From Bacteroidota bacterium (GTDB taxonomy: Bacteria; Bacteroidota; Bacteroidia; Bacteroidales; VadinHA17): DNA of 48,928 nucleotides. Location: contig JAKPDL010000203.1 of NCBI GenBank assembly GCA_029552825.1, forward strand, positions 1-48,928, given 5' to 3'. Below, one piece after another: positions 1 to 48,928 of this stretch. Both the position numbers and the translations under genes were made by a program. Positions within the stretch are counted from its first letter, which is position 1, and the number at the start of each line of letters is the position of its first letter. Below the pieces are notes generated by a model that did no database searches, was not told the DNA's origin, and saw only the letters and a list, made by a program, of their open reading frames with translations.

Positions 1-280
1 CCGGCAATCGCCCCGCCTGCCGTTCCCTATGCGGCGGGCGGGGCAGTTTCCCCCCCTGACCGGCATTCGACCGGCCGCGACCCCCCGCCATCAAAACCCG
101 CCGAGTATCACATCCTCGCCCCTGGGCCGCCATCCGCGTCCGGGGGCGTTCTTCTGTCGTCCCTACCGAAATGACGGGTCCTGTCCGATCCGGCGGGCGA
201 GGGCAGGGGGTTGCTACCACGGTTGCTACTACGAGCAATTTTCTGAGGCTTTGAGGTTCGGGCAAATCCTTTATTTTCAA
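1..280. other. GC-rich tract downstream of tRNA-Pro, possible edge of an integrated element
   Basis: Positions 1-240 are about 69% GC by hand count, far above the AT-rich remainder. A 12-bp inverted repeat with one mismatch (11-22 and 32-43, 9-nt loop) forms a strong hairpin with no T-run after it. The 9-mer GGTTGCTAC occurs twice (209-217, 221-229) with a 12-bp pitch, reminiscent of arm-type recombinase sites. The tract touches the 3' end of tRNA-Pro, a common integrase target. Short open frames here (29-307 plus, 108-314 minus) have low-complexity, Arg/Pro-rich translations without a recognisable domain, and I do not call them. No integrase gene is visible; it may lie beyond the window edge. 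Confidence 0.4.
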
Positions 281-357
281 TGGTCGGGGTGGTCAGACTC
301 GAACTGACGACCACCTGCTCCCAAAGCAGGTACGCTAACCAACTGCGCTACACCCCG
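281..357 (-). tRNA. tRNA-Pro (UGG anticodon)
   Basis: Read on the minus strand, this 77-nt segment folds as a full cloverleaf. The 7-bp acceptor stem starts CGGGGTG and pairs with CACCCCG. The D-arm contains AGTTGGTTAGC. The anticodon stem CCTGC/GCAGG encloses the loop TTTGGGA, giving anticodon TGG. The T-loop is TTCGAGTC. The 3' CCA is encoded (281-283 on the plus strand read TGG). The foreign-looking GC-rich DNA begins just past the CCA end. Confidence 0.95.
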
Positions 358-439
358 CTATGGCATCCGAAGCTTTAGCGAAGGACGCCTCTTCTCTTCA
401 AAGCATCAGCAATGACGCCATGAAATTCAAAAAGCGATG

Positions 440-447
440 CAAATTTA
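440..447 (-). promoter_or_regulatory. Possible promoter -7 box for tRNA-Pro
   Basis: The minus strand reads TAAATTTG, an exact match to the Bacteroidota -7 consensus TAnnTTTG, about 80 nt upstream of the tRNA 5' end. The -33 position is weak. The rest of 358-582 is AT-rich and holds nothing else I recognise. Confidence 0.3.
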
Positions 448-582
448 CTATTCATTTTTAAAATTCCACTCTCTAAAAAGAATTATTTAACACATGATTG
501 ATTTTTACACGAAAAAATCTGACATTTGATTTTAATTTAATTACCAGATTATTAAATACAAATTACAATTAAACTCTAAAAA

Positions 583-1455
583 ATGAATGCAAAATCAATC
601 AGAATCAGAAAGATTGTTGCCTTGCTTATTTTTCTTCCGGCGGCATTAATTGGTGTTTACGGACAGGCCAGGAAAACTTCAGGCGGAGAAGTGACTCTCG
701 CATATAATTTTCCTGCAGGCAAAACATTGTCATATGTGGTGAATACAGCAGCAAGACAGCAGATGGATGTCGAAGGCCAGGTAATGAATATTCTGGCAAG
801 CAACAAGCTTGTTTTTAAGATAGCTTTGAAGGAAAAGAGGGGTGAAAACCTGGTTGTGGGTATAACCGTCGATACTCTGAGTGCTTCTGTAGATGCAATG
901 GGAAATATGACAGGAGGAGTTATTTCTGAGGTTACAGGCAAAACTTTCAATCTGGTTTTGACTCCAGGAGGTAAGATTGTAGACAATTCGGAGGGTGAAA
1001 AAATTACTTATTCGATAGATGGACAGAACACCGGAAATCTCGGGCAGACGTTACGTAATATTTTTCCTACCCTGCCTTCTAAACCTGTAAAACCTGGTGA
1101 AACATGGACATCGAAGGATACTGTTAAAACACAATCGGCTGGTGCTAATGTGTTCCAGATTATTGAATCAACCAATACCTACGAGAAGAATGAGAATGTC
1201 AACGGAATTATGTGCGCTAAGGTGGTGTCTTCAGTAAAGGGAACCAATCAGACTACCACACAAAATATGGGAATGGACATTTTAATGCATGGTCCGGTGA
1301 CCGGACAGTCGATAATCTATTTTGCCCTTGCCGGAGGCTACCCCGTAAGGGTGGAGGAAGTGTCGAAAATGAATGGAACTATTGAGATTTCGTCACCTCA
1401 AAGTATGTCATTCCCGATTTTAATGGAGGTTAACACAACGATTCAATTGCGATAA
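583..1455 (+). CDS. Secreted DUF6263-like protein
   Basis: The product is 290 aa with a cleavable signal peptide: basic MNAKSIRIRK, then a hydrophobic stretch ending near VYGQA (residues 24-28). The mature part alternates beta-strand-like segments and resembles the DUF6263 family of Bacteroidota exported proteins. Visible family-like features are an opening with FPAGKTLSYVVNT, a central KPVKPGETW segment and a C-terminal stretch on Met-rich beta strands. No catalytic motif is seen and the function is unknown. Its stop codon abuts the stop of the convergent CAP gene with no spacer, so any shared terminator must lie inside coding sequence. Family assignment is by recognition, not search. Confidence 0.7.
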   Translation: MNAKSIRIRKIVALLIFLPAALIGVYGQARKTSGGEVTLAYNFPAGKTLSYVVNTAARQQMDVEGQVMNILASNKLVFKIALKEKRGENLVVGITVDTLSASVDAMGNMTGGVISEVTGKTFNLVLTPGGKIVDNSEGEKITYSIDGQNTGNLGQTLRNIFPTLPSKPVKPGETWTSKDTVKTQSAGANVFQIIESTNTYEKNENVNGIMCAKVVSSVKGTNQTTTQNMGMDILMHGPVTGQSIIYFALAGGYPVRVEEVSKMNGTIEISSPQSMSFPILMEVNTTIQLR

Positions 1456-2415
1456 TCAGGGATTTGTTACTTTTATAACAATGCCGCTTACCGGGTAATA
1501 GCCGTCGGTGCTTATTGCACGGGGAGTGGCAATTTCTTTTTTGTCTGTAAAAATCTGGATATAATAGAGCCCTTCCTTTTTAAAGGAAACGGGAATAGAA
1601 TAAATATTTCCCTTTCTATAGCCGGCAAGCTCCCATGCAGGCACCTTAAACGCAACTTCCTTCGAAAAATCTTCATAACTTCCCTTTCTGGGTTTCTGGC
1701 CGGGACGGAGAGGCACCGGGAAAGGTTCACGGTAACATATCAGAAAATAAAGGTACGACCTCCCTTTTGTGTCAATCACTATAGTTCCTGTTTCTCCTGT
1801 TGATAATGCTGTCGGAACACTTATGTATTCAAGGTATCTGTTTATAAATTCCTCGTAATATCTAAAATGGTTCTTTGTGATGTAAAACCCAATGCCTGCG
1901 TAGTTATGAGCTTTATCGATTATGTTGCGCTTATGTCCGTCGTTGGGGGCTCTTTCAGCCATAAAACTTTCATGGCCGTTTTTCATGAGTTTTGCAATCA
2001 GTTCAGGTGTTACAGTAAATCCTTTTGAATCCCATTCACCATAGGCATTTTCCGTTACGTGGTCGTGACCTCCAGCAAAAGCATAACGGTGATAAGGCTT
2101 TTCACCTTTAAGATTCCAGTGTGAGACATATTCATTCTCAGCTGCTTCACGGCAAATCTTATTTGCAACTCGTGAGGCAAGAATGTCGAGCTCAAGAGGC
2201 TGCGCCCTGTGTTTTCTTCTGCTGTTATTAATTATCTCGAGTTGCTGAAGTTTAAGCCTGAGGTCATCATCACTGTCCTTATATTCAGGAAGCCTTTTTT
2301 CCTGTTCGTTCAGTCTTCTGTAATATTCAAAATCCTTTACATCCTGTGTTACAGCAGGCAGATGCAGTCCCATAACAATCGCCTGAAGCAGTATGTAACG
2401 TAAAATAAATTTCAT
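1456..2415 (-). CDS. CAP/SCP-domain extracellular protein
   Basis: The product is 319 aa with an N-terminal signal peptide (hydrophobic residues 3-22). Residues 55-185 form a CAP (SCP/PR-1) domain. The cavity residues are visible: H99 in VSHW, E122 in TENAYGEW, and H161 in GHKRNIID. Residues 186-319 are a beta-rich extension ending VIKVTNP with no family I recognise. CAP proteins are usually secreted; bacterial ones have been linked to lipid, wall or metal binding, but the role here is unknown. It lies 33 nt downstream of ppk1 and is probably the last gene of the pfkA-sixA-ppk1 operon, an unusual companion. Its stop codon abuts that of the upstream plus-strand gene. Confidence 0.85.
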   Translation of the reverse strand: MKFILRYILLQAIVMGLHLPAVTQDVKDFEYYRRLNEQEKRLPEYKDSDDDLRLKLQQLEIINNSRRKHRAQPLELDILASRVANKICREAAENEYVSHWNLKGEKPYHRYAFAGGHDHVTENAYGEWDSKGFTVTPELIAKLMKNGHESFMAERAPNDGHKRNIIDKAHNYAGIGFYITKNHFRYYEEFINRYLEYISVPTALSTGETGTIVIDTKGRSYLYFLICYREPFPVPLRPGQKPRKGSYEDFSKEVAFKVPAWELAGYRKGNIYSIPVSFKKEGLYYIQIFTDKKEIATPRAISTDGYYPVSGIVIKVTNP

Positions 2416-2448
2416 CAGAAAAATTTCCCGGAATAATTAATTAAAAAA

Positions 2449-4485
2449 TCATTCCTCTTTCAGTATGTTGTAGATTTCCGTTTGCGAGTTTATTTTCTTT
2501 TTGTCGTTGGTGACAAATTTGTTGCTCAGCGCAGGATCAAGTATCCTTGCTTTGGTATTGTCTTTCCACTGAATCTCAAAGACTTTTTTAAGATGTTTTT
2601 TTATGTTTTCGTCGAACACCGGACATGTAACTTCAATACGGTGATCGAGATTCCTGGTCATAAGATCTGCCGATGATATGTAAATCTCTTCATCACCATC
2701 GTTGCAGAAAATCATGAATCTTGTATGTTCCAGAAATCTGTCGACAATACCTATTGCCTGGATGTTTTCACTCAGTCCTTTTACCCCTGCTACAATTGAG
2801 AACATGCCCCTTATAATCATGCGTATTTCTACTCCAGCCTGGCTTGCCTCGTAAAGCTTGTCAATTATTTCCCTGTCGGTTATATTATTTAGTTTCAGCC
2901 ACATGTAAGCTTTTTTCCTGGCTTTTGCATTTTTTATTTCGTTCTCGATAAGAAGAATCATTTTGTTGCGCAGATGAAAAGGTGATAAAACCAGGTGGTA
3001 GTAATTTTCTTTTATATAATTGGCATGAAAGAAATTAAATACTTTCTGAACTTCATTTGTTATCTTTTTTTCGCATGTCAGTAGCAGGTGATCGGTATAG
3101 ATACGTGCAGTGTCTTCGTTGAAATTTCCTGTGCCTATCGCTGCATATTTTCTTGTGACTTCGTCTTTTACTCTTGTGATAAGGCAAAGTTTTGCATGCA
3201 CTTTGAGTCCGGGTACGCCGTAGATTACCTTGACTCCTTCGTTCATCAGCTTATTTCCCCAGAGAATGTTAGCTTCCTCGTCGAACCGTGCCTGGAGTTC
3301 AACGACAGTGGTAACACTTTTACCGTTTCTTACGGCATTCATAAGGGCATTTATTACACTTGAGTTGCGGGCCAGGCGGTATAGAGTTATCTGTATTGAT
3401 GTTACATAAGGGTCGATGGATGCTTCCCTGAGAAGGTCAATGAAGTGGTCGAAAGGATGGTACGGGAAAAAGAGCATGATGTCTTTTTTCTGTATAGCTG
3501 ACAGGATGCTTTTACCCGGAGTTATATCTTTGTGCTGTATGGGAACAAGAGGTTCATAATACAACTTTTTACGACCAAGGTTGGGGAAATTCATGAAGTC
3601 TTTAAAGTTGTGGTAGCGGTTACCCGGGATGATAACATCGTCGGGTCCGAGTTTCAGCTTCTTTGTAATGGTTTTTAGTAAGTCTGCCGGCATCTCCCGG
3701 TCGTAGATAAACCTTACCGGAGTACCTTTTTTTCTTTGCTGAAGGCTGCGCGACAGTTTATCGATGTAGCTGGCTATGTAATCATCAGCAATTTCTATTT
3801 CTGCATCCTTGGTCAGTTTTATGGTAAAAGCAGTTATCTCGTCAAAATCGAAAACAACGAATACTTCTTTAAGTCCAAACCTGATTACATCATCTAAAAA
3901 TATCAGGTATTTTTCATTGTCTCTGTCAGGTAGAACAATGAAGCGGGGAAGTACATCTGATGGTATCTCGAGTAGCGCGTATTTCCTTTTATTGCTTTTT
4001 TTCTTCCGCAGCAGAATTGCAAGATAGATTGCATCGTCGGTGAGGTTGGGTAGATTTGATTCGGGTTCAATCATAAAGGGCATCAGCCGGGTTCTGACCT
4101 CACTGTGGAAGAATTCAGCAATAAAATCCGACTGGGCTTTATCGAGTTGCTGTTCGTTAATTATATGAATTTTGTTCTTTGCGAGTTCTTTTATAATGTC
4201 GGAATATATTTTCTCGAAAACCTGATTCTGCGACAGAACTATCTTCTGGATTTTTTTAAGAGTCTTTCTGGGGTCGTAACCAAGAATTTCCTTGGCGTTA
4301 TTGTAATAAGTAAGTCTTTTCAGGGTAGCGACTCTAACCCTGAAATATTCGTCGAGGTTATTGGAATAGATGCCGAGAAACTTAAGACGTTCAAGTAAAG
4401 GAACTTCTTTGTTTTCAGCCTCCTGAAGCACTCTCTCGTTGAAGGAGAGCCAGCTTATTTCCTTTGGTATGTAATCTTTGGCCAT
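2449..4485 (-). CDS. ppk1: Polyphosphate kinase 1
   Basis: The product is 678 aa, the usual length for PPK1, which reversibly transfers the gamma-phosphate of ATP to a growing polyphosphate chain. The N-terminal domain begins SWLSFNERVLQEA. The first phospholipase-D-like catalytic domain carries ELQARFDEEANI (396-407) and the autophosphorylated histidine H430 in GLKVHAKLCLI. The second carries HTRFMIFCND and SADLMTRNLDHRIE. It starts 6 nt after sixA and follows pfkA, so it is co-transcribed with a phosphohistidine phosphatase and a glycolytic kinase. The CHAD gene at 6.7 kb, transcribed divergently, encodes a likely polyphosphate-binding partner. No truncation is seen. Confidence 0.97.
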   Translation of the reverse strand: MAKDYIPKEISWLSFNERVLQEAENKEVPLLERLKFLGIYSNNLDEYFRVRVATLKRLTYYNNAKEILGYDPRKTLKKIQKIVLSQNQVFEKIYSDIIKELAKNKIHIINEQQLDKAQSDFIAEFFHSEVRTRLMPFMIEPESNLPNLTDDAIYLAILLRKKKSNKRKYALLEIPSDVLPRFIVLPDRDNEKYLIFLDDVIRFGLKEVFVVFDFDEITAFTIKLTKDAEIEIADDYIASYIDKLSRSLQQRKKGTPVRFIYDREMPADLLKTITKKLKLGPDDVIIPGNRYHNFKDFMNFPNLGRKKLYYEPLVPIQHKDITPGKSILSAIQKKDIMLFFPYHPFDHFIDLLREASIDPYVTSIQITLYRLARNSSVINALMNAVRNGKSVTTVVELQARFDEEANILWGNKLMNEGVKVIYGVPGLKVHAKLCLITRVKDEVTRKYAAIGTGNFNEDTARIYTDHLLLTCEKKITNEVQKVFNFFHANYIKENYYHLVLSPFHLRNKMILLIENEIKNAKARKKAYMWLKLNNITDREIIDKLYEASQAGVEIRMIIRGMFSIVAGVKGLSENIQAIGIVDRFLEHTRFMIFCNDGDEEIYISSADLMTRNLDHRIEVTCPVFDENIKKHLKKVFEIQWKDNTKARILDPALSNKFVTNDKKKINSQTEIYNILKEE

Positions 4486-4491
4486 GACTGG

Positions 4492-4977
4492 TTAAGGTCG
4501 CAGTATTAATTCTGGAATACCTGAGCCGGCTTTTATTTCATCCCACTCCTTAACATTGAAGGAGAGACAGACAATTCCACTTTTGGGGATTTCCCCGACA
4601 CTATTTCCACTCAGGTAGTTGGCAATGTTGGTAAAAGAGGGGTCGTGACCGAAAAGAACCACTGAGTCGCTGTTTTTTGCGGCAGAATCAAGTACCGTCA
4701 GCAGTGACTTTTCGTTAAACCTGTAATAAATTTCACTCTTAATAATTATCTCTTCTGGTTTCATGTCGTATTCCATGGCGAAGATGAGGGCTGTTTCGAG
4801 GGCCCTGAAAGCCGGACTGGTGATAAGAGTGCCAGGATTGCTTATTTTCTCTTTAAGTTTGACAGTCATCTGGTGTGAAAGATTCTTCCCTTTTGTTGTG
4901 AGAGACCTTTCAAAGTCGGAGAGTCCAGTTTCCTGATTCTCTGCCTTTCCGTGCCGCATGAAGATTATTCTTTTCAT
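4492..4977 (-). CDS. sixA: SixA-type phosphohistidine phosphatase (histidine phosphatase superfamily)
   Basis: The product is 161 aa. The RHG catalytic motif (residues 8-10, in MKRIIFMRHG) supplies the nucleophilic histidine, and GHDPS near the C-terminal third supplies the second histidine, as in SixA, which removes phosphate from phosphohistidine. The frame stays open upstream to 5076, but that extension overlaps the 3' end of pfkA and lacks homology. The ATG at 4975-4977 puts RHG at the family's usual distance from the N-terminus, so I chose it. It lies between pfkA (37-nt gap) and ppk1 (6-nt gap). PPK1 works through a phosphohistidine intermediate and SixA-like proteins often neighbour ppk or CHAD genes, but the substrate here is unproven. 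Confidence 0.9.
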   Translation of the reverse strand: MKRIIFMRHGKAENQETGLSDFERSLTTKGKNLSHQMTVKLKEKISNPGTLITSPAFRALETALIFAMEYDMKPEEIIIKSEIYYRFNEKSLLTVLDSAAKNSDSVVLFGHDPSFTNIANYLSGNSVGEIPKSGIVCLSFNVKEWDEIKAGSGIPELILRP

Positions 4978-5014
4978 TATTATGAGGTTAGTTTTAGCCA
5001 GTTTGATAAAGTTT

Positions 5015-6052
5015 TTAAATACCAAAACATGTTCCCATTTCTTTTGCTCTAACAAGTAGAGTATTATTTCGTTCAACCAGTCTTGTTTTTCCTGCCACTT
5101 CTGCGAGGGGCACTGAAGTTATGTCGCCGTTTTTCTGTGACACCATTTTGCCATAGTCTCGGTCGACAATCATATTGGCTGCGGTAGCCCCAAACTTTGA
5201 CGCCAGTATTCTGTCCATAGGCGAAGGTGTGCCGCCCCTCTGTATATATCCGAGTACGGTAACCCTCGTGTCGAGGCCTGTAATCTGGTTGATTCTTCGC
5301 GCTATATAGTTCCCAGCCGATTTTTCCTTTGACGGAATTTTTATTCCTTCAGCTACAACAACAATTGAATAGGGTTTGTTTTCGCGCGACCTTTTCAGCA
5401 AATAATCTTTAATAATGTTTTCGTTATATTGTATTTCAGGGATGAGGATGACATCGCCACCCCCAGCCACTCCTGAATAGAGTGCAAGCCATCCTGCATT
5501 GTGCCCCATAAGTTCTATCACCATTATCCTTTTATGCGAATTGGCTGTGGAGTGAAGCCTGTCAATAGCCTCGGTGGCTATATTTACTGCTGAGTCGAAA
5601 CCGAAAGTGATGTCGGTGCCCCATACGTCGTTGTCGATGGTCTTGGGTATGCCTATCACATTCAATCCTTCCTGCGAGAGCAGATGTGCAGTCTTCTGGG
5701 TGCCGTTACCACCGATACACACAAGGCAGTCGAGACCCAGCTGCTCATAATGTTCAACCATCAGGGCTGGTTTGCTGATATCTTTTTTACCCTTGTTGTT
5801 CTTAAATGGCTTCTCCCTCGAAGTCCCAAGAATAGTTCCGCCGAGTGTGAGGATACCGGATAGGCTGCTTTCGGTAAGAGTAATATATTCCTTGTTGATA
5901 AGCCCGAGGAAGCCATCGCACAGTCCAATAACTTCCATCCCGTATTTAACAATGGCTGTTTTGCCCACACCCCTGATGGCTGCATTTATTCCCGGACAAT
6001 CGCCTCCTGCAGTGAGTATGCCTATTTTCTGAGGTCTCTTTTTCTTGCTCAT
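5015..6052 (-). CDS. pfkA: 6-phosphofructokinase, group III-like
   Basis: The product is 345 aa and phosphorylates fructose 6-phosphate in glycolysis. Motifs: GGDCPG near residues 16-21 (GGDAPG in classical enzymes), IGGNGT (113-118), PKTIDND (136-142, catalytic D140 and D142), MGHNAGW (182-188) and GGTPSPMDR (273-281). At the positions that separate phosphoryl donors this protein has Gly (G117, E. coli G104) and Lys (K137, E. coli G124). That combination is known from the ATP-using branch of the mixed-substrate group III enzymes. N116 replaces the usual Asp at E. coli position 103, so donor specificity is worth testing. It is the first gene of the pfkA-sixA-ppk1-CAP operon. Confidence 0.93.
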   Translation of the reverse strand: MSKKKRPQKIGILTAGGDCPGINAAIRGVGKTAIVKYGMEVIGLCDGFLGLINKEYITLTESSLSGILTLGGTILGTSREKPFKNNKGKKDISKPALMVEHYEQLGLDCLVCIGGNGTQKTAHLLSQEGLNVIGIPKTIDNDVWGTDITFGFDSAVNIATEAIDRLHSTANSHKRIMVIELMGHNAGWLALYSGVAGGGDVILIPEIQYNENIIKDYLLKRSRENKPYSIVVVAEGIKIPSKEKSAGNYIARRINQITGLDTRVTVLGYIQRGGTPSPMDRILASKFGATAANMIVDRDYGKMVSQKNGDITSVPLAEVAGKTRLVERNNTLLVRAKEMGTCFGI

Positions 6053-6177
6053 TTCAGATTCTTATTCTGTTAATTAATGCTTATGTTTATTTTCTTTAGC
6101 AAAATTTGCCGAATTCTTCTGTAAAAACCAGGTTTATTATGGTACCGTTTTACTCTCGGCCAATAACTTATTAAATC

Positions 6178-6208
6178 CAAATATACAAAAGAGAGCGGCA
6201 ATAACAAC
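6178..6208 (-). promoter_or_regulatory. Promoter of the pfkA-sixA-ppk1 operon
   Basis: On the minus strand a -33-like GTTG (6205-6208) is separated by 19 nt from TATATTTG (6178-6185), an exact TAnnTTTG box. A transcript starting a few bases downstream would carry a leader of about 120 nt before pfkA. Confidence 0.55.
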
Positions 6209-6354
6209 TATGAAATTCACATGACTTAAAATTAAATTTTAAAATGAAAATAAGCAGGTATAAAATTTATGTTTGAAAATGTACCCTGTGTTGTGGAGAG
6301 ACTATTCAACCATTGTATTTCATTAATTGATAGGTGACTACATTTGTATCTCCT

Positions 6355-6405
6355 TGCAGTATAAACTGACCCCCTTTGTATTTTTAATGTAATAACTAAC
6401 CCTCG
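6355..6405. repeat. Possible remnant of a second IS type (IS21-like terminal repeats)
   Basis: The stretch contains AAACTGACCCCCTTTGTA followed about 20 bp later by the weaker TAACTAACCCTCG. This pattern resembles the repeated termini of IS21-family elements. No transposase remains nearby. The similarity is by eye only. Confidence 0.25.
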
Positions 6406-6514
6406 AATCGTCCTGAAAAAGCATGTACTCACCCCCCAACCCCCCTCTCTACTTCGTAAAGAGAGGGGGGCTTGTATTTCCTGGTATTCTGTCAACCTGT
6501 TTCAGGACAAAACA
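6403..6514. repeat. MITE-like element with IS3-type ends around a C-rich hairpin
   Basis: The right end (6490-6514) matches the reverse complement of the left terminus of the intact IS at 47302 in 23 of 25 positions by hand alignment. The left end has TCGTCCTGAAAAAG at 6408, in inverted orientation and similar to the same termini. Between them lies a hairpin with AGAGGGGGG pairing CCCCCCTCT (about 6435-6470). There is no coding capacity. The whole is about 112 bp, as expected of a non-autonomous derivative or a solo remnant. Confidence 0.55.
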
Positions 6515-6609
6515 GACAAAATTCTATGTATCAATTTGTTAAGCCCACATGGTGGAAACGGGGAAGGGGGGCATTGAATATAAAGAAACGGGAAAACATA
6601 TCATTTCTC

Positions 6610-6634
6610 TGTCAACTTTCTTCAGGACGATATG
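6610..6634. repeat. Solo IS-end remnant upstream of the CHAD gene
   Basis: TGTCAACTTTCTTCAGGACG matches the right terminus of the intact IS (48698-48722) in about 20 of 25 positions, in the same orientation as the end at 6490. The 95 bp between these two ends contain a short purine-rich run (GGGGAAGGGGGG) and nothing recognisable as a gene. Overall 6053-6688 holds only the operon promoter and these remnants. Confidence 0.5.
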
Positions 6635-6688
6635 CAGACACTCTATTTAAAGGTTATGATTTTAAAAGATTTCACTATATTTACATAT

Positions 6689-7597
6689 ATGATACCTGAT
6701 GAGATAAAAATAAAACCGGTAAAGCCTGTGCTGTCGGGATATATTTCGGAAGCATTGCGGTTACTTAAGAATGAAACCTTTCCGGATGAGGATTCTGTTC
6801 ATGACATCAGGGTATTAATGAAGAAGGCAAGAGCTGCTGTGAAACTTGTTGCACATCAGGTAGATAGTGAATTCTTTGAAAGAGAATATATGACTTTCAG
6901 GGAAGCCGGACGGTTGCTTGCAGAATGGAGGGAGACATCAGTTCACAGAAAGACTCTTAAGTCAATCAGGAAATCACACGGAGATCTTTTTAGCCGGCTT
7001 TCAAGGTATCCTTTTCTTGAAAGTATTATGGCGACACCTCTGGAGTTTTCATCACCTGGTAAGGCTGAATCTAATAGAATTGAAAAAATTGAAGAGATTT
7101 TAAGGAAGTCGCTTTACCGGGTGCGCTTTCAAAGTTTCGGTGAACAGGATTTCAGGCTGATGTTTCAGGCACTTGAATCAACCTATAACGAAGTTGCAGG
7201 GATATATCTGGAATGCCGCAGGAAGCCACGGCCTGGTAAAATCCACTCTTTGAGAAAGAGGGCCAAGGATTTATTATACCAGCTCTGGTTTTTCAGACCG
7301 TTGAATCCGCCAGTTATAAAAAGAATTGAAAAACGACTTGACAGTCTTACACGTGACATTGGCAGATACAATGATCTTGAGCAATTATTGCAGGTTATCG
7401 GATATGAACCAGGCAACCCTGAGAACCCTCCCGATATAAATGAGCTTCTGATTATTATCAGGGATAAACAACATAACTACCTATCAGACGTATGGTCTGA
7501 AGCTTACAGGTTGTTCTGTCCGGGTCAAAAGCTGGTAAACCTTCTTGGTTTCAGGCTGCTGTCGGTTGATTTGCCTTCAGGGGCAAAGATCAGGTAA
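6689..7597 (+). CDS. CHAD-domain protein (likely polyphosphate-binding)
   Basis: The product from this start is 302 aa, mostly a CHAD (conserved histidine alpha-helical) domain. The first half has SVHDIRVLMKKARAAVKL, the second IHSLRKRAKDLLYQLWFF and later IGRYNDLEQLL, giving the family's two His/Arg/Lys-rich four-helix repeats that form a basic groove. CHAD domains are reported to bind inorganic polyphosphate, and the gene sits divergently next to the ppk1 operon. In-frame ATGs exist at 6632 and 6656, but the residues they add are not CHAD-like and the first overlaps an IS-end remnant, so I prefer 6689. The gene ends 8 bp inside the convergent DsrE-like gene. No signal peptide is seen, so it is probably cytoplasmic. 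Confidence 0.85.
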   Translation: MIPDEIKIKPVKPVLSGYISEALRLLKNETFPDEDSVHDIRVLMKKARAAVKLVAHQVDSEFFEREYMTFREAGRLLAEWRETSVHRKTLKSIRKSHGDLFSRLSRYPFLESIMATPLEFSSPGKAESNRIEKIEEILRKSLYRVRFQSFGEQDFRLMFQALESTYNEVAGIYLECRRKPRPGKIHSLRKRAKDLLYQLWFFRPLNPPVIKRIEKRLDSLTRDIGRYNDLEQLLQVIGYEPGNPENPPDINELLIIIRDKQHNYLSDVWSEAYRLFCPGQKLVNLLGFRLLSVDLPSGAKIR

Positions 7598-8090
7598 ATA
7601 TTATATGTGAACCTTCACCGCCAGCAAGTTCGTAGAACTCTCCCACAGTAAGTATTCCTGATACGTATTCGCAAAGATCTTCTTTTTTAAACTTGAACAT
7701 ATCCATTGCAAGTTTGCAGGCGTATATCTTACCTCCTCCAGCAGTGATAAGTTCCATAAACTCGCTTACCGGGGGAATATCAAGTTTTTCCATTTCCTTC
7801 TTCATCATCCATGAGGTGAATGCTTCCATTCCGGGTATTACACCAAGAAGTGTCGGCATTCTCATGCCACCGGGTAATCGGAGGGCAGGATTGCCAACTA
7901 CAGCTGTGTGAAGTTTATCCATCCTGTTTTTAACAATGGCATCGAGTCCGAAGAATGTGAAAAAAATGTTAGTTTCGATACCTTCCATTACTGCACCGTT
8001 ACCAAGCACAAGTGTTGCATAAACATCCTCAATTGCACCTTTTGCGCAGATGATGTTTATTTTTTTTATTTTATCCTTATCATTTGCCAT
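7590..8090 (-). CDS. DsrE/DsrF-like sulfur-carrier family protein (DsrE2-like)
   Basis: The product is 166 aa and resembles the DsrE2 ('peroxiredoxin-like') branch of the DsrE superfamily: an N-terminal strand, then ATLVLGNGAVMEGIETNIFFTFFGLDAI, and a C-terminal GGGKIYACKLAMDMFKFKKEDL with the conserved C125. C15 and C140 are extra. Family members accept and pass on sulfane sulfur as a Cys persulfide. It is the last gene of the sqr-DUF1641-TusE-DsrE operon, 18 nt after the DsrC/TusE-like gene, so it is a plausible receiver of sulfur produced by sulfide oxidation. Its 3' end overlaps the convergent CHAD gene by 8 bp. Some DsrE2 proteins have N-terminal membrane segments; none is evident here. 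Confidence 0.85.
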   Translation of the reverse strand: MANDKDKIKKINIICAKGAIEDVYATLVLGNGAVMEGIETNIFFTFFGLDAIVKNRMDKLHTAVVGNPALRLPGGMRMPTLLGVIPGMEAFTSWMMKKEMEKLDIPPVSEFMELITAGGGKIYACKLAMDMFKFKKEDLCEYVSGILTVGEFYELAGGEGSHIIFT

Positions 8091-8108
8091 GATATTGAAT
8101 TTTAATAA

Positions 8109-8420
8109 TTAAACACAACTGGCAGGTTTGGGAATCCCTGCGATTTTTGTAGCTTTTTTCAGAGGAGCTCCTGGAAAAAGCTGATAAAACGTTTTCACAT
8201 CGACAATACCCGATTTATTAATACTCCTTATCGATAACGCTTCACCACTTTCGTATCTTTTTCTTAGCCATTCAATAACCTGATAATGCTGCTCAGTAAG
8301 GTCAATACCTTCTTCTTTAGCAATCTCAGCAGCAATTTCTCTTGTCCATTGAGAAGGATTGGTAAAATATCCTTCTTCGTTTACGTCAACTGTTACTCCA
8401 GCATATACTTTTTGTGCCAT
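8109..8420 (-). CDS. tusE: DsrC/TusE-family sulfur relay protein with a single C-terminal Cys
   Basis: The product is 103 aa, matching the family length. It shows FTNPSQWTREIAAEIAKEEGI and the C-terminal arm ending GIPKPASCV. The penultimate C102 (CysA) is the persulfide-carrying residue of DsrC and TusE. The second Cys of true DsrC (CysB, 11 residues earlier in the usual ACKIAG) is Thr here: T91 in ATKIAG. It therefore resembles TusE or RspA-type single-Cys carriers rather than the DsrC that forms a trisulfide on sulfite reductase, and no dsrAB is present. The position between DUF1641 and a DsrE-like gene, downstream of sqr, points to sulfane-sulfur handling rather than tRNA thiolation. A role in tRNA thiolation cannot be excluded. 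Confidence 0.88.
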   Translation of the reverse strand: MAQKVYAGVTVDVNEEGYFTNPSQWTREIAAEIAKEEGIDLTEQHYQVIEWLRKRYESGEALSIRSINKSGIVDVKTFYQLFPGAPLKKATKIAGIPKPASCV

Positions 8421-8449
8421 AACTTGTTGTTTTTGATGTTAATTAAATA

Positions 8450-9133
8450 TTAATTTATTTCAGTTTCAGTATTATTCAGTTTTTCAAGAAATGCCATAAG
8501 AAATCCTATGCTCTTTTTAACTTCTGGCCTGTTCAGTCTGAAGAGAAGTTTCCATACAGAGACTTCCTCTATATTGTTTAAATCCAATTCTTTAAGAGCA
8601 ACTGACACGGCATGTACCTTTTTCAATGTCTGTTTATTGGTTAAATTTATTATGATGTCTGCTATAATAACAATGTTATCCGATATTTTGTTTATTTCCT
8701 CCCTTGAATAACGGCTCATAATTTTGTCGACCGACACTGCAAACTGGTTAATAAGATCAAAATAACCTTTTTGCTCTATCTCATTCAATTTTCTGATGCC
8801 GTCAAGTCCGATCTGCCTTAAAATTGGTTCGACATCAAGGAGAAGGTCGTTGATGCTTTCTATCGTATCGATCATTCTTCCCAGGTTGGCCAGGTTTCTT
8901 ATTGATTTGATTATAAGGCATCTTAATGCATCACTATCCAGCTCCACACCTGCATTATCAAGATCATTTACAAGATACTTAAAAGCTTCTTTGCTAATGA
9001 GTGAAATGTCATCAGCAAGGTCATTCAGTGCCTCCTGGTTTTGTTTGCGAACAGAAGCATCTTCCAGAAGAAGATCCAGTTTCCTGTTGATCTCATCTAT
9101 TTGTTTCTGTATTTCTTCGTTGGCCATTCCCAT
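8450..9133 (-). CDS. DUF1641-domain protein
   Basis: The product is 227 aa and almost entirely alpha-helical. A coiled coil at residues 4-30 (IQKQIDEINRKLDLLLED) is followed by a DUF1641-like part with GLDGIRKLNEI and a C-terminal FRLNRPEVKKSIGFLMAFLEKL. DUF1641 proteins are repeatedly encoded beside sulfide:quinone oxidoreductases and formate dehydrogenases, but their biochemical role is not established. Here it starts 6 nt after sqr, so the two are almost certainly co-translated, and it may act as an accessory or membrane-docking partner of Sqr. No Cys-rich metal site or signal peptide is present. A second in-frame ATG two codons downstream is equally possible as start. Confidence 0.82.
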   Translation of the reverse strand: MGMANEEIQKQIDEINRKLDLLLEDASVRKQNQEALNDLADDISLISKEAFKYLVNDLDNAGVELDSDALRCLIIKSIRNLANLGRMIDTIESINDLLLDVEPILRQIGLDGIRKLNEIEQKGYFDLINQFAVSVDKIMSRYSREEINKISDNIVIIADIIINLTNKQTLKKVHAVSVALKELDLNNIEEVSVWKLLFRLNRPEVKKSIGFLMAFLEKLNNTETEIN

Positions 9134-9139
9134 AATGTT

Positions 9140-10372
9140 TTAATCGGTTTTTTTGCCAGCCATGGTCATATTGGTATCAATAGGCATCTCTTTACCTTTC
9201 AGTAATATATGCCAGTACATCCATCTGAAGATGAGTTTACCATAGTGGTTTATTCTGCTTTCTTTCAATAAACTGAATGGTCCAATGCCCGGGAAAGGGA
9301 AGAAGCCCGGAAGAGGTTCAGTGTCGTAGTTAAAATCTATAAGAGCAGCCTTGCCATACCCTGTTTCAATATAGCAGTTGGAATGGCCGTCATATTTAGC
9401 TGTAAAGGGTCTTCCTTCAATATAACATATAAGATTTTCGAGAAGTATTTCCGACTGAAAATGAGCAACCGATCCGGCCTTGGAAGTAGGCAGGTTGCTT
9501 GCATCGCCAATAACAAATATATTTTCAAAATCTACCGATTGCAGGGTATACTTATCAGCTCTGACAAATCCAAATTCGTCAACAAGTCCGGAATCATTAA
9601 GGCCAGGATCACCGATATGAAGCGGAATGGATACCAGGCAGTCAAAATGAACTTCCCTGCCAGAATAATCTGTTATTACTTTGCGTTTATTGTCAACCTC
9701 ACTGAGTACAAAATCGTTAACCATCTTAATATTTTTATCTTCAAGCATATTTCCCAGGAGTTTTGATGACCTGGGCTTGGTAAATGCACCAGATTGAGGC
9801 GTCACATAAAAAATGTTTACCTTGTTTCTCATACCCCTTTCAGTAAAGAAGGCATCAGCATAAAATGCAAATTCAAGGGGCGCAACGGGGCATTTTATCG
9901 GATCGTCGGCTATGTCAATAACCAGGTCTCCTCCCTCCCATGTCTTGAAAAAGTTTGCTAATGCCTGTGCCCCTTCAATTGTGTAAAAATCAAAAATATT
10001 TTTATGCCAGAGTTCACCTTTCAGCCCGGGAGTCTCTTCGGGGGAGACTCTTGTTCCTGTAGCAATTATGAGTATATCATAAAGGAGTACCTCGCCATTA
10101 TCCAGTCTTACTTTATTCTCACCAGGAATAACCTGCTCTATTTTTCTGAAATATATGTCAACACCCGGTGGAATGAAACTTTGTTTGGGCTTTGTTACAT
10201 CTGCTTTTTTGTAATATCCGAAGGGAATAAACAAAAAGCCGGGTTGATAATAATGTACCTTTTCCTGGTCAACAATGGTAATTTTCCACTCTTCGCGGGG
10301 AAGTTCTTTCCTTAATTTGTTTGCCATTATGGTTCCGGCTGTACCGGCCCCAAGAATTAGAATTTTTTTCAT
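9140..10372 (-). CDS. sqr: Sulfide:quinone oxidoreductase-like flavoprotein
   Basis: The product is 410 aa. FAD-binding motifs are GAGTAGTIMANKL (8-20), LIIATGTRVSPEETPGL (101-117) and FVIGDASNLPTSKAGSVAHFQ (286-306). C161 (IKCPVAPLEFAF) and C333 (SNCYIETGYGKA) occupy the places of the two redox cysteines of SQR, which oxidise sulfide to polysulfide while reducing quinone. The C-terminus (FRWMYWHILLKG) is amphipathic and suits membrane association. It heads an operon with DUF1641, DsrC/TusE-like and DsrE-like genes, which supports sulfide over NADH as the substrate. The SQR type and quinone preference cannot be set by eye; related FCSD or NDH-2 proteins are the alternatives. Confidence 0.87.
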   Translation of the reverse strand: MKKILILGAGTAGTIMANKLRKELPREEWKITIVDQEKVHYYQPGFLFIPFGYYKKADVTKPKQSFIPPGVDIYFRKIEQVIPGENKVRLDNGEVLLYDILIIATGTRVSPEETPGLKGELWHKNIFDFYTIEGAQALANFFKTWEGGDLVIDIADDPIKCPVAPLEFAFYADAFFTERGMRNKVNIFYVTPQSGAFTKPRSSKLLGNMLEDKNIKMVNDFVLSEVDNKRKVITDYSGREVHFDCLVSIPLHIGDPGLNDSGLVDEFGFVRADKYTLQSVDFENIFVIGDASNLPTSKAGSVAHFQSEILLENLICYIEGRPFTAKYDGHSNCYIETGYGKAALIDFNYDTEPLPGFFPFPGIGPFSLLKESRINHYGKLIFRWMYWHILLKGKEMPIDTNMTMAGKKTD

Positions 10373-10455
10373 CGGATAATCTTTGAATTATGTAATTATA
10401 GAGGTAATTATGGTTTATGGTGTTTTGATAACTTATTGTTAATTGATTAACAGTG

Positions 10456-10463
10456 CAAAGATA
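10456..10463 (-). promoter_or_regulatory. -7 box for the sqr operon
   Basis: The minus strand reads TATCTTTG, an exact TAnnTTTG match about 85 nt upstream of the sqr start. The -33 region is poor. The rest of the 373-nt intergenic space 10373-10745 is AT-rich and must also contain the promoter of the plus-strand genes, but I see no exact box for them. Confidence 0.4.
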
Positions 10464-10751
10464 TAATTATATTAATTATGTATGAAAACAGGAAAAGGTT
10501 GAATTTAATGAAGGCCTAATTTTATATAAATAGGAACACTCACAAATAAACCAGCAAATAAATTTTTTTATCATTTAGATTTTATTTGAAATCAATTTTA
10601 TATTTTTAGACAAATATTAAAACTTCGAAATATATAAGAAAACAATCCCAGGCTATAGATTGTTCACCATGGGGTTAGGATATGTAAGATTCATAATAAT
10701 AGCAGAATGATGAAATTATTGAAAGACAACCCAATATTAAAATAAATGCTT

Positions 10752-11132
10752 ATGAAAAAAGTCTTTTCATTACTGATCTTGTTTATTGTTTTTTCGATAG
10801 CAGGATTTTCACAGGCCTCTAAACAGAAACTGGAACCTGCCGGTAAATGGCAGTTTGAAGCCCCTTATGCTCCTGAGGGTTATACTTCGGGTATAATGGA
10901 ATTTGTAAAGGCTGAAGGCAAATACCAGGGATTTGTGTCATTTACGGGTAGTGATTATAAAATTCCTCTCGACAGGGTTTCTGTGAAAAGTGATTCCATT
11001 CTGGTAAGCCTTTATGTTGAGGGAGCTGATGTTCCTATTAAACTGAAGATGGTTGATCAGGAAAAAATAACAGGTGTGGCTTCGTCACCCGACGGAGATA
11101 TACCTCTAACGGCAACAAGGGCCAAACAATGA
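10752..11132 (+). CDS. Small secreted beta-rich protein of unknown function
   Basis: The product is 126 aa with a signal peptide (MKKVFSLLILFIVFSIAGFSQA, cleaved near residue 20). An ATG two codons upstream (10746) is also possible. The mature ~105 residues have alternating strand-like patches (GKYQGFVSFTGSDYKIPL, SILVSLYVEGADVPIKLKM) ending ITGVASSPDGDIPLTATRAKQ. I do not recognise the family; it reads like the small beta-sandwich or beta-barrel add-on domains found next to exported hydrolases. Its stop overlaps the start of the M1 peptidase (ATGA, 11129-11132), so the two are translationally coupled and may act together in the periplasm. Confidence 0.75.
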   Translation: MKKVFSLLILFIVFSIAGFSQASKQKLEPAGKWQFEAPYAPEGYTSGIMEFVKAEGKYQGFVSFTGSDYKIPLDRVSVKSDSILVSLYVEGADVPIKLKMVDQEKITGVASSPDGDIPLTATRAKQ

Positions 11133-13132
11133 TTTTCGGCGGGAATATCATCCCGAAAGGAAAAATCAACATATTATTAATTCTCCTTTTTATTCCACTG
11201 TTTAATACAGAGGCACAGGTAATATTTCCCCGTCCTCTGAGCCAGAGGCTTACAGGTTACAGAATCGACGCCGTTCTGGACCCTTTATCAAAGATCGTAA
11301 AAGGGAAGATGGAAGCCTTCTGGGTTAACAACTCATCAGATTTAGTTCCAGATGTAAGACTGCACATGTATCTGAATGCATTCAGCAGTAACCGTACAAC
11401 TTTTTACAGGGAAAGAGGAGGGTCCCCGGGTAGCAGGGAGGAAGATTTAGGATGGATAAAACTGAATTCAATTAAGGATAGAAACGGTATCGACCTGAAA
11501 GAAGTCGCGAAGTACATAAGTCCCGATGACGGTAATCCCGATGACAGAACAGTACTGCAGATAATTCTTCCCAGACCTGCTAACCCGGGAGATACAGTAT
11601 ATCTTATCGTAGAATTCGAATCGAAGCTGCCTTCAAACATTGTTAGAACCGGATATTCTGATGATTTCTTCTTTGTGGCGCAATGGTTTCCAAAATTTGG
11701 TGTCTATGAACCTGCCGGGATGAGATATGCTGCAACAGGCGGATGGAACTGCCACCAGTTTCATGGAAATTCTGAATTTTATTCAAATCACAGTGTTTAT
11801 GATGTAACTATTACAGTGCCTGAAAATTATGTAGTGGGAACAGGAGGAATGACGCTTGAGGAAAAGAATAACGGAGATGGTACCAAAACATTAGTTACTA
11901 GAGCTGAGGATATTGTAGATTATGCATGGACTGCATGGCCGGGATATGCAGTATTTAAAGATAAATGGAATCATGTAGATATAACGTTCCTGACGCCACC
12001 TGAAAGAAAGAATATGGTTCAGAGGCATTTAACAGCGGTTAAATATGCCCTTGAATATCTGACTGAAAACGTGGGTCCTTTCCCATGGCCGCATCTCACA
12101 TTTGTAGATCCGCCGTCAAAAGGATCAGGCGCCGGAGGAATGGAGTATACAACATTGTTTACCACTATGTCGGCATATGGATTGCCCGAATATATACTTA
12201 TGCCCGAAATGGTTACTGTACATGAGTTTGGACATGCCTATTTCATGGGCATCCTTGCCAGTAACGAGTTCGAGGAACCATGGCTCGATGAAGGGGTTAA
12301 CTCCTACTGGGAAGAGCGCATAATGGACCATTATTACGGTAACGGGGCAGGTATGATTAACCATCCTCTTCTCAAAATATCCGACCGTTCAGTGGCGAGA
12401 GTATCATACGTGATGTCTCCATCGAGGCAGGCCGAAAGCAATGCACAATGGTCGTGGAACTACCCCCACGGAACTTACAGCATGCTCTCATACCAGAAGT
12501 GCGCTCTATGGCTTCAAACACTAACCGGACTTGTGGGTGAAGAAGCAATGAACGAAGCCTTCAGAGAATATTACAGGCAGTGGGCCTTCAAACACCCTTC
12601 AGGCCAGGATTTTGTCAACGTATTTAATACGGTTATCCCCAAAATATACGGTAATAGATATGGAAGCAACCTTAACTGGTTCTTTGACCAGACACTTTAT
12701 GGAACAGGTATCTGCGATTATAAAGTTGTCAATATAATCAACAGAAAAGTGAGAGATTATGAAGGAGCATATTTTGTGAATGATTCTCTGGAGGTTAAAA
12801 AGGGTAATTATAAAGATGATACCCTCTGGGTTTCAACAGTGCAGCTTGAGCGTAACGGAGAATTAATGTTGCCTGTGGAGATCCTGATCCGTTTTGATGA
12901 CGGTTCAGAAACTCTTGAACAATGGGACGGCAGAAGCAGAGTGAAAGATTTTACTTATACCGGCACACGGAAAATTCAATGGGCTAAAATAGATCCTGAA
13001 TATAAAAACATGATGGATGTAAATTACATCAATAATTCGATGAGTGTTAAACCTGACCGCAAGCCAGTGAGGAGTATTTTTTCAAAGCTTGTAACCCAGC
13101 TAATGCTATTTATTGAATTCATTTCCCTTTAA
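11129..13132 (+). CDS. M1-family zinc metallopeptidase (secreted)
   Basis: The product is 667 aa with an N-terminal hydrophobic export signal (residues 12-30, ending TEAQ). The zinc site is complete: HEFGH at 365-369 with the third ligand E388 in WLDEGVN, the exact M1 spacing. Upstream, GSGAGGMEYTT (332-342) takes the place of the GAMEN exopeptidase motif. An N-terminal beta-saddle and a C-terminal beta-rich region flank the catalytic domain. M1 enzymes remove N-terminal residues from peptides; this one likely acts in the periplasm or outside the cell. It is coupled to the small secreted gene by a 4-bp overlap and followed 10 nt later by a membrane protein gene. Confidence 0.92.
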   Translation: MIFGGNIIPKGKINILLILLFIPLFNTEAQVIFPRPLSQRLTGYRIDAVLDPLSKIVKGKMEAFWVNNSSDLVPDVRLHMYLNAFSSNRTTFYRERGGSPGSREEDLGWIKLNSIKDRNGIDLKEVAKYISPDDGNPDDRTVLQIILPRPANPGDTVYLIVEFESKLPSNIVRTGYSDDFFFVAQWFPKFGVYEPAGMRYAATGGWNCHQFHGNSEFYSNHSVYDVTITVPENYVVGTGGMTLEEKNNGDGTKTLVTRAEDIVDYAWTAWPGYAVFKDKWNHVDITFLTPPERKNMVQRHLTAVKYALEYLTENVGPFPWPHLTFVDPPSKGSGAGGMEYTTLFTTMSAYGLPEYILMPEMVTVHEFGHAYFMGILASNEFEEPWLDEGVNSYWEERIMDHYYGNGAGMINHPLLKISDRSVARVSYVMSPSRQAESNAQWSWNYPHGTYSMLSYQKCALWLQTLTGLVGEEAMNEAFREYYRQWAFKHPSGQDFVNVFNTVIPKIYGNRYGSNLNWFFDQTLYGTGICDYKVVNIINRKVRDYEGAYFVNDSLEVKKGNYKDDTLWVSTVQLERNGELMLPVEILIRFDDGSETLEQWDGRSRVKDFTYTGTRKIQWAKIDPEYKNMMDVNYINNSMSVKPDRKPVRSIFSKLVTQLMLFIEFISL

Positions 13133-13142
13133 CTGACTGACT

Positions 13143-13997
13143 ATGAAAATACTATTGAATTTATTATCCGGCCTTATGCGTTCAGTCAGAATCTGGAAAT
13201 GGATTCTTGCCGTATGGCTTGCCACCCTGCTGCTGGTTACTCTTTTTACTTTTCCACTTAAAACTGGTATAAACGCAACCCTTGGTTCGAGTATGATTAC
13301 CGAAAAAATTGCAGCAGGACATTTTTTTGATGTCATTGTCAATGATGGATTTAACCTGCAAACTGTTCTGGCAATATTTTTTTCCGGTTTGTTTCTGGTT
13401 GTATTTGCCGGTTCAATTCTTAATATATTCTTTGCCGGAGGATTGTTCAATGTATTGAAAGAAGATGGCAGGAGAAGAGGAGCAACCGATTTCTTCGGTG
13501 GTGCAGGGTCAAATTTCTGGTCATTTCTTGTCATTTCAATAATCTCTTTTTCAGTTATTTTTCTTCTGGCTCTGATAGTGGCAGGAATTCCTGCAATTAT
13601 TGCAGTAAGCAGTGATTCTGATCTCATCCTCAGTAAAACAATGAAAATAGCTTCTGTTATTTTAATGATACTTATACCTGCAGTTGTTATTGCAGCCGAT
13701 TATGCCAGGGCATGGCAGGTTACATCAAATGAAAAAAATGCCTTCAGAGCATTTGGCAAAGGAATTAAATTGATGTTCAGAAGTTTTTTCGTCTCTTATA
13801 TTTCTGTGGCTCTGATTCTGGTTATAAATTTTTTGTTCTCATTTTTTGCAGTGAAGGGCCTTCTTTATGCAAAAGCTTCAGGCGGTGGTGCTATATTCCT
13901 ACTATTTCTATACGGTCAGACGCTTGCAATAATTAAAATATTCATCAGAAGCTGGAGATATGGTGTGGTTACCAGCCTTTATGAATCATTTCACTGA
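13143..13997 (+). CDS. Multi-pass membrane protein of unknown function
   Basis: The product is 284 aa with about six hydrophobic segments (near residues 18-40, 72-100, 123-148, 162-182, 213-240 and 248-268). Segment four is followed by DYARAWQVTSNEKNAFRAFGKGIKLM, a soluble helix typical of small permease-like proteins. No catalytic or binding motif stands out and I do not recognise the family. It begins 10 nt after the M1 peptidase gene and so is probably the last gene of a three-gene operon. The following 150 nt (13998-14148) contain no evident terminator or gene. Confidence 0.75.
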   Translation: MKILLNLLSGLMRSVRIWKWILAVWLATLLLVTLFTFPLKTGINATLGSSMITEKIAAGHFFDVIVNDGFNLQTVLAIFFSGLFLVVFAGSILNIFFAGGLFNVLKEDGRRRGATDFFGGAGSNFWSFLVISIISFSVIFLLALIVAGIPAIIAVSSDSDLILSKTMKIASVILMILIPAVVIAADYARAWQVTSNEKNAFRAFGKGIKLMFRSFFVSYISVALILVINFLFSFFAVKGLLYAKASGGGAIFLLFLYGQTLAIIKIFIRSWRYGVVTSLYESFH

Positions 13998-14148
13998 TAA
14001 TATTCTACAGGTTCTGGATCTTACTTGCTGATGTCTGATTTTTTTCCGGAAGAGAGATAAACTTTCAGGGGAAAAGAATTTCTTTTTTTATTTTTATTAA
14101 TTTCAGGTGTGAATTTTTAAATATGTTTATTTTCAAATATTTCCTGTC

Positions 14149-16251
14149 ATGAATAAATATGTCTGCAAAAAATCCTGTATTTATCGTCTGACTATTTTTC
14201 TTATTCTTTGTTTTTCTTTTATCCTGCCTTTACCTGCCCAGTATCCTGCAAATTACCAGTACACTCTGCTGCCTGAGAAGGTAATAGATGAGATACTGAA
14301 TGCATCTTCAGGCGAGCTTGCCTGGAGGCATATTGTTGAGCTTGCACCCTATACAAGGCCAAGATATGATGCGGAATTTACTGGAAACCTCAGAGAGACT
14401 GATTATATACTGGGCAAACTTAAGGAATATGGCCTTGATTACTCCCTCGAGATTGTCGGAAAAACAAGGACATGGAGAGGTTTGAAAGGCATCCTTCAGG
14501 AGATAAGTCCAGGAAATGCGAAGCTTGCTGATTTTGAGGAAGTGCCGGAGATGCTGGTTGAAGGCAGTGAGCCTGCCGACCTCGAGGCTCAGCTTGTCTG
14601 GGCAGGAGACGGTTCGCAGGAATTCTTTATAAGAAACTCTGATGCCATAAAGGGGAAAATAATAGTTACTTCGTCCTATCCGGCTATGGTTCATGCAAGG
14701 GCTATAAGTGCAGGTGCTGCCGGGACAATATCGTTTTATTCACCCCGTCCGATGATAGACCCCATACAAATTCCCAATTTATCGGTTAACGGCGGAGGGT
14801 TTGCCTTTTTGTTGCCACCCCGCGAAGGCATTATACTTAGAGACAGACTGATGAGCGGAGAAAAGATTACTGTTAAGGTGAAGGTTGAAAGCAAATCGGA
14901 ACAGGTTGATCTTCAGGTCCCACAGTGCATAATAGCCGGTAGGGATACTTCAGCGGGGGAAATAATACTTACGGCACATCTTTTTGAAGGGTATGTTAAG
15001 ATGGGTGCCAACGACAACATGTCGGGTTCGGCCGTGATACTTGAAGTTGCTCATGCACTTAATGAACTTATTAAAAGCGGGAAGATTAACAGACCTGAGA
15101 GAACAATCAGATTTCTTTGGGTTCCTGAATTCAGTGGAACGATACCCTGGGTAAACCTTCACCTGCAAAAGGTGAAAAAGGCTCTATGTAACATAAATCT
15201 CGACATGGTAGGTCTCAATCTAAGGGCAAACAGAAGCTTTTTCTGCCTGCACCGTTCAGGCTTCTCTACAGCTCATTATGTTAATGATGTTGTTGAAAGC
15301 TATATGAGGTTCGTGGGAGAGACCAATGTGGAGGGTATAACTGACGAGCTCGGCAGAAGAGGCTTTGCAAAAAGAATAGTGGCACCTACTGGCACTGACG
15401 ATCCTTTCTATTACAGGATCCTTTCGCTGCATGGCTCATCGGACAATGCAGTTTTTAACGACTGGGGCATTAATGTTCCCGGTGTGAAGCTTATAACCTG
15501 GCCCGATAATTATTATCATACATCTGAAGATAACCCTGATAAGTGCGACCCCACACAATTAAAAAGGGCTCTCTTTATCACTGCTGCTTCTGTTTATACC
15601 ATAGCTTCAGCCGATGATAAAATGGCAAACAGAATACTTTCCGAGATGCTTGCCGGCGCCTCTGTCAGGCTCGGTATCCAGATGGCTAAAGCGGCAGATA
15701 TGGTTCACAAAGCAGATGTATCCGGACTGCAGAATGCTTATAAGCGAGCTGTATACAATTTAGAAGGAGTCGCCATGGCTGAAAAGGCTGCTATGGATAA
15801 AATAACCCAGTTATCTATTAACCCTGCAGTTCTGAAGGCAATTTCCACTTCCCAGCAAAGTGTTGATGTTATTCTCCAGACACATCTGGCAGCACTGCGT
15901 GAAATAATGACGACAAAAGCACAGGAATACGGTATCAAAGCTGTTGACATGACGCCGGGTGAAACTGAAAAGAGAGCAGCAAAGATTGTCCCTGTGCCGA
16001 CTGAGAAAGCTCTGACAATGGGGTATGGCGGCGAAAGAAAATACATATCAGCACTTTCGTCCGATTTTCTCGCGACTCATTCTTATTATGGAATTGTAAA
16101 CACCAGTGAGGCGGCAGGACTTGCCGACGGCAAAAGAAACCTGCTCCAGATCAAAAAGATGATTGATGCCCAGTTCGAGGAAGAATCGCCGCTGCAGGAT
16201 ATCATAAATTATTTCACCGTCCTAAAGGAAGCGGGATTGATGAAATACTGA
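14149..16251 (+). CDS. M28-family zinc peptidase with PA-like insertion (secreted)
   Basis: The product is 700 aa with a signal peptide (residues 12-31). Residues about 130-250 resemble a protease-associated domain (IKGKIIVTSSYPAMVHARAISAGAAGTISF). The M28 zinc ligands can be followed: H277 (LTAHLFEG), D289 (GANDNMSGSA), E327 (WVPEFSG), D352 (NINLDMVG) and H457 (YYHTSEDNPDK). M28 enzymes are amino- or carboxypeptidases with two zinc ions. The C-terminal 200 residues are helical and end in a region without recognised motifs. It is transcribed in the same direction as the AGE epimerase and symporter, but 166 nt separate them, so co-transcription is uncertain. Confidence 0.88.
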   Translation: MNKYVCKKSCIYRLTIFLILCFSFILPLPAQYPANYQYTLLPEKVIDEILNASSGELAWRHIVELAPYTRPRYDAEFTGNLRETDYILGKLKEYGLDYSLEIVGKTRTWRGLKGILQEISPGNAKLADFEEVPEMLVEGSEPADLEAQLVWAGDGSQEFFIRNSDAIKGKIIVTSSYPAMVHARAISAGAAGTISFYSPRPMIDPIQIPNLSVNGGGFAFLLPPREGIILRDRLMSGEKITVKVKVESKSEQVDLQVPQCIIAGRDTSAGEIILTAHLFEGYVKMGANDNMSGSAVILEVAHALNELIKSGKINRPERTIRFLWVPEFSGTIPWVNLHLQKVKKALCNINLDMVGLNLRANRSFFCLHRSGFSTAHYVNDVVESYMRFVGETNVEGITDELGRRGFAKRIVAPTGTDDPFYYRILSLHGSSDNAVFNDWGINVPGVKLITWPDNYYHTSEDNPDKCDPTQLKRALFITAASVYTIASADDKMANRILSEMLAGASVRLGIQMAKAADMVHKADVSGLQNAYKRAVYNLEGVAMAEKAAMDKITQLSINPAVLKAISTSQQSVDVILQTHLAALREIMTTKAQEYGIKAVDMTPGETEKRAAKIVPVPTEKALTMGYGGERKYISALSSDFLATHSYYGIVNTSEAAGLADGKRNLLQIKKMIDAQFEEESPLQDIINYFTVLKEAGLMKY

Positions 16252-16300
16252 TATCTGTAAAAACTCCTGTTGCTCCGGGAAGTGACGATAGAAAGAAGAA

Positions 16301-16331
16301 GTGAAAGCAAAAAAGAGGCTTTTTTAGAGCC
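16301..16331 (+). repeat. Short intergenic repeat, copy A
   Basis: The sequence starting GTGAAAGCAAAAAAGAGGCT followed by TTTTTTAGAGCC aligns with 22601-22632. A small hairpin (GGCT/AGCC) is conserved between the two copies although the sequence differs. It lies between the M28 and AGE genes. Confidence 0.4.
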
Positions 16332-16417
16332 AGGGCTGGGATGAGAGTAAGAAATGCTTGCAAAGAACGCAGAAAAGTGAAAGACTAACAATCAGGAATT
16401 TATAAAATTTATTGCAT

Positions 16418-17689
16418 ATGAAAAGAGAAGAAATAGTTTCATTGAAGGCTGAGGTTGAGAATCATTTAAAAAATGAGCTTTTGCCTTTCTGGACATCACG
16501 GATGATTGACCGGGTTAATGGAGGCTATATAACTCATTTCGACAGGCACGGCAGAGATACCGGCGAAGATGAAAAATCGCTGATATCCCAAACGAGATCT
16601 CTTTACACTCTTTCGTCTGCGCTGAGGTCTGGCTTTGTAGAGGGTGATTATAAAGGGATGGCATGTCACGGAGTAGAGTTTTTGCTTGAAAAGATGTGGG
16701 ACAGGGAATATGGTGGTTTTTACTGGATGGCTGACCGCAGGGGTAATATTAAAATTGACAAAAAGATAATCTATGGTCATAGTTTTGCTATCTACAGCCT
16801 CAGCGAATATTCACTTGCGACAGGCGACAGCCGGGGGTGTGACTATGCCTGCAGGGTGTTCGATCTGATACAGAAATATTGTGCAGATACTTTTTATGGA
16901 GGATACTGGGAGATGTTCAACCGCAACTGGACACTGTGCGGGCCGGGCAGTCAGGGTGGTGACAGAAAAACGCTCGATGTGCATATGCATCTAATGGAGG
17001 CATTCACCACGCTCTACGAATGCACCGGTGAGGAAGTTCACCGGAGGAAACTCATAGAGGTGATTAACCTGCTGTTGAAGAGGATTATGCACCCTGTATA
17101 CAGAACAGGTATCCCGCAGTTTTTTGGAGACTGGTCTATTGCTCCGCAGATTAAATTCGACATTATCTGGGGATGGGACCGCTTCACTGGCGAAGGGGTG
17201 AAGCCCAATCTGACTGACAATACATGCTATGGGCATAATGCAGAGTTTGCATGGTTGTTGATTCATGCCCTTGAGATACTGAAAGAACCTGTTGAAAATT
17301 ACAAAGATGATCTGAGGAAGATATTCGACCATACTGTTGATAACGGAATAGACTGGGAATACGGTGGTGTTTTTGTTGAAGGTCCACATGCAGGTGGGGT
17401 TTCGGACCGCGAAAAAGAGTTCTGGCAGCAGGCAGAAGTGCTTATCGGACTCCTTGATGCATACATGATTTTTAAAGATGAAAAATTCTGGGAAGCATAT
17501 AAGAATGTACATCGTTTCGTGTTTGATAAAATGATCAATCGTGAAGTGGGAGAGTGGTTTCCGCTCATGACCCGTGAAGGTGAACCTATATGGACACATA
17601 TGGGACACTCATGGAAAATTAATTATCACACAGTAAGAGCAATGATACAATGTCTTGGAAAACTAAACCAATTACTTGAAAAGGTATAA
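16418..17689 (+). CDS. AGE-family sugar 2-epimerase (cellobiose 2-epimerase-like)
   Basis: The product is 423 aa from the ATG at 16418; a TTG two codons earlier is a less likely start. The whole length fits the (alpha/alpha)6 barrel of the N-acylglucosamine 2-epimerase family. Signature stretches are FWTSRMIDRVNGGYITHFDRHG near the N-terminus, QTRSLYTLS, YGHNAEFAWLLIHAL, EFWQQAEVLIGLLDAY and THMGHSWKINYHTVRAM, the last carrying the C-terminal catalytic histidine. The EFWQQAE pattern is typical of cellobiose 2-epimerases, which convert beta-1,4-linked glucose disaccharides to glucosyl-mannose; mannose isomerases are the alternative. No signal peptide, so cytoplasmic. It is followed 50 nt later by an SSS symporter, which could bring in its substrate. 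Confidence 0.9.
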   Translation: MKREEIVSLKAEVENHLKNELLPFWTSRMIDRVNGGYITHFDRHGRDTGEDEKSLISQTRSLYTLSSALRSGFVEGDYKGMACHGVEFLLEKMWDREYGGFYWMADRRGNIKIDKKIIYGHSFAIYSLSEYSLATGDSRGCDYACRVFDLIQKYCADTFYGGYWEMFNRNWTLCGPGSQGGDRKTLDVHMHLMEAFTTLYECTGEEVHRRKLIEVINLLLKRIMHPVYRTGIPQFFGDWSIAPQIKFDIIWGWDRFTGEGVKPNLTDNTCYGHNAEFAWLLIHALEILKEPVENYKDDLRKIFDHTVDNGIDWEYGGVFVEGPHAGGVSDREKEFWQQAEVLIGLLDAYMIFKDEKFWEAYKNVHRFVFDKMINREVGEWFPLMTREGEPIWTHMGHSWKINYHTVRAMIQCLGKLNQLLEKV

Positions 17690-17739
17690 AAAACAGTCTC
17701 TAACCTGATAACACCTGAAACTAATTTTTTAGTTATATT

Positions 17740-19353
17740 ATGAATCTTGTTTTAACGAATCTCGACTGGATCATACTTTCATTTGTTATTATTAGCACTC
17801 TGTCGTATGGCCTTTATATGGCATTTGCAAAGAAAGCGGGTCAGAGCAGTTCCAACTTTTTTCTGGGCGGACGTTCAATAAAGTGGCCCATTGTAGGTGC
17901 TTCGCTGTTTGCTACAAACATTGGAGCAGAACATCTGGTGGGGTTATCGGGTGATGCTTACCGGTACGGGCTGGCAGCAGGCTCGGTTGAACTTACAACT
18001 GCTATTACACTTGGCTTTACCTGCGCATTCTTGCTGCCATGCTACATGAGGAACAAGGTGTTTACCATACCTGAATTTCTTGAATTGAGATACGACAGGC
18101 GGGCGCGCATATTCTTTTCGGGTCTAATGCTTTTAATAAGCATCATGACAAAACTTGCCTTCACACTCTTTGCCGGAGCGCTTGTACTGAATGGGATTCT
18201 CGGCTGGGATATAATGGAGACAATACTTTACATAGGCATTATTGTAGCTCTTTTCACCATACTGGGCGGGTTCACTGCAGTTGCCTATACCGATTCGCTG
18301 CAGGTAATAATAATGATTCTGGGTTCTGCCATAATGCTTTTCATAGGTCTGCATAAAACAGGAGGATGGAGTGGGCTTGTTGAAAAGGCTCCACAGATGA
18401 TATCAATAGCAAAACCTTACGATGATCCTGTTTATCCTTTCTGGGGAATAATTGCCACTGCATTTTATGCAGGCATTTTCTACTGGGGCATTGATCAGGT
18501 GAATGTACAGCGGCTGCTGGCAGCACCCGACCTGAAACAGGCCAGATGGGGCGCAATGTTTGCAACATTCCTCAAGCTCTTTCCGGTGTTCCTTTTTGCT
18601 CTGCCCGGTGTTATAGCCTTCGCTCTTTACCCGGGTGAACTGACTGGCGATGCAACCCGCCAGACATTCGTCCTGCTGCTGAACAAACTTATGCCCCAAG
18701 GACTGCGAGGCCTTCTCATTGCATCCCTGCTGGCAGCACTGATAACTTCACTTATCGGCGTGCTGAACTCTGTTTCAACGTTGATAGTTAGAGATTTTAT
18801 TGTAGAATTTCATCCGGCCACTTCAGAAAGACGCCAGGTCACTTATGGACGTCTGTCAATATTACTGGTGACTCTTCTTGGCATCGGGGCAGCATATCTT
18901 GTTTATAAAAACGAGGAAGGAATTTATAAATACCTTCAGACTATTTCAGCATATCTGGTAATACCTGTATTTCCTGCTATCTTTTTCGGAGTGGTAAGCA
19001 AAAGAGTTAATATGAAAGGAGCTATAGCCTCGGTTATAGCAGGTATAATACTTGCTACAGTTTTTGTCATCGACCAGTTTCTGGGTTATGATACCGGAAA
19101 AACGGTTTTTCCATTTCTTCATCATAAACTCACTCTGAATTTTGGTTACAGAGGACTCTGGGCTGAGATGTTAATTACAGTTATCCTTTTTGGCGTGTCT
19201 GCTTTTACAGAAAGGACCGATGCTGAAAAACTGGAAAAGGCAACAATAAACCTGAAAAAAGGAGCCGGGAAATTTGAAGGTTTAAAAGATTGGAGGCTCC
19301 AGCTGGCGGTATTGTCAGTTGTTACGATTATATTATATGTGTGGTTAAGCTAA
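17740..19353 (+). CDS. Sodium:solute symporter family (SSS/SGLT-like) transporter
   Basis: The product is 537 aa with about 13-14 membrane segments. Typical SSS features are FFLGGRSIKWPIVGASLFATNIGAEHLVGLSG near the N-terminus (LeuT-fold helix 1 with the unwound region), GGFTAVAYTDSLQ and GIDQVNVQRLLAAPDLKQARWGAM. The sequence is closest in feel to the sugar (SGLT) branch: the long final cytoplasmic loop (TDAEKLEKATINLKKG) precedes a last helix. Together with the AGE epimerase just upstream it suggests sodium-driven uptake of a disaccharide or hexose. The final 9 bp overlap the end of the convergent gene at 19345. Confidence 0.9.
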   Translation: MNLVLTNLDWIILSFVIISTLSYGLYMAFAKKAGQSSSNFFLGGRSIKWPIVGASLFATNIGAEHLVGLSGDAYRYGLAAGSVELTTAITLGFTCAFLLPCYMRNKVFTIPEFLELRYDRRARIFFSGLMLLISIMTKLAFTLFAGALVLNGILGWDIMETILYIGIIVALFTILGGFTAVAYTDSLQVIIMILGSAIMLFIGLHKTGGWSGLVEKAPQMISIAKPYDDPVYPFWGIIATAFYAGIFYWGIDQVNVQRLLAAPDLKQARWGAMFATFLKLFPVFLFALPGVIAFALYPGELTGDATRQTFVLLLNKLMPQGLRGLLIASLLAALITSLIGVLNSVSTLIVRDFIVEFHPATSERRQVTYGRLSILLVTLLGIGAAYLVYKNEEGIYKYLQTISAYLVIPVFPAIFFGVVSKRVNMKGAIASVIAGIILATVFVIDQFLGYDTGKTVFPFLHHKLTLNFGYRGLWAEMLITVILFGVSAFTERTDAEKLEKATINLKKGAGKFEGLKDWRLQLAVLSVVTIILYVWLS

Positions 19354-20475
19354 AAGTGAATGATTGTTATGCTCACTGAGGCAGTTGTATAAACCTGTCA
19401 GAAAATCTCGGTTGTCGGCAGTGATATATCTCATTGTGCCGCCCATCCGGGAGAAGGTTTTGTTGTATCTCATGTAGTATGCCGGATTATCTGAGGGTGG
19501 CTCTCCATTTCTTAGCCAGTCCCAGTCAGATTTTGCAAGGTCCACAACGGCTATAAAATGGTTATCAATATGTCGGTTTTCCTGAATAGCTATATTCTGA
19601 GCCATTGAGAGTGCTTTCTCGAAAATCATGGGTGACATAATGGCTGAGCCAACTGATAAATATACTCCACCGTCGATGTTACTGATGCTGTGTACAAATC
19701 TCAGGAAGTCTGTCAATGCTGTTCTGCCGATGGCGGCGCCATGGTTGAGAGGGTGAGTATAGATAATATCGTGTCCGAACATCGGATGGATGGTAAAGGG
19801 TATATTAAGTTCTGCGGCAGCACACAGCACCGAATATTTTTTCCACCGGTGAGGTATGTGCATGAAGCCTGTCTGCAGCTGTTCACTTTTTATGATACCC
19901 AGAAGATCGGCAGCAGCCGCTGCCTTACCGCAGTTGTCGGATAAAAGGTTACATACCTCCTGTTCGAGAAGTTGAGGACCGGGAATTTCAAGCCCTTCAT
20001 GGAGAATCATTTTGCCGACAGCCTCACCGTAACCATACCCGTAATATGCCCCTGTAAGCAGGGCCAGATTGATGTATTTACCGGTCTCCTCCCATATTCC
20101 GAAGCAGCCGTTTCTGACATTTTCACGCACATCCTCGCTTGTTTCCCCGGCAAAAGAAAATTCCCAGTCGTGAATACTTACCGCTCCATTACCGGCAAGA
20201 TGGGTAATCCATCCTTTTTTAATCATTTCGTTGATTACCAACGCCAGCCCGTTTTTTATAACATGCGCTCCAAATGCCATCACAACAGGCTTATTGTTTT
20301 TACGGGCATCAATGATCCTTTCGGCACTCTCTTCGATAAGCCTTATTGTTTCAATATTTTCGATAGAAGGCTTTGTGCCGGGCAAAATAAGAATCTTTTC
20401 TACAGAGAGTTTATTTACCCTTTCCGATAAATTTCTTATATACAGTTTTTTGCGATCAAACTTCGGAAATTCCAT
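19345..20475 (-). CDS. Uncharacterised conserved protein, possibly deoxyhypusine-synthase-like fold
   Basis: The product is 376 aa, soluble. I do not recognise it with certainty. The stretches VVMAFGAHVIKNGLALVINEMIKKGWITHLAGNGAVSIHDWE and GHDIIYTHPLNHGAAIGRTAL have the GxH and GNGxxxHD style of deoxyhypusine synthase-like Rossmann proteins, which use NAD. That is a suggestion only, and bacterial members of that fold have varied roles. It begins 1 nt after the PfkB-HAD gene and is clearly in the same transcription unit, so a role in the same sugar or metabolite-repair pathway is likely. Its 3' end overlaps the symporter gene by 9 bp on the opposite strand. Confidence 0.6.
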   Translation of the reverse strand: MEFPKFDRKKLYIRNLSERVNKLSVEKILILPGTKPSIENIETIRLIEESAERIIDARKNNKPVVMAFGAHVIKNGLALVINEMIKKGWITHLAGNGAVSIHDWEFSFAGETSEDVRENVRNGCFGIWEETGKYINLALLTGAYYGYGYGEAVGKMILHEGLEIPGPQLLEQEVCNLLSDNCGKAAAAADLLGIIKSEQLQTGFMHIPHRWKKYSVLCAAAELNIPFTIHPMFGHDIIYTHPLNHGAAIGRTALTDFLRFVHSISNIDGGVYLSVGSAIMSPMIFEKALSMAQNIAIQENRHIDNHFIAVVDLAKSDWDWLRNGEPPSDNPAYYMRYNKTFSRMGGTMRYITADNRDFLTGLYNCLSEHNNHSLLA

Positions 20476-20476
20476 T

Positions 20477-22378
20477 TTACCTGATATTTAATAATTGAAA
20501 CAGGTGTTCAGCCTGGGAAAAGTCTGGAATAATTATGTCGGCGCCGGCCTTGACCAATCGTGTGCGTTTTGTTAAGTTTAGTCCATGACGCCTCTGTTCG
20601 TTACTGGCTACGCCTATGGTTATCCCGCCTCGTTTATGTGTTTCCCTTATTTCAACAGGTCCGTCACCGAAAGTGACTATCATTCTTGAGTCTTTCTCAC
20701 CTATCATGTCAAGTATCCTGTCGAGTACTATCTTTTTGGCATCTTTTTCCACATCACCCACGGCACCGAAGATACGGCCTTCAAAAAAGTGGGCATACCC
20801 AAGTACTTCAGCTTCGTGAACAACATCTTCAACATCGGTCCCGCTTGTGAGGTAAAGTTTTATGCCACGGTCGTAAAGCATCTGCAGAAAATTTATGCTG
20901 TTTTTGATTGTAAAATCTTCAACTGAAAGTTCACCGGCTTTCAGCTTTTCTTCACGTTTTTTTACCATTTGCATCAACTCATCGTTGTAAATCTTTTTGT
21001 ATTCGAACTCGTTAAGTATTTTCTCCTCCGGAACCATTCCGAATTCTCTTACTATTGATGGGAGCATTTTCATCTGTACAAGGGTCTGTACACCTGTTGT
21101 CTGATCGATGAATTCCTTTACACGCTTTTTTACTTTTCGCAGGATTGCTTCATCAGCATCTTCATACCTGTCGCCAAGGATGGCTTTTTCCATCACGGGT
21201 GCCATGATGTTTTCCCAGCCTTCCCTCAGTGTGGAGATGGTTCCATCATTGTCGAAAATGGCATATCTGATCTCAGCTTTATCTGAGAGGTGGTTTATGA
21301 TTTCAATTTCTGTTTTACCGAGGTATCTGGCCATATGCGGATTTTCTGCCAGGTCGGGGTTATAAATGAAATCAGGGTCTCTGCCAATATTAAGAATCTC
21401 TTCAGGTGTTGCAGTGCCTGTCTGGAAAAGTTTCTGAATGGTCACGCCTGCTACCAGTGTACCAAGCTCGGCAGCTGTGTCAACAGAGTATCCTGCAGCG
21501 AGGGCTGAGGCAACACCTGCAAGGTAACTGTCGCCAGCACCTACAGTATCAATCTTTGAAAGAATCATAAGACCGGGTATTTCGTAGGTATTCTTCTCAT
21601 CGGCTACTACCGAGCCTTTCTTCCCGCATGTAACAAAGACGGGTTTTTCATACCTGCCATATAACTCTCTTGCAACTTTCTTTACTTCGGAAACAGGTAT
21701 TTCTTCATCGGCAGTCTTCGTTACGCCGCAAAGTCTGAAAGCTTCAGTGTCATTCATTTTACGGTATGCACCATGATAAGAGTCGCTATATTTCCTGCTG
21801 TCGGCAATGAAGATTTTATCCGGAAACTCTTTTATCACTCCGGTAAGCCTCATTCTGAAATATTCCGTGTTGATCCCCGAGAGAACCTGCTGATTTAGGA
21901 TAACAAGATCAATCCTGTGCATAGCTACGGTAAGTCGCGAGATAAGCTTGTCGGCTGTTTTTCGTGAAAGCCTGTTGAAGTTTCCAAAATCAATGCGATT
22001 CGCTTCTGTTTCTCCCGAATAGGGCTTGATATATACATGGGTCGCCCACTCTTTTTCCTGAATCAAAAGATTGGAAGTATTGATGCCTTTTTCATTTAAT
22101 ATCTTAACCATCTCTACGCCGAAAGGATCTGGTCCTATGACTCCAAAAGCGAGAACTTCACCCACTTCCATGGCAGCAAGGTTGTTTGCCACATTTCCTG
22201 CACCACCGGGCGAATATGCCTGTTTTCTGACTGGACGGGTCGGAAGACCTGTTTCAACTGAGATTTCACTCTTCGATTCATCAACAAACCAGTAGGCATC
22301 GAGGCAAAAATCACCAACAACAGCAATACGCACATTCTTTATTGATTGGAGAATCTCTTCAAGAAGGCTGGCTTTCAT
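20477..22378 (-). CDS. PfkB-family sugar kinase fused to a HAD phosphatase
   Basis: The product is 633 aa with two enzymes in one chain. Residues 1-335 are a ribokinase/PfkB kinase close to the HldE kinase domain: VVGDFCLDAYW, YSPGGAGNVANNLAAM and the signature DTVGAGDSYLAG with the catalytic base D283. Residues about 365-633 are a haloacid dehalogenase-like phosphatase: FDNDGT (D376 nucleophile, D378), LYLTSGTD (motif II) and VTFGDGPVEI (motif III). Fusing a sugar kinase with a sugar-phosphate phosphatase is unusual. In heptose biosynthesis the kinase and phosphatase are consecutive steps on one intermediate, so sequential use of a bisphosphate is one model. The C-terminus lacks a nucleotidyltransferase domain. 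Confidence 0.88.
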   Translation of the reverse strand: MKASLLEEILQSIKNVRIAVVGDFCLDAYWFVDESKSEISVETGLPTRPVRKQAYSPGGAGNVANNLAAMEVGEVLAFGVIGPDPFGVEMVKILNEKGINTSNLLIQEKEWATHVYIKPYSGETEANRIDFGNFNRLSRKTADKLISRLTVAMHRIDLVILNQQVLSGINTEYFRMRLTGVIKEFPDKIFIADSRKYSDSYHGAYRKMNDTEAFRLCGVTKTADEEIPVSEVKKVARELYGRYEKPVFVTCGKKGSVVADEKNTYEIPGLMILSKIDTVGAGDSYLAGVASALAAGYSVDTAAELGTLVAGVTIQKLFQTGTATPEEILNIGRDPDFIYNPDLAENPHMARYLGKTEIEIINHLSDKAEIRYAIFDNDGTISTLREGWENIMAPVMEKAILGDRYEDADEAILRKVKKRVKEFIDQTTGVQTLVQMKMLPSIVREFGMVPEEKILNEFEYKKIYNDELMQMVKKREEKLKAGELSVEDFTIKNSINFLQMLYDRGIKLYLTSGTDVEDVVHEAEVLGYAHFFEGRIFGAVGDVEKDAKKIVLDRILDMIGEKDSRMIVTFGDGPVEIRETHKRGGITIGVASNEQRRHGLNLTKRTRLVKAGADIIIPDFSQAEHLFQLLNIR

Positions 22379-22600
22379 ATAAACTTTATTTTTGAAATGT
22401 TTTATAAAAATAAAAATATACCTCGAAACATCATTATTGTCATAGCCTGAAACATGTTTACAGGAAGATACCTCTGGCGTTTTCTAAAAAGATGTGTATC
22501 AGGTAAGTATAATGAAAACACGAAAGCTAAAATATTGTATATCAATAAGTTTTTCCTCATAGCAGCCCGGCTTTACAGTAGTAAAGGCTTGGATTCAGGG

Positions 22601-22632
22601 GTGAAAGCAAAAGGGGCTTTTTAGACAGCCCC
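22601..22632 (+). repeat. Short intergenic repeat, copy B
   Basis: GTGAAAGCAAAAGGGGCTTT, then TTAGACAGCCCC, contains a 6-bp stem (GGGGCT 22613-22618 with AGCCCC 22627-22632, 8-nt loop) and matches copy A at 16301. The rest of the 388-nt gap 22379-22766 holds the promoter at 22720 and otherwise nothing I recognise. Confidence 0.4.
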
Positions 22633-22719
22633 GTTGATGGGTGAGAAAATATTTTTTCAGTACGGAACACATTTATGATAAGGAAAGAAAATTGCATTTT
22701 TCAAAAAATAAATGTTTTA

Positions 22720-22749
22720 TTTGTAAAATGGCTTAAATATTTAACTTTG
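22720..22749 (+). promoter_or_regulatory. Promoter of the metallophosphoesterase gene
   Basis: TTTG (22720-22723), 18 nt, then TAACTTTG (22742-22749): both Bacteroidota elements are exact matches. The predicted start of transcription lies about 12-14 nt before the ATG, giving a very short leader. Confidence 0.65.
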
Positions 22750-22766
22750 ACAATAAACGGGATAGA

Positions 22767-23696
22767 ATGAAAAGATTATTTATTTATTTTATTGTTATTC
22801 TGCTGACTATATCCTGTGCCTCTCAGCAGCAGTTAGCAGATTATGGTCTTCCCCGAAGTTCCGCTTTTAATTTTATTATTATAAGTGACTATGGCCGTAA
22901 TGGTTTTGCTCATCAGAAAGAGGTGGCAGAAATTATGGGAAACATAGCAGAAAAGGTGAACGCAAGGTTTATTGTGACCGGGGGAGACAATTTCCAGATA
23001 AGTGGGGTAGAAAATGTTTCAGATCCTTTATGGTATTCCTGTTTTGAAAATGTATATACACACCCGTCGCTTCATGTTGAATGGTATCCGGCTTTTGGCA
23101 ATCATGATCATTTAGGCAGTCTTCAGGCACAGATTGATTATTCAAAGATTAGCCGCCGCTGGAAGATGCCTGCTCCGTATTATACTTTAGTTAAAACAAG
23201 GGATAGTGTGAGTCTGCGACTTGTAATCCTTGACACCCAGTCGCTGGTTAATGGACTTGGCAATCCATCTAAAAGATACACAACCGAGGATGCCATGAAA
23301 CAGATTCACTGGGCCGACAGTGTGCTTGCCTCGGAGAAAGAAGACTGGGTGATAGTTGTTGGACATCATCCTGTTTACAGCGCGCATCCGACAAGGGGTA
23401 ACACTGAAGAACTTGTGGAATACCTCCGGCCGGTATTAAATAAATATAATGTTGATTTCTATATTGGTTCACACGACCATATCTTCCAGCATCTTAAAGA
23501 TTCGACTTCTGTCATTGATTATTTTGTTAATACAGCCGGTTCTTCAGTGAGGGATGTGGCAAGTAATAACATGACAGTTTTTGCAGCATCCTCCCCTGGT
23601 TTCAGCATCATTTCAGCTACAAAAAAGGACCTTTCAATATACTTCATCGGAATCGAAGGTAAAGCCCTCTATAAGTACATCAGGGAAAAGAAATAG
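22767..23696 (+). CDS. Calcineurin-like metallophosphoesterase lipoprotein (purple acid phosphatase-like)
   Basis: The product is 309 aa with a lipoprotein signal (LLTISC, lipidated C17). The two-metal phosphoesterase motifs appear in order: SDYGRNG (in place of GDxG), GGDNF, GNHDH, GHHPVYS and GSHDHIFQ. Their spacing matches small purple acid phosphatases of the TRAP/ACP5 type, which hydrolyse phosphomonoesters. The Tyr in SDYG sits where these enzymes have their metal-binding region. As a lipoprotein it probably sits in the periplasm or outer membrane and could release phosphate from organic sources. It has its own promoter and appears monocistronic; an AT-rich hairpin follows it. Confidence 0.9.
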   Translation: MKRLFIYFIVILLTISCASQQQLADYGLPRSSAFNFIIISDYGRNGFAHQKEVAEIMGNIAEKVNARFIVTGGDNFQISGVENVSDPLWYSCFENVYTHPSLHVEWYPAFGNHDHLGSLQAQIDYSKISRRWKMPAPYYTLVKTRDSVSLRLVILDTQSLVNGLGNPSKRYTTEDAMKQIHWADSVLASEKEDWVIVVGHHPVYSAHPTRGNTEELVEYLRPVLNKYNVDFYIGSHDHIFQHLKDSTSVIDYFVNTAGSSVRDVASNNMTVFAASSPGFSIISATKKDLSIYFIGIEGKALYKYIREKK

Positions 23697-23726
23697 CTCA
23701 TTTGTGCTTCTAATCTAAGTATTAAT

Positions 23727-23747
23727 ACCTATTTAAAAATAGGTTTT
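23727..23747 (+). terminator. Weak intrinsic terminator after the phosphoesterase gene
   Basis: ACCTATTT (23727-23734) pairs with AAATAGGT (23737-23744) and is followed by TTT. It is AT-rich, so its strength is doubtful. Confidence 0.35.
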
Positions 23748-23754
23748 AACCCTC

Positions 23755-23785
23755 TTTACATCCTGTTATTCTCTGGTTATTTTTG
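23755..23785 (+). promoter_or_regulatory. Promoter of the Hdr-like operon
   Basis: TTTA (23755-23758) is followed after exactly 19 nt by TATTTTTG (23778-23785), an exact TAnnTTTG box. The transcript would start near 23790, about 33 nt before the first ATG. Confidence 0.6.
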
Positions 23786-23822
23786 TAAATAACCTGAAGA
23801 TTTTGTCTGAATTATTTAATTG

Positions 23823-24548
23823 ATGGAGAATCTTTATAATCTGCTCACTGAAGATATACGTTTTGTTGAAGGGCTGAAGGCGTGCCTTAACTGTGGTGTT
23901 TGCACCGCCATCTGTCCGGCAGCAGAGTTTTACAATTACGATCCACGTAAGATTGTAAACGAAGTCCAGAAGAAAGACAATGAAGCTATTGAAGCTCTTT
24001 TGAAGTCTGAAACAATCTGGTATTGCGGTGAATGCATGTCATGCAAGACACGTTGCCCGAGGGGGAATACGCCCGGACTTGTTATTATGGCTTTAAGGGC
24101 TCTATCACAAAAACTCGGCTATTTCACAGAAAGCGAAAAGGGTCGTCAGCAGTTTGCAATAAAAAGAACTGTTGGTGAGAATATTTTCAAATATGGTTAC
24201 TGTGTGGCAACTTATGCTGTTAAGCCGGAGTTGCATCCGGAACAGGGGCCTGTTTGGGAGTTTATCATCGACCATTCAAGGGAAATATATGAACGACTGG
24301 GCTCAAAATACGATGAGCTGGGCGAGGGACCAATGAGGAAGATTCCTGAAGATGCAAAGGAAGAACTTCGTAAGATTTTCGATGTGACAGGAGGAACTCG
24401 CTTTATGAATCTCATCGAGGAACATTCACAAAGGAAAGCCGCAGAACTGGGATATCATACAGGCGAAGGAATAAACAGCGAATACTTTGTGAAAGTTTAT
24501 ACTGAAAACAGCGGAAAACATAACCAGAAAGAACCCGGAACATTATGA
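23823..24548 (+). CDS. hdrC: HdrC-like 4Fe-4S ferredoxin-type subunit (sHdrC1 position)
   Basis: The product is 241 aa from the ATG at 23823; a TTG just before it is less likely as start. Two [4Fe-4S] motifs lie at C21-x2-C24-x2-C27-x3-C31 and C68-x2-C71-x2-C74-x3-C78, as in HdrC and QmoC/sHdrC electron-transfer subunits. The C-terminal ~160 residues are a helical extension (EELRKIFDVTGGTRF) seen in the longer HdrC1 proteins. It is the first of five overlapping or closely spaced genes; its stop overlaps the next start (ATGA). It probably passes electrons between HdrB- and HdrA-like subunits in the cytoplasm. Confidence 0.85.
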   Translation: MENLYNLLTEDIRFVEGLKACLNCGVCTAICPAAEFYNYDPRKIVNEVQKKDNEAIEALLKSETIWYCGECMSCKTRCPRGNTPGLVIMALRALSQKLGYFTESEKGRQQFAIKRTVGENIFKYGYCVATYAVKPELHPEQGPVWEFIIDHSREIYERLGSKYDELGEGPMRKIPEDAKEELRKIFDVTGGTRFMNLIEEHSQRKAAELGYHTGEGINSEYFVKVYTENSGKHNQKEPGTL

Positions 24549-25609
24549 AGGAACCTGAAAACAAACGTATCTGGTCGGAATACCAGAAGGAGATAGCAGA
24601 TGACCACTTTTTCTATGTCAGGTCATGCATCAGACAGTCATTTTTCCCTGGCTCCGAACAGTTCTTTCTGAAAATGATGAGAGAAATTCTCGGAAAAGAT
24701 ATTTATGAAAATCCTTCACATACAACCTGCACCGGTATTGGTTACCATACCGACATTGTTCCTTTCGAGACAATCATGACTGTTATTGCAAGGCATTTTG
24801 CACTGATGAAGGAAGCTGGTTACAGGAATATAGCAATTTCGTGTGTTACTTCCTTTGGCATCTACACCGAAATAATTGAAACATGGAAACATTTTCCAGA
24901 AACTCTGGAAAAGACCAGGGAATATCTGTACAAGGCTACGGGCAGGGAGTTCGATGTGCCTGAAAATATGGCCCATACAAGCGATATTGTATATAAATTC
25001 AGAAATGAGATAGCGGCAAAAGCAAAATACAGGCTTGTAAACAGATTTACCGGGGAGCCTTTAAAAGTGGTAGAACATATAGGTTGCCACTATTCTAAGA
25101 TGTTTCCAAAATACGGCGTGGGAGGGGCTGAATTTCCCAAAGTTCTCTCTGGCATGATTGAAGCATGGGGAGGGCAGGTTATTGATTACCCTGAACGCCG
25201 TCACTGTTGCGGGTTCGGATTCAGACAATACATAGTACAGGCAAACAGGGGCTATTCGCTCAGTAATTCTGTCAAGAAATTTGAATCTATGAAGCCCTAC
25301 AAGCCAGATTTTATTATAACCAACTGTCCGGGATGCAATATGTTCATGGACAGATGGCAGTATGCAATGAGGGAGATGGAAGGGAAGACTTATGGCGAAA
25401 ACGGGCTTTCAATTCCGGTTCTTACATATGAAGAGGTTGCGGGATTGGTACTGGGTATAAATCCGTGGGAACTGGGATTACAGTATCATATGGTTCAATC
25501 AGAGCCGCTTTTGGATAAAATTGGTATAGAATATAATCCATCTGATAAATACCTGACCAAAGATGGGATACGCATTCCTGCGCCTGAAAATCTGATAAAT
25601 ATTAAATAA
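24545..25609 (+). CDS. hdrB: HdrB-like CCG-domain subunit with degenerate N-terminal CCG motif
   Basis: The product is 354 aa. The C-terminal CCG (DUF224) motif is complete: C181, C221-C222 in HCCGFGF and C261-x2-C264 in NCPGCN. In HdrB this pattern binds a non-cubane [4Fe-4S] cluster that acts on disulfides. The N-terminal half retains only C28, C62 (TCTG instead of CCG) and C100 (CVTS instead of CxxC), so one of the two clusters is likely lost or changed. It overlaps hdrC by 4 bp and is followed 3 nt later by hdrA. The long C-terminal tail ends IRIPAPENLINIK. Confidence 0.85.
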   Translation: MKEPENKRIWSEYQKEIADDHFFYVRSCIRQSFFPGSEQFFLKMMREILGKDIYENPSHTTCTGIGYHTDIVPFETIMTVIARHFALMKEAGYRNIAISCVTSFGIYTEIIETWKHFPETLEKTREYLYKATGREFDVPENMAHTSDIVYKFRNEIAAKAKYRLVNRFTGEPLKVVEHIGCHYSKMFPKYGVGGAEFPKVLSGMIEAWGGQVIDYPERRHCCGFGFRQYIVQANRGYSLSNSVKKFESMKPYKPDFIITNCPGCNMFMDRWQYAMREMEGKTYGENGLSIPVLTYEEVAGLVLGINPWELGLQYHMVQSEPLLDKIGIEYNPSDKYLTKDGIRIPAPENLINIK

Positions 25610-25612
25610 GCG

Positions 25613-26632
25613 ATGGAGAACATTGTTGTTATAGGCGGAGGTGTTTCAGGTCTGGAGGCAGCCGGACAGCTTGCCAGGATGGGTTACAGTGTTACAGTTG
25701 CTGAAAAGAATGAAAAGACAGGAGGAAATGTTAAGAACTGGTACCACCTGTTTCCCGACAGGCGCGACAGTAAAGAAGTTATTGATTATCTGAATAAGCT
25801 TGCAAGCCATCCTGACATCAAGATACTTACAGGAAAAGAAATCACAGAAATATCTTCAAGAAACGGAAAATTTGACATTAAATCATCCGACGGGACGGTT
25901 CTGGAAGCTGATGCTGTAATTGTTGCAACGGGCTTTGAATTATTTGATAGCCGGAGAAAAGAAGAGTACGGCTATGGCATTTATGATAATGTTATCACTT
26001 CAGCAGACCTGGAGAAGATGTTTAGAAGCGGAGGTGTCAGGCTGGTTAACGGGAAGCTGCCTGAAAAGGTCGGTTTCATTCATTGCGTTGGCTCGCGTGA
26101 TGAAAAGGTGGGAAATTATTATTGTTCAAAACTCTGTTGTGTTACTGCTGTTAAGCAGGCAATAGAGATTAAGGAGAAGATTCCCGGTGCGGAGATTTTC
26201 TGTTTTTATATGGACATGCGAATGGGAGGACCATATTATGAGGAACTTTACAGGGAGGCGCAGGAGAAATATGGCATAACTTTTATCAGAGGTAAAGTTT
26301 CAGAGATTTCGGTAAATATCAACGGCAAACTTGTCACGAAGGCTGAAGATACTCTTGCCGGCAGACCTTTAAGAATGGAACTCGACATGGTTGTACTTAT
26401 GGTGGGAACAGAGATGCCTGAAGGCAACATTAAACTTGCTGAAAGATCACTCCTGAAATGCAGTGAAAACCGTTTTTTCAAGCCAGTAGATAATCACTAC
26501 GGAAGCAACCTGAGTGGAAAAAAAGGGATTTTTTATGCCGGTTGCTGCGTGGCTCAAATGAATATCACTGAATCAATATCGCATGCAAGAGCTGCTGTGA
26601 GTGAGGTGGTTAATTATCTGAAAAACAGATAG
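25613..26632 (+). CDS. hdrA: HdrA-like FAD/4Fe-4S subunit (short, sHdrA type)
   Basis: The product is 339 aa, much shorter than methanogen HdrA (about 650 aa) and close to the length of sHdrA proteins. An FAD-binding GGGVSGLEAA occurs at the N-terminus. The HdrA-specific cluster motif HCVGSRDEKVGNYYCSKLCC places C158, C171, C175 and C176. Further cysteines are C311-C312 near the C-terminal AGCCVAQMNITESISHA, which closes the FAD site. It lacks the extra ferredoxin domains and the MvhD-interacting part of bifurcating HdrA, which speaks against hydrogen-coupled bifurcation. It would be the flavin centre of the complex. Confidence 0.87.
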   Translation: MENIVVIGGGVSGLEAAGQLARMGYSVTVAEKNEKTGGNVKNWYHLFPDRRDSKEVIDYLNKLASHPDIKILTGKEITEISSRNGKFDIKSSDGTVLEADAVIVATGFELFDSRRKEEYGYGIYDNVITSADLEKMFRSGGVRLVNGKLPEKVGFIHCVGSRDEKVGNYYCSKLCCVTAVKQAIEIKEKIPGAEIFCFYMDMRMGGPYYEELYREAQEKYGITFIRGKVSEISVNINGKLVTKAEDTLAGRPLRMELDMVVLMVGTEMPEGNIKLAERSLLKCSENRFFKPVDNHYGSNLSGKKGIFYAGCCVAQMNITESISHARAAVSEVVNYLKNR

Positions 26633-26633
26633 T

Positions 26634-26987
26634 ATGAAATCCAACAAGTTCGGATTTACTTTATCAGAACCGAGGGTTATAGACTATGAAGCCAACAACA
26701 GGCAGATAGCCGAATATATATTTGATCACGAACCAACTTTCAGGCTTTGTATTGAGTGCGGAGCCTGTGCCGCTACATGTACTGCAGGACAATTTATGAC
26801 TTTCAGCCTGAGGGAACTTAATGTGTTACTGAAAAGGGGTGAAAACGACATCCCGCGGCAGAGAATAAAAAATTGTATGTTCTGCGGTAAATGTATATTG
26901 GTTTGTCCGCGCGGGGTTAACACACGAGGTGTTATTTTTCACGCAAGGGAAGCTTTCAGAAAAATTGAAGGTAATGAAAGATTTTGA
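26634..26987 (+). CDS. hdrC2: Small HdrC-like 4Fe-4S subunit (sHdrC2 position)
   Basis: The product is 117 aa with two [4Fe-4S] motifs: C39-x2-C42-x2-C45-x3-C49 and C81-x2-C84-x2-C87-x3-C91, with the typical helical spacer ELNVLLKRGE between them. It is about half the length of sHdrC2 proteins and lacks their C-terminal extension. It begins 1 nt after hdrA and overlaps the next gene by 14 bp, so all are one transcription unit. The close pairing with the membrane-fused HdrD-like gene suggests it relays electrons to that subunit. Confidence 0.85.
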   Translation: MKSNKFGFTLSEPRVIDYEANNRQIAEYIFDHEPTFRLCIECGACAATCTAGQFMTFSLRELNVLLKRGENDIPRQRIKNCMFCGKCILVCPRGVNTRGVIFHAREAFRKIEGNERF

Positions 26988-28881
26988 TCCATTTGTGATA
27001 CCTTTTAACGTAGGCCTATACTTCATACTTATCTACAGTGTGGTGAGGTGCGTTATCTGGTTTCGCCAGCTTTCAAGAGCCGATAAACTCAGACTGCAGA
27101 GGGGATTCTTCAGCAGAGCCTTTGGCGAAAGCCTGAGGGAGATTTTCATGGAGAGTTTGATACATCGAAAAATATTGAAGGCAAAACCTGTGCTCGGTTA
27201 TATGCACATGAGTCTTGCTTTCGGATGGTTTCTTTTAATAGTGTTTGGAACCCTTGAGGCAGATATATTCGGCAAAAGTCATCTCAATCCTCCATATAAA
27301 GCTATCTTTTTCAGATTTTTCAATCCCGGTCACGGAAATTCACTTCTGGCAGAAATATGGGAGTTTATAATGGATCTGCTTCTTGCCTTTATTCTCTCGG
27401 GCCTATTGCTTGCTATTGTTAAAAGGTTTTTGCCTGGTGTGGTTGGCATGAAGAAGACTACAAAACTCAGATTGCGTGATAAAATAGCGCTTACAGCTCT
27501 CTGGCTCGTTTTTCCCAGCCGTCTAATTGCCGAGAGTCTTACCTGTGGTGCACATGGTTCGGGAAGCTTCCTTACAGGAACAACAGGTGCATGGTTAGCA
27601 TCTTTTCTGCCAGCTGAGTCACTGGCTTATCCATTCTGGTGGCTCTATTCACTCTCACTGGGAGTATTCTTTATTCTACTGCCTGTGACACGTTATATGC
27701 ACATTCCTACTGAGCTGTTTCTTATTTTTATGAGAAACTCGGGAATTACCACCGGTGATAAAGCAGGTACATTTGCAGAGGTGGAGGTTCATTCATGTTC
27801 TTCCTGCGGAATGTGCATCGATGCCTGTCAGATGAGCTTCGTTACAGGTATAAACAACATACAGCCCGTTTATCTTCACAGAGCATTGAGGAATAATGAA
27901 GATGTAACCGAGAAGGCATACAATTGCCTGATGTGCGGCAGGTGTGAGGAAGCATGTCCAGTCGGGATTGAAGTTTCAGCCGTTAGAATGATACAAAGAA
28001 GAAATAAAACAGGAAAACCGCTGTACGAGAACAGATGGATGGGATACTTCCGTGAACACCTTAACCATGAACCTGCATCAAGCGGTAAAACTCAGAATTA
28101 CAAAATAAGAAGCAATATAAGAGTTGAAAAAGCTGATACAATCTATTTTGCAGGATGCATGACTCATCTTACACCAGGGATAAAGGAAGCGATGATTAAG
28201 ATTTTCAGGGCAGCAAATGAAAAAGTATGGTTCATGGATGAGGTAGAAGGTGCATGCTGCGGAAGACCCCTGATGCTGGCAGGTAATGACAGGGAGGCAA
28301 GGGAATTGATAAACTTTAATTCGGATCTGATATGGAAATCAGGTGCAAGTAAACTTGTTACTTCGTGTCCTATTTGTTATAACATTTTCAGGTCAAGTTA
28401 TTACATTGATACTGAGATACTTCATCACTCACAATATATTAAGAACCTTATTGATAACGAAGCAATCAGATTCAATTATTCACATAAGAAAGTTGTTTAT
28501 CACGATCCCTGTGAACTGGGAAGGGTTGCAGGTATTTATGAGGAACCGAGAGATGTTGTTTCATGGGTGGCAGATCTTGTTTCAGTTCCCGAAGAGGCTG
28601 AAAAATCGCTTTGCTGTGGCAATTCACTTGCCAATATATTTCTTCCTCCTTCAAAGAAAAACGCAATTGCAGTAGATGCCATAAAAAGACTTACAGCCGG
28701 AAATCCTGATATCGTTGCCACTTCATGTCCACTATGTAAAAAGACCTTCTCCAGGGTTTCAAAAACAAGGGTGGCAGATATAGCAGAAATAGTTGCCGAA
28801 GAAATTTCCAGTGTTCAGAGTAAAAGAATCAGAACTGCATCAGTGAATCTCAGGGAGATGGTCAATCAACTCCTTGGGTAG
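26974..28881 (+). CDS. NarI/HdrE-like membrane domain fused to HdrD-like Fe-S/CCG domains
   Basis: The product is 635 aa from the ATG at 26974; an upstream GTG at 26929 lies inside hdrC2. Residues 1-255 hold about five membrane helices with candidate haem ligands H78, H194 and H243, as in NarI, HdrE, DsrM and QmoC. Residues 275-328 carry two [4Fe-4S] motifs (C275/278/281/285; C318/321/324/328). Two complete CCG domains follow: C395, C428-C429, C465-x2-C468; and C513, C547-C548, C585-x2-C588. This combines a quinone-facing cytochrome b-like module with an HdrD/DsrK-like active subunit. The same architecture occurs in ETF:menaquinone oxidoreductases (EMO/EtfD), the main alternative; no etfAB is nearby. 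Confidence 0.87.
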   Translation: MKDFDPFVIPFNVGLYFILIYSVVRCVIWFRQLSRADKLRLQRGFFSRAFGESLREIFMESLIHRKILKAKPVLGYMHMSLAFGWFLLIVFGTLEADIFGKSHLNPPYKAIFFRFFNPGHGNSLLAEIWEFIMDLLLAFILSGLLLAIVKRFLPGVVGMKKTTKLRLRDKIALTALWLVFPSRLIAESLTCGAHGSGSFLTGTTGAWLASFLPAESLAYPFWWLYSLSLGVFFILLPVTRYMHIPTELFLIFMRNSGITTGDKAGTFAEVEVHSCSSCGMCIDACQMSFVTGINNIQPVYLHRALRNNEDVTEKAYNCLMCGRCEEACPVGIEVSAVRMIQRRNKTGKPLYENRWMGYFREHLNHEPASSGKTQNYKIRSNIRVEKADTIYFAGCMTHLTPGIKEAMIKIFRAANEKVWFMDEVEGACCGRPLMLAGNDREARELINFNSDLIWKSGASKLVTSCPICYNIFRSSYYIDTEILHHSQYIKNLIDNEAIRFNYSHKKVVYHDPCELGRVAGIYEEPRDVVSWVADLVSVPEEAEKSLCCGNSLANIFLPPSKKNAIAVDAIKRLTAGNPDIVATSCPLCKKTFSRVSKTRVADIAEIVAEEISSVQSKRIRTASVNLREMVNQLLG

Positions 28882-29041
28882 AAGCTTCCATAGTAAAACT
28901 GTTCAATTCACTTAACAAAATCCAATAAAAATTTTATTAGATTTACACCAAAATATTTTTACCTGTTGATACGTTAAAATTGTACAGCAAAACCGGGTTA
29001 AAAGAAGTATGATATTATTTTAATTAATTGATTATTAACAC

Positions 29042-29584
29042 ATGAAATTTGGTTGGATAAATTTATTGGTAATATTGTCTTTTATATCACTGTCATCATG
29101 CAGCAATAAAAATAAACTGTCGGCTGAAAGTGATACTGTTGTTATAACTCAGCGTGATGATGGTACTATATCTCTTGATGTTGAAAAGGCGACGTGTTAT
29201 CATAACAGGACAGATCCTTCTCTTAATACTGCCGAATGGAGCATAAAAATTACAAAACCCGGGCGTTATGGAGTGTGGTTGGTGAGTGCTGCAAAGGACA
29301 CTATGAATCTTGGTTATAGAGCTCCGGTAACGATTGATATTAACGGGGAAAGGCTCGAAGTTAAGCCTGTTGGGAATAAGATTGTGAGGAATGCCGGTAA
29401 TGTTAAATCTCCTTATTACAGAGCCGATTCGTATGCCGGGACTTTCTATGTTCAGAACCCGGGTGAATATAATGTACAGGTTATCAGTGAGAAAATAATT
29501 GCCCTGGATAACAGAAAAAACTGGCAGAATGAGCCGGTTAATACAATGCTGATGTCGGTGATGCTTACTCCGATGTCAAGATAG
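29042..29584 (+). CDS. Lipoprotein with beta-sandwich-like domain, unknown function
   Basis: The product is 180 aa with lipoprotein signal ISLSSC (lipidated C20). The rest has the look of a carbohydrate-binding or adhesin-like beta sandwich (ITKPGRYGVWLVSAAKDTMNLGYRAPVTIDING, DSYAGTFYVQNPGEYNVQVIS), but no family is clear to me. It has no obvious partner: the Hdr operon ends 160 nt upstream and purL converges on it with a 9-nt gap. The upstream gap 28882-29041 contains an AT-only inverted repeat near 28922-28942 that may end the Hdr transcript. Confidence 0.7.
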   Translation: MKFGWINLLVILSFISLSSCSNKNKLSAESDTVVITQRDDGTISLDVEKATCYHNRTDPSLNTAEWSIKITKPGRYGVWLVSAAKDTMNLGYRAPVTIDINGERLEVKPVGNKIVRNAGNVKSPYYRADSYAGTFYVQNPGEYNVQVISEKIIALDNRKNWQNEPVNTMLMSVMLTPMSR

Positions 29585-29593
29585 CCTGAGGTG

Positions 29594-32500
29594 TTATTTT
29601 TCCTTTATTTTGTTTTCGATCCACTTTCTTGCATTAACAAACGCCTGCATCCATGGGGTTATATCGTCTTTTTTCCTCTCTTCGGGGTAATAGCCGCATT
29701 GCCAGGGGAAGAAAGCTCTTTCGAGGTGAGGCATCATAGCAAGATGGCGGCCGTCTTCCGAAGCGATTCCGGCAATATCATAATCTGAACCATTGGGATT
29801 TGCAGGATAAGTATGCCTGCTGTATTTCAAAACTACATGGTATCTCTCTTCTTCGTATGGAAGGTTGAATCTTCCTTCACCGTGTGCTACCCATATGCCG
29901 AGTTCCATACCCGACATATTTCCCAGCATAACAGAATGATTGTCGGGGATTTTAACTCCCAGGAAGGCCGATTCAAACTTATGTGATGCGTTATGCAATA
30001 GTTTTGGCATCTCTTTGTGATGGGGGTAAATAAGCCCGAGTTCTGCCATAAGCTGGCATCCGTTGCATACACCCAGCGAAAGAGTGTCGGATCTTTTGTA
30101 ATAATTTTCGAGTGAGGTACGTGCTTTTTTATTGTATCTGAATGCACCTGCCCATCCCTTTGCGGAGCCCAGCACGTCAGAGTTTGAGAACCCACCCACA
30201 AACACAATCATATTGACATCTTCAAGTGTCTCCCTGCCTGATATAAGGTCGGTCATGTGAACATCTTTCACATCGAAGCCGGCAAGCCATAGTGCATAAG
30301 CCATCTCACGGTCGCCGTTTACACCTTTTTCCCTTATTATGGCAGCTCTTACGCCGCTTTTCTTGCGCCGTGTTGGGGTTATACCTAACGCCTTGAAGGT
30401 GCCTTTAAAATTGGGTATGCTGAAGTTGATAACATGGTTTTTGTAATTTTCAAACCTCTCCTTTGCAAGTTTTTCACCTGACTGCCGTCTGTCGAGCAGA
30501 TAAGATGTTCTGAACCATGTGTCGCGTAATATGTCGATGTCAAACTCGTATTTTTCTTCTCCGTTTACTACTGTCAGTTTTCTTTCATACACCGGATGTC
30601 CTATAGCGTAATATGATATTCCATGTTCAGCCAGTATTTCTGATACCTCCATCTCGTCCTTTACCTGGATGATGATTCCAGGATTCTGGCTGAAGAGCAG
30701 TTTTACAGTGTCGGGTTCATCAATAGCTGAAAGGTTTATCGACAGTCCTCCCTCAGTGTTTGCGAAACACATCTCCAGAAGTGTAGTTATCATTCCGCCT
30801 GCAGAGATGTCATGGCCCGATATAATATTGCCCGATTTAATGAGACTCTGAACGGTGTTGAAGACGTCCCTGAAGTATGCAGCATCGTTTATTGCAGGCA
30901 CTTCATCTCCCACACAATTAAGCACTTGTGCCAGACAGCTTCCGCCAGGTTTGAAACTGTCGCGGCTCATGTCAATATAAATGAGGCTGGTATAAGGATC
31001 TACCGATACGACTGGTTCAATAATTTTACTTACATCTGTAACTTCTCCTGCTGCAGAAATGATTACTGTACCGGGTGCATAAACTGTCTGATCGGGATAT
31101 TTTTGCGTCATTGAGAGGCTGTCCTTGCCAGTGGGTATGTTGATTCCCAGTTCAATGGCAAACTCACTTGCAGCCTTTACTGCTTCGTAGAGGCGTGCAT
31201 CTTCTCCCGGGTTTTTGCATGGCCACATCCAGTTGGCTGAGAGTGAGACGCTTTTGAGACCGTCTTTCAGAGGGGCCCAGATAATGTTTGTCAGAGCTTC
31301 GGCTATTGAAAGGATTGCACCAGCCGCGGGGTCAGGAAGACCTGCAACAGGTGCATGACCTATTGAAGTTGCCATCCCTGCTTTTCCCCTGTAGTCGAGT
31401 GCAATAGCTCCAAGGTTGTTGAGCGGTAACTGAAGCATTCCTGCACACTGCTGCTTTGCTATACGGCCTGTAACTGAACGGTCAACTTTGTTAGTAAGCC
31501 AGTCTTTGCATGCAACCTCTTCGAGCTGAAGAACCATGGTAAGGTATTCATGAATCTTCGCAGGGTTATAGGATATACTCCTGAAACTGTTGGTAATTTT
31601 TGTGTCTTTAATTACTGTTCTGGGAGGCTTCCCGAAGAGAGCATCTAGGTCAAGATCCATCGGCTTTTCACCCGTTGCTGAGTTGTAGAATACAAACCTG
31701 TGGTCTCCGGTTATTTCTCCGATGATATAGAAAGGGGCTCTTTCTCTTCCGGCTATTTTTTCAAGTGTTTCTGCATCTCGTGGCTTCAGTACAAGTCCCA
31801 TTCTTTCCTGCGATTCGTTGCCGATTATTTCTCTGGCAGAAAGTGTTGGGTCACCAATTGGGAGTCTACTGATGTCCACTTTTCCACCTGCAGGGTCGAC
31901 AAGTTCCGACAGGCAGTTCAGATGCCCTCCGGCACCATGATCGTGAATTGAAATTATTGGATTGTTATCCGATTCACAAAGGGCCCGGATGGCATTATAT
32001 ACTCTTTTCTGCATTTCAGGGTTTGCTCTCTGTACGGCGTTCAGTTCGATGGAAGAGTCGTATCTACCAGTCTCGACCGAGGAAACAGCTCCACCTCCCA
32101 TGCCGATTCGGTAATTGTCACCACCAAGAAGCACTATTATGTCGCCCTTCTCGGGTTTGGCTTTTTCACTGTCTTTCTTCTTTCCGGTTCCGATACCTCC
32201 GGCAAGCATTATTACTTTATCATAACCGTATATCTTTCCGTTTTCTATGTGTTCGAAAGTCATTACCGAACCACATATCAATGGCTGTCCGAATTTATTT
32301 CCAAAATCGCTGGCGCCGTTGGATGCTTTTATCAATATATCTTCCGGAGACTGGTAGAGCCATTTCCTTGGAGGTATGGCTTTCTCCCATGGCCTTCCTC
32401 CGTCAGGACGAGGATATGAGGTCATGTAAACGGCAGTACCTGCGGCGGGAAAAGCACCTTTTCCCCCTGCCATTCTGTCTCTTATCTCACCTCCTGTTCC

Positions 32501-33289
32501 CGTGGAGGCACCGTTAAAAGGCTCTACTGTTGTAGGAAAATTGTGTGTCTCGGCCTTAAGCGAAAGAACCGATTCAAAAGTTTTTACCGTAAAATAATCG
32601 GGTTTATCCTGCGATGAAGGTGCAAATTGTTCAATCACGGGTCCCTTCAGAAAGGCGCAGTTGTCCCTGTAAGCCGATACAACATAATTTCTGTTAAGAT
32701 GGGTGGTGTTTTTAATTAGCTGAAACAGCGTTGCTCCCATCTCCTCACCATCTATTATAAAGATGCCGTTGAAAATTTTATGACGGCAGTGCTCAGAATT
32801 AACCTGTGAAAAGCCAAATATTTCACTGTCAGTAAGCTTGCGTCCGATAGAAACCGACAATTCTTCGAGATATTTGATTTCTTCGTCACTCAGTGCAAGA
32901 CCTTCCTTCTCGTTGTATTCCTTTATGTCATCAATATAAATGATTGGGTCAGGTTTTCTTTCTATTGTGAATATATTCTGGTCGAGTCCTCTGTAGAGAG
33001 CCTGAAGCATAGGATCATATTCCGGATTGTTGCCGGAAGCTGGCAGGAACTCTTCAATCCTTTTTATTCCTTGAATACCCATGTTCTGGGTAATTTCCAC
33101 CGCATTGGTGCTCCATGGAGTTATCATCTCTTTTCTGGGGCCAATAAATAAGCCGTCTACTGTTTCCCGGCTCAGCAATAAAGCGTTTCCGAAAAGCCAG
33201 ATGAGTTTTTCAATCTCCTTTTTTCCCGGAGCTTCAGGAGAGTCAACGGCGTAAATCCTGTTACCTGATACCTCAAAAAAAAGAATCAT
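29594..33289 (-). CDS. purL: Phosphoribosylformylglycinamidine synthase (single-chain PurL)
   Basis: The product is 1231 aa, the large fused form found in Bacteroidota and Proteobacteria, for step four of purine synthesis (FGAR + glutamine + ATP to FGAM). The N-terminal part has FGFSQVNSEHCRHKIFNG; the ATP-grasp-like AIR-synthase domains have ETHNFPTTVEPFNGA and ISIHDHGAGGHLNCL. The C-terminal glutaminase carries the nucleophile C1075 in LGVCNGCQLM and the catalytic His-Glu in MPHLERAFFPWQ near residue 1188. A 7-bp perfect hairpin lies just upstream of the start (33319-33337). It is preceded by DUF3127 and FKBP genes in the same direction. Confidence 0.97.
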   Translation of the reverse strand: MILFFEVSGNRIYAVDSPEAPGKKEIEKLIWLFGNALLLSRETVDGLFIGPRKEMITPWSTNAVEITQNMGIQGIKRIEEFLPASGNNPEYDPMLQALYRGLDQNIFTIERKPDPIIYIDDIKEYNEKEGLALSDEEIKYLEELSVSIGRKLTDSEIFGFSQVNSEHCRHKIFNGIFIIDGEEMGATLFQLIKNTTHLNRNYVVSAYRDNCAFLKGPVIEQFAPSSQDKPDYFTVKTFESVLSLKAETHNFPTTVEPFNGASTGTGGEIRDRMAGGKGAFPAAGTAVYMTSYPRPDGGRPWEKAIPPRKWLYQSPEDILIKASNGASDFGNKFGQPLICGSVMTFEHIENGKIYGYDKVIMLAGGIGTGKKKDSEKAKPEKGDIIVLLGGDNYRIGMGGGAVSSVETGRYDSSIELNAVQRANPEMQKRVYNAIRALCESDNNPIISIHDHGAGGHLNCLSELVDPAGGKVDISRLPIGDPTLSAREIIGNESQERMGLVLKPRDAETLEKIAGRERAPFYIIGEITGDHRFVFYNSATGEKPMDLDLDALFGKPPRTVIKDTKITNSFRSISYNPAKIHEYLTMVLQLEEVACKDWLTNKVDRSVTGRIAKQQCAGMLQLPLNNLGAIALDYRGKAGMATSIGHAPVAGLPDPAAGAILSIAEALTNIIWAPLKDGLKSVSLSANWMWPCKNPGEDARLYEAVKAASEFAIELGINIPTGKDSLSMTQKYPDQTVYAPGTVIISAAGEVTDVSKIIEPVVSVDPYTSLIYIDMSRDSFKPGGSCLAQVLNCVGDEVPAINDAAYFRDVFNTVQSLIKSGNIISGHDISAGGMITTLLEMCFANTEGGLSINLSAIDEPDTVKLLFSQNPGIIIQVKDEMEVSEILAEHGISYYAIGHPVYERKLTVVNGEEKYEFDIDILRDTWFRTSYLLDRRQSGEKLAKERFENYKNHVINFSIPNFKGTFKALGITPTRRKKSGVRAAIIREKGVNGDREMAYALWLAGFDVKDVHMTDLISGRETLEDVNMIVFVGGFSNSDVLGSAKGWAGAFRYNKKARTSLENYYKRSDTLSLGVCNGCQLMAELGLIYPHHKEMPKLLHNASHKFESAFLGVKIPDNHSVMLGNMSGMELGIWVAHGEGRFNLPYEEERYHVVLKYSRHTYPANPNGSDYDIAGIASEDGRHLAMMPHLERAFFPWQCGYYPEERKKDDITPWMQAFVNARKWIENKIKEK

Positions 33290-33318
33290 TTGATCAGAAA
33301 CAAATATTCGAAAATAAT

Positions 33319-33337
33319 GTATCTGTTTCTCAGATAC
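33319..33337 (-). promoter_or_regulatory. Hairpin between DUF3127 and purL
   Basis: GTATCTG (33319-33325) pairs perfectly with CAGATAC (33331-33337) around a 5-nt loop, 30 nt upstream of the purL start. An adjacent AT palindrome (AATATTAATATT) lies at 33340-33351. It may be a weak terminator for the upstream genes, an operator or a leader structure; sequence alone does not decide. Confidence 0.35.
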
Positions 33338-33376
33338 ACAATATTAATATTATTGTATAACATGCCTGCCGGAGCA

Positions 33377-33757
33377 CTAAAAAGGCAGATCACTGAATTC
33401 TTCCGGTTCAGGTGGTACATTTTCCTGAGAAAGGTTCGTTATGGCTTCCGGTTCATTTGTCCGGGCTGAAATCTTTTCAATCTTCCATGCGTCGAGATTG
33501 GTAAAATAGCTTACCCTTCCATCTTTTTCCCACCTGTTGCCTTTAATATTGAAATAGACTTTTACTTCCTCATTCAGGAATGAATCGTCAATAATGTCGC
33601 ACTTTTCCTGAACAAGTTGAAATTTTATGTATTCAACAAAGACGATGCCTCCGCCTGCATCTTTTTTTTCAATTACAAATTCCCTTTTCCGGAATCTGTC
33701 ACTTACATTGACAACCGGCAGAATGTCGATGATTTTTCCGGTAATTTCGAAAGCCAT
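33377..33757 (-). CDS. DUF3127 protein with SSB-like acidic C-terminal tail
   Basis: The product is 126 aa, a DUF3127 protein (Bacteroidota-restricted family). The opening FEITGKIIDILPVVNVSDRFRKREFVIE and VYFNIKGNRWEKDGRVSYFTNLDAWKIEKI are typical of the family's OB-like beta barrel. The C-terminus is disordered and ends PEEFSDLPF, strikingly like the acidic tail of single-stranded DNA-binding protein (DDDIPF) that recruits DNA-repair partners. It lies 19 nt after the FKBP gene. A nucleic-acid role is inferred from fold and tail only. Confidence 0.85.
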   Translation of the reverse strand: MAFEITGKIIDILPVVNVSDRFRKREFVIEKKDAGGGIVFVEYIKFQLVQEKCDIIDDSFLNEEVKVYFNIKGNRWEKDGRVSYFTNLDAWKIEKISARTNEPEAITNLSQENVPPEPEEFSDLPF

Positions 33758-33776
33758 TTCCGGTACAGAACTTTAT

Positions 33777-34496
33777 TTATTGTTGTTTTTTAACCTGTAA
33801 AAGTTCGACTTCAAAGACAAGAGTTGTGAATGGCTGGATAACATTTCCTGCGCCGCCTGCACCGTATGCAAGATCGGGTGGTATATAGAGTACGAATTTT
33901 GACCCTTCCGGCATCAGCTGAAGTCCTTCAACCCAGCCTTTTATAACGTTTCCTACAAGGAACTCAGCAGGTTCGCCGCGGTCGTATGATGAATCAAACT
34001 TGGTGCCGTCAATAAATGTTCCTGTATAATTGACTTTCACGCTGTCATTTTCATCAGGTTTAGGCCCTGTTCCAAGTTTTAAAATTTTGTATTGAAGTCC
34101 GCTTTCTGTGACGATAACTCCGGGTTTATTTCTGTTTGCCTGTAGAAAAGAGTCACCCTTTGCGATGTTGCTGCTGAAGAGCTCTTTGTTGATTTCATCC
34201 TGTCGGGCTGCCTGCTCTTCCTCCTTCTTGCTGAGATATCCGTAGAGGAAAGCCCTGGCAATATCCTCACTCATGAAGCTTTTGTTATTTTTCGCATCTA
34301 CCATCGCTCTAGCTATTGCAAGAGGATTTAAATCAATGCTGTCCTGCAAAAGAGAGTAATAAATATTTACTCCAAATGCATACGAAAGGGTATCATTGTA
34401 GTCTTTTAATTTTGCACCTGAAACGGCTTTTTTCCCGCATGACGAAAGAATCAGAGCCGACCCGGCAATTAACAGAAGTAAATGTTTGAATTTCAT
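33777..34496 (-). CDS. FKBP-type peptidyl-prolyl isomerase lipoprotein
   Basis: The product is 239 aa with lipobox ILSSC (lipidated C20). Residues 30-125 are a helical FKBP N-terminal dimerisation region (LSYAFGVNIYYSLLQ, AFLYGYLSKKEEEQ). Residues 130-235 are the FKBP fold: SGLQYKILKLGTGPKP, VNYTGTFIDGTKFDSSYDRGEPAEF, VIKGWVEGLQLMPEGSKFVLYIPPDLAYG and TTLVFEVELL. It is likely an outer-membrane or periplasmic folding factor of the FkpA/Mip kind. It is the first gene of a run with DUF3127 and perhaps purL. Confidence 0.94.
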   Translation of the reverse strand: MKFKHLLLLIAGSALILSSCGKKAVSGAKLKDYNDTLSYAFGVNIYYSLLQDSIDLNPLAIARAMVDAKNNKSFMSEDIARAFLYGYLSKKEEEQAARQDEINKELFSSNIAKGDSFLQANRNKPGVIVTESGLQYKILKLGTGPKPDENDSVKVNYTGTFIDGTKFDSSYDRGEPAEFLVGNVIKGWVEGLQLMPEGSKFVLYIPPDLAYGAGGAGNVIQPFTTLVFEVELLQVKKQQ

Positions 34497-34520
34497 GATT
34501 AATTATTTAAAAATTTTTTA

Positions 34521-34528
34521 CAAAGATA
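34521..34528 (-). promoter_or_regulatory. -7 box for the FKBP gene
   Basis: The minus strand reads TATCTTTG, an exact TAnnTTTG match 25 nt upstream of the FKBP start. The -33 position is not conserved. Confidence 0.45.
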
Positions 34529-34672
34529 GCACAATGCGGATAAGAATTACAGACATTAAAAAATAATGTTTAAAATTTTTTTCAGGAACATTTTTCTGAT
34601 AATATTGTTTTTTGAATCAAGCATTTAATGAAAAATATCATGTTGATGGATTTTCTGAATATAAAAGAATAT

Positions 34673-37240
34673 TCAGATTCTGATACCTATTACAAGAACG
34701 TCGTCGACCTGTTCATAATTCCCTTTCCAATCATCGAATGTTTTTTCAAGAACATTTTTCTGTTGCTCCATCGGGAGGTGATGGTTATTCAGTAGAAGTG
34801 CCTGAAATTGTTTATACATGAACTTTCTTCCTTTTTCACCTCCAAACTGGTCAGCATAGCCGTCGGTAAAGAGATACAGCACATCGTTAAGCTGGATATC
34901 CGAATACTGGTTTGTAAATGGAATGAGTTCTGTGAAATGAATACCTATAGGCATTTTGTCGCAAGGGATCTTTATAAGCTGGCTGTTGTGGACCAGGTAA
35001 AGCGGATTATTTGCACCGGCAAAGTTTAATTTGAGCCTTTCCCTGTCAATTATGCAGAGTGAAATATCCATTCCATCTCTTGCTTCACCTGTTACTCCTT
35101 TTTGTTTGAGAGCGGTAATCACTTCGTCTCTCAGCAAATTGAGGACCGATGCAGCATCGGTGACTTCTGTAGTATTGAAAATTTCGTCGAGGAAGGCATT
35201 GCCCAGCATGCTCATGAATGCGCCTGGCACACCGTGGCCTGTGCAATCGGCAGCAGCAACAATGATTTTATTGTCTTTTCTCTTTCCCCAGTAAAAATCT
35301 CCACTCACAATGTCTTTAGGGCGAAACAGGATGAAGCTTTCAAACCCCCATTCAGAAAGAAAATCGACAGGCGGAAGTACAGCAGTCTGTATCCTTTTCG
35401 CATATTGAATACTGTCAGTAATTGCCTGGTTTTTCTGCTCTATGATTTCTTTTTGACTGAGAATTTCCACATTCTTTTGCTCAAGATCAGCATTAATCAT
35501 TTCGATTTTGCGTTTGCTTTCTGCCAGCTGCTGGTTTTTTCTCCTTGTCGATATGAGTCCGACCAAAATCATCACAGCAACAACAGCCATAAGAACACCG
35601 AGCCCTGTAGCCAGGCGTCTTATCTGTTTCTCCTTTTCAATGGTTAACTGCTGTTGCTGTTTTTCCGATTCAAGTAGCCGGTTGTTCTGCTCCAGTACCA
35701 GTGCTTCGTTTCTTTTCTGGACAAGTTCCAGACTGTCGATTCTCTGTTGCTGTCGAAGTGCCATAACTTCCTGCTCCCTCCTGTTAAGCTGGAATCTTTC
35801 ACGTTCAAGGGCAAGCGACTGTGCCAGCCTCTCTCTTTCCGAACGGTCAAGCTCCTGCTGCTTGAGGAGAAGTTTAAGTTCATTCTCCCTTCGTGCCGAC
35901 TCAGCCCTTAAAGTTTTCATTTCAAGGTTGCTGATTTCTTCACCTGCAATATCGAGCTTAATTCTCTGTTCAACCTGGTCGAAATAATTCTGCCTGTCAG
36001 CTTCCTTCTGCTCTGCCAGCCTTTTTTCAAAGTTAAGTGAATCCCTCAGGTTGAGGTATTTCTCATAATACTCAAGAGCTTTAATGAAATCATTCGATTT
36101 CTCCATCACACCCGACCAGGTTTGGTAGCACTCCTGCATTATTGCATATGCACCTGACGCACCTGCCGATTCCACACACTCCTTGCAATAAAGGTCGGCA
36201 TGATAATTATCTCCTCTGTTGAAATATATCAGCGATAGCAGGTAGGCTATTCTTGCCTGTTCATCTTTTCTCTCCGACTTACGGGCATAATCGAGTGCCC
36301 TGCTGAAATTCCTCATCATTTCTGCCTGGTTGCCCGCAGCTTGTAATGTTATAGCAATGTTCGAGGAAACATCTGTAAGAAAATAATAATCTGGCTCAGA
36401 TTTAATTTGTTCTTTTTCAGCTTCCCTGAAAAAGTTCAGAGCTGCCGTTAGTTCTTTCTGACGGTATTTAATAACTCCCAGATTATTGTATATCAGCGAT
36501 ATGTTTCGAGAATCATTACGGCTTTTATAAATATCAAGCAATCCGAAGTATTTTTCTTCAGCCTCTTTATAATTTCCTGTTTCAGCGTAAAGCGAAGCAA
36601 TTTTTCTGGTACATCTTATACTACCTTCGACATTTCCTTCAGTTTCAAAATATGAAAGAGCTGTGTTGTACCATTTTAGCGACAGTGTATCATCGGGCAG
36701 GTTATACCATGCAGTTGCTGTAAGTTCAGCCAGTCCAGCCAGGTTTAATGATTTGAGTTCTTTATAGAGTTCGAATGTTTGCTGATACCATAGGGCAGCC
36801 TTTTTGTAAAGCCCATTCCTGAAATAATTATCAGCTATAATTTTAGTTATTTCGGCTTCTTTTTCCCTGTTACCTGTTCGGTTATAAATGGAGATCGCTT
36901 TCAGGTAAGACGTAAGCATTTCTTCCCAGGAATCAGACCTCCGGCTATAAATATCACCTGCCAGTTTCTGGCATTCTGCTTCAATGAGTAAAAATTCGTC
37001 TGACGATGCAATTTCTTCGGCTTTAGAAATTACTGAGAGAGCACTTTCATCTTCTCCTGCTTTTATCATGGTTATGGCTGTCTGAAGCAGGTTAACTGTA
37101 GTGAGAGAGTCATTCATTCTCTGTTTTAGGAGAAGTGTGTCGGTTGTTTTGATATCCTGCCCGTGGAGGCTCTCCGAAAAAGCTGGAAGCCACGCAATTA
37201 GCAGGTAAAAATATATTGGATATTTAATTCTCAACCGCAT
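34673..37240 (-). CDS. TPR sensor protein with C-terminal SpoIIE/PP2C phosphatase
   Basis: The product is 855 aa with a signal or first membrane segment (residues 6-22). Residues about 50-400 are TPR repeats (e.g. YNNLGVIKYRQKELTAALNFF). A long coiled coil (about 405-540) leads to one transmembrane helix (543-564) and a second coiled coil. Residues 613-855 form a SpoIIE-type Ser/Thr phosphatase with SGDFYW (D648), AADCTGHGVPGAFMSM (D665) and DGMDISL, typical of metal-dependent PP2C. The TPR part is likely periplasmic and the phosphatase cytoplasmic. It overlaps the end of the TonB-dependent receptor gene by 1 nt (TGATG), so ligand uptake and signalling may be coupled. No partner anti-sigma antagonist is visible. 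Confidence 0.9.
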   Translation of the reverse strand: MRLRIKYPIYFYLLIAWLPAFSESLHGQDIKTTDTLLLKQRMNDSLTTVNLLQTAITMIKAGEDESALSVISKAEEIASSDEFLLIEAECQKLAGDIYSRRSDSWEEMLTSYLKAISIYNRTGNREKEAEITKIIADNYFRNGLYKKAALWYQQTFELYKELKSLNLAGLAELTATAWYNLPDDTLSLKWYNTALSYFETEGNVEGSIRCTRKIASLYAETGNYKEAEEKYFGLLDIYKSRNDSRNISLIYNNLGVIKYRQKELTAALNFFREAEKEQIKSEPDYYFLTDVSSNIAITLQAAGNQAEMMRNFSRALDYARKSERKDEQARIAYLLSLIYFNRGDNYHADLYCKECVESAGASGAYAIMQECYQTWSGVMEKSNDFIKALEYYEKYLNLRDSLNFEKRLAEQKEADRQNYFDQVEQRIKLDIAGEEISNLEMKTLRAESARRENELKLLLKQQELDRSERERLAQSLALERERFQLNRREQEVMALRQQQRIDSLELVQKRNEALVLEQNNRLLESEKQQQQLTIEKEKQIRRLATGLGVLMAVVAVMILVGLISTRRKNQQLAESKRKIEMINADLEQKNVEILSQKEIIEQKNQAITDSIQYAKRIQTAVLPPVDFLSEWGFESFILFRPKDIVSGDFYWGKRKDNKIIVAAADCTGHGVPGAFMSMLGNAFLDEIFNTTEVTDAASVLNLLRDEVITALKQKGVTGEARDGMDISLCIIDRERLKLNFAGANNPLYLVHNSQLIKIPCDKMPIGIHFTELIPFTNQYSDIQLNDVLYLFTDGYADQFGGEKGRKFMYKQFQALLLNNHHLPMEQQKNVLEKTFDDWKGNYEQVDDVLVIGIRI

Positions 37241-39603
37241 CAGTTTAACGTATAAGTTAATCCGATCTGTATGCTTCTTCCAAGCTGCGGGCTGTAGGGT
37301 AGGGGAGTATTCATTCCCGAATAGGCCGGTCCACCATACTTTTCATCAAAAATGTTATTGATTTTAATGAAAGTACTGAGATTGCTTCCTATCCTGTAGT
37401 CAACAACAGCATCCATGCTGTAAAAACCGTCAAAATCTTTGAAAATATTGTTATAAATGTCTTTGAAAGGAATAATAACCCTAAGCCAGCTCGATTCCCA
37501 TATGCTTGATACCCTTATATACAAATTCTTTGCAGGTTCCATTGAAACATTAAGTTGTCCGAAATGATTCGGAACAAGCTTGAAATTGCCAAGAAAGTTA
37601 GTAGCTAACTCAATAATATCGGGAAATGTTTGACTCGATTTGCCAAATGAGAGACTCAGCTCGGCATCAAGATTTATTGATTTTACAATATCATTCATTT
37701 TGATATTTATCTGAAGGCCGTATAATCTGGAAACGGCGCTCTTTTCGTTCTCTTTTACAAGAACGGTAGCGGTGTCGGGCTTAATAATTGCGCGGGGTAG
37801 ACTGAGTTCACTGAGCCTGACATATTTGTTCAGAATGAGATTTCTTATAGAATTGTAATATATTGATATGTCATACGTTACCCTTTTTCTGGTTGTTCTT
37901 GCCACACCAAGTTCGACTGACATATATTTTTCCGGTTCAAGATTGGGATTGGGGATAGTTAGATAAATCAGGCTATCGTGATTTGTGCCGGCTTTATAGG
38001 CCAGCGACTGGTATGACATTGACGATGGTGGCGCTTTATAAGCAAATCCTGCTGAAGCTCTTATACTTGTACGCTGGTTAAATATATAGAGTGCTGCAAG
38101 CCTGGGATTTATACTTGATCCGTAAAGTGAATTCCTGTCGAATCGCAATCCTCCCATAAATCTGAAGGAACTTATAGAATAGTATGTTTGCGTGAAGGCA
38201 GAAATATTATGGTAGACGATTGGGTTTATTCCAAATCTGCCTGAAACAGAATCTTCTACATAGACGTATTTACTGAAGTATTTATATTCACCCGGCCGGA
38301 ATGGTGAATCCAGGAAATTTGTTTGCGGCAGGTTACCTGACAGCTGGTAAGTTATACCCGACATTATTTCGAGACTGTTAACCGGCATGAAGGTGAAAAG
38401 CTGTTCGAATAGCATATCCCTACCGGCAGCATAACGGTATACTTTATCTGTGTAATCGATAAACGTCACCCCCATACTGGAGTTATTGTCCATGCGGTAA
38501 GTGACGTTTGAGAAGTTTGTTGTGGTCGAAAATCTGGAAGTCCAGTCCCTGCTGTAACTGAGTGTTGTGGTTCTGATATTTTCTCCCCAGAAGTTCTGGG
38601 GATTGTTATATTTGAACAGATAGGTCGATTGTCCGATTGAGCTATGAAGCCGCCGGTACATGTTGTTGTATGAAATGCTCACGCCTCTGAACCTGAGGTT
38701 GAAACCCAGAAGGGAACTCATACCGGGCAGGTCCTGCATTTCGGGATTATTTATTGAGCCATCATAGTTTATCATGTAGTTTTCGCGCATGAAATCAGTC
38801 GGGCGTATTCCATAGTTGAAAAGCACCTGTTCGGTTATGTCAGCAGGATCAAAATATTGTGAGCCGAGCAGGTATCTGTAACCTTTTTCATGAAGGTAGT
38901 GCATTGGATTATAGATCTGCTCATATTTCTTCTTAATGTTAAGATCGCCTGTTTCGTTCAAACCACCGTAAAAGCTGTACTGGAGTATATTTTTGTCTTT
39001 TCCTGCCTTACCGCCAACCATAAAGTCAGTGTTTCTGAAATTATCCTGGCCTATGCTCACATCTCCCAGAACGAAAGTTCCTTTTTCGGCTTCACGGGTT
39101 ATAATATTGATTACGCCAGAAACTGCGTCGGCACCATATATTGCTGCGGCCGGGCCATAGATTATTTCTATTCTCTCTGCCTGACGCACCGGCAGCTGTG
39201 CCAGCACAGGCATACCCACTACTGCACTGGGCTTTACAGGCAGACCGTTTATAAGTATCATGGTATAAAGGTTGCCAGTGAGACCTCTTAGCTGGAAGCT
39301 TTCCCCGAGCTCACCCGAACCGGGTTGCGAAACGCGAACTCCAGGTAACGTCTTTATTGCATCTATCAGAGTATAATAATGATTGCGGATAATCTCCTCA
39401 CGGGTTATGACATGTATGGTAATTGGCAATTCACCTATCTTCTTTGAACTGCGGCTTGCCGATATAACACTCATCTCAACAGTGTCGACAGGCAGATAAA
39501 GGTCTTCTGCCCCAAGCCTGAAAGGAAATACCCTCTCCGGCTCCTGAGACCTGACTGGAATTAGCAGTAGTGATAGAAAAAATATCAGAACTGAATTCTT
39601 CAT
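37240..39603 (-). CDS. TonB-dependent outer-membrane receptor
   Basis: The product is 787 aa with a signal peptide (residues 1-19). The plug domain (about 45-165) has PITIHVITREEIIRNHYYTLIDAIKTLPGV, QLRGLTGNLYTMILINGLPV and IEIIYGPAAAIYGADAVSGVINII. The rest is a beta barrel ending GRSIQIGLTYTLN. It lacks the N-terminal carboxypeptidase-regulatory-like domain of SusC proteins and there is no SusD gene, so it is more like a classical siderophore, vitamin or peptide receptor. Its ligand cannot be named. It is translationally coupled to the TPR/SpoIIE phosphatase gene downstream. Confidence 0.93.
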   Translation of the reverse strand: MKNSVLIFFLSLLLIPVRSQEPERVFPFRLGAEDLYLPVDTVEMSVISASRSSKKIGELPITIHVITREEIIRNHYYTLIDAIKTLPGVRVSQPGSGELGESFQLRGLTGNLYTMILINGLPVKPSAVVGMPVLAQLPVRQAERIEIIYGPAAAIYGADAVSGVINIITREAEKGTFVLGDVSIGQDNFRNTDFMVGGKAGKDKNILQYSFYGGLNETGDLNIKKKYEQIYNPMHYLHEKGYRYLLGSQYFDPADITEQVLFNYGIRPTDFMRENYMINYDGSINNPEMQDLPGMSSLLGFNLRFRGVSISYNNMYRRLHSSIGQSTYLFKYNNPQNFWGENIRTTTLSYSRDWTSRFSTTTNFSNVTYRMDNNSSMGVTFIDYTDKVYRYAAGRDMLFEQLFTFMPVNSLEIMSGITYQLSGNLPQTNFLDSPFRPGEYKYFSKYVYVEDSVSGRFGINPIVYHNISAFTQTYYSISSFRFMGGLRFDRNSLYGSSINPRLAALYIFNQRTSIRASAGFAYKAPPSSMSYQSLAYKAGTNHDSLIYLTIPNPNLEPEKYMSVELGVARTTRKRVTYDISIYYNSIRNLILNKYVRLSELSLPRAIIKPDTATVLVKENEKSAVSRLYGLQINIKMNDIVKSINLDAELSLSFGKSSQTFPDIIELATNFLGNFKLVPNHFGQLNVSMEPAKNLYIRVSSIWESSWLRVIIPFKDIYNNIFKDFDGFYSMDAVVDYRIGSNLSTFIKINNIFDEKYGGPAYSGMNTPLPYSPQLGRSIQIGLTYTLN

Positions 39604-39728
39604 GCCAAGTAATAATACGGTAAAGGTATTAAAAATTTACGCAGAAATATCCTGCCTTTTCCTGTGAGCTTCCTGTACCATAATTGAAATTTATACTTTC
39701 GCTCCTATTCCTTTTTTTTAATTAATTC

Positions 39729-39827
39729 GCAATTACTTACCCCCAACGCCTCTGGTAGGGGGCCTGACATATTTCACCCCCTAACCCTCTGAAAAGAGGT
39801 ATTTTCCTGTCAATTTTTTCATAACGG
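39729..39827. repeat. Degenerate C-rich hairpins next to an IS-end-like sequence
   Basis: The C-run ACCCCCAACGCC and GGGGG (39736-39762) and CCTCT-gaaa-AGAGG (39786-39799) form two hairpins. They are followed at 39808 by TGTCAATTTTTTCATAACG, a diverged match to the right end of the IS at 48698. The arrangement repeats that at 6403-6514. The remainder of the 386-nt gap 39604-39989 is AT-rich with no gene. Confidence 0.4.
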
Positions 39828-39989
39828 CAGATAGAATAAAAACATCTTTTTCATTTTTATATTAATTATGAATGTTTTAATTTTATTCCCCGACTGAAAG
39901 CACAGATTTTTTGAGGAAAGGAGAAATGTGAAATTGTTTAAATAATTATAAATCAGATATTTATTAAAGTTTAACTAATTTAACCGCTT

Positions 39990-40922
39990 ATGAAAAACAG
40001 ACATTCAAGAAGAGATTTTATCAGGCTGACCGCTGCAGGAGCAGCCGGTGCCTTTCTGCTGACACAAAATGCCTGCAAGGGCACAGGAGCAAAGAAGGCA
40101 GCTCCCGATCCAAAGAGTTTCGGGATAGGTCTTCAGCTGTATACCATCCGTGATGAGATATTCAAGGATGTTCCCGGCTCACTGAAGAGAGTATCCGACA
40201 TGGGATACAAATATGTTGAATTGGCCGGTTATGAAAATGGAAAATTTTACGGTTATGAACCTGAGGAGTTCAGGAAACTGGTAGAGGATCTTGGAATGGA
40301 GATTCTCAGCAGCCATACTCAGGTTGAGGCACAGGGCATAACACTCGAGAATGCCACAAAGATGGCTGAAGACCATGCCAAACTCGGTGTTAAATACTGC
40401 ATCCAGCCATGGATTGTTCCGGAAGCAAGAACAACAATTGCCAGCTACCAGAAAATGGCAGCCGACTGGAACCAGGTTGGTAAGATAATGAAGGATCATG
40501 GCATAATGTTCGGATACCATAACCATAACTTCGAATTTGATACCGTTGAAGGTAAGATCCCTTATTTTGATGTTATGATGGCCGAACTTGATCCGAATTA
40601 CGTAACCCTTGAACTTGATGTTTTCTGGGTAACAAAAGCAGGTCAGAACCCGGTGGATATCATTAACAAATATCCCGGCAGGTTTGAACTGTTCCATCTG
40701 AAGGATATGTATACAAAGCAGGAACCTTTCTTTACTACCGAGGGTGTTGACGATTTCGCACCCGTAGGTGAGGGATTAATTGATTTCAAGGCAATCATTG
40801 CCGCAAAGCAGACGGCTGGCATGAAGTACATGATCGTTGAACAGGACCGTACAAAGGACGGCGACTGCTTCGGTGCAATCCAGAAAAGCATTACGAATCT
40901 GACAACAAAAATTTTAGTGTGA
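39990..40922 (+). CDS. Tat-exported sugar phosphate isomerase/epimerase-like TIM-barrel protein
   Basis: The product is 310 aa. A twin-arginine signal is clear: RRDFIR (residues 7-12), then AAGAAGAFLL and C29, which might be lipidated (weak lipobox). The mature part is a xylose-isomerase-like TIM barrel: FGIGLQLYTIRDEI, YKYVELAGY, GIMFGYHNHNFEF, LELDVFWVTKAGQNP, ELFHLKDM and MIVEQDRT, with the usual Glu, Asp, His and Glu metal ligands. Such exported members in Bacteroidota act on sugars or inositols; some are 3-keto-glycoside enzymes. A strong intrinsic terminator follows, so it appears monocistronic. Confidence 0.88.
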   Translation: MKNRHSRRDFIRLTAAGAAGAFLLTQNACKGTGAKKAAPDPKSFGIGLQLYTIRDEIFKDVPGSLKRVSDMGYKYVELAGYENGKFYGYEPEEFRKLVEDLGMEILSSHTQVEAQGITLENATKMAEDHAKLGVKYCIQPWIVPEARTTIASYQKMAADWNQVGKIMKDHGIMFGYHNHNFEFDTVEGKIPYFDVMMAELDPNYVTLELDVFWVTKAGQNPVDIINKYPGRFELFHLKDMYTKQEPFFTTEGVDDFAPVGEGLIDFKAIIAAKQTAGMKYMIVEQDRTKDGDCFGAIQKSITNLTTKILV

Positions 40923-40970
40923 TCAGAAACCATTACCGGTAGGTAAAAACCAATAAAAGATTCATTTATT

Positions 40971-41010
40971 AAAAGCAGGTTACACATAACATAACCTGCT
41001 TTTATTTTTT
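40971..41010 (+). terminator. Intrinsic terminator after the TIM-barrel gene
   Basis: AAAAGCAGGTT (40971-40981) pairs perfectly over 11 bp with AACCTGCTTTT (40993-41003) around an 11-nt loop, followed by ATTTTTT. This is the clearest terminator in the window. Confidence 0.75.
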
Positions 41011-41129
41011 ATGAAAAAGGAATCAGTTTCTATATTTTATCGGCACAAAGATTATACAGATACAACAAATAGCATTTATTAATCTGTGAAAATCTGTTCA
41101 ATCCGTGTCATCAGTGTGCTATTGAAAAA

Positions 41130-42326
41130 TCATAATCCATTAAATCTCTCAGCAAGAGTATAATCATTAATCATTGAAACTATATTACAATATTCATTTT
41201 CGGTTTCAATAAGCCTCTCTTCAGTATCATATATCACCGAGATGAGGGCAAAATATTCGGTAATGGTTATCTCTCCTTCAAGCAATGCCTTCTCAGGTGC
41301 TGCAGTACTGCCTGAGGATTTCAGTATGTTCTTCAAATCGTTGATTGCTGATTTAAGAGATTCCATTACTGCATATTCCCTTTTTATCTCCGACTTAAGT
41401 TTTTCAATTGTTGAGTTCATCGAAGCCTCAGCCTGATAAACCCTTGCCCTTGCACTTTTCAGCTTACCCGAACTTGCCCATAGAGGTATTGAAATGCCTA
41501 TAACCGGACCGGTATATGTTTCCGATGGCAAAATTTCTGAGGAATACCCGGCCATCAATTCGGGAAGGCCGGATGAGCGTCCGAGCGACATCTCACTGAA
41601 GCTGAGCTCATATTCCCTTACAGGAATGAGAAAGGCAGGATGTTTTAACAGCTTAATCTTTATCAGAGAATCAGGCTCGATGGTTAGATCTTCAGGATAT
41701 TCGATTGCTTCAGGAAAGTTAATTTTGCCACCGGCGAGGTATAAAAGTTTTTGCTCAAGCGACTTTATCTCAGCCTCAATATTGCTCTTTCTCAATCTGA
41801 CTGCCGACAGCTCAAGGGCAATTCTGTTATATTCGTTTATGGTAGTCTCACCCTCTTCAAGTTTTTTCTTCCATGCTTCCAGTAAAACTGAACAATCATT
41901 ACTGCGTTTCTCGTAGAGTGCCAGAAGTCTTTTCCTGAAATGATAATCATATGCAGTTATTTCTGCTTCAAGCAGTATATTAAGTTTTCCGAGTTCGAAT
42001 TCCTGTTCGGCAAGAGATATGGTATTCCGGCTTATATTTTTCATTGCCAGATATTTTGCAGGAAAATCAAATTTCTGGCTTACCGACCAGGTCTTCTTTG
42101 TTCCGGCAGTCGAACCGCTTCCAGGCATATAGCCAAATGAAGCTTCAGGTCCGGAAGGATATAGATTTGTCCGGGCTTCAGCCTTGCGGGCTTCAAGCAT
42201 TTTACGGTATGCTATTATCTCAGGATTGTTCTCAGCAACCTCTCTGAGAAAGGAATTCAAATCCTGACCGGCTAACGGAATGCTGATTAATATAACTAAA
42301 AATTTCGTTATAGTTTTAACCGACAT
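41130..42326 (-). CDS. TolC-family outer-membrane efflux protein
   Basis: The product is 398 aa from the ATG at 42324-42326, which follows the pump's TAA stop by one base (TAATATG) and gives a clean signal peptide (MSVKTITKFLVILISIPLAGQ). Upstream ATGs at 42344 and 42395 lie inside the pump gene. Two long coiled-coil hairpin regions (around ISLAEQEFELGKLNILLEAEI and ARARVYQAEASMNSTIEKLKSEIKREY) and the P-rich NLYPSGPEASFGYMPGSG are typical of the OEP/TolC family. It forms the outer-membrane channel of the RND system encoded just upstream. Confidence 0.9.
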   Translation of the reverse strand: MSVKTITKFLVILISIPLAGQDLNSFLREVAENNPEIIAYRKMLEARKAEARTNLYPSGPEASFGYMPGSGSTAGTKKTWSVSQKFDFPAKYLAMKNISRNTISLAEQEFELGKLNILLEAEITAYDYHFRKRLLALYEKRSNDCSVLLEAWKKKLEEGETTINEYNRIALELSAVRLRKSNIEAEIKSLEQKLLYLAGGKINFPEAIEYPEDLTIEPDSLIKIKLLKHPAFLIPVREYELSFSEMSLGRSSGLPELMAGYSSEILPSETYTGPVIGISIPLWASSGKLKSARARVYQAEASMNSTIEKLKSEIKREYAVMESLKSAINDLKNILKSSGSTAAPEKALLEGEITITEYFALISVIYDTEERLIETENEYCNIVSMINDYTLAERFNGL

Positions 42327-42327
42327 A

Positions 42328-45300
42328 TTATTCTGATTTAGCATTTTCTTGTGAACTATTTTTTTCGGCAACAGAATAGACTGCAGGCACAACAAATAGA
42401 TTTAGCAGTGTTGAACTCAGGAGTCCGCCCAGTATGACAACAGCCATAGGGCTTTGAATTTCGTTGCCGGCTTTATCACCTCCCAGAGCAAGGGGGATGA
42501 GGGCAAAGGCTGCTGTCAGGGCTGTCATGAGTATAGGGTTAAGACGGTCAGCAGAACCTCTTATAATCCTCTCCTTAATAGGTACACCTTCTTCTTTCAG
42601 GTGGGTGTATCTTGAAACAAGCAGTATCCCGTTGCGGGTTGCAATGCCAGTGAGGGTTATGAAACCAATGATGGCAGGAATGCTCACAACGCCTGAAGAG
42701 AGTTTTACAGCGAAGAAACCTCCTATCAATGCGAGGGGCAGGTTGAGAAGTATTATCAGCGCCAGTGATTTTTTTCTGAATTCATTGTAAAGTATCATAA
42801 AAACAGCAATCAATGCTGCAACTGAAGCCAGAAGAAGCCTTCGTGCAGCACGGGCTGCGTTTTCAAACTGCCCGCTGTACTCAATGCGGTAGCTTACAGG
42901 CAGTGTGATATTCTTTTCAATCCTGTTACGGATGTTCTTTGCTACTGTTCCCTGGTCACTACCCGAAACATTTACCGAGATGACTATTCTGCGTTGCACA
43001 TTTTCCCTGTTGATGCTATACGGACCCGATGATGATTCAATTTCTGCAACCATAGTAAGAGGTATCTTCCTTCCATCATGTGTGTCGATGAGTGAGCTCT
43101 TTATGCCTTCAATAGATGCTCTTGTTTCGTCGTTGTATCTCACAACCATCGGGAAACGCTTCTCCTCCTCATATACCTCCGAAATCGTTTCACCTCCCAG
43201 CATACATCTGATAAAAGATGTAAACTTTCCTGCAGGTATACCATACATTGCAAGTAACTCGCGCCTTGGTTTGATCTTCAGCTGGGGTGTTTCAACCTGC
43301 TGTTCAACCGTTAGGTCTGCAATGCCTTTTATATCAGATATTTCATGCTTTATTTCCTGTGCAAGGTTGTATAGAACATTTAGATCATCTCCGAAAATTT
43401 TGATGGCAATGTTTGCCTTTGAACCCGAAAGCATGTTATCGATACGATGTGTTATCGGCTGTCCAACCTCCACGCTGGCACCTGGTAGTTTTGCAAGTCT
43501 GCTGCGAACATCAGCAAAGAAGTCGGCCCTGCTCCTTTTTCGCAGCTCAAAGGGAACATCAAGCTCAGAAAAATTCTCTCCGAAAGAGTGTTCTGCAAGT
43601 TCTGCCCTTCCTGTTTTGCGCGATACTGCTTTTACTTCGGGAATTCCCAGTAATATTTCTTCTGCCATTCGTCCAATTTTATCCGATTCCTCGATGGAAG
43701 TGCCTGGCATAAGTCCGATATTTACCGTAAGTGCTCCTTCATTGAAGGGCGGAAGAAAAGAGCTTCCGGAGGTGACAAGCATTATCACTGACACAGCAAG
43801 AAGTGTTGCTGCAGAGGCTATGATAATTCCGGGTCTCTTCAGTGCAGGCTCAAGCACTTTTTTATAGGCTGAGGTGAGATTTCTTTCTACCCATGCACCT
43901 CGGGCAAGCTTAAGCAATCTCTTTTCGTTAGTCAACAGATAGCTGCAAAGAACCGGAGTGACAGTAATGGCTATAACCATTGAGGCAAAAAGTGAAACAA
44001 TAAATGCAATTCCAAGCGGCTTGAGCATTCTCCCTTCGAAGCCTTCCAGAAGAAAAAGAGGAAGAAATGTTACAATTATTACCGCTGTGGCATTTACAAT
44101 AGATGACCTCATCTCAACCGATGCCCTGAGTATTACTCTAAGTGGATGCTCTTTTTCTGTACCGTGCTTCAGTGCGTTTAACCTCAGCTGTTTCCATGAA
44201 TTCTCAACATCAATAATGGCATCATCCACAAGTGAACCGATGGCTATTGCCATACCTCCCAGACTCATTGTGTTGATGGTATAGCCCAGCAGCCTCAGTG
44301 TGAGGACCGACACAAGCAATGAAAAAGGGATTGCAAGAACCGAGATAAAGGTTGTGCGGAAGTTGAAAAGAAAAATGAAGAGAATCAGGATAACAAAAAT
44401 ACCTCCTTCGGTAAGTGCCTTCAATACATTGTTAATAGCAGTTTTTATAAAAGCAGCCTGGTTGTAAACCCCTGTGTGAATTACAATCTTGTTCCCTGCA
44501 TTTTTTTGTATTTCATCTGTTACTCTGATTATTTCACCGGCAAGTTTTACTGAGTTTGCATGTGGTTGCCGTGTAACAGTAATAAGTACTGCATTGTGTC
44601 CATTGTATGAAGCCGTACCTATTTTTGGTGAAGAGCCTATGGTGACCTCAGCCACATTGCCGATTTTAACAGGCTGATTGTTAACCGTTTTAATGACACC
44701 TGCGGCAATGTCACCGGGATCACTGGTTCTGCCTATGCCTCTGACGATATATTTATTTCCGTGCTGGTTTATGAATCCTCCCGGACTGTTTTCATTTATG
44801 TTTCTGCATGCTTCCAGCAGTTCATCTATTGATACGTTGTAATAGTTCATTTTCAGGGGATCAGCAAGAATCTGATATTCTTTTTCATCGCCTCCTATAA
44901 CATGCACCTGTGCCACGCCGGGAATGGACAGGAGTCTGGGTGTGATGCTCCATCCGGCAAAGGTACGCAGGTCCATGGGGTTCAGGGAGTCGGATGTAAC
45001 TGCAATTATCATCATTTCGCCGAGCAGTGACGACTGCGGTGCCAGAACCGGTTTGCCGGCATCTGCAGGCAGCTGTTCCGATACCTGGTAAAGCCTCTCG
45101 GTGACAGTCTGCCTTGCCCTGTAAATATCAGTACCCCAGTCGAATTCGGCCCATACAATCGAAAAACCCATTGAAGAGTTGGACCTTACCCTCCTTATGC
45201 TGGTCGAACCGTTAATGGCAGTTTCAATAGGGAAAGTGATGAGTCTTTCGACTTCTTCAGGCGACATACCCTGAGCCTCGGTCATAATGACCACTGTTGG

Positions 45301-45432
45301 AGCTGTGAGTTCCGGAAAGATGTCAATGTCCATCGTCAGGGTTATCCATGTGCCAATGAGCAGCAGTAATAGTGTGCAGGCAAGAACTATCAGCCTGTTC
45401 CGCAGTGAAAAGTCAATAATTCTGTTAAGCAT
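42328..45432 (-). CDS. RND heavy-metal efflux pump (CusA/CzcA family)
   Basis: The product is 1034 aa with 12 membrane helices and two large periplasmic loops. Markers: N-terminal FSLRNRLIVLACTLLLLLIG, MSPEEVERLITFPIETAINGS, TM4 charged motif GSLVDDAIIDVENSWKQL and C-terminal GFITLTGIATRNGILLVSRY. It belongs to the heavy-metal efflux branch, not the drug-exporting AcrB branch. The CusA methionine triad is not obvious, so Cu/Ag versus Zn/Co/Ni export cannot be settled. It is the middle gene of adaptor-pump-channel, with an 11-nt gap after the adaptor. Confidence 0.94.
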   Translation of the reverse strand: MLNRIIDFSLRNRLIVLACTLLLLLIGTWITLTMDIDIFPELTAPTVVIMTEAQGMSPEEVERLITFPIETAINGSTSIRRVRSNSSMGFSIVWAEFDWGTDIYRARQTVTERLYQVSEQLPADAGKPVLAPQSSLLGEMMIIAVTSDSLNPMDLRTFAGWSITPRLLSIPGVAQVHVIGGDEKEYQILADPLKMNYYNVSIDELLEACRNINENSPGGFINQHGNKYIVRGIGRTSDPGDIAAGVIKTVNNQPVKIGNVAEVTIGSSPKIGTASYNGHNAVLITVTRQPHANSVKLAGEIIRVTDEIQKNAGNKIVIHTGVYNQAAFIKTAINNVLKALTEGGIFVILILFIFLFNFRTTFISVLAIPFSLLVSVLTLRLLGYTINTMSLGGMAIAIGSLVDDAIIDVENSWKQLRLNALKHGTEKEHPLRVILRASVEMRSSIVNATAVIIVTFLPLFLLEGFEGRMLKPLGIAFIVSLFASMVIAITVTPVLCSYLLTNEKRLLKLARGAWVERNLTSAYKKVLEPALKRPGIIIASAATLLAVSVIMLVTSGSSFLPPFNEGALTVNIGLMPGTSIEESDKIGRMAEEILLGIPEVKAVSRKTGRAELAEHSFGENFSELDVPFELRKRSRADFFADVRSRLAKLPGASVEVGQPITHRIDNMLSGSKANIAIKIFGDDLNVLYNLAQEIKHEISDIKGIADLTVEQQVETPQLKIKPRRELLAMYGIPAGKFTSFIRCMLGGETISEVYEEEKRFPMVVRYNDETRASIEGIKSSLIDTHDGRKIPLTMVAEIESSSGPYSINRENVQRRIVISVNVSGSDQGTVAKNIRNRIEKNITLPVSYRIEYSGQFENAARAARRLLLASVAALIAVFMILYNEFRKKSLALIILLNLPLALIGGFFAVKLSSGVVSIPAIIGFITLTGIATRNGILLVSRYTHLKEEGVPIKERIIRGSADRLNPILMTALTAAFALIPLALGGDKAGNEIQSPMAVVILGGLLSSTLLNLFVVPAVYSVAEKNSSQENAKSE

Positions 45433-45443
45433 GGCACTGACTA

Positions 45444-46589
45444 TTAATGATTATGCACATGAGCAGGAATGTTTCCTGACATCTGCTGGAGCTTTACCTG
45501 ATATGCTTCATCTGCAACAAATACTTCACCGGCCGAAAGGCCTTCTGTTACTATGACTTTTTCCCCGTCATTGCCTGCTGTTGTGATATATCTTTTGATA
45601 AAGTCACCATCTTCATCTTTTAGAAATACGTAATATTTTCCGAACTCTTCCATGACTGATTTAAGGGGAACTGTTATTACATCATGTGTTTCTTCACCTC
45701 TGAGGAAAACTTCGGCAAAAGAGCCTTCAGGTACACCGGGGAGGAAGTCAATACTGAAAAAGAGTGGCAGGTAAAAGGAATCTTGGCCGGTACTTCTGCC
45801 GTAGGAAATTATTTTTCCGTGCAGCTCTTCCGTTTTATAGAGTTTTTCTGAACCGGCTGTTTTAAACCAGGCGCTTCTGACAGAAGCAACTTTATTCATT
45901 TTGTCGGGCGGTACAAGAGCTTTAAGAACCATACTCCGGGTGGTCTGTACCGAGGCAATAGCTTCACCCGGGCTTACTTTCTGCCCTTCAGAGATAAATA
46001 CATCTCTTATGAAACCCTCATCTTCAGAAAGAATCAATCCTTCATTTTCTCTGAATACCATGCTCATATTGTCGTATTCCGCCAGCACTTTTTCATATTC
46101 ATTTTTTGCTGTAAGAAATTGTTCCTGTGTAATGATTTTTTCAGGATAAAGTTTTTGTGCCCTTTCGAAGTTTGCTCTGGCTCTTTTGAGGTCGGACCTC
46201 AGTTGCTGAAATTTAAGGAAAGAATTTTCTCCCGTGAGATTACCGCCGGAAACAAAAAACAATATCTGCCCTTTGTTTACCTTCATTCCCGGATAAACAG
46301 CAGGTTGGGAAAACCTGATTATACCAGCAGACTTTGCAGTTATTGTGACAATATTGCCGCTTCCGGCAAGAACAACTCCTCCGGTTTTTATTATTTCAGA
46401 GAATGAGTCTTTTCTTACGGTGTCGAGTCTGACTGATGGGGCAGATTGCAGTGGTTGATGCGCTTCCGGGCTTTCATTAATATGAAGAGCATCTTCTTGG
46501 GTGTGGCTCTTTTCTGAATTACGGAAGCATGATGAATAAATAAATGACAAAACTATTAAAAAAAATATGACAGGTTTTTTCATTTTCAT
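45444..46589 (-). CDS. RND periplasmic adaptor (CusB/CzcB-like) lipoprotein
   Basis: The product is 381 aa with lipobox YSSC (lipidated C21). The membrane-fusion-protein layout is visible: barrel-sandwich ITAKSAGIIRFSQPAVYPGMKVNKGQIL, coiled coil (LKRARANFERAQKLYPEKIITQEQF), second half GFIRDVFISEGQKVSPGEAIASV and beta-barrel plus membrane-proximal domain. The C-terminus ends in a histidine cluster (PAHVHNH), a possible metal-binding tail. It precedes the pump by 11 nt. An alternative ATG lies two codons downstream. Confidence 0.92.
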   Translation of the reverse strand: MKMKKPVIFFLIVLSFIYSSCFRNSEKSHTQEDALHINESPEAHQPLQSAPSVRLDTVRKDSFSEIIKTGGVVLAGSGNIVTITAKSAGIIRFSQPAVYPGMKVNKGQILFFVSGGNLTGENSFLKFQQLRSDLKRARANFERAQKLYPEKIITQEQFLTAKNEYEKVLAEYDNMSMVFRENEGLILSEDEGFIRDVFISEGQKVSPGEAIASVQTTRSMVLKALVPPDKMNKVASVRSAWFKTAGSEKLYKTEELHGKIISYGRSTGQDSFYLPLFFSIDFLPGVPEGSFAEVFLRGEETHDVITVPLKSVMEEFGKYYVFLKDEDGDFIKRYITTAGNDGEKVIVTEGLSAGEVFVADEAYQVKLQQMSGNIPAHVHNH

Positions 46590-46655
46590 GATGATTAAAA
46601 AAATGAAACAATGAAGCAGTTATGCTGCCTTTTCAGTGAGTAAACAGATGAAAAA

Positions 46656-47060
46656 TTATGAAAGGGGAGGTGCTCTCAGGTGATTTGAATCGTAACCCGG
46701 TGGGTTATAAAATAAATCACATCCGGGCAGGTGCACTATTTCGCTCCTGCAGAATATGTCAGCTGGGATAGATGCTGAATTATCAGGTAATCCGGCTTCT
46801 CCGAAGTTTTGTGGATGGCAGAATACAGGGGAGAAGTGGCATATTATAGTATTGTTTTCGCCTGCGCCTTTGAATTCAGTTTCGTGTGTGCAGCATTGTT
46901 CTGTGGTTATTGTTTTGTGGAAGAGGCTGTGGCAGTAAAAAGGCTGCTCGTCCTGATGGTGGTGAGGAATTATATTATGAAGAAATATCACCATCCACGC
47001 AAGCAGGATGCTGTAAGCTTTTAATTTTTTGTACCGGTTCAACACTTCATTAAAAATCAT
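46656..47060 (-). CDS. Cys/His-rich membrane-anchored protein at head of metal-efflux operon
   Basis: The product is 134 aa with one hydrophobic helix (residues 16-30: YSILLAWMVIFLHNI) and an exported tail with HNIIPHHH right after the helix, seven cysteines (one CC pair) and about a dozen histidines. It ends HLRAPPLS. I do not recognise a named family. Its place 66 nt upstream of the RND adaptor, with no promoter between them, and its wealth of soft-metal ligands suggest a metal-binding sensor, chaperone or decoy for the efflux system. The start codon is uncertain because the promoter lies almost on top of it. Confidence 0.6.
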   Translation of the reverse strand: MIFNEVLNRYKKLKAYSILLAWMVIFLHNIIPHHHQDEQPFYCHSLFHKTITTEQCCTHETEFKGAGENNTIICHFSPVFCHPQNFGEAGLPDNSASIPADIFCRSEIVHLPGCDLFYNPPGYDSNHLRAPPLS

Positions 47061-47061
47061 C

Positions 47062-47092
47062 CAAAGGTATAAAACTTATTCATAGAATCAAA
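47062..47092 (-). promoter_or_regulatory. Promoter of the metal-efflux operon
   Basis: On the minus strand TTTG (47089-47092) is followed after exactly 19 nt by TACCTTTG (47062-47069), a perfect Bacteroidota promoter. The box ends only 2 nt before the ATG of the Cys/His-rich gene, so the transcript would begin at or inside that codon. Confidence 0.65.
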
Positions 47093-47179
47093 GATGGTTA
47101 CCTCAGATAGTTCCCGATACGCTTGGCTATCAGGATTTTAGCGGCGTTTATTCCCCAAAGGATTATCTTTATTAATATT

Positions 47180-47223
47180 CATTCCTCATCCCTCACTCCT
47201 CATTCCTTATTCCTCATTCCTCA
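47180..47223 (+). repeat. Imperfect pyrimidine tandem repeat
   Basis: About five copies of CATTCCTC-like units (CATTCCTC, ATCCCTCA, CTCCTCATTC, CTTATTCCTC, ATTCCTCA). The surrounding 47093-47301 holds no gene; the C-rich unit interrupted by the IS begins at about 47271. Confidence 0.6.
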
Positions 47224-47270
47224 ACTACAGCTATTCGGAATTGCAGAACTTCACTTCTCATCCAGGGACT

Positions 47271-47301
47271 CACCCCCCGGCCCCCTGAGAGTGGGCAACC
47301 C
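47271..47301. repeat. Left flank: degenerate copy of the C-rich hairpin repeat
   Basis: CACCCCCCGGCCCCCTGAGA followed by GTGGGCAACCC is a diverged copy of the 28-bp unit found right of the IS (48723 onward), cut off by the IS at its boundary. Confidence 0.6.
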
Positions 47302-47363
47302 TGTCTTGTCCTGAAATAGGTTGACAAAAATTATGAAAAATGTAAACTTAAAACAGGACAAAG

Positions 47364-47723
47364 ATGAAAAGAGTAAACTATTACACGGACGAATTTAAGA
47401 AGAAAGTTGTTAATGAGGTTTTTAATGGGCTCATTAGCAAGGAAGAAGCCAGGCGGCTATATGGGATAAGAGGGAATTCGGCAGTTTTAAACTGGATGCG
47501 TAAATTTGGTGTATCAAAAACATTAAACGATATGCCAAAAAGGAAGTATGAAACAAAGGGAAAAAATCTGGAGGAATTAGAAGCTGAGAATCTCAGGTTG
47601 AAGGAGGAATTGGAAGAAGAGCGAATAAGGAACAGGGCGTTAAATATAATGATTGATATAGCTGAGAGGCAGTTTAATATTCCGATAAGAAAAAAACATG
47701 GAGCCAAACAGTCGAAGAAGTAG
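47364..47723 (+). CDS. IS3-family transposase OrfA
   Basis: The product is 119 aa. An N-terminal helix-turn-helix (YYTDEFKKKVVNEVFNGLISKEEARRLYGI) binds the terminal repeats, and a coiled coil follows (NLEELEAENLRLKEELEEERIRNRALN), the leucine zipper for multimerisation. At 47690-47696 the reading frame passes A.AAA.AAA, a classic slippery heptamer. Slipping back one base leads into the OrfB frame and yields the OrfAB transposase. Confidence 0.93.
   Translation: MKRVNYYTDEFKKKVVNEVFNGLISKEEARRLYGIRGNSAVLNWMRKFGVSKTLNDMPKRKYETKGKNLEELEAENLRLKEELEEERIRNRALNIMIDIAERQFNIPIRKKHGAKQSKK
47690..47696 (+). promoter_or_regulatory. Programmed -1 frameshift site
   Basis: Seven A residues in the OrfA register AGA.AAA.AAA.CAT form the X.XXX.YYY-type heptamer A.AAA.AAA. 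After a -1 shift the frame reads TWSQTVEEVACTDKGYGIDN and runs unbroken into OrfB. Confidence 0.7.
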
Positions 47724-47764
47724 CCTGCACAGATAAAGGTTATGGTATTGATAATATCTGTGGA

Positions 47765-48688
47765 TTGTTTGGCAAGACACGACAGGCATACTATAAACGG
47801 AAAGAATACAATTACAAGGAGAGGTTGAATGAGGATTTGATTCTTACAATAGTAAACCAGATTCGGGAGACACAAAAAAGGCTGGGAGGAAGGAAGATGT
47901 TAAAGATATTAAAAGAGGGAGTTCCTCAGCAGCTGCAGATTGGCAGGGATGCTTTTTTTAATCTTCTTCGTCGAGAGGGTTTACTGGTTCGCAGGCGCAA
48001 GTTTCGGGTCACAACAACGAACTCGTTTCACTGGCTACACAAGTATCCAAATTTGATAAAAGGACTTTCGCCGCAGAGGCCTAATCATGTTTGGGTGAGT
48101 GATATTACGTACATAAAGACATATAAAGGTTTTTTATATCTGTATCTTATTACTGATGCATATTCAAGAAAGATCATCGGATGGCAGTTATCAGACAATT
48201 TGGGGTCTGATAACGCCATCCTTGCTCTGTATATGGCAATAAGTCAGCTTTCAACAGCATGTAAGGAGATAATCCATCATTCTGATCGAGGTATACAGTA
48301 TTGTAGTGTCAAATATGTTAAGGTATTGGAATCACATGGGATTAGAATCAGCATGACAGAGAATGGTGATCCTTATGAAAATGCGATTGCCGAAAGAGTG
48401 AATGGGATATTAAAGACTGAATGGCTTTATGATATGGATCTTAAAGATTATAGTGATGCATATAGAGCTATTGAACAGATAATTAATATTTACAACTCTG
48501 AAAGACCACACGCGAGTATAGAAATGCTCACGCCATCCCAGGCACATATGTATACAGGAAAGCTTCAAAGACTCTGGAAATCATACAAAAAAGAAGTTGA
48601 TAATCAACAATATAATAATGAAACGAATTTAACAATGAGTCATCAAGAGATTAATGAAAACAAATTTGTAAACTTATATCAGGATTAA
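47765..48688 (+). CDS. IS3-family transposase OrfB (DDE integrase core)
   Basis: The product is 307 aa counted from a TTG codon, but the frame is open back to the slip site at 47690 and has no good ATG, so it is probably made only as an OrfAB fusion (47364-48688). HTH_21-like residues (QKRLGGRKMLKIL, FFNLLRREGLLVRRRK) are followed by the rve catalytic core: D113 in VWVSDITYI, D174 in HHSDRGIQY and E210 in ENAIAERVNG, with the D-x35-E spacing of IS3. The element looks active. Confidence 0.93.
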   Translation: MFGKTRQAYYKRKEYNYKERLNEDLILTIVNQIRETQKRLGGRKMLKILKEGVPQQLQIGRDAFFNLLRREGLLVRRRKFRVTTTNSFHWLHKYPNLIKGLSPQRPNHVWVSDITYIKTYKGFLYLYLITDAYSRKIIGWQLSDNLGSDNAILALYMAISQLSTACKEIIHHSDRGIQYCSVKYVKVLESHGIRISMTENGDPYENAIAERVNGILKTEWLYDMDLKDYSDAYRAIEQIINIYNSERPHASIEMLTPSQAHMYTGKLQRLWKSYKKEVDNQQYNNETNLTMSHQEINENKFVNLYQD

Positions 48689-48722
48689 ATTAAAAACTGT
48701 CAACTTTTTTTAGGACGAGACA

Positions 48723-48793
48723 CCCCCCAACCCCCCTGGGAGGGGGGCAACCCCCCAACCCCCCTGGGAGGGGGGGCAACCCCCCAACCCCCC
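48723..48793. repeat. C-rich tandem hairpin repeat (2.5 units)
   Basis: Units of 28 bp (48723-48750), 29 bp (48751-48779) and a partial unit (48780-48793). Each complete unit reads CCCCCCAACCCCCC, then TGGGAGGGGGGCAA, giving a 6-bp C/G stem with a short loop. The minus strand holds successive G6-TT-G6 pairs, a potential G-quadruplex. Confidence 0.85.
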
Positions 48794-48864
48794 TATATTT
48801 GTGCCATTTGGCAATATATTTTAGAACAAGAGTTCTTTGACATATTTATTAAGTTTGATGATAT

Positions 48865-48913
48865 GTTTTGTGGGATGAAGCGCAGGCGTAGCCGAAGCGT
48901 AATCCCACAAAAC
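48865..48913. repeat. Perfect 12-bp inverted repeat at window end
   Basis: GTTTTGTGGGAT (48865-48876) and ATCCCACAAAAC (48902-48913) are perfect complements around a 25-nt loop that contains GAAGCG twice and a GGC-gta-GCC mini-stem. The function is unknown; 48794-48928 contains no gene. Confidence 0.6.
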
Positions 48914-48928
48914 GATACCTTAAAAGTT

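Follow-up and report, generated by a model that had tools for sequence, protein, structure and literature searches.

A five-gene Hdr operon with a membrane-fused last subunit in Bacteroidales, related to sHdr: a possible thiol/disulfide:menaquinone oxidoreductase

The operon and its five proteins

The window, the whole stretch of 48,928 nucleotides analysed here, contains at positions 23823-28881 five nearly contiguous open reading frames on one strand (+), arranged C1-B-A-C2-D, which encode two HdrC-type ferredoxins, an HdrB, a short HdrA and a 635-aa membrane subunit, D. The ATG at 23823 is a likelier start for C1 than position 23755; B shares 4 bases with C1, and D, which begins at ATG 26974, shares 14 with C2. 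A single base separates A from C2 and there is therefore no 'hyp' gene between them, as the preliminary description had stated. The pattern that we take to be that of Bacteroidota promoters finds no match at the operon.

The domains of the five proteins were assigned with Pfam/NCBIfam profiles. HdrC1 (23823-24548, 241 aa) and HdrC2 (26634-26987, 117 aa) are HdrC-type diclusters and would each carry electrons through two [4Fe-4S] centres, C1 being predicted soluble; Fer4_8/Fer4_17 exceed the cut-off in C1, where the NCBIfam HdrC profiles match below theirs, and Fer4_9/Fer4_7 exceed it in C2. The eight ligand cysteines of C1, together with its Cys127, and the eight cysteines of C2 are present in 112/112 aligned rows. 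HdrA (25613-26632), whose 339 aa bear out the short form of about 340 aa described earlier, consists of an FAD-binding Pyr_redox domain with one four-cysteine cluster site (Cys158, 171, 175 and 176, in 112/112 rows) and has no extra ferredoxin domains. It aligns end to end with the sHdrA 6TJR (phmmer, 198.9 bits); the match to the methanogen HdrA 5ODC reaches 205.2 bits but is split over two separate stretches. Its Glu134 and Lys181 align with Glu356 and Lys409 of 5ODC, residues positioned by the FAD, and the lysine is absent in 6TJR.

HdrB (24545-25609, 354 aa, B1-like) is the most conserved subunit, with a median identity to the window protein of 71% (range 61-89, 163 loci), and its fold resembles that of the methanogen HdrB (Foldseek, 5odc_B, TMt 0.85). 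A single CCG domain exceeds the cut-off, at the C-terminus (site at 25085-25336), and its five cysteines (Cys181, 221, 222, 261 and 264) are all kept in the 115/115 rows that have a letter there; the equivalent of Cys261 is missing in all three aligned sHdrB1-type rows. The N-terminal site (24626-24853) is modified: Cys28, Cys62-Thr63 and Cys100-x-x-Ser103 retain 3/5 of the cysteines of a canonical HdrB, with C28, C62, C100 and S103 in 115/115 rows that have a letter there, one of the 116 being partial, and T, S or G at residue 63. The resulting CT...CxTS motif is common to the window family and the sHdrB1 rows, whereas HdrABC-type rows read CC...CxxC.

Subunit D (26974-28881) joins a five-helix NarI/EtfD-like membrane domain (26974-27738) to a Fer4 dicluster, predicted to hold two [4Fe-4S] centres, and two CCG domains. 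Its AlphaFold2 model (pLDDT 85.9, 20-row alignment) places long helices at residues 6-32, 72-99, 124-152, 167-194 and 214-238, in accordance with the membrane-fused last subunit of five helices proposed beforehand, and the nearest solved fold is the mycobacterial EtfD 9ojn (Foldseek, TMq 0.66, E 1.1e-20). Among 104 rows (the window protein and 103 D proteins out of a set of 109, from which six short ones were dropped), His64, His78 and His243 are invariant (104/104) and are candidate haem b ligands; of these three, the five EMO-like rows printed have counterparts of His78 and His243 alone. The two complete HdrD-type CCG sites (28156-28737) comprise Cys395, 428, 429, 465 and 468 and Cys513, 547, 548, 585 and 588, of which nine of the ten are present in 104/104 rows and Cys513 in 103/104; the first site is degenerate in 6/7 of the EMO/EMO-like or sHdrB3 rows printed. 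The best NCBIfam matches of D, all below cut-off, are TfrB (100.4 bits) and LdhH (98.5 bits), with DsrK lower at 70.0 bits.

Distribution and genomic context

The survey of related genomes found the order C1-B-A-C2-D in 156/164 loci, a set that is redundant in that at least 11 contigs, recognised by their equal lengths, are present twice; the eight exceptions are six contig ends, one split operon and one rearranged operon. Such retention argues that the five-gene order is not due to chance. The family HdrB occurs in 92/295 genomes sampled from the order of the window, Bacteroidales, and in a phylum-wide sample of 395 genomes the window genome alone scores at this level; the best 80 loci of a scan of genome contigs all belong to Bacteroidota, and a scan of viral contigs for sHdrA yielded five candidate stretches and no relative. 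The putative complex is thus widespread in the order, including gut genera, and is not the oddity of a single genome. Where the operon is broken, its genes are retained together: in genus g155, two genomes hold the halves C1-C2-D and B-A and a third holds B-A plus a D match elsewhere, and another locus (L268) has all five genes in the order C1-C2-D-B-A. The neighbours of the operon change between lineages and, loosely similar regulators and transporters apart, are conserved within close lineages only; no dehydrogenase gene was seen among the recurrent neighbours printed.

HdrC1 and HdrB also occur without the other subunits, as ten stand-alone C1-B paralogues (B identity 60-67%), and the same HdrB N-terminal pattern is found in these 10 and in 68 five-gene rows (S103 in 77/78). 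By BLAST, nine of the ten adjoin Mrp/NifX/DUF134/radical-SAM/MinD-ferredoxin genes and five of the ten adjoin thiol/sulfur genes. Among selected neighbours, Pfam/NCBIfam identified TusA, a YeeE-type transporter, rhodaneses, thioredoxin, OsmC and CGGC, a thioredoxin reductase just under cut-off, and, below cut-off, proteins resembling CoA-disulfide reductase and methionine-gamma-lyase. Within six ORFs on either side of the five-gene loci, markers of the Mrp/NifX set appear in 0/164 and a thiol/sulfur marker in 7/164 (157/164 being without), a contrast that is descriptive because the markers were chosen from the stand-alone loci. The stand-alone pair may act differently from the five-gene complex.

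Possible carrier partners were compared between 40 carriers (genomes with the family HdrB, of which G569 shows only a stand-alone pair and G382 a split operon) and 40 non-carriers, 13 of them listed directly as lacking an HdrB match and 27 inferred. Neither GcvH nor TusA distinguishes the two groups: a GCV_H match (E<=0.001) is found in 35/40 carriers and 35/40 non-carriers, being absent in 5/40 carriers, and TusA in 17/40 and 21/40, one non-carrier match lying below cut-off; the 23/40 carriers in which no TusA match was found include the window genome. No lipoate-binding gene lies beside the operon, as had been noted, and the window genome has a single clear GcvH, which is cysteine-free (L286 4769-5149), besides a weak GCV_H match (24.4 bits). 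A menaquinone methyltransferase exceeds the cut-off in 38/40 carriers and 36/40 non-carriers. The carriers G382 and G422 have none over the cut-off, yet both possess D; G422 has two UbiA-type genes and G382 only a partial match, below cut-off.

Relationship to known Hdr systems

In the HdrA tree the window family joins the sHdrA rows (6TJR and those of two Bacteroidota sHdr clusters) and is set off from the HdrABC and Qmo-like rows, the latter labelled by us (100/98), and in the HdrB tree, where long branches call for caution, it groups with sHdrB1, apart from HdrABC-type HdrB (100/99). Within these groups, resolved with three sHdrA and two sHdrB1 reference rows only, the families remain separate: sHdrA (100/99) and the window family with a cyanobacterial row (100/99) for HdrA, the window family (98/99) and sHdrB1 with a plasmid row (100/100) for HdrB. 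As these trees place them, HdrA and HdrB are a sister family of sHdr and do not lie within the sHdr clade. The grouping with Qmo or HdrABC that would have spoken against the preliminary description was not found, and an origin from either is rejected despite the raw phmmer score of HdrA being slightly higher with the methanogen protein than with 6TJR. The subunits are homologous to those of HdrABC and Qmo; however, the window HdrA is free of the ferredoxin domains of HdrABC and falls outside both sets of rows, its HdrB has the three-cysteine N-terminal site and stands outside the HdrABC-type rows, and the operon has one HdrA and no QmoC-like subunit where Qmo has QmoA, QmoB and QmoC.

According to the available text of PMC11582611, type I sHdr is defined by a syntenic shdrC1B1AHC2B2 and type II by shdrC1B1AHB3 with etfAB, and the available part of PMC6067878 associates the lipoate-binding protein LbpA with the cluster. 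The preliminary description had called the operon sHdr-like, and this held as to kinship: the C1-B1-A-C2-B2 order is mirrored, and the short FAD-binding HdrA with one four-cysteine cluster, the B1 motif and the common clade are shared. It did not hold as to identity, the operon representing a sister family whose cluster has neither sHdrH, LbpA nor, as type II would have, etfAB. Compared with type I, no gene intervenes between A and C2, and the soluble B2 gives way to a membrane protein; compared with type II, H, B3 and etfAB are missing, the etfBA genes of the genome being on contig C28. The complete C-terminal CCG site of HdrB is a further difference from sHdr.

Subunit D shares with EtfD/EMO (M. 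smegmatis EtfD, 9OJN) the NarI-type membrane domain, the Fer4 dicluster, the CCG region and the fold, but it forms its own clade (100/100, in a tree built without HdrD or DsrK rows), has both CCG sites complete and is encoded with Hdr genes and not with etfAB. A separate etfBA and EMO-like set, with an acyl-CoA dehydrogenase, lies on contig C28, and D as a plain EtfD is rejected. A kinship of D with EMO/EtfD had been foreseen as an objection; since D stands in its own clade and the etfBA/EMO-like set is separate, this objection falls. We take HdrED and DsrMK to combine a cytochrome b with an HdrD-type unit bearing two CCG sites; D, with the ligands of two complete CCG sites and a presumed haem, would fuse both into a single polypeptide, and its gene stands with those of HdrA, HdrB and two HdrC.

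Among the literature matches listed, no description of this complex was found, in agreement with the earlier remark that none of this exact make-up was known to be characterised in Bacteroidota. The nearest is a Black Sea study, the available text of which attributes a heterodisulfide reductase set to isolates including Bacteroidota and reports no sulfide oxidation by the strains in culture (PMC11129491).

Proposed function and alternatives

From the observed gene set, gene order, conserved ligands, predicted helices, phylogeny and co-retention upon operon break, we infer that the five proteins form a complex, and we tentatively propose, as our preferred reading, a membrane-anchored thiol/disulfide:menaquinone oxidoreductase of five subunits, sister to sHdr, whose substrate class and direction would be as follows. 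C1-B would be one arm and C2-D the other, the FAD protein HdrA joining both. A thiol, persulfide or dithiol carrier would be handled at the CCG cluster of HdrB, and the electrons would travel by way of C1, then the FAD and the cluster of A, then C2, as far as D, whose haem b-type membrane domain would deliver them to menaquinone. The direction of thiol oxidation is favoured because common thiol couples have a potential below that of menaquinone.

We counted in favour of the thiol:menaquinone model the conservation of order amid changing neighbours and the co-retention in g155 and L268; the fold and conservation of HdrB, the EtfD fold of D and the invariant histidines and CCG cysteines; the sHdr kinship and the frequency of the menaquinone methyltransferase in carriers; and the thiol/sulfur neighbours of stand-alone C1-B, with the SQR-like gene of the Picosynechococcus cluster described below. 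Counted against it were the scarcity of both marker sets around the five-gene loci, the two complete CCG sites of D, superfluous for a pure quinone relay, the genomes G382 and G422, and the equal occurrence of GcvH and TusA in carriers and non-carriers.

These CCG sites would be catalytic if the complex ran in reverse, as an HdrED/DsrMK-like, menaquinol-driven reductase of disulfides, trisulfides or persulfides, with which the cysteines of D, kept unlike those of most EMO/EMO-like or B3 rows, and the TfrB, LdhH and DsrK matches are consistent; the conserved HdrB/HdrA arm would however need a further partner and the reaction would be uphill from menaquinol for ordinary disulfides, which makes this reading rather unlikely. 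The rarity of thiol/sulfur markers near the five-gene loci is compatible with a non-thiol electron-transfer or confurcating complex, in which HdrA or the B-C1 arm would take electrons from ferredoxin, NADH or a dehydrogenase to the quinone and HdrB would serve for docking. Bacterial HdrABC modules often serve dehydrogenases, and the Glu134/Lys181 pair of HdrA matches that of 5ODC, 6TJR lacking the lysine; nevertheless, the lack of a dehydrogenase among the recurrent neighbours printed, the short HdrA without the ferredoxin domains of the long form and the invariant C-terminal CCG site of HdrB render it rather unlikely. A true sHdr oxidising sulfane sulfur to sulfite, with an EMO-like protein replacing B2 as its link to the quinone, would fit the sister position, the N-terminal HdrB motif, the etfBA and EMO genes downstream of real Bacteroidota sHdr clusters, the membrane CCG protein and etf genes that adjoin Sulfobacillus sHdr genes (available text of PMC4378227) and the Black Sea gene set, but is very improbable and was rejected given the absence of sHdrH, LbpA and etfAB from the operon, the carriers without a GCV_H or TusA match, the differing C-terminal HdrB motif and the Black Sea cultures.

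Extended to the order, the thiol:menaquinone model leads to a wider idea that we consider doubtful as a whole: in about one third of the order, gut Alistipes and Butyricimonas among them, a membrane Hdr complex not yet described might serve to respire or buffer the thiols and persulfides of the cytosol. Its two arms, unlike each other but both disulfide-active, would flank one flavin and need no lipoyl or TusA carrier, and HdrC1-HdrB would be a general thiol module that also acts alone with metal-cofactor and sulfur-relay genes. The complex itself would enlarge the known respiratory equipment of Bacteroidales by a redox complex linked to the quinone, and would represent a third wiring of the sHdr-type core, after soluble sHdr and sHdr with etfAB-EMO. 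The complex is open to testing because the carriers include cultured gut species, and a 'sulfur oxidation' label for these genes is unsafe from annotation alone.

Another arrangement is seen on a plasmid of Picosynechococcus sp. PCC 7003 (NZ_CP016476, L190), the sole non-Bacteroidota relative with more than 40% HdrB identity that we met, in the plasmid collection only. It shares the C1-B-A-C2 order (its proteins are 51, 41, 44 and 29% identical to those of the window, respectively) but, without a membrane D, ends in a soluble B2 of the HdrB/SdhE type, the next gene encoding an SQR-like flavoprotein (match below cut-off).

A five-gene operon conserved in Bacteroidales

Five genes on one strand occupy positions 23823-28881: hdrC1 (start ATG 23823), hdrB (354 aa), hdrA (339 aa), hdrC2 (117 aa) and a membrane hdrD-like gene (635 aa), which, if it starts as is likely at ATG 26974, overlaps hdrC2 by 14 bases. 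The order C1-B-A-C2-D and the short HdrA of about 340 aa are thus as the preliminary description had read them. Its membrane-fused last subunit is also borne out, since D combines a five-helix domain with HdrD-type sites and its predicted structure matches the EtfD 9OJN (TMq 0.66, rmsd 9.6). Eight 4Fe-4S cysteines, His64, 78 and 243 and nine CCG cysteines of D are invariant in 104/104 rows, and the CCG Cys513 is kept in 103/104. HdrC, HdrB, HdrA, Fer4 and two CCG domains are recognised in the five proteins by Pfam and NCBIfam; every NCBIfam model listed for them scores under its cut-off, so that no NCBIfam family claims them. Among the matches listed, we found no description of this putative five-gene complex in the literature.

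All five genes are present in 108 of the 115 Bacteroidota loci first examined; among the seven incomplete loci, six run into a contig end and one (L107) has its operon split. Of 59 further loci, all belonging to the window's taxonomic order, 48 show C1-B-A-C2-D and one (L268) has all five genes in another arrangement; the remaining ten each consist of a stand-alone C1-B pair, with the genes adjacent or one other ORF between them. When both sets are pooled, the survey of related genomes upholds the order in 156/164 non-solo loci, a redundant set in which at least 11 contigs occur twice. Median identity to the window proteins is 71% for B, 60% for C1, 51% for A, 48% for C2 and 47% for D. The genus g155 has the operon in two pieces, B-A and C1-C2-D. 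Two of its genomes contain both pieces, and a third has B-A and, at another site, a D match; this co-retention of subunits after operon breakage argues for one complex.

At E<=1e-30, a threshold passed with very high scores except for three partial matches, 92 of 295 sampled genomes of the window's order (67/183 genera) encode the family HdrB, and some genomes carry two. The carriers include, among the matches listed, Alistipes, Butyricimonas and Prolixibacteraceae, names from which we infer that the order is Bacteroidales. In a phylum-wide sample of 395 genomes only the window genome has an HdrB at family-level score, the next-best scores (151.6 and 147.5 bits) belonging to HdrB1 of two sHdr clusters; five match-less members of the window's order, found again in this sample, again gave no HdrB match.

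Upstream of the operon and on its strand, 8 of 9 loci (L090, L101, L108, L151, L155, L158, L161, L162, L169; cluster count, names assigned by eye) encode a membrane histidine kinase together with a LuxR-type response regulator, a pair that perhaps regulates the five genes.

Relationship to the sHdr system

The window operon has neither the type I (C1B1AHC2B2) nor the type II (C1B1AHB3 with etfAB) gene set of sHdr (PMC11582611). LbpA genes are described as "inevitably associated" with Hdr-like genes (PMC6067878); a GCV_H match is absent from 5/40 carriers (two families, genomes 98-99% complete) and 5/40 non-carriers, and TusA from 23/40 carriers, including the window genome, and 19/40 non-carriers. 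sHdr clusters of type II-like make-up (L197, L198) occur in two Bacteroidota genomes, both from a single family that lies outside the class of the window genome, with GcvH/LbpA-like, DsrE-like, C1, B1, A, B3, etfBA and EMO genes and, in L197 only, a candidate H gene.

The HdrA tree, built from 25 family rows, one cyanobacterial plasmid row, sHdrA (6TJR, L197 and L198) and 17 HdrABC/Qmo-like rows, whose Hdr and Qmo labels were assigned here from size and gene order, sets the first three groups apart from the last (100/98). Inside the joint group, sHdrA and the family with the cyanobacterial row are sister clades (100/99 each). The HdrB tree separates the family, the cyanobacterial row and an sHdrB1 group that includes a plasmid row from seven HdrABC-type rows (100/99); it does not resolve the split among these three, and long branches were flagged by the program. 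The proposed sHdr kinship therefore stands as regards separation from HdrABC(/Qmo)-like proteins, but the family HdrA lies outside sHdrA, as its sister.

All five cysteines of the C-terminal CCG site of HdrB are kept in 115/115 rows with a letter. The N-terminal site keeps three (C28, C62, C100), plus T/S/G63 and S103, a change common to the sHdrB1 rows and absent from the HdrABC-type rows. In all three aligned sHdrB1-type rows the C-terminal CxxC lacks its first Cys. The predicted HdrB structure resembles methanogen HdrB (TMt 0.85), the model being weak at residues 1-10, 183-195 and 226-233. Among seven EMO/EMO-like or B3 rows compared with D, L211 is the only one whose first CCG site is complete.

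A cyanobacterial plasmid (L190, 11242-16982) carries C1-B-A-C2-B2, closest to the Bacteroidales family in HdrA, and directly after B2 an SQR-like flavoprotein (83.3 bits vs cut-off 525). An Acidithiobacillus ferrooxidans plasmid (L191; same match in two further records) encodes an isolated sHdrB1-like protein; nearby are a GcvH-annotated protein and hemerythrin-domain proteins, with hydroxylamine reductase further on. In Sulfobacillus, a membrane CCG protein and etf genes adjoin sHdr genes (PMC4378227).

Possible function and stand-alone C1-B pairs

In the mechanism we propose, two HdrC-linked arms would flank one flavin: a soluble C1-B arm carrying the thiol site, and a membrane C2-D arm with the HdrD-type sites and five-helix domain. 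We infer that such a complex would move electrons from thiol/disulfide to quinone, probably in the direction of thiol oxidation. Menaquinone methyltransferase, over cut-off in 38/40 carriers and 36/40 non-carriers, fits this model but does not discriminate, the counts being near-equal. Against the model count the two carriers without a full match to this enzyme, the two complete CCG sites of D, and the few thiol/sulfur neighbours of five-gene loci (7/164, vs 5/10 stand-alone pairs by BLAST). A "heterodisulfide reductase system" was reported for Black Sea isolates including Bacteroidota, with sulfide detoxification proposed; the section on that system gives no architecture (PMC11129491).

The ten stand-alone pairs (L231, L232, L235, L241, L250, L252, L259, L274, L277, L284) group together in a quick tree, with a support of 0.42. 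Nine lie near Mrp/NBP35, NifX-like, DUF134, radical-SAM or MinD-ferredoxin genes, vs 0/164 five-gene loci with an Mrp/NifX-type marker nearby, the markers having been chosen from the same stand-alone loci and many loci being incomplete. The pairs and their surroundings may be an orange-protein-like metal/sulfur system with an Hdr module. Some pairs accompany OsmC, CGGC, C_GCAxxG_C_C or TusA/YeeE/rhodanese genes: L232 neighbours TusA, a YeeE-type transporter and rhodaneses, L284 thioredoxin and thioredoxin reductase (the latter just under cut-off), and L235 a CoA-disulfide-reductase-like flavoprotein (219.8 bits vs cut-off 458).

Elsewhere in the window genome, L073 (C89:33000-46000) encodes the large and small subunits of a [NiFe] hydrogenase and, after them, two HdrA-like flavoproteins of 600 and 579 aa on either side of a QmoC-like protein (Fer4 assigned by Pfam, the cytochrome part by eye); the locus looks like a hydrogen:quinone Hdr/Qmo hybrid. 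L074 (C28:30000-40000) contains etfB-etfA, an acyl-CoA dehydrogenase and a split EMO-like set, in which a membrane and Fer4 protein is separate from a CCG-CCG protein.
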